Assembly: GCA_003158415.1 (NCBI GenBank)
Contig: PMJA01000129.1
Span: 1 to 6,145 of the forward strand
DNA from: Methylobacter sp.
Lineage (GTDB): Bacteria; Pseudomonadota; Gammaproteobacteria; Methylococcales; Methylomonadaceae
Reading direction: 5' to 3'
Length of the DNA: 6,145 nt
A model generated the notes under the pieces. That model did not search any database. It saw only the letters and a program-made list of their open reading frames with translations, and was not told where the DNA came from. A program made the translations under genes and the position numbers. Position 1 is the stretch's first letter; every line of letters begins with the position of its first letter. Shown here piece by piece: positions 1 to 6,145 of this stretch.

Positions 1-55
1 TTTTTCTATTCTCGTTTATTAATGTGTTTGTGCCAATAGCTTAAAGAAAAAAAGC
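1..55 (+). other. Window edge upstream of surf1, possible 3' end of an upstream gene
   Basis: All three forward frames are open from the window edge and close at 20-22 (TAA), 37-39 (TAG) and 42-44 (TAA). The tail of an upstream gene could lie in any of them, and too few codons are left to identify one. In cox operons the gene before surf1 is often coxC or a small DUF2909-type membrane protein, but nothing here proves that. The A-rich run just before the ATG at 56 (AAAGAAAAAAAGC) is a weak purine-rich ribosome binding region. No convincing -35/-10 promoter is visible, so surf1 is probably transcribed from upstream. Confidence 0.4.
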
Positions 56-796
56 ATGATTATTAAAGCCGGACGTTACTCCATAAAATTTGAAAAAGGC
101 CCTACAGTGGCCTATTTATGCCTATTGCCGCTGTTGCTTGCGCTGGGAATCTGGCAGTTGGGACGTTCGGATGAAAAAAGGCACTTTCTTCAACAACAAG
201 AACAAGGCGCCGCCTCTGCTGAAATCATACAACTATCTGCCGACACTGAAAATGATGTGGAAAGACTCCGGTATAAAAAAGCCATCGCAACGGGTCATTA
301 TGATCAGGCGCATCAATTCCTGATAGATAATCAAATCAGCGCAGGGAAAGTGGGTTATTTGGTATTAACCCCGTTTGTTCTGCAAGGGGAAGCCAAGGCG
401 ATTTTGGTAAATAGGGGCTGGGTACCGTTAAATCGGGATAGATCGGTTTTACCCGACGTATCGATCACGAATGAACAAACCGTTATCACCGGCCGGATAA
501 ACCGTTTTCCCAGTGTCGGTATAAAATTAGCCGGGGCGGAAATACCGACCGATAGCTGGCCGTCTGTCACGCAGGTGGTTGACACCGCCGTTTTAGCAAA
601 AAAACTGGCTTATCCCTTATTCCCATTTCAGCTGGAACTGGATAAAGACCAGCAGGCAGGCTTTAGACGGGAATGGCAAACAACCGCCGTCATGTTGCCT
701 GAACAACATACGGCCTACGCGATTCAGTGGTTTGCACTGGCAATAACACTCACAATCCTATTTATTGGGTACAGTTGTAAAAGAAATGATAACTAA
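56..796 (+). CDS. surf1: SURF1-family cytochrome c oxidase assembly protein
   Basis: This 246-residue protein of the SURF1/Shy1 family is predicted to help assemble aa3-type cytochrome c oxidase in the inner membrane, where the family is linked to heme a insertion into subunit I. It has the family plan of two membrane helices, at about residues 16-34 and 220-239, flanking a large periplasmic domain. Family marks are G-x-W-Q-L-x-R at 31-37 at the end of helix 1, VNRGWVP at 118-124 in the middle domain, and HTAYAIQWFALA at 218-229 leading into helix 2. The length is normal for bacterial members. The ATG at 56 leaves a short cytoplasmic N-terminus, and the upstream Shine-Dalgarno is weak. The 3' end overlaps the next gene by 11 nt, which suggests translational coupling in a cox assembly operon. 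The family call is secure; the exact molecular role is taken from the family. Confidence 0.93.
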   Translation: MIIKAGRYSIKFEKGPTVAYLCLLPLLLALGIWQLGRSDEKRHFLQQQEQGAASAEIIQLSADTENDVERLRYKKAIATGHYDQAHQFLIDNQISAGKVGYLVLTPFVLQGEAKAILVNRGWVPLNRDRSVLPDVSITNEQTVITGRINRFPSVGIKLAGAEIPTDSWPSVTQVVDTAVLAKKLAYPLFPFQLELDKDQQAGFRREWQTTAVMLPEQHTAYAIQWFALAITLTILFIGYSCKRNDN

Positions 797-1529
797 ACAA
801 CAGAAGAAAAACCGGCTATTAATTCTGGCTATTTTCGGACTGACCATTATTCCTTTTTTAATCGCCTGGGGATTAAAAGAAAACCCCGGATTAGTAAAAG
901 GCACGACCAACAGCGGGCAACTGATCACTCCCCCGGTCACTACCGAGCGCACTGACTTTACCGGTTTTGACCCGTTTTCAGCTGAAAACTTAGCGGAGCT
1001 TTCCGGGCACTGGTTGATCGTCAATGTGATTCCAGACACCGGCTGCAATGAAGTTTGTCTGGATGCGCTGCTTAAAACCCGGCAATTACGGCTCATGTTA
1101 AATAAGGAGTTGTCGCGCACGCGCCGTATTGTTATTGTTTTTAAAGAACAGGCCACAGACGCCGCCAATCAATGGTGGTTAAAAGATACGCTGTTGTCGA
1201 GGCTACGCGGCACCAAAAACCCGGCAGACGACGCTCTTTTTTTGAGCCTGCTGCGTGAAGAAAACAAATTGGATGATGCGCTGATAGAGAAACTAATCGG
1301 CGCCGACGACAGGGAGTTCGCACTCAACTCTGATCTAATCCGGGTTAAACCCAGCGCTGAACTGGTTAAAAAAATTACAGGCATCCGGCAAAATAATAAT
1401 ATACCTGAGGGTATGTTGTTTTTAATGGATCCTCTGGGTAATTTAATGATGCAATATGAACCCGGTTTTAATACTTACAAAATAAAAGATGATCTCATGC
1501 ACCTACTCAAAATTTCACAAATCGGTTAG
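786..1529 (+). CDS. Membrane-anchored SCO/thioredoxin-like cytochrome oxidase assembly protein
   Basis: This 247-residue protein has one N-terminal membrane helix (about residues 11-29) after a basic start, so the rest should face the periplasm. The segment around 75-100 reads as a thioredoxin-like beta strand followed by C87-x3-C91, the spacing of the copper-binding or redox cysteines in SCO proteins. Near the C-terminus DPLGNLMMQYEPG resembles the end of the thioredoxin fold in small 'SCO-like' proteins often found between surf1 and ctaA. The usual SCO proline after the second cysteine is absent (C-L-D), and I see no clear equivalent of the SCO copper-ligand histidine. A redox or chaperone role in CuA or oxidase assembly is therefore inferred mainly from context. 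I chose the ATG at 786, inside the end of surf1 (11-nt overlap), over an in-frame TTG at 765, because it follows a purine-rich AAAAGAA stretch and gives a typical short basic N-terminus. Confidence 0.75.
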   Translation: MITKQQKKNRLLILAIFGLTIIPFLIAWGLKENPGLVKGTTNSGQLITPPVTTERTDFTGFDPFSAENLAELSGHWLIVNVIPDTGCNEVCLDALLKTRQLRLMLNKELSRTRRIVIVFKEQATDAANQWWLKDTLLSRLRGTKNPADDALFLSLLREENKLDDALIEKLIGADDREFALNSDLIRVKPSAELVKKITGIRQNNNIPEGMLFLMDPLGNLMMQYEPGFNTYKIKDDLMHLLKISQIG

Positions 1530-1540
1530 TAGAAAATAAA

Positions 1541-3466
1541 ATGTTCAGAAAATTAACTCTATTTGGCGTTGTTTTAACGTTAATAATTATTCTCTTAGGT
1601 TCATACACGCGGTTATCGGACGCTGATCCGGCGCTATCTTCGACTGGCCTTATGGCTTTATTAAAAGGCGGCGCTCATGTGTATCTGGCGGCGGCATCGG
1701 GTCTGTTGGTTGTGTTGCTGTGCTTGCTTGCATGGCGTCAACAACCGCGCAACACGGCCGTCATAACGACATCACTCACTTTAACGGTTCTTGTCGGTTT
1801 ACAAGCGGCTTTAGGCGTTTGGGCAAAAGCCATACACATCATGCCTGTCGTGATCACCGCGCAGGTAGTGCTGGGCATGCTGACCTTCGGATTAATGTTC
1901 GGACTGTATTTGCGTGTTAATCCGGCCATTACCGGCAGGCTCAGCAAGCAGCGCCCCGGTCTTGGTTTGTTTGCCCAACTATCCCTGCTGGTTTTATTGC
2001 TACAGATTATTCTGGGCGTCTGGGTCAGCGCCAATCATGCGGCGTTAGCTTGCAGCACTTTTCCGCAATGCAACGGATCGTGGTGGCCTAAAGCGGATTA
2101 TCAAAACGCGTTAAATTTACTGAACGGCTTAGTGACCGGCTATACCGGTGTTATCTCATTCGACGCCCAGCTGGCGGCCAACTGGCTGCACAGAGTCGGC
2201 GCCTTGGTCTGCTTTGTATGGCTAAGTTTGCTGATGTTCCAGGCAACAGCAACAAATTCGGCAAAACCGCTCAAAACCGCAGGTTTATGGCTAAGCGCGT
2301 TGATGTTTGCACAAATAGGGCTGGGCATTCTCGGCGTTAAGCTGGCTATGCCGCTATGGGCGGCAGTAACTCATCATGCCGTGTCAGCGTTATTAATGTT
2401 GCCGTTGATTGCGATCAGCTTTTATAGCCGATACGGCACGGAGACTTTACAGCCGCCTGCGCAGAATCGGAAACCTAAACTAACAGTCGTCAAAACAGAT
2501 GTAGCGGCAACGCCTGTTGAAGCAATCTATGTAGAACCTGCGCCTGAGTCGATCTACCTCCGTCTTAAGTCACAGTTAAAACGCACCCGCTCCGGGCTTA
2601 ACGGCCTACTGGCCAACCTGCCCATAGGCCAACAAACTGTTAACGATGATTTACTTGAAGAAATTGAAGCCGGTTTAATCATGGCTGATGTAGGCGTCGA
2701 TGCGACCACGGAAATAATCCGGCATTTGACGCAACGTGTTGAGCGGCATCAGTTGAATGATGGCTTGGCGCTATCGGTCGCCTTAAAGCAAGAACTACTG
2801 AGCATACTCCAGCCCTGCTGCATACCGTTGCAGATACCGAAACAGGATACACCGTTTGTTATACTGGTGGTCGGCGTTAATGGGGCGGGCAAAACGACAA
2901 CCATCGGCAAACTGGCCAAACGCCTGCAAGCGCAAGGCCATAGTGTCATGCTGGCCGCAGGGGATACCTTTAGAGCGGCCGCTGTCGAACAATTGCAGGT
3001 TTGGGGTGAGCGTAATAATATTCCTGTGGTGGCTCAGCATACCGGCGCGGATTCGGCATCGGTCATTTATGACGGACTGCAATCTGCACAGGCCAAGGGT
3101 ATCGATGTTTTGATTGCCGATACCGCCGGCCGCTTGCATACAAAATCCAATTTAATGGATGAATTGAAAAAAGTAAAACGGATTATGGGTAAACTGGACG
3201 CCGAAGCCCCCCATGAAGTGCTGCTGGTTTTGGATGCAGGTACCGGACAAAACGCCCTGTCCCAGGCAAAATTGTTTAATGAAACCGTCGCCTTAACGGG
3301 GTTGGTGTTGACCAAACTGGATGGCACGGCAAAAGGCGGTGTTATTTTCGCCTTGGCCAAACATGTCGGCATTCCCATTCGTTATATAGGCATAGGCGAA
3401 GGCATTGATGATTTACAGGATTTCGATGCCGAACTGTTTATCGACGCCTTGTTCGTCAAAGATTAA
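1541..3466 (+). CDS. ctaA-ftsY: Fusion: degenerate CtaA/COX15 heme A synthase-like domain + FtsY SRP receptor GTPase
   Basis: One open frame of 641 residues joins two proteins. Residues 1-298 are CtaA/COX15-like, with eight membrane helices (roughly 4-21, 45-65, 74-94, 101-124, 141-162, 215-234, 246-267, 272-294). The C-terminal half keeps WVSANHAALAC, a second cysteine (C171, C177), H217-R218 and H278, which are expected heme b ligands. The N-terminal half is eroded (see findings). Both CtaA ends are cytoplasmic, so the fused domain lies where FtsY works. Residues 299-337 form a Pro/Ala/Glu-containing linker. Residues 338-363 look like the FtsY amphipathic membrane-targeting helix (RLKSQLKRTR). 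The N domain follows, then the G domain: GVNGAGKT 445-452, DTFRAAA 475-481, DTAGR 527-531, DAGTGQ 565-570, TKLD 591-594, and a C-terminal GIGEGIDDLQDF segment. The GTPase looks intact and should receive SRP-ribosome complexes at the membrane. ftsE starts 5 nt downstream. Each half is secure; whether the cell makes a single 641-residue protein is not shown. Confidence 0.9.
   Translation: MFRKLTLFGVVLTLIIILLGSYTRLSDADPALSSTGLMALLKGGAHVYLAAASGLLVVLLCLLAWRQQPRNTAVITTSLTLTVLVGLQAALGVWAKAIHIMPVVITAQVVLGMLTFGLMFGLYLRVNPAITGRLSKQRPGLGLFAQLSLLVLLLQIILGVWVSANHAALACSTFPQCNGSWWPKADYQNALNLLNGLVTGYTGVISFDAQLAANWLHRVGALVCFVWLSLLMFQATATNSAKPLKTAGLWLSALMFAQIGLGILGVKLAMPLWAAVTHHAVSALLMLPLIAISFYSRYGTETLQPPAQNRKPKLTVVKTDVAATPVEAIYVEPAPESIYLRLKSQLKRTRSGLNGLLANLPIGQQTVNDDLLEEIEAGLIMADVGVDATTEIIRHLTQRVERHQLNDGLALSVALKQELLSILQPCCIPLQIPKQDTPFVILVVGVNGAGKTTTIGKLAKRLQAQGHSVMLAAGDTFRAAAVEQLQVWGERNNIPVVAQHTGADSASVIYDGLQSAQAKGIDVLIADTAGRLHTKSNLMDELKKVKRIMGKLDAEAPHEVLLVLDAGTGQNALSQAKLFNETVALTGLVLTKLDGTAKGGVIFALAKHVGIPIRYIGIGEGIDDLQDFDAELFIDALFVKD
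2408..2680 (+). other. CtaA-FtsY junction with no in-frame start codon
   Basis: This is the stretch from the end of the last CtaA helix (codon 290) to the codon before Met381 in the FtsY N domain. It contains no in-frame ATG, GTG or TTG. The nearest upstream candidates, GTG 2381, ATG 2396, TTG 2399 and TTG 2405, all lie inside membrane helix 8 and have no recognisable Shine-Dalgarno. The next ATG (2681) would remove the membrane-targeting helix and the first part of the N domain. In other frames the ATGs at 2499 and 2529 are each followed at once by TAG, and a TTG at 2517 reaches a stop after five codons. FtsY therefore seems to have no start of its own here. Confidence 0.85.
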
Positions 3467-3471
3467 AGATC

Positions 3472-4128
3472 ATGATTAAGTTCGTCACGGTAACCAAGCG
3501 CTATCCTGAGACTGGCGATGCCTTGCGTAATGTCAGCTTTCATTTGCAGCGCGGAGAAATCGCCTTTCTTACCGGCCACTCCGGCGCAGGAAAAAGCACC
3601 TTATTAAGATTGATTACAGCAATGGAGCGCTGCAGCCGGGGGCAGGTTTTATTAGATGGGCAAGATCTTGGGTCTGTAAAAGAACATCAACTGCCGTTTA
3701 TACGAAGAAAAATGGGCGTTATCTATCAGGATTACAAACTGCTGCAAGATAGGACTGTTTTTGACAATGTAGCCCTGCCCTTAGTGATAGCCGGTTTCGG
3801 ACATCATGAGGTTACCCGCAGGGTTCGGGCGGCATTGTATAAAGTCAACCTGTCCGGCAAGGAAAAAAAATACCCTCTGGCCTTGTCCGGCGGCGAACAG
3901 CAACGCGTCGGCATTGCCAGGGCGGTCGTTAATAAGCCGCCCATCATTATAGCGGACGAACCGACCGGAAACCTGGATCCGGATTTATCGGCTGAAATCA
4001 TGTTTCTGTTCGGCCAGTTTCAACAGGTCGGCGTTACGGTGCTTATCGCCTCACATGACATTTCTTTGATTGCACAACTGAACCACCGCGTCTTAAAGCT
4101 GGATCATGGCCAATTGGTTTCGAGTTAA
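3472..4128 (+). CDS. ftsE: Cell division ATP-binding protein FtsE
   Basis: This 218-residue ABC-type ATPase is the cytoplasmic half of the FtsEX complex, which acts at the division septum and drives periplasmic cell-wall hydrolase activation through FtsX. All nucleotide-binding motifs are present: Walker A GHSGAGKST at 35-43, the Q-loop at Q86 (IYQDYKLL), signature LSGGEQQR at 138-145, Walker B IIIADEPTGNLD ending about 169 with catalytic E163, and switch histidine H195 (ASHD). The length is normal for FtsE. IYQDYKLL and VFDNVALPL are typical of FtsE as opposed to LolD or MacB ATPases. It starts 5 nt after the stop of the upstream fusion gene and ends 3 nt before ftsX, so the three are almost certainly one transcription unit with coupled translation. 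The ATPase appears fully functional. Confidence 0.97.
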   Translation: MIKFVTVTKRYPETGDALRNVSFHLQRGEIAFLTGHSGAGKSTLLRLITAMERCSRGQVLLDGQDLGSVKEHQLPFIRRKMGVIYQDYKLLQDRTVFDNVALPLVIAGFGHHEVTRRVRAALYKVNLSGKEKKYPLALSGGEQQRVGIARAVVNKPPIIIADEPTGNLDPDLSAEIMFLFGQFQQVGVTVLIASHDISLIAQLNHRVLKLDHGQLVSS

Positions 4129-4131
4129 ACG

Positions 4132-5151
4132 ATGAATCGTAACAACAAAAATCATATCCGAAAAGATCCGCCGGCACGCCCAGTCAGGCAGGAAACCCGG
4201 CAAACCAGAACGGCCGGAGGTAATTTTGTCGATAAATTACACGCTTACCGGGATCTGCATGCGCACGCCCTGTTTTCCAGCCTGGGCCGCCTGGTCGGCT
4301 CGCCGTTTACCTCAATCATGACCATAGCGGTCTTGTCCATTGCTATTTCACTGGCCGGCGGTTTTTATATTTTGGTGGAAAATCTTCAGCAATTAACGGG
4401 CAATCTGGAAACCAGCAATCAAATATCCCTGTTTCTCAGGGATGATGTTTCCGATGCTCACGCCGATAAATTAGCCGACAGCATAAGACAGAATCCCAGC
4501 GTACAGGACGTTAAGTTAATTACCCGAAAACAGGCATTAGCTGAATTCCAAACCTACAGCGGCTTCGGCTCAGCGATTAATGCACTGGAAAAAAACCCGC
4601 TGCCTATCGTCTTACAGGTGCTGCCAAAAAACAGCCTGGAAGATAAACAAGGACTGGAGCTATTGCAACTTAGCTTTCAACAGTCTCCCGAAGTCGATTT
4701 TGCTCAAATGGATTTGCAATGGGTTCAGCGCCTGCAATCTATTATGGATGTGGCGCGGCTTTTTGCCACCCTTTTAAACCTGATGCTGGGGGCGGCTGTT
4801 GTGTTTATTATCGGCAACACGATACGCCTGGAACTGCATAACCGCCATGATGAAGTGGTGATCGAAAAACTGGTAGGCGCCACCAATTCGTTCATACAGC
4901 GACCTTTTTTGTACACAGGTTTTTGGATCGGCTTTCTCTCAGGCGTATCGGCATGGTTTATTGTCACCCTATTGATGTTGATATTAAGACACTCAATCGA
5001 AAAACTTTCAGAGCTTTATGGAGGCGGCTTTCATTTGTTATTTTTAAGTTTTACCCAGACCCTGGCGTTAATAGTTATTTCATCGGTACTGGGCGTGTTA
5101 GGTTCGTGGGCTGTACTCATCTATCAGTTACAGCACACGAAACCTGAATAA
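4132..5151 (+). CDS. ftsX: Cell division permease-like protein FtsX
   Basis: This 339-residue integral membrane partner of FtsE has the four-helix FtsX plan. A basic cytoplasmic N-terminal tail (about 1-55) is followed by TM1 at about 61-83, a periplasmic domain at about 84-205, TM2 at about 209-231, a cytoplasmic loop with LHNRHDEVVIEKLVGATNSF, TM3 at about 261-286, and TM4 at about 306-331. The EIVVEKLVGA-like loop, here EVVIEKLVGAT, is a strong FtsX mark; it lies after TM2 and is thought to contact the ATPase. The periplasmic domain includes SNQISLFLRDDVSD and a later AQMDLQWVQRL segment, as in FtsX proteins that engage hydrolase activators. The long N-terminal tail rich in Arg, Lys, Asn and Pro is typical of gammaproteobacterial FtsX. 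The gene begins 3 nt after the ftsE stop, so translation is probably coupled. No defect is visible. Confidence 0.96.
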   Translation: MNRNNKNHIRKDPPARPVRQETRQTRTAGGNFVDKLHAYRDLHAHALFSSLGRLVGSPFTSIMTIAVLSIAISLAGGFYILVENLQQLTGNLETSNQISLFLRDDVSDAHADKLADSIRQNPSVQDVKLITRKQALAEFQTYSGFGSAINALEKNPLPIVLQVLPKNSLEDKQGLELLQLSFQQSPEVDFAQMDLQWVQRLQSIMDVARLFATLLNLMLGAAVVFIIGNTIRLELHNRHDEVVIEKLVGATNSFIQRPFLYTGFWIGFLSGVSAWFIVTLLMLILRHSIEKLSELYGGGFHLLFLSFTQTLALIVISSVLGVLGSWAVLIYQLQHTKPE

Positions 5152-5171
5152 AAAGCGAGCCGTGAAAATTA

Positions 5172-5198
5172 TTAGCACTCTTTGACGCAGAGTGCTAA
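5172..5198 (+). promoter_or_regulatory. CIRCE operator (HrcA-binding site)
   Basis: The sequence is an exact match to the CIRCE consensus, TTAGCACTC at 5172-5180, a 9-nt spacer, and GAGTGCTAA at 5190-5198. Both arms are perfect 9-nt inverted repeats. CIRCE is the operator of the heat-shock repressor HrcA, whose activity depends on GroEL. Here it lies 32 nt upstream of the rpoH start and its spacer contains the -35 hexamer of the predicted rpoH promoter. Bound HrcA should therefore block RNA polymerase directly. No hrcA gene is in the window. Confidence 0.95.
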
Positions 5199-5210
5199 AA
5201 TTTATCTAAT
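5182..5210 (+). promoter_or_regulatory. Predicted sigma-70-type promoter of rpoH, overlapped by CIRCE
   Basis: TTGACG at 5182-5187 (five of six matches to TTGACA) and TCTAAT at 5205-5210 (five of six to TATAAT) are separated by 17 nt, the optimal spacing. The -35 lies inside the CIRCE spacer and the downstream CIRCE arm fills most of the promoter spacer. Transcription would start near 5217, giving a leader of only about a dozen nt before ATG 5231. The hexamers were found by eye; no start site has been mapped. Confidence 0.7.
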
Positions 5211-5219
5211 AATCTTTCC

Positions 5220-5225
5220 AGGGGG
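5220..5225 (+). promoter_or_regulatory. Ribosome binding site of rpoH
   Basis: AGGGGG lies 5 nt before ATG 5231 and is the clearest Shine-Dalgarno-like site in the window. It fixes the rpoH start. With the predicted transcription start near 5217 it would sit almost at the 5' end of the message, leaving little leader sequence to form an RNA thermosensor upstream of it. Confidence 0.75.
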
Positions 5226-5230
5226 ATACC

Positions 5231-6088
5231 ATGAGTAACTCATTAGCTTTACCCGTTAATTTATCGGTTGGCACATTTGACGCCTATTTAAATCTGGTTC
5301 GGCAAATGCCCCGGCTGACATCCGACCGGGAGCGCGAATTAACGTTAAAATTTAGAGATGACGGTGACTTGGAAGCCGCCCGGGAATTGGTAATGAGCAA
5401 TTTACGGTTTGTCGTTCATGTCGCCAGAGGCTACAGCGGCTATGGTTTGTCGATGCCTGATATTATCCAGGAAGGCAATATCGGCTTGATGAAAGCGGTT
5501 AAACGTTTTGATCCTGACATCGGCGTGCGCTTGGTCTCTTTTGCCGTGCATTGGATCAAAGCGGAAATTCACGAATATGTGATTAAAAACTGGGGTATCG
5601 TAAAAGTTGCAACCACCAAAGCCCAACGCAAACTGTTTTTTAATTTGCGTAAATCCAAACAGGATATAGGCTGGTTATCGAATGACGAAGCCAAGGCAAT
5701 TGCTGAAAATCTGAATGTTGAACTGAGCGACGTTTACGAAATGGAAAAACGCTTGGGCAGCCCAGATATGTCATTCGATATGCCCGTGGATGAGGCCGCC
5801 GAGGAAAGTTATACAGCGCCTGCCAACTACCTCCAACAGCACGCAGCCGATCCTTCCGTGTTACTTGAAAATGCTGATTGGGAAGGGCACGGACAGGATT
5901 TATTAGCCGTAGCGATGGCAAAATTAGATAAACGCAGCTTGGACATTCTTTCAAGCCGCTGGTTGGCGGACAAAAAAGCCACCTTACATGAACTAGCCGA
6001 GCGCTACAACGTGTCTGCGGAAAGAATCAGGCAATTGGAACAAAATGCCTTGAAAAAACTCAAGGCAACCGTCGTACTGGATGCCTGA
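5231..6088 (+). CDS. rpoH: Heat-shock sigma factor sigma-32 (RpoH)
   Basis: This 285-residue alternative sigma factor directs RNA polymerase to heat-shock promoters. Region 2 spans about 50-122, with LRFVVHVARGYSGYGL and DIIQEGNIGLMKAVKRFDP for core binding and -10 melting, and LVSFAVHWIKAEIHEYVIKNW for -10 recognition. The RpoH box QRKLFFNLR lies at 132-140 and separates RpoH from RpoD and RpoS. Region 4.2 at about 250-278 carries the helix-turn-helix LHELAERYNVSAERIRQLE for -35 recognition. Length is normal for RpoH. It follows ftsX, as in many gammaproteobacteria, but has its own promoter and a CIRCE operator, so it is probably controlled separately from ftsEX by HrcA, in addition to any read-through. 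In the family, protein stability is controlled by DnaK and FtsH; the sequence does not show this directly. Confidence 0.97.
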   Translation: MSNSLALPVNLSVGTFDAYLNLVRQMPRLTSDRERELTLKFRDDGDLEAARELVMSNLRFVVHVARGYSGYGLSMPDIIQEGNIGLMKAVKRFDPDIGVRLVSFAVHWIKAEIHEYVIKNWGIVKVATTKAQRKLFFNLRKSKQDIGWLSNDEAKAIAENLNVELSDVYEMEKRLGSPDMSFDMPVDEAAEESYTAPANYLQQHAADPSVLLENADWEGHGQDLLAVAMAKLDKRSLDILSSRWLADKKATLHELAERYNVSAERIRQLEQNALKKLKATVVLDA

Positions 6089-6145
6089 CAAGACGCTTGA
6101 GCGCCGGGAAAAGGATAACATCTCAATGCCGTTAAGTTAAGCCGT
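6089..6145 (+). other. Region downstream of rpoH, no feature recognised
   Basis: These 57 nt after the rpoH stop contain no clear GC-rich hairpin followed by a T-run, so no intrinsic terminator can be called. The only start-like codon, ATG at 6126, is followed by a stop after a few codons. The next gene lies outside the window. Confidence 0.4.

What the first reader, a model, noticed from the sequence alone, without database searches (positions are those of the whole stretch)
1541..3466. In-frame fusion of a heme A synthase-like membrane protein to the SRP receptor FtsY
Seen: one 641-codon frame encodes eight CtaA/COX15-like helices followed by a complete FtsY N and G domain with all GTPase motifs. 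Known: FtsY is normally a separate protein with a variable acidic A domain and binds membranes through a short amphipathic helix; CtaA is normally a separate enzyme whose two ends face the cytoplasm. Inference: the fusion would make FtsY a permanent integral membrane protein, with CtaA replacing the A domain. It could also bring SRP-dependent insertion of polytopic oxidase subunits close to heme and oxidase assembly. I do not know of a described CtaA-FtsY fusion, but I could not search for one.
Basis: partly seen in the sequence, partly recalled or inferred. Interest (0 to 1): 0.93.

Follow-up and report, generated by a model that had tools for sequence, protein, structure and literature searches.

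The report
SRP receptor built on heme-enzyme anchor
In methane-oxidising bacteria and their relatives the protein-targeting receptor FtsY is fused in one gene to the membrane domain of heme A synthase; in this genome the enzyme's catalytic glutamate is gone while its heme-b ligands remain, so the domain is predicted to serve as a permanent, likely heme-carrying membrane anchor for FtsY.

Summary
The fusion is real. Bases 1541-3466 are one 641-codon frame: a CtaA/COX15 membrane domain (aa 1-297), a linker, and a complete FtsY NG domain. It is no assembly accident: of 131 genomes from six families of the order (Methylococcales by named relatives), 128 have an FtsY over the curated cut-off, one each, and in 124 of these it is fused. 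Two other families keep ctaA and ftsY separate, neighbouring and convergent, with the ftsY surroundings seen in other gammaproteobacteria; one inversion would join them. I saw no fusion among 119 other phylum genomes or, in a cut hit list, 366 other class genomes.

Of 106 fused proteins 24 keep the glutamate, but 104 keep both heme-b histidines. 120 of 131 genomes have a further CtaA match; the 21 second copies I read are separate and have the glutamate. Three near-complete genomes without one keep every tested catalytic residue in the fused copy. So the domain is most likely now FtsY's membrane anchor, still binding heme b. Anchoring, heme binding and lost activity are predictions. My open-access searches found no description.

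The parts
56..796 (+). SURF1 (heme A / cytochrome oxidase assembly protein) gene
   Evidence: PF02104, 145.2 bits; upstream of the fusion in most fetched loci
786..1529 (+). ORF2 between SURF1 and ctaA; no Pfam match, weak C-terminal match to NF058629 (46.9 bits, cut-off 230, not met)
1541..3466 (+). ctaA::ftsY fusion gene, 641 codons plus stop
1541..1930 (+). aa 1-130: former catalytic (N-terminal) half of CtaA; no Glu, one Cys only, TM2 motif E..HR reads G..HV (His46), TM4 His reads Gln108
1931..2431 (+). aa 131-297: C-terminal, heme-b half of CtaA
2051..2053 (+). Cys171 codon (second Cys pair, with Cys177 at 2069-2071); each kept in 104 of 106 fused proteins
2189..2191 (+). His217 codon, equivalent of heme-b ligand H216 of B. 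subtilis CtaA
2372..2374 (+). His278 codon, equivalent of heme-b ligand H278 of B. subtilis CtaA
2432..2551 (+). aa 298-337: linker, low model confidence, weakly constrained (median dN/dS 0.76), no in-frame start codon
2552..3463 (+). aa 338-641: FtsY N-terminal helix and NG domain; GTPase domain aa 438-638
3472..4128 (+). ftsE
   Evidence: ABC_tran 126.8 bits and position between ftsY and ftsX
4132..5151 (+). ftsX
   Evidence: FtsX_ECD and FtsX permease matches
5231..6088 (+). rpoH-type sigma factor gene
   Evidence: Sigma70_r2 and r4; the name rpoH is from gene order and recall

Best explanation
One gene encodes the SRP receptor FtsY joined to the eight-helix membrane domain of a former heme A synthase (CtaA) that has lost its catalytic glutamate but kept both heme-b histidines, and this domain is predicted to hold FtsY permanently in the membrane, likely still with a heme b bound. 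Shown by sequence: the single frame, its conservation through six families, the absence of a second ftsY in relatives, the loss of catalytic residues, the retention of the heme-b ligands, and a separate CtaA with the catalytic Glu in the same genome. Inferred origin: in the ancestor, ftsY-ftsE-ftsX-rpoH and cox-SURF1-ORF2-ctaA-ctaB lay next to each other in convergent orientation (as in families f7 and f8); one inversion between the ctaA/ctaB and the peptidase-M16/ftsY boundaries placed ctaA head-to-tail in front of ftsY and they became one frame. Inferred mechanism: CtaA has both ends in the cytoplasm (recalled), so the NG domain would face the cytoplasm on a flexible tether, always at the membrane, and receive SRP-ribosome complexes without the usual membrane-binding step. 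At first the protein would have been bifunctional, as it may still be in lineages without a second CtaA. Once a second CtaA made heme A, the active site decayed many times independently, but the domain stayed because FtsY had likely come to depend on it. Why the heme-b site persists is not shown; a structural or a redox/heme-sensing role would fit.
For: Fusion and breadth: a match running across the junction in 123 of 131 f1-f6 genomes (one of them, G077, with an internal TGA; three, G027, G041 and G089, reach back only to query residues 214-224), plus G068; of the 7 others, G022, G038 and G065 have no FtsY over cut-off, G005, G023 and G073 are cut by contig ends, G147 is split. Single FtsY: 128 of 131 have exactly one over the TIGR00064 cut-off, none has two (recounted); the own-genome second match is an Ffh fragment. 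One origin: 106 fused FtsYs are one clade, SH-aLRT 96, 1 change (quick tree). Inversion: gene orders of L143-L146 against L152, and the f7/f8-like ftsY surroundings in 10 of 12 outgroup loci. Decay: E57 kept in 24, loop-1 Cys in 61 and 59, H123 in 69 of 106; H216 and H278 each in 104 of 106; E57 lost in 82, heme-b pair kept in 80 of those (a second alignment gave the same counts but for C42, 60; motif search 19 against 104). In the 82 decayed copies the four most conserved CtaA positions are H278, H217, C177, C171. Tree changes: E57 16, heme-b pair 2. Constraint: median dN/dS 0.30 N half, 0.165 C half, 0.76 linker, 0.05 NG. Second CtaA: 120 of 131 f1-f6 genomes have two or more PF02628 matches; 21 of 21 second copies read have the Glu. 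Of genomes at least 90% complete whose only CtaA match is the fused one, 3 of 3 (G054, G079, G094) keep all tested catalytic residues. Published: the equivalent Glu (yeast E166) is essential, E166A abolishes activity, N half is the likely substrate site and C half binds heme b (PMC13213658 passages; PMC8239418 section 9 part 1); loop-1 Cys important for activity (PMC8239418). FtsY tethered by a transmembrane domain works in vivo (PMC2780400 passages).
Against: No protein, heme or activity data exist here. Some CtaA types are classed as heme A synthases despite E57 substitutions (E57N, E57K+H123N; PMC8239418 table 1), so Glu loss alone does not prove inactivity. Two of 106 fused proteins (G058, G089) also lost the heme-b pair, and in g8 the CtaA half is nearly unrecognisable, so heme is not always needed. 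The other 14 of the 17 fused copies with a complete catalytic set come from genomes with two CtaA matches, so a second copy does not always lead to decay; and two incomplete genomes with only the fused match, G007 (65% complete) and G104 (85%), have lost the Glu (G011, 75%, was not read). On the CtaA tree the fused copy of G094 groups with the free f7/f8 CtaAs (99/94), so that tree alone does not show one fused clade, though the data do not reject it (AU p 0.234). G065, rated 100% complete, shows no FtsY over the cut-off. The window's genome is 80% complete, so a free ftsY there is excluded only through relatives. Cleavage in the linker could release FtsY.
Confidence: 0.8

Rival explanations
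1. Bifunctional enzyme: the fused protein is still a working heme A synthase in the window's lineage as well as the SRP receptor, coupling heme A supply to co-translational insertion of oxidase subunits.
For: SURF1 is upstream in most loci and coxA in 9 of 15 long ones; 17 of 106 fused proteins keep every tested catalytic residue, including the three from near-complete genomes with no other CtaA match; the fold matches 6a2j.
Against: The window copy has no Glu in its first 130 residues, no loop-1 Cys pair and Gln for H123; a separate CtaA with the Glu is present at G000:C200; the Glu is lost in 82 of 106.
Confidence: 0.1
2. Oxidase-assembly partner: the decayed CtaA half is kept as a heme-binding partner of SURF1/CtaB or of oxidase subunit I, and FtsY simply rides along.
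For: Heme-b ligands and second Cys pair are the best kept positions; SURF1-ORF2 stays upstream in most loci; yeast Cox15 associates with oxidase assembly intermediates (title in the reference list of PMC9145763).
Against: In g8 (G041, G089) the CtaA half has almost lost its identity yet SURF1, ORF2 and the fusion remain, so the membrane part persists without an intact heme half.
Confidence: 0.2
3. Post-translational separation: the linker is cut and FtsY works as a free peripheral protein; the fusion is only a shared frame.
For: The linker has low model confidence and is weakly constrained.
Against: Nothing points to a separate product: start codons with an SD-like 4-mer occur near the junction in 28 of 106 genes, at no shared place (at most 3 genes each), and in the window no start lies after aa 289 up to aa 370. 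I did not search for protease sites. Of 128 f1-f6 genomes with an FtsY only G147 shows separate frames, in a copy with an internal FtsY gap.
Confidence: 0.15
4. Assembly or annotation artefact joining two neighbouring genes.
For: The window is from a fragmented metagenome assembly of 425 contigs.
Against: The same junction is seen in 124 of 128 genomes, including a single-contig one, G019, and in the 120 listed database proteins.
Confidence: 0.01

Closest known systems
FtsY of E. coli and other proteobacteria (TIGR00064)
   Same: NG domain, over the family cut-off; followed by ftsE, ftsX, rpoH
   Different: There membrane binding is peripheral, through lipid-binding domains (PMC2780400 passages); here a polytopic domain replaces the A domain
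FtsY with a true transmembrane helix (PMC2780400 passage on Gram-positive bacteria and archaea) and engineered NG fusions to a membrane polypeptide (Zelazny 1997, seen only as a citation there)
   Same: FtsY tethered to the membrane by its own polypeptide
   Different: Natural, in six families, eight helices, derived from a heme enzyme with heme ligands kept
Heme A synthase CtaA/Cox15 type 1.1 (PMC8239418)
   Different: Catalytic Glu, first Cys pair and H123 lost in the window copy; C-terminal FtsY
CtaA-CtaB fusions (PMC8239418 table 1)
   Same: CtaA fused to another gene's product
   Different: Partner there is the heme O synthase of the same pathway; here an unrelated protein-targeting GTPase
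Eukaryotic SRP receptor alpha/beta
   Same: An integral membrane part tethers the SRP-binding GTPase permanently (PMC2780400 abstract)
   Different: SRbeta is a separate GTPase subunit; here one chain with an unrelated anchor

Membership tests
FtsY (SRP receptor) | Family profile over curated cut-off | tested here: met
   TIGR00064 364.8 bits, cut-off 260.7
FtsY (SRP receptor) | Complete N and G domains with the NG fold | tested here: met
FtsY (SRP receptor) | The genome's only FtsY | tested here: met
   No second match over cut-off in 131 f1-f6 genomes; the own genome is 80% complete, its other match is Ffh
FtsY (SRP receptor) | Binds SRP and supports membrane protein targeting | not testable with these tools
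   needs an experiment
Heme A synthase (CtaA/Cox15) | Family profile and eight-helix fold | tested here: met
Heme A synthase (CtaA/Cox15) | Catalytic glutamate (E57) in the N half | tested here: not met
   No Glu in aa 1-130; 24 of 106 fused proteins keep it
Heme A synthase (CtaA/Cox15) | Loop-1 Cys pair of type 1 enzymes | tested here: not met
   Absent in the window
Heme A synthase (CtaA/Cox15) | Both N-half histidines, H60 and H123 | tested here: not met
   His46 aligns with H60, but Gln replaces H123
Heme A synthase (CtaA/Cox15) | C-half heme-b ligands H216 and H278 | tested here: met
   His217 and His278; both kept in 104 of 106
[quoted passage not shown]
   needs an experiment

The most novel reading that the evidence does not exclude
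The SRP receptor of these methanotrophs is a b-type cytochrome: FtsY is hard-wired to a heme-b-carrying pseudo-heme-A-synthase, so heme or redox state in the membrane can gate membrane-protein targeting, above all of the terminal oxidase whose genes lie in the same run.
Probability: 0.3. Interest if true: 0.93.

Novelty: new variant of a known kind. Interest (0 to 1): 0.82.

Why it matters
In E. coli and other proteobacteria FtsY is recruited to the membrane as a peripheral protein (PMC2780400). Here an essential targeting factor has been tied, by what looks like one inversion, to an unrelated eight-helix heme enzyme, and in six families only one genome seen (G147, doubtful) has the two parts in separate frames. 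It gives a natural test of whether FtsY needs to cycle on and off the membrane, and of how a gene fusion becomes irreversible after one partner loses its original job. The kept heme-b ligands raise a direct question: why should an SRP receptor carry a heme? Where a source names these proteins it names only the SRP receptor, so the heme domain has been hidden in plain sight in an environmentally important group.

Tried and rejected
Looked for a free-standing ftsY or split gene in relatives: no genome of 131 has two FtsY matches over the cut-off; only G147 shows separate frames (359 and 251 aa, overlapping), and its FtsY frame also lacks an internal stretch, so I treat it as an assembly error or decay.

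Looked for the fusion elsewhere. Class search, 369 genomes: among the rows printed (the list is cut) only G000, G044 and G093, all of the fusion families, span both halves; a few others reach back into the end of the CtaA part (G249 from query residue 267, G390 from 277, G272 from 283) without covering it. Phylum search: 119 of 119 others start at query residue 301 or later. The genome-contig scan kept 80 loci of a capped list; those covering both halves are methanotroph records.

The fused CtaA half found nothing in PDB by sequence; the link to 6a2j came from the structure model. Foldseek's 50 printed rows are FtsY/SRP chains only. Internal translation start looked for and not supported. On the CtaA tree the fused copies did not form one side of a branch; an AU test did not reject one clade (p 0.234).

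Papers: ten searches in open-access PMC; no paper listed describes a CtaA/COX15-FtsY fusion by its title or the start of its abstract; the texts of PMC8239418 and PMC9145763 have no occurrence of FtsY. Subscription papers were not searched. PMC8239418: passages and section 9 part 1; PMC2780400: abstract and passages; PMC13213658 and PMC9145763: passages.

Naming: residue numbers E57, H60, H123 and H278 are as in PMC8239418 table 1; H216, R61, R217 and the Cys numbers are recalled, as is CtaA's topology, the name rsmD and the CIRCE consensus. Left out of the residue count: G004, G077 and G088 (no closed full-length frame in the loci at hand) and genomes not fetched, so 106 of 131. N-terminal extra residues of G100 and G135 were cut off before alignment. 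The dN/dS medians use only pairs with 0.1<dS<1.5 (144, 101, 195 and 61 of 435 pairs for N half, C half, linker, NG). The model's alignment used 24 of the 120 listed database proteins and 11 loci. The CtaA tree used 30 of 106 fused, 21 second and 7 free copies.

Full report

It is real and old. The 120 listed database proteins (the window's own first) have the same architecture. Among 151 genomes, 131 belong to six families (f1-f6) and 20 to two others (f7, f8). In f1-f6, 128 have exactly one FtsY over the curated cut-off, 3 (G022, G038, G065) have none, and none has two (recounted). In 124 of those 128 a match or frame runs across the junction (123, of which G077 has one internal TGA and G027, G041 and G089 reach back only to query residues 214-224; G068); three are cut at contig ends and G147 is split. 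No f7 or f8 genome shows the fusion; the four f7/f8 loci read have a free FtsY and a free CtaA. On a quick tree of NG domains the 106 fused sequences form one clade (SH-aLRT 96, one change of state; 106 fused, 4 free from f7/f8, 8 outgroup sequences). Elsewhere I saw no fusion: 119 of 119 other phylum genomes match from query residue 301 on, and of 369 class genomes only the three from the fusion families span both halves among the rows printed (list cut). Where a source gives a name it is FtsY or fused signal recognition particle receptor (to my recollection the latter is a general database name for FtsY), so the heme-enzyme half is invisible in annotation.

How it arose. In f7 and f8 the four loci read (L143-L146) have rsmD(-) M16(-) M16(-) ftsY(+) ftsE(+) ftsX(+) rpoH(+) [aspartyl protease(-) in three of four] ctaB(-) ctaA(-) ORF2(-) SURF1(-) coxC(-) ... 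(M16, ctaB and the protease identified by Pfam; the name rsmD is recalled). The M16-ftsY part of that order is also found in 10 of 12 outgroup gammaproteobacterial loci looked at, so it is likely ancestral. In the f6 locus L152 the order is cox genes, SURF1, ORF2, ctaA::ftsY, ftsE, ftsX, rpoH (all +), ctaB(-), M16(+), M16(+), rsmD(+). Inverting the stretch from ftsY to ctaB turns the first order into the second, apart from the protease gene and an extra frame between ftsX and rpoH in L152, and brings the end of ctaA against the start of ftsY. Of the 15 fused loci with long flanks only L152 still shows the ctaB-M16-rsmD side; in 9 of 15 the coxA gene lies upstream. The inversion is an inference from gene order.

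What happened to the enzyme. Heme A synthase has an N-terminal half with the likely heme O site, where a glutamate is essential, and a C-terminal half that binds heme b through two histidines (PMC8239418 section 9 part 1; PMC13213658 passages: yeast E166A abolishes activity). The loop-1 cysteine pair, not the loop-3 pair, is important for activity (PMC8239418). In the window the first 130 residues contain no glutamate and a single cysteine, the E..HR motif reads G..HV and H123 is Gln. Over 106 fused proteins: C35 61, C42 59, E57 24, H60 76, R61 48, H123 69, but C191 104, C197 104, H216 104, R217 101, H278 104 (a second alignment gave the same counts except C42 60). E57 is lost in 82, and 80 of these keep both heme-b histidines. 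By motif, 19 of 106 have E..[HN][RK] in the N half and 104 have two histidines at the right spacing in the C half, with the halves cut by the alignment. Within the 82 decayed copies the four most conserved positions of the membrane domain are H278, H217, C177 and C171. On the tree E57 needs 16 changes, the heme-b pair 2. Median dN/dS among 30 sequences of the window's genus and a neighbour genus is 0.30 for the N half, 0.165 for the C half, 0.76 for the linker and 0.05 for NG (pairs filtered by dS). So the membrane domain is still under purifying selection, more in the heme-b half than in the former catalytic half.

Who makes heme A. The window's genome has a coxA gene and a second, separate CtaA (G000:C200, 329 aa). 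In f1-f6, 120 of 131 genomes have two or more PF02628 matches, 10 have one, 1 none. The 21 second copies read form their own clade apart from fused plus f7/f8 CtaA (100/100), and all 21 have the Glu, Asn at H60, and both heme-b histidines, like the H60N type 1.3 of PMC8239418. Where the fused protein is the only CtaA match and the genome is at least 90% complete (G054, G079, G094), it keeps every tested catalytic residue; 3 of 3 against 17 of 106 overall, hypergeometric 0.0035, but two are of one genus, and G079 has no COX1 match. Against this, the less complete G007 and G104 also show only a fused match and have lost the Glu, and the other 14 complete fused copies coexist with a second CtaA match. 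At the other end, in g8 (G041, G089) the CtaA half is barely recognisable, yet a hydrophobic domain is still fused to FtsY, and the only PF02628 match of these genomes is a separate one.

Reading. The simplest account is: fusion by inversion, first bifunctional; a second CtaA freed the fused copy from catalysis; the enzyme site decayed repeatedly; the domain stayed because it had become FtsY's membrane anchor. Anchoring fits published work: FtsY needs membrane contact, and FtsY tethered by a transmembrane domain is functional in vivo (PMC2780400 abstract and passages; the underlying 1997 study seen only as a citation). What a plain anchor does not explain is why the heme-b ligands are the best kept part. 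Either the heme holds the fold together, or the domain keeps a heme or redox role; I favour that heme b is still bound, and leave its role open.

Against. No expression or biochemical data. Table 1 of PMC8239418 classes CtaA types with E57 substitutions among heme A synthases, so loss of activity is likely rather than proven. On the CtaA tree the fused copy of f5 (G094) groups with the free f7/f8 CtaAs (99/94), which would fit two fusions or a fusion undone in f7/f8; the constraint of one fused clade is not rejected (AU p 0.234), and the NG tree and the outgroup gene order favour a single fusion from a free state. Linker cleavage cannot be excluded; internal initiation is unlikely, since in the window no start codon lies in frame after aa 289 up to aa 370 and no shared SD-plus-start place exists over 106 genes. 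Two of 106 fused proteins lost the heme-b pair. G065, rated 100% complete, has no FtsY over the cut-off, which I cannot explain other than as an assembly gap.

Literature. Ten open-access full-text searches listed no paper that describes a CtaA/COX15-FtsY fusion by title or start of abstract; subscription papers are not covered.

Noticed in passing
window 5172-5198: A perfect CIRCE element (TTAGCACTC-N9-GAGTGCTAA, consensus recalled) lies 32 bases before the rpoH start, the only exact copy found in this 80% complete genome. Exact copies also occur in 15 of 241 fetched loci, mostly close to rpoH, suggesting HrcA control of the heat-shock sigma factor.
   Followed up: partly
G041 (L224) and G089 (L225): In genus g8 the CtaA half of the fusion has lost nearly all its family motifs and is shorter (306 aa in G041 and 253 aa in G089 before the FtsY part), yet a hydrophobic domain is still fused to FtsY.
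   Followed up: partly
G147 (L222:4297-6094): The only f1-f6 genome seen with CtaA and FtsY in two overlapping frames; its FtsY frame also lacks an internal stretch.
   Followed up: partly
L142:3286-4275 and L202-L221: The second, separate CtaA is of a different clade with Asn in place of H60; none of its neighbours in L142 or L203 looks like a cox gene (frames listed, not searched against Pfam).
   Followed up: partly
G433, G484, G415, G470, G237; G608, G530: Other proteobacterial FtsY frames of 615-1295 codons whose long N-terminal parts do not match the CtaA half; they may be long A domains, other fusions or open-frame read-up.
   Followed up: no
window 786-1529: ORF2 between SURF1 and ctaA has no Pfam match and only a weak match to a redox-active disulfide protein family, yet it stays between SURF1 and ctaA in most loci, including the f7 and f8 ones.
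   Followed up: no
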